Origin: Acidimicrobiaceae bacterium
GTDB lineage: Bacteria > Actinomycetota > Acidimicrobiia > Acidimicrobiales > RAAP-2
DNA length: 6,633 bases
Assembly: GCA_030838245.1 (NCBI GenBank)
Contig: JAUTXB010000164.1
Coordinates: 1-6,633, forward strand
Direction of reading: 5' to 3'
In this document: positions 1 through 6,633 of the stretch, in pieces
Layout: each line of letters begins with the position of its first letter
How positions within the stretch are numbered: the first letter of the stretch is position 1
Made by a program: the position numbers and the translations under genes
The notes under the pieces: generated by a model
Told to the model about the DNA's origin: nothing
What the model saw: only the letters and a program-made list of their open reading frames with translations
Database searches by the model: none

Positions 1-101
1 AGCCGCTGTTGCGCCTCAACGTGGAAGCGCCCACCGACGAGGAGTGCCAGCGCCACGTCGACGAGATCCTGGCCGACGTCTCTCGCATCACGGGCGCCTA
101 G
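1..101 (+). CDS. manB: Phosphomannomutase/phosphoglucomutase, C-terminal end (partial)
   Basis: Only the last 32 full codons are in the window, read from base 3 to the TAG at 99-101. They begin PLLRLNVEAPTDEE and end in an acidic/hydrophobic helix, DEILADVSRITGA. The (E)P-x-LRLNVEA signature is the phosphate-contacting C-terminal domain of the alpha-D-phosphohexomutase family, which interconverts hexose 6-phosphate and hexose 1-phosphate in the cytoplasm through a phosphoserine enzyme. The catalytic serine and metal-binding loops lie upstream of the window, so mannose versus glucose specificity cannot be read here. The phosphomannomutase call leans on the sugar isomerase two genes downstream, which would supply mannose 6-phosphate. 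An 80-nt gap with a weak 5-bp hairpin (115-119 with 128-132) separates it from the next gene, so co-transcription is likely. Confidence 0.8.
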   Translation, partial: PLLRLNVEAPTDEECQRHVDEILADVSRITGA

Positions 102-181
102 GCCGTGTCCACCGGAGCGAGGCCGGCCGCTCGGCGCCACAGAGCCGGGCAGCACGCAACCAACCAAGGAGAACCGTGACC

Positions 182-427
182 ATGTCGCTCGACCCACTCT
201 TGCTCGGCGTGCTGGCCTGTCCCGAGGACAAAGGCCCACTGCTCTACTTTGCCGACGAGGACCGCTTGTACAACTCCCGCTTGCACCGGAGCTACGAGGT
301 TCGTGACGGCATTCCCGTCATGCTCATCGACGAGGCCACCGCGGTGTCCGACGAGGAGCACGCCCGCCTCATGGCCAAAGCCGACGCCGGAGGGGCGACC
401 GCTACACAGGAGAAAGCCGGCGGGTGA
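182..427 (+). CDS. Trm112-like small protein lacking the zinc cysteines
   Basis: This 81-residue cytoplasmic protein matches the Trm112/YcaR (UPF0434) family. The N-terminal LACPEDKGPL (residues 11-20) corresponds to the family's L-x-CP-x-C-KG-x-L zinc loop, and GIPVMLIDEA (43-52) is the conserved second motif. Family members in eukaryotes and archaea are zinc-binding activator subunits of methyltransferases; the bacterial role is poorly known. Here Cys13 is the only cysteine in the protein and the second ligand position is Asp16, so a four-cysteine zinc site is impossible. The ATG at 182 is chosen because AAGGAG (166-171) sits 10 nt upstream and the family homology starts there. The last ~20 residues are low-complexity Ala/Gly. 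Its stop overlaps the next start by 4 nt (GTGA), which implies translational coupling with the sugar isomerase. A function in sugar metabolism is only inferred from position. Confidence 0.85.
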   Translation: MSLDPLLLGVLACPEDKGPLLYFADEDRLYNSRLHRSYEVRDGIPVMLIDEATAVSDEEHARLMAKADAGGATATQEKAGG

Positions 428-1500
428 ACGGTCCGGCCGGCGTGGCGGCTGACGGCGAGAGCTCCAGCCCGCTTCCCGTCGACACCCTCGACATGTGGGG
501 GGCCACGGCCGGACTTCCCGAACAGGTGGCCGACGCCGTCGCCGGCGCCCGGGGCCTGGGCGGGCTTCCCGGTCGCGACCGGGTCGAGAACGTCGTGGTC
601 CTGGGCATGGGTGGGAGCGGCATCGCCGGCGACGTGCTGGCCGCCGCGGCCGCACCCTTCATGGCCGTACCGGTGTCGGTGGTCAAGGGCTATCAGCCAC
701 CCGACTTCGTGGGCGCCGGATCGCTGGTCTTCGCCTTGTCGTTCTCGGGCAATACCGAAGAGACGCTCGAGGCAGCCGGGCTGGCCTACGAGTCGGGGGC
801 AGCCCTGGTCGTCGTCTCGGGAGGGGGCGAGCTGGTTCGCCTGGCCGAGGAGTGGCGGGTCCCCGTCGTCCCGGTGCCGACCGGCATCCCCCAGCCCCGC
901 GCCGCCCTCGGTGCCATGTCCGTTCCCCCGCTCGTCGTGTTGGAGGAGATCGGGCTGTTCCCGGGGGCGGGACACTGGGTGGCCCAGGCCGTCGACCAAC
1001 TGAAGCGGCGACGTGACGAGCTGGTGCGGCCGAAGAGCGTGGCCGAGGACCTGGCTCGCCGGATCGGGCGGACCATGCCGCTGGTGCACAGCTCCGAGGC
1101 GCTCGGGGCCGCTGCCGCACTGCGGTGGAAGACCCAGATAAACGAGAACGCCAAATCGCCAGCCTTTTTCGCCGTCTACCCGGAGCTGTGCCACAACGAA
1201 GTGGCCGGCTGGGGCCAGCAGGGCGATGTGACCCGCCAGGTCATCACCTTGGTCAACCTTCGCCACGACGCCGAACATCCCCAGGTGACCCGGCGATTTG
1301 CGCTGGTGGCCGACGTCCTGCGGGAGGTGATGGCCGACCTCATCGAAGTCCGGGCGGCGGGGGAGGGGGATCTGGCCCAGCTCTTCGACCTGGCTCTGGT
1401 CGGGGACTTCGTGTCGTTGCACCTGGCGTCCCGCGAGGAGATCGATCCCGGCCCGATCCCGGTCCTCGACGAGATCAAGCGGCGGTTGCGAGAGACGTGA
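424..1500 (+). CDS. SIS-domain bifunctional phosphoglucose/phosphomannose isomerase
   Basis: The 358-residue product fits the archaeal/actinobacterial two-SIS-domain isomerase family, which interconverts fructose 6-phosphate with glucose 6-phosphate and mannose 6-phosphate. The first SIS domain carries VVLGMGGSGIAGD (58-70) and the sugar-phosphate loop LSFSGNTEET (105-114), followed by PRAALG (158-163). The second holds KTQINENAKSPAF (236-248) and PELCHNEVAGW (253-263). By family knowledge Glu241 and His257 are the likely ring-opening and proton-transfer residues, and Lys352 near the C-terminus is the likely third catalytic residue. All are present, so the enzyme looks intact. GTG at 424 is preferred because AGGAGA (408-413) is 10 nt upstream and the start overlaps the upstream stop. 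With the preceding phosphohexomutase it could make mannose 1-phosphate for GDP-mannose and mannosylated glycans. Relative PGI and PMI activity cannot be told from sequence. Confidence 0.9.
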   Translation: MNGPAGVAADGESSSPLPVDTLDMWGATAGLPEQVADAVAGARGLGGLPGRDRVENVVVLGMGGSGIAGDVLAAAAAPFMAVPVSVVKGYQPPDFVGAGSLVFALSFSGNTEETLEAAGLAYESGAALVVVSGGGELVRLAEEWRVPVVPVPTGIPQPRAALGAMSVPPLVVLEEIGLFPGAGHWVAQAVDQLKRRRDELVRPKSVAEDLARRIGRTMPLVHSSEALGAAAALRWKTQINENAKSPAFFAVYPELCHNEVAGWGQQGDVTRQVITLVNLRHDAEHPQVTRRFALVADVLREVMADLIEVRAAGEGDLAQLFDLALVGDFVSLHLASREEIDPGPIPVLDEIKRRLRET

Positions 1501-1518
1501 GCCCGGGTTCCTCCGGGC
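1501..1518 (+). terminator. GC hairpin directly after the isomerase gene
   Basis: GCCCGG (1501-1506) pairs perfectly with CCGGGC (1513-1518) across a 6-nt loop, beginning the base after the TGA. There is no T-run downstream, so it is not a canonical intrinsic terminator. It could be a 3' end stabiliser or a U-less terminator of the kind proposed in actinobacteria. Bases 1504-1513 can alternatively pair with 1609-1618. Confidence 0.3.
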
Positions 1519-1535
1519 GCCGAGAGCCGGGACCC

Positions 1536-1579
1536 GTTGCCACAGTGCCTGGCGGGACGGCGTCTCTGTTGCCACTGTG
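1536..1579. repeat. Imperfect 12-bp repeat, both direct and inverted
   Basis: GTTGCCACAGTG (1536-1547) recurs as GTTGCCACTGTG (1568-1579), 11 of 12 bases identical and 32 nt apart start to start. The last seven bases, CACAGTG and CACTGTG, are also exact reverse complements, so the pair can form a 7-bp stem. It lies about 70-120 nt upstream of the structured RNA, where an operator or a 3' UTR stem would be plausible. Chance similarity in a GC-rich spacer is not excluded. Confidence 0.35.
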
Positions 1580-1643
1580 TGTCGGGGGAGTGGCGAGCTG
1601 GTGAACTCGGGGAACCCGCCCGTCATCTCGTTCAGCGGAGGCG

Positions 1644-1649
1644 TAAGCT
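1644..1649 (+). promoter_or_regulatory. Candidate -10 box for the structured RNA
   Basis: TAAGCT fits the actinobacterial TANNNT -10 pattern and would place transcription start near 1655-1657, just where the closing helix of the RNA begins. No convincing -35 hexamer is seen around 1621. GGAACC at 1611 with CGTT at 1629 resembles an ECF-sigma pair but the spacing is too short. Confidence 0.3.
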
Positions 1650-1651
1650 CC

Positions 1652-1941
1652 ACGCGTGAGCTACGTGCGGGTCTGTGGTTGCAAGTCGAAGCCAGTCGCA
1701 GGCAAAACGACCCACGTAAGGCAACTCATGGTTGCCGAGCATGGTGCGGCTTAGGAGTAAGACCTGCCCGCGGCGTTCCCGACTCTCGGGGACGAGCGGA
1801 GATGGGGTGACGCGTGCCGTACACGGTGCCGCCGGGTTGTCGACCGCAGCGCGGTCAGGGAGCCACCGGTGCCGGGCCGCCATTCCCACTGCAGGCGAGT
1901 GTGGGGTCAAAGACCAGGTCAGCCGCACGTAGCCCACACGT
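1652..1941 (+). ncRNA. Structured non-coding RNA upstream of hpf, candidate raiA-motif RNA
   Basis: GCTACGTGCGG (1660-1670) is the exact reverse complement of CCGCACGTAGC (1923-1933). The pairing continues outward with GTG/CAC (1656-1658 with 1935-1937) and ACG/CGT (1652-1654 with 1939-1941), each after one mismatch: 17 of 19 pairs closing a 290-nt domain. Inside are local helices: 1675-1678 with 1712-1715; 1695-1698 with 1708-1711; 1720-1725 with 1731-1736; CGTTCCCGA (1774-1782) with TCGGGGACG (1786-1794) stacked on CCGC/GCGG (1768-1771 with 1796-1799); 1842-1847 with 1851-1856; CACT/AGTG (1887-1890 with 1898-1901); and GGTC/GACC (1905-1908 with 1912-1915). A U-G pair at 1777/1791 would be an A-C mismatch on the other strand, supporting + strand transcription. 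The raiA motif is a known conserved RNA found upstream of raiA/hpf genes in Actinobacteria and Firmicutes. That identity is inferred from position and size class, not from a model match. It could instead be a long hpf leader or another RNA. Confidence 0.65.
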
Positions 1942-1958
1942 CCCATCCACGTCATGAC

Positions 1959-1977
1959 CGATCGGGAGGACCGGCCG
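1959..1977 (+). other. Hairpin between the structured RNA and the hpf ribosome site
   Basis: CGATCGG (1959-1965) can pair with CCGGCCG (1971-1977) with one mismatch and one G-U, across a 5-nt loop. It could mark the 3' end of the upstream RNA or insulate hpf, but it has no T-run and the stem is imperfect. Confidence 0.25.
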
Positions 1978-2013
1978 ACCCAGCATTTCGAACCACGCAG
2001 CAGTTCCCAACAC

Positions 2014-2019
2014 AGGAGG
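2014..2019 (+). promoter_or_regulatory. Strong Shine-Dalgarno that fixes the hpf start
   Basis: AGGAGG ends 8 nt before the GTG at 2028. It is the best ribosome binding site in the window and rules against the longer in-frame starts (for example 1869), which would run back into the structured RNA. Confidence 0.85.
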
Positions 2020-2027
2020 GCGAGCAA

Positions 2028-2393
2028 GTGGACGTTGTCATCGCGAATGGCCGCAGGATCGTGCCTGATGCATTACGGGCACTCGTCGAGGAGAAGGTAG
2101 GCCGGCTGGGCCGGTACTGCCCGGGTCTCGAGCGGGCCGAGGTGCGTTTCAGCGAGGAGCACAATCGCCGAATCGTGGACAGCGAGATCTGCGAGGTCAT
2201 CATGACCGGCCACGGACGAGTCGTCCGAGCCCGAGCGGCTGCCCCCGAGGCCCTGGCTGCCGTGGACCGGGTGGCGGTCAAGCTGGAGCACCAGCTCGAG
2301 AAGACCAAGGGGAGGCTGATCAACTCCCATCAGGGTCGGACCTCGGGTGCCGCGGCCCGAGCCATGCAGCGACCCAAGGTGCGCACCGCATAG
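2028..2393 (+). CDS. hpf: Short ribosome hibernation promoting factor (S30AE domain)
   Basis: The 121-residue protein, read from GTG at 2028, matches the HPF/RaiA (S30AE, YfiA) fold. It has a first strand MDVVIANGRRIV, an amphipathic helix (13-30), strands around 36-70, and the characteristic second helix with KLEHQLEKTKGRL (85-97). This family binds the 30S subunit across the A and P sites and the mRNA channel, silencing ribosomes in stress or stationary phase. Only this N-terminal domain is present: after residue 97 comes a short basic Arg/Lys tail and the stop, and just 65 nt separate it from secA. The C-terminal domain that lets the long form dimerise ribosomes is therefore absent, unlike the longer HPF usually seen next to actinobacterial secA. 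It probably makes inactive 70S particles. The structured RNA upstream may share its regulation. Confidence 0.92.
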   Translation: MDVVIANGRRIVPDALRALVEEKVGRLGRYCPGLERAEVRFSEEHNRRIVDSEICEVIMTGHGRVVRARAAAPEALAAVDRVAVKLEHQLEKTKGRLINSHQGRTSGAAARAMQRPKVRTA

Positions 2394-2410
2394 CCGCACC
2401 GGGTGAACAG

Positions 2411-2436
2411 GCCCTCCGAGACCGCCGGGGAGGGGC
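2411..2436 (+). other. Hairpin between hpf and secA
   Basis: CCCTCC (2412-2417) pairs with GGAGGG (2429-2434) across an 11-nt loop, and 2411 can pair with 2436 if 2435 is bulged. No T-run follows. It may weaken read-through from hpf into secA, and it covers the place where a -35 element of the secA promoter would lie. Confidence 0.35.
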
Positions 2437-2443
2437 TGATCGG

Positions 2444-2449
2444 TAGAAT
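2444..2449 (+). promoter_or_regulatory. Probable secA -10 box, suggesting a leaderless mRNA
   Basis: TAGAAT matches the TANNNT -10 consensus, and the usual 6-7 nt spacing puts the start of transcription at about 2455-2457, only 2-4 nt before the secA ATG (2459). No clear -35 sequence is visible. AGGTGG (2450-2455) resembles a Shine-Dalgarno but is only 3 nt from the ATG, too close to work well. Confidence 0.5.
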
Positions 2450-2458
2450 AGGTGGCCT

Positions 2459-5230
2459 ATGAGTGTCTTCACCAAGGTTCTCCGCGCGGGCGAAGGGAAG
2501 AAGGTCCGTCGGCTGGCCGAGCTGGTCCCCCTCGTCAACGACCTGGAGCCGGAGATGGAGGCGCGCTCGGACGCCGAGCTGCGAGCGGCCACCGACGTGT
2601 TTCGCCAGCGCTATGCCGATGGCGAGACCCTGGAGGACATGTTGGTCGAGGCCTTCGCCGTGGTCCGTGAGGGCGCGTGGCGGGTCTTGGGCCAGCGGCA
2701 CTTCGATGCCCAGCTGATGGGGGGCATGGCCCTTCACTTCGGGTGGATCGCCGAGATGAAGACGGGCGAGGGGAAGACGTTGGTGTCCACCCTTCCCGTG
2801 TACCTGAACGCTCTGGCCGGCAACGGTGTCCACTTGGTCACCGTCAACGACTACCTGGCCACGCGGGACGCGGCGTGGATGGGTCGCCTGCACAACTTCC
2901 TCGGCCTCACCGTGGGCCGGGTCGGGCCCGACGTCGACGACCCGGCGGCCAAGCGCTTGGCCTACGGGTCGGACGTGACTTACGGGACCAACACCGAGTT
3001 CGGGTTCGACTACCTGCGCGACAACATGGCCCGTTCCAAGGACGCCATGGTCCAGCGCGGGCACCACTACGCCATCGTCGACGAGGTGGACTCGATTCTC
3101 ATCGACGAGGCCAGGACCCCCCTGATCATCTCGGGGCCGGCGGCCGAGTCGGCCAAGCTCTACTACCAGTTCGCCGGGATCGTTCGAACGCTGCGGGCCG
3201 AAGACGACTACGAGGTCGACGAGGAGAAGAAGATCGTCGTCCCCACCGAGTCAGGCATCGAGAAGGTGGAGCGCCAGCTCGGGGTCAGCAACCTCTACGA
3301 CGCCGTGGCTGTCAACCACGTCCACCACCTCACCCAGGCCCTCCTGGCCAAGGAGCTCTACCGCCGGGACAAGGACTACTTGATCGACCAGGGCGAGGTG
3401 AAGATCGTCGACGAGTTCACCGGTCGCACCCTGGACGGCCGCCGGTGGTCGGACGGCCTGCACCAGGCGGTCGAAGCCAAGGAGCGGGTGCGCATCAAAG
3501 AGGAGAACCACACCTGGGCCACCGTGACCCTCCAGAACTACTTCCTCCTCTACGAGAAGTTGGCCGGCATGACCGGCACGGCCGAGACCGAGGCGTCGGA
3601 GTTCGCCAACACCTATTCGCTGCCGGTAGTGCCGATCCCCACGAACAAGCCGCTCATCCGGGCCGACGCCTCCGACCTCATCTACAAGTCCGAGGAGGCC
3701 AAGTTCGCCGCGGTGGTCGACGACATCGCCGAGCGACACGCCACCGGCCAGCCCGTCCTGGTGGGCACGGCATCGGTGTCCAAGTCCGAGCAGTTGTCCC
3801 GCCTGCTCGAGAAGAAGGGGATTCCCCACGAGGTGCTGAACGCCAAGCAGCACTTCCGGGAGGCCGAGATCGTGGCCCAGGCCGGCCGAGTCGGCGGGGT
3901 GACCGTAGCCACCAACATGGCCGGTCGAGGCGTCGACATCATTCTGGGCGGGAATCCCGAACTTTTGGCCCTCCACCAGGCGAGGGCCGAGGGACTGGAC
4001 ATCGAGTCCGACGAGGGGAAGGCGGCCCTGGCCGCCGCCCAGGCCCGGTTCGAGGAGTCGTGTGCCAAAGAGGGCGACGAGGTGCTGGCCGCCGGCGGGC
4101 TCTACGTCTTGGGCAGCGAGCGCCACGAGAGCCGCCGGATCGACAACCAGCTCCGGGGCCGCGCCGGCCGCCAGGGCGATCCGGGCGAGAGCCGCTTCTT
4201 CCTCTCCTTAGAGGACGACCTCATGCGCCTCTTCGCCACCAACGCCATGAGCTGGGTCATGAACCGGGCCCTCCCCGACGAGGTCCCCATCGAGGCCAAG
4301 ATGGTGACCAAGGCCATCGAGCGGGCCCAGAACACCGTCGAAGGTCGCAACGCCGAGACCCGCAAGGACGTCCTGAAGTACGACAAGGTCATGGACAAGC
4401 AGCGCAAGGTCATCTACCAGCGGCGGCTGCAGATCATCGAGGGCGAGGACCTTCGTGACGAAACCCTGGAGCTCGTCGAGTCGACCATGATCGCCCTGGT
4501 GGCCGAGGCGTGCCCCAGCGACTACGTCGAGGAGTGGGACCTGCCCCGCCTGATTACCGAGGTGACCCAGTACTTCCCGACCAAGTTCGTGGCCGAGGAC
4601 CTGGACGAGGCCACCACCACCGGACAGGTGACCGAGAGCCTGGTGACCGAGGCCCTCGAGCTGTACGCCGAGCGGGACGAGAGCCTGCCCGGGGGCGAGG
4701 AGACGGCCCGCCAGCTCGAGCGGGACGTCATGTTGCAGATCATCGACCAGCGGTGGCGCGACCACTTGGCCGACATGGACTACCTCCGAGAGGGCATCAA
4801 CCTCCGGGCCATGGGCAACCAGGACCCGCTGGTGGCCTGGGAGCGTGAGAGCTTTGCCATGTTCGAGAAGCTCATGGAGGGGATCACCGATGACTACCTG
4901 CGGTACATCTTCCACGTCCAGGTGCTCACCGAGCAGGCACCCGAGCCCGATCTGGGCCAGGCCAACTACCTCGCCGCCGACGACCCGGTCCAAGATGCCG
5001 GACCCATGGCTGCGGCCCTGGCCGGGCAAGTGGTGATGGAGGCCGAGATGGCGCTGTCCGCAGAGCCCGCATCCAACGGCCCCGGGACCAATGGCAGGCC
5101 CAGTCGTGCCCCCGATACGGCCGAGGTCCAGGCCCCCATCGTGAAGTCCGACCACGAAAAGGTGGGACGCAACCAGCCGTGCTGGTGCGGAAGCGGCAAG
5201 AAGTTCAAGCTTTGCCACGGCGCCACCTGA
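2459..5230 (+). CDS. secA: Preprotein translocase ATPase SecA
   Basis: This 923-residue protein is a full-length SecA, the cytoplasmic and membrane-associated motor that drives unfolded preproteins through SecYEG. The N-terminus (MSVFTKVLRAGEGKKVRRL) has the family's start. Nucleotide domain 1 has Walker A KTGEGKT (101-107) and the DEVD Walker B (208-211) within VDEVDSILIDEARTPLIISG. The preprotein-binding region holds FTGRT (320-324), and LAGMTGTAE precedes domain 2. Domain 2 has TNMAGRGVD (485-493) and NQLRGRAGRQGDPG (563-576). The helical scaffold and two-helix finger include WRDHL (766-770), with Met785 at the fingertip position. A variable linker (about 830-890) leads to the zinc motif C908-W-C910-x8-C919-H920, usually involved in SecB or lipid/ribosome contacts. 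Motifs are complete, so this is the housekeeping SecA (SecA1-type). Its TGA abuts prfB in the same frame. Confidence 0.98.
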   Translation: MSVFTKVLRAGEGKKVRRLAELVPLVNDLEPEMEARSDAELRAATDVFRQRYADGETLEDMLVEAFAVVREGAWRVLGQRHFDAQLMGGMALHFGWIAEMKTGEGKTLVSTLPVYLNALAGNGVHLVTVNDYLATRDAAWMGRLHNFLGLTVGRVGPDVDDPAAKRLAYGSDVTYGTNTEFGFDYLRDNMARSKDAMVQRGHHYAIVDEVDSILIDEARTPLIISGPAAESAKLYYQFAGIVRTLRAEDDYEVDEEKKIVVPTESGIEKVERQLGVSNLYDAVAVNHVHHLTQALLAKELYRRDKDYLIDQGEVKIVDEFTGRTLDGRRWSDGLHQAVEAKERVRIKEENHTWATVTLQNYFLLYEKLAGMTGTAETEASEFANTYSLPVVPIPTNKPLIRADASDLIYKSEEAKFAAVVDDIAERHATGQPVLVGTASVSKSEQLSRLLEKKGIPHEVLNAKQHFREAEIVAQAGRVGGVTVATNMAGRGVDIILGGNPELLALHQARAEGLDIESDEGKAALAAAQARFEESCAKEGDEVLAAGGLYVLGSERHESRRIDNQLRGRAGRQGDPGESRFFLSLEDDLMRLFATNAMSWVMNRALPDEVPIEAKMVTKAIERAQNTVEGRNAETRKDVLKYDKVMDKQRKVIYQRRLQIIEGEDLRDETLELVESTMIALVAEACPSDYVEEWDLPRLITEVTQYFPTKFVAEDLDEATTTGQVTESLVTEALELYAERDESLPGGEETARQLERDVMLQIIDQRWRDHLADMDYLREGINLRAMGNQDPLVAWERESFAMFEKLMEGITDDYLRYIFHVQVLTEQAPEPDLGQANYLAADDPVQDAGPMAAALAGQVVMEAEMALSAEPASNGPGTNGRPSRAPDTAEVQAPIVKSDHEKVGRNQPCWCGSGKKFKLCHGAT

Positions 5231-6388
5231 ATGCCGGCCGCTGGCAGCCCCCGTCCAGCGGGTGATACCGAGCGCGTCGACATCCCGGCGCGTCTGGCCG
5301 AGCTCACCGAGCGCCTGTCGGTGGCCGAGCACTATCTGGGCATCGAGCAACTGCGGGCCAGGCGCGCCGAGCTCGAGGCATCGGCGTCGCTTCCCGATCT
5401 CTGGGACGACCCTGACAACGCCCGTAGCGTGACCACCGAGCTGGGTCGGGTGTCAGAGGACCTCGAGCTGCTCGACGGCCTGTCGGAGATGCTGTCCGAC
5501 GCGGCCACGCTGTACGAGCTCTTGGAGGAAGAGGACGACCAGTCACAGCGTCCCGAGGTCGAAGCCGGGCTGGCCGACCTCGATCGACGGCTCGGCGCCT
5601 TGGAGCTCCGGTCGCTGTTCGCCGGGGACCATGACGAGCTCGACGCGGTGGCCGAGATCCACGCCGGAGCGGGTGGGACCGACGCCCAGGACTGGGCGGA
5701 GATGATGCTCCGCATGTACACGAGGTGGGCGGAGCGCCGGGGGTTCGAGATCGAAGTGGACGAGGCCACCCCGGGCCAGGAGGCCGGACTGCTGTCGGCC
5801 ACGTTCATCGTGAAGGGGCGCTACGCCTTCGGCCTGCTGGCCGCCGAGCGCGGCGTACACCGCCTGGTGCGCATCTCGCCCTTCGACGCCCAGCACCGAC
5901 GCCAGACCAGCTTCGCCTCCCTCGATGTCGTCCCTTTCTTGGAGGACGTGTCCGGCGAGGTCGACATCGACGAGAAGGACCTCCGCATCGACACCTACCG
6001 GTCGTCGGGTGCCGGCGGCCAGCACGTCAACAAGACGGACTCTGCCGTTCGGCTCACCCACCTGCCCACCGGGATCGTGGTGTCGTGCCAGAACCAACGG
6101 AGCCAGCACCAGAACAAAGCCAAAGCCATGCAGATCCTGGGGGCCAAGCTGGCCGAGCGACAGCGGGCCGAGCGGGATGCGGAGCTCGAAGCGCTGTCGG
6201 GCGATCGGGCCGATAACGCGTGGGGAAATCAGATCCGCTCCTACGTCATGGCGCCCTATCAGCTGGTGAAGGATCTCCGCACCAATGAGGAGACCGGAAA
6301 CGTCGAATCAGTCCTCGACGGGGACCTCGACGCTTTCATGGAAGCAGAGCTGCGCAGGCAGGCTGAGCTGCGACGAAAGGCAGACTGA
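5231..6388 (+). CDS. prfB: Peptide chain release factor 2
   Basis: The 385-residue protein is release factor 2, which reads UAA and UGA stop codons and triggers peptide release on the ribosome. It has an N-terminal coiled region rich in Leu, Glu and Arg (about 18-125), the family block [14 protein letters not shown] (144-157), the codon-recognition tripeptide SPF (216-218), and the GGQ catalytic loop (262-264) within [17 protein letters not shown]. Gln264 is the expected methylation target of PrmC, and Ser258 stands where E. coli K-12 has its unusual Thr246. The frame is open throughout: the programmed +1 frameshift used for autoregulation in many bacteria is absent. The ATG follows the secA TGA with no gap and no Shine-Dalgarno is visible, so translation probably depends on reinitiation after secA. 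No nearby in-frame ATG or GTG offers a better start; the first ~16 residues are poorly conserved. Confidence 0.96.
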
Positions 6389-6397
6389 CCGGGGCTG

Positions 6398-6418
6398 CCC
6401 AAGTTCGGGACCCAAGTT
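6398..6418. repeat. CCCAAGTT direct repeat before the ftsE leader promoter
   Basis: CCCAAGTT occurs at 6398-6405 and again at 6411-6418, a 13-bp period, with GG partly conserved after each copy. It lies directly upstream of the TACACT -10-like box, in the region where a -35 element or an activator/repressor site is expected. No family of regulator is recognisable. Confidence 0.4.
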
Positions 6419-6421
6419 GGT

Positions 6422-6427
6422 TACACT
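6422..6427 (+). promoter_or_regulatory. Candidate -10 box of ftsE
   Basis: TACACT fits TANNNT and would start transcription near 6434, about 2 nt before the ATG at 6436. A good -35 hexamer is not seen; the direct repeat occupies that region. A separate promoter for ftsE inside the 97-nt gap after prfB is therefore plausible but not proven. Confidence 0.4.
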
Positions 6428-6435
6428 TGCTCCGG

Positions 6436-6489
6436 ATGGGACCCGCTTTTGTTCCACCACCCCCCTCTCTCATCACGCTTCCCTCATGA
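6436..6489 (+). CDS. Possible 17-residue polyproline leader peptide overlapping ftsE
   Basis: ATG at 6436 opens [17 protein letters not shown] and ends at TGA 6487-6489, overlapping the ftsE ATG (6486-6488) as ATGA. There is no Shine-Dalgarno, but the ATG is about 2 nt from the predicted transcription start, which would permit leaderless initiation. Four consecutive prolines (7-10) are a known cause of ribosome slowing that EF-P relieves. Because ftsE itself has no Shine-Dalgarno in its pyrimidine-rich upstream stretch (6453-6485), coupling from this frame would explain how ftsE is initiated. It is not a recognised family, and the frame could be fortuitous. Confidence 0.4.
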
Positions 6490-6633
6490 TCCGTTTCGAC
6501 AACGTCACCAAGACCTACAAGGGATCGACCGTCGCCCTGCGCGACATCTCGATCGAAATTGACAAGGGGGAGTTCGTCTTCCTGGTCGGTTCCTCGGGGT
6601 CGGGCAAGACCACCTTCATCCGCCTGCTCCTGC
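6486..6633 (+). CDS. ftsE: Cell division ATP-binding protein FtsE, N-terminal part (partial)
   Basis: The first 49 codons are present and the gene continues past the window. [20 protein letters not shown] is the typical FtsE opening, including the aromatic Tyr11 that stacks on adenine in ABC ATPases. Walker A is GSSGSGKTT (35-43), with Lys41 contacting the phosphates. FtsE pairs with the membrane protein FtsX to form an ABC-type complex at the division site, which activates peptidoglycan hydrolases rather than transporting a substrate. The position downstream of prfB matches the common actinobacterial order prfB-ftsE-ftsX-smpB, so ftsX is expected just beyond the window. ATG 6486 is the only start compatible with the family N-terminus. 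No ribosome binding site precedes it; the preceding tract is almost pure pyrimidine. Another ABC ATPase is possible from so short a fragment but unlikely given the context. Confidence 0.9.

Follow-up and report, generated by a model that had tools for sequence, protein, structure and literature searches.

The window analysed here, meaning the whole stretch of 6,633 nucleotides from an Acidimicrobiaceae bacterium, carries the following genes, with the RNA that concerns us lying in the intergenic stretch ahead of hpf.

182-427, + strand: Trm112-like gene
424-1500, + strand: phosphosugar-isomerase-type SIS gene
between the SIS gene and hpf: intergenic stretch of 527 bases, holding the RNA
2028-2393, + strand: hpf (Ribosomal_S30AE), with a GTG start (PF02482, E 1.6e-14)
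2459-5230, + strand: secA
5231-6388, + strand: class-I release factor gene, which we take from its place to be prfB
from 6486, + strand: start of an ABC-ATPase gene, presumably ftsE by its place

A coding function for the RNA region is held unlikely, since a Pfam search of the three ORFs that overlap the element gave zero matches, in line with the initial annotation, which saw no plausible protein there, and since the length of the RNA is not a multiple of three in 6 of 12 sequences. In 8 of 12 sequences one antisense frame runs through the RNA without a stop codon, which we put down to high G+C.

The initial annotation had described a large structured RNA closed by a long-range helix, and had suggested that it belongs to the raiA motif. 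The search with the Rfam raiA covariance model that it proposed returned a match to RF03072 (raiA RNA) at 1662-1931, scoring 153.5 bits (cmscan, E 2.6e-39; gathering score 101.3) and covering the model completely from position 1 to 209. The other four matches in the window, at E values up to 10, fall below their own cut-offs and represent unrelated families. The pairings first reported were also reproduced: the perfect 11-bp pairing of 1660-1670 with 1923-1933 is exact, 17 of the 19 pairs across 1652-1670/1923-1941 are Watson-Crick, and the hairpin at 1768-1799 comprises 4+9 pairs with a folding energy of -20.9 kcal/mol. The long-range pairing alone is mildly unusual, with a comparable 11-mer pair at a distance of 100-400 nt arising in 30 of 1000 dinucleotide shuffles of 1501-2027. 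The fold of the whole element is better than that of 200 out of 200 shuffles (z -3.26).

Relatives were gathered from several samples. Genome contigs scanned with a single HPF protein gave at least seven loci, 52-74% identical, and those listed derive from MAGs titled Acidimicrobiales (four), Actinomycetes (two) and Actinomycetota (one). We see the RNA in five of these seven listed loci, and likewise in five of the seven whole genomes; the sequence of locus L006 begins merely 167 nt ahead of its hpf match. Loci L006 and L007 bear HPF in genomes (G006 and G007) where no raiA RNA was found, so hpf occurs without the RNA too. The RNA was found in 45 of 395 genomes sampled from the class of G002, by a scan whose filters are liable to miss weak RNA matches, in 23 of 59 relatives of G007, and in 137 of 396 phylum-sample genomes (135 of them over the cut-off). 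The overlapping sets of 5, 45 and 23 gave 62 relatives which, with the copy in the window, make up 63 distinct RNAs. The nearest relatives are uncultured actinobacteria of Acidimicrobiales type. The 63 RNAs range in length from 174 to 344 nt; the longest copy (L032, 1501-1844) exceeds that of the window by 74 nt, mostly in P8. At 270 nt, the RNA in the window lies within this range, and its first description as lengthened or divergent is weakly right, the extra sequence being the P6-P7-P8 variant. A long or divergent new RNA is ruled out by the full-length Rfam match and by that variant being a known one. The relevant parts of the locus are as follows.

1644-1649, + strand: -10 element TAAGCT (TAnnnT)
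1658-1935, + strand: raiA-motif RNA, conserved body, bounded where pairs cease to be conserved across the 63 sequences
1658-1670, + strand: 5' strand of P1, pairing with 1923-1935
1673-1679, + strand: P1b/P1c, pairing with 1920-1922 and 1913-1916 in 63 of 63 sequences
1680-1684, + strand: U19-G20-N21-A22-A23 turn, forming a discontinuous GNRA tetraloop with A183 (1910), mapped by Rfam numbering
1685-1711, + strand: P3a (1685-1687/1709-1711) and P3b (1691-1693/1701-1703)
1694-1700, + strand: first strand of pk-1, pairing with 1745-1751
1712-1715, + strand: 5' strand of P4, pairing with 1901-1904
1720-1736, + strand: P5 hairpin
1740-1752, + strand: pk-loop, with one half of pk-2 (1742-1743, pairing with 1908-1909) and one half of pk-1 (1745-1751)
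1763-1895, + strand: P6-P7-P8 domain, variant 2 (P6 1763-1767/1891-1895, P7 1768-1799, P8 1803-1888)
1906-1911, + strand: J4-1c, GUCAAA, holding C181 and A182 of pk-2 and A183 of the GNRA turn
1923-1935, + strand: 3' strand of P1
1932-2027, + strand: linker to hpf, with no TAnnnT and no terminator-like site
2014-2020, + strand: Shine-Dalgarno sequence of hpf, AGGAGGG

Covariation was assessed on a MAFFT alignment of the 63 sequences, which was not fitted to structure, using 55 pairs named from the window and the published model. Of the alignment cells at these pairs, 92.7% are paired, compared to 83.4% after shuffling. Changes on both sides are seen at 32 pairs and in 364 cells (shuffled, 21.5 and 126), and the covariation score is 0.321 against 0.143, falling to 0.083 or less when the partners are slid. 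In none of 500 shuffles did any of the five measures attain its value in the real alignment. The relatives were chosen by a covariance model, which favours pairing sequences, but the pairs outside the model (1658-1661/1932-1935) covary too, indicating that the signal is not merely an effect of that choice.

Compensatory changes occur in P1, P3a, P5, P6 and pk-1. The eleven P1 pairs from 1659:1934 to 1669:1924 are formed in 59 to 63 of the 63 sequences, pair 1658:1935 is formed in 54 of 63, and 1670:1923 in 49 of the 56 sequences with letters there. Both-sided changes are found at twelve P1 pairs, 1658:1935 to 1669:1924, so that the covariation test on relatives suggested by the initial annotation upholds the closing helix from 1658:1935 inward. 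The helix originally drawn at 1652-1670/1923-1941 thus stands over 1658-1670/1923-1935, and its outermost six pairs (1652-1657/1936-1941), unpaired in 24 to 38 of the 63 sequences, find no support. P1b and P1c are nearly invariant, and hence offer hardly any test of covariation; P4 is invariant and offers none. In the P3 region, which includes the adenosines A28 (1689) and A43-A46 (1704-1707), P3a and P3b are 100% paired, and two of the P3a pairs have changed on both sides, each in a single sequence. The seven pairs of pk-1, between the P3 loop and the pk-loop, are formed in 99.8% of cells and show both-sided changes at two positions. The two-pair partners of pk-2 are present and at least 90% conserved. 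In P5, six of the seven pairs show both-sided changes, and the innermost one is formed in 46 of the 60 sequences that are not gapped at this site. RNAalifold pairs of the P6-P7-P8 domain, predicted on the same sequences as were tested, show both-sided changes at 15 of 41 pairs (nine sequences) and 24 of 35 pairs (25 sequences). Three copies (L051, L055 and L069) have, within the discontinuous GNRA turn that lies between P1 and P3, an additional hairpin some 22-25 nt long, which is probably the optional P2 mentioned in PMC11706538.

At the level of comparative analysis, the Rfam match and the covariation together settle the reality of this structured RNA, and we regard it as shown by these comparisons that it is a member of the family with a fold maintained by selection. 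What is new at this locus is one more member of the known raiA family, and an ordinary one.

The resemblance to the characterised raiA/ModT RNAs (RF03072; the C. acetobutylicum cryo-EM structures 9CXF and 9ELY; C. difficile ModT) extends beyond the full-length model match. The window shares P1, P3, P4, P5, P6, P7 and P8, the pk-1 and pk-2 partners, J4-1c, the GNRA turn (U19, G20, A22 and A23), A28, A43-A46 and A57/A58, as well as the location ahead of hpf and a predicted promoter of its own. Position 21 is a C, which is permitted in the GNRA turn. Rfam numbering and that of C. acetobutylicum (PMC11751092, seen in excerpt) agree through position 58, as judged on U19, G20, A21-A23, A28, A33, A43-A46, A57 and A58; beyond this, residues were mapped by sequence pattern. 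According to the same excerpts, a short P6 occurs in 32% of sequences and a multi-stem P6-P7-P8 in 68%, and a loop E in P8, present in 20%, is not obligatory. The window differs in having a long P8 in which no loop E was recognised when the AGUA/GAA pattern was sought by eye, in the phosphosugar-isomerase-type gene upstream, where comFC is commonest elsewhere, and in its host, which lies outside the Clostridia where function was tested. Two other RNAs bear comparison. The raiA-hairpin motif is probably a family apart from the raiA motif, and OLE RNA, for which cmscan gave no match in the window, differs from raiA RNA in its fold and partners. The former has a like name and is also actinobacterial (Streptomyces ambofaciens, PMC8388888, in part), and the latter is likewise a conserved, large, stand-alone structured RNA of gram-positives, described as having an unsolved biochemical role (PMC12265935, in part).

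A TAnnnT element starts 14-20 nt ahead of the Rfam start in all 63 sequences. The best 3-nt position window holds 39 such sites, compared to a maximum of 9 in 1000 mononucleotide shuffles. TAAGCT at 1644-1649, the sole TAnnnT in 1501-2030, starts 14 nt before the conserved P1 base. Transcription usually starts about 7 nt downstream of a -10 box, and with this spacing a start is predicted near 1657, at the conserved base of P1. A sigma-70 consensus scan of 1480-2060 found no promoter match because it demands a -35 box, and the positional test was used instead. The promoter that the initial annotation placed near 1644 is thus borne out by position and conservation, which argues for a transcript of the RNA's own, and the element joins the covariance model and the compensatory changes of the closing helix in corroborating the raiA-motif identity.

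The RNA lies on the same strand as hpf and 97 nt ahead of it, and Rfam labels the family type as Cis-reg; riboswitch. One reading is therefore that it is a cis-acting leader or riboswitch, in which a ligand-sensing RNA would control the transcription or translation of hpf. As there is no second TAnnnT and no terminator-like site between the RNA and hpf, the gene may also use the promoter at 1644, which would suit such a leader. The linker is further predicted to form a local hairpin over the hpf start (1993-1996/2028-2031 and 2004-2008/2015-2020, within 1993-2031) that a regulator could open. In this fold the partners of the Shine-Dalgarno sequence and of the GTG are 2004-2008 and 1994-1996, respectively, both within the linker and neither in the RNA, which speaks against direct control. 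We also see no conserved expression platform: a terminator-like site is absent from the whole of 1480-2060, the start region is not paired with the RNA, and among nine close loci identity is only 39% in the linker, compared to 81% over the whole RNA and 95% over its first 100 nt. The lack of a terminator-like site also means that a discrete 3' end would need processing or another kind of terminator. One short block of the linker (1956-1980, GACCGATC[A/G]GGAGGACCGGCC-like, with a GGAGG core), ahead of the Shine-Dalgarno sequence of hpf itself, is common to the window and to L008, L009, L010, L026 and L041; the linker is otherwise poorly conserved.

Nor is the downstream gene constant. With the HPF of the window as tblastn query, hpf was found 22-174 nt downstream in 30 of the 63 copies, including that of the window. 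In 19 of 63 (L014, L017, L019-L023, L025, L028, L030, L034, L036, L037, L044, L046, L048, L053, L056 and L057), secA starts 40-166 nt downstream with no hpf found between, and HPF was not detected in any of these 19 genomes. A Pfam survey of ten neighbouring ORFs gave, for six others downstream, four LuxR-type response regulators, an IPP transferase and a glutamine amidotransferase, and for four upstream, two glycosyltransferases and two S-adenosylhomocysteinases. Copies that directly precede secA are hard to reconcile with a riboswitch for hpf.

The co-occurrence of the RNA with HPF depends on the sample. In the class sample, PF02482 is present in 15 of 45 carriers of the RNA and 218 of 350 non-carriers (Fisher p 3e-4, uncorrected for kinship), so that across the class the RNA and HPF show no simple positive link. 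Because kinship is uncorrected and the scan filters may miss weak RNA matches, our conclusion goes no further than this lack of a positive link. In 30 of the 45 class carriers, whose genomes are of unstated completeness, no HPF gene was detected. The model TIGR00741 gave no match over its cut-off in any of these 30, with one sub-threshold match (E 0.11), and the control ribosomal protein S16 was found in all 30, a single control gene being a thin check. By comparison, PF02482 is present in 80 of 80 further phylum-sample carriers (of 127 over the cut-off; the class of these genomes is unstated). This figure counts carriers alone, with no phylum non-carriers, and so does not measure the link between RNA and HPF, but it leaves an HPF link possible in general. 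Carriers without detected HPF come only from the class sample and from relatives of G007 (G420 and G412). The connection to ribosome hibernation that was first proposed is thus weakened by the class carriers and retains a footing in the phylum sample. The same counts divide over the hpf riboswitch, which is favoured by the 80 of 80 and opposed by the 30 of 45. If the absences are upheld in complete genomes, HPF is not an obligatory partner of the RNA in the sampled class. A literature search found HPF-less raiA carriers in no title or abstract, with Soares et al. 2024 (PNAS) outside its reach.

Work in Clostridium provides a second candidate partner. In the parts of PMC11706538 covered, C. difficile ModT is an abundant, trans-acting RNA with one SigA promoter; it can be complemented in trans, and in vivo probing suggests a bound protein. 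Cells that have lost it are slower to enter stationary phase and sporulate less, and the deletion raises c-di-GMP, which is linked to the sporulation defect, as well as tRNA and 5S levels. These data are consistent with the conserved output of the RNA being control of c-di-GMP, and GGDEF domains are indeed present in 35 of 45 class carriers and 75 of 80 further phylum-sample carriers. Against this, GGDEF was not detected in 10 of the 45, all ten among the 30 without HPF and in genomes of unstated completeness (G054, G062, G070, G109, G133, G137, G172, G242, G274 and G333), nor in 5 of the 80, so that absence is seen in class and phylum samples alike. If upheld, these absences imply that GGDEF-made c-di-GMP is not an obligatory output in such carriers, and we hold c-di-GMP control as the conserved output to be highly improbable. 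In a FastTree tree of the RNA core, in which many supports are weak, HPF-less carriers fall into several groups, the secA-adjacent one being the largest, and within that group GGDEF-bearing and GGDEF-less carriers are mixed. Overall, neither HPF nor c-di-GMP is likely to be a partner that the RNA requires everywhere.

Complementation in trans also counts against a leader acting on hpf in cis, which on all the evidence seems unlikely to us. Elsewhere, the raiA motif often lies hundreds of nucleotides from the next gene and is sometimes oppositely oriented (PMC11477304, in excerpt). We instead consider it likely that the window holds a structured raiA/ModT-family RNA that stands alone and acts in trans, and not an hpf riboswitch. 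It would be transcribed separately, as an RNA of about 275-290 nt, and closed by P1, with pk-1 and pk-2 locking a compact particle that probably binds protein; in a partial account of its cryo-EM structure, raiA-motif RNA is monomeric (PMC12286853). By analogy with Clostridium, this particle may modulate in trans how growth gives way to stationary phase, and the adjacent hpf would probably be regulated together with the RNA, perhaps in part on common read-through transcripts.

A direct target would be expected in cells with neither HPF nor GGDEF enzymes, and a first guess is the stable-RNA or translation machinery, because the C. difficile deletion raises tRNA and 5S levels (PMC11706538, in part). 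The RNA could also be catalytic, a ribozyme for the processing of other RNAs (tRNA or 5S precursors, for example), a reading that overlaps with the stand-alone RNA preferred here, which leaves catalysis open. The compact, highly conserved fold (PMC11751092, in excerpt) and the raised tRNA and 5S levels are consistent with candidate catalysis, and retention of the RNA where HPF and GGDEF are undetected asks for a widespread substrate. No catalytic activity of raiA/ModT RNA is reported in the portions of the literature covered, and we see this ribozyme reading as a slim prospect. Returning to the trans-acting RNA, secretion is another candidate target, as one group of copies lies directly ahead of secA. 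The chances seem to us evenly balanced that raiA/ModT needs neither RaiA/HPF nor GGDEF-made c-di-GMP for its core function, and acts on a universal target: ribosome or tRNA maturation, or secretion.

It is the distribution of the RNA, and not the copy in the window, that sharpens the question of what raiA does. Carriers in which neither suspected partner system was detected narrow the role of a highly conserved RNA with no known biochemical role in the literature covered, and they point to genomes where its function can be asked cleanly. If its core function is indeed independent of both systems, small genomes of actinobacteria in which HPF and all GGDEF proteins were lost and the RNA was kept behind an invariant promoter would be natural separation-of-function cases.
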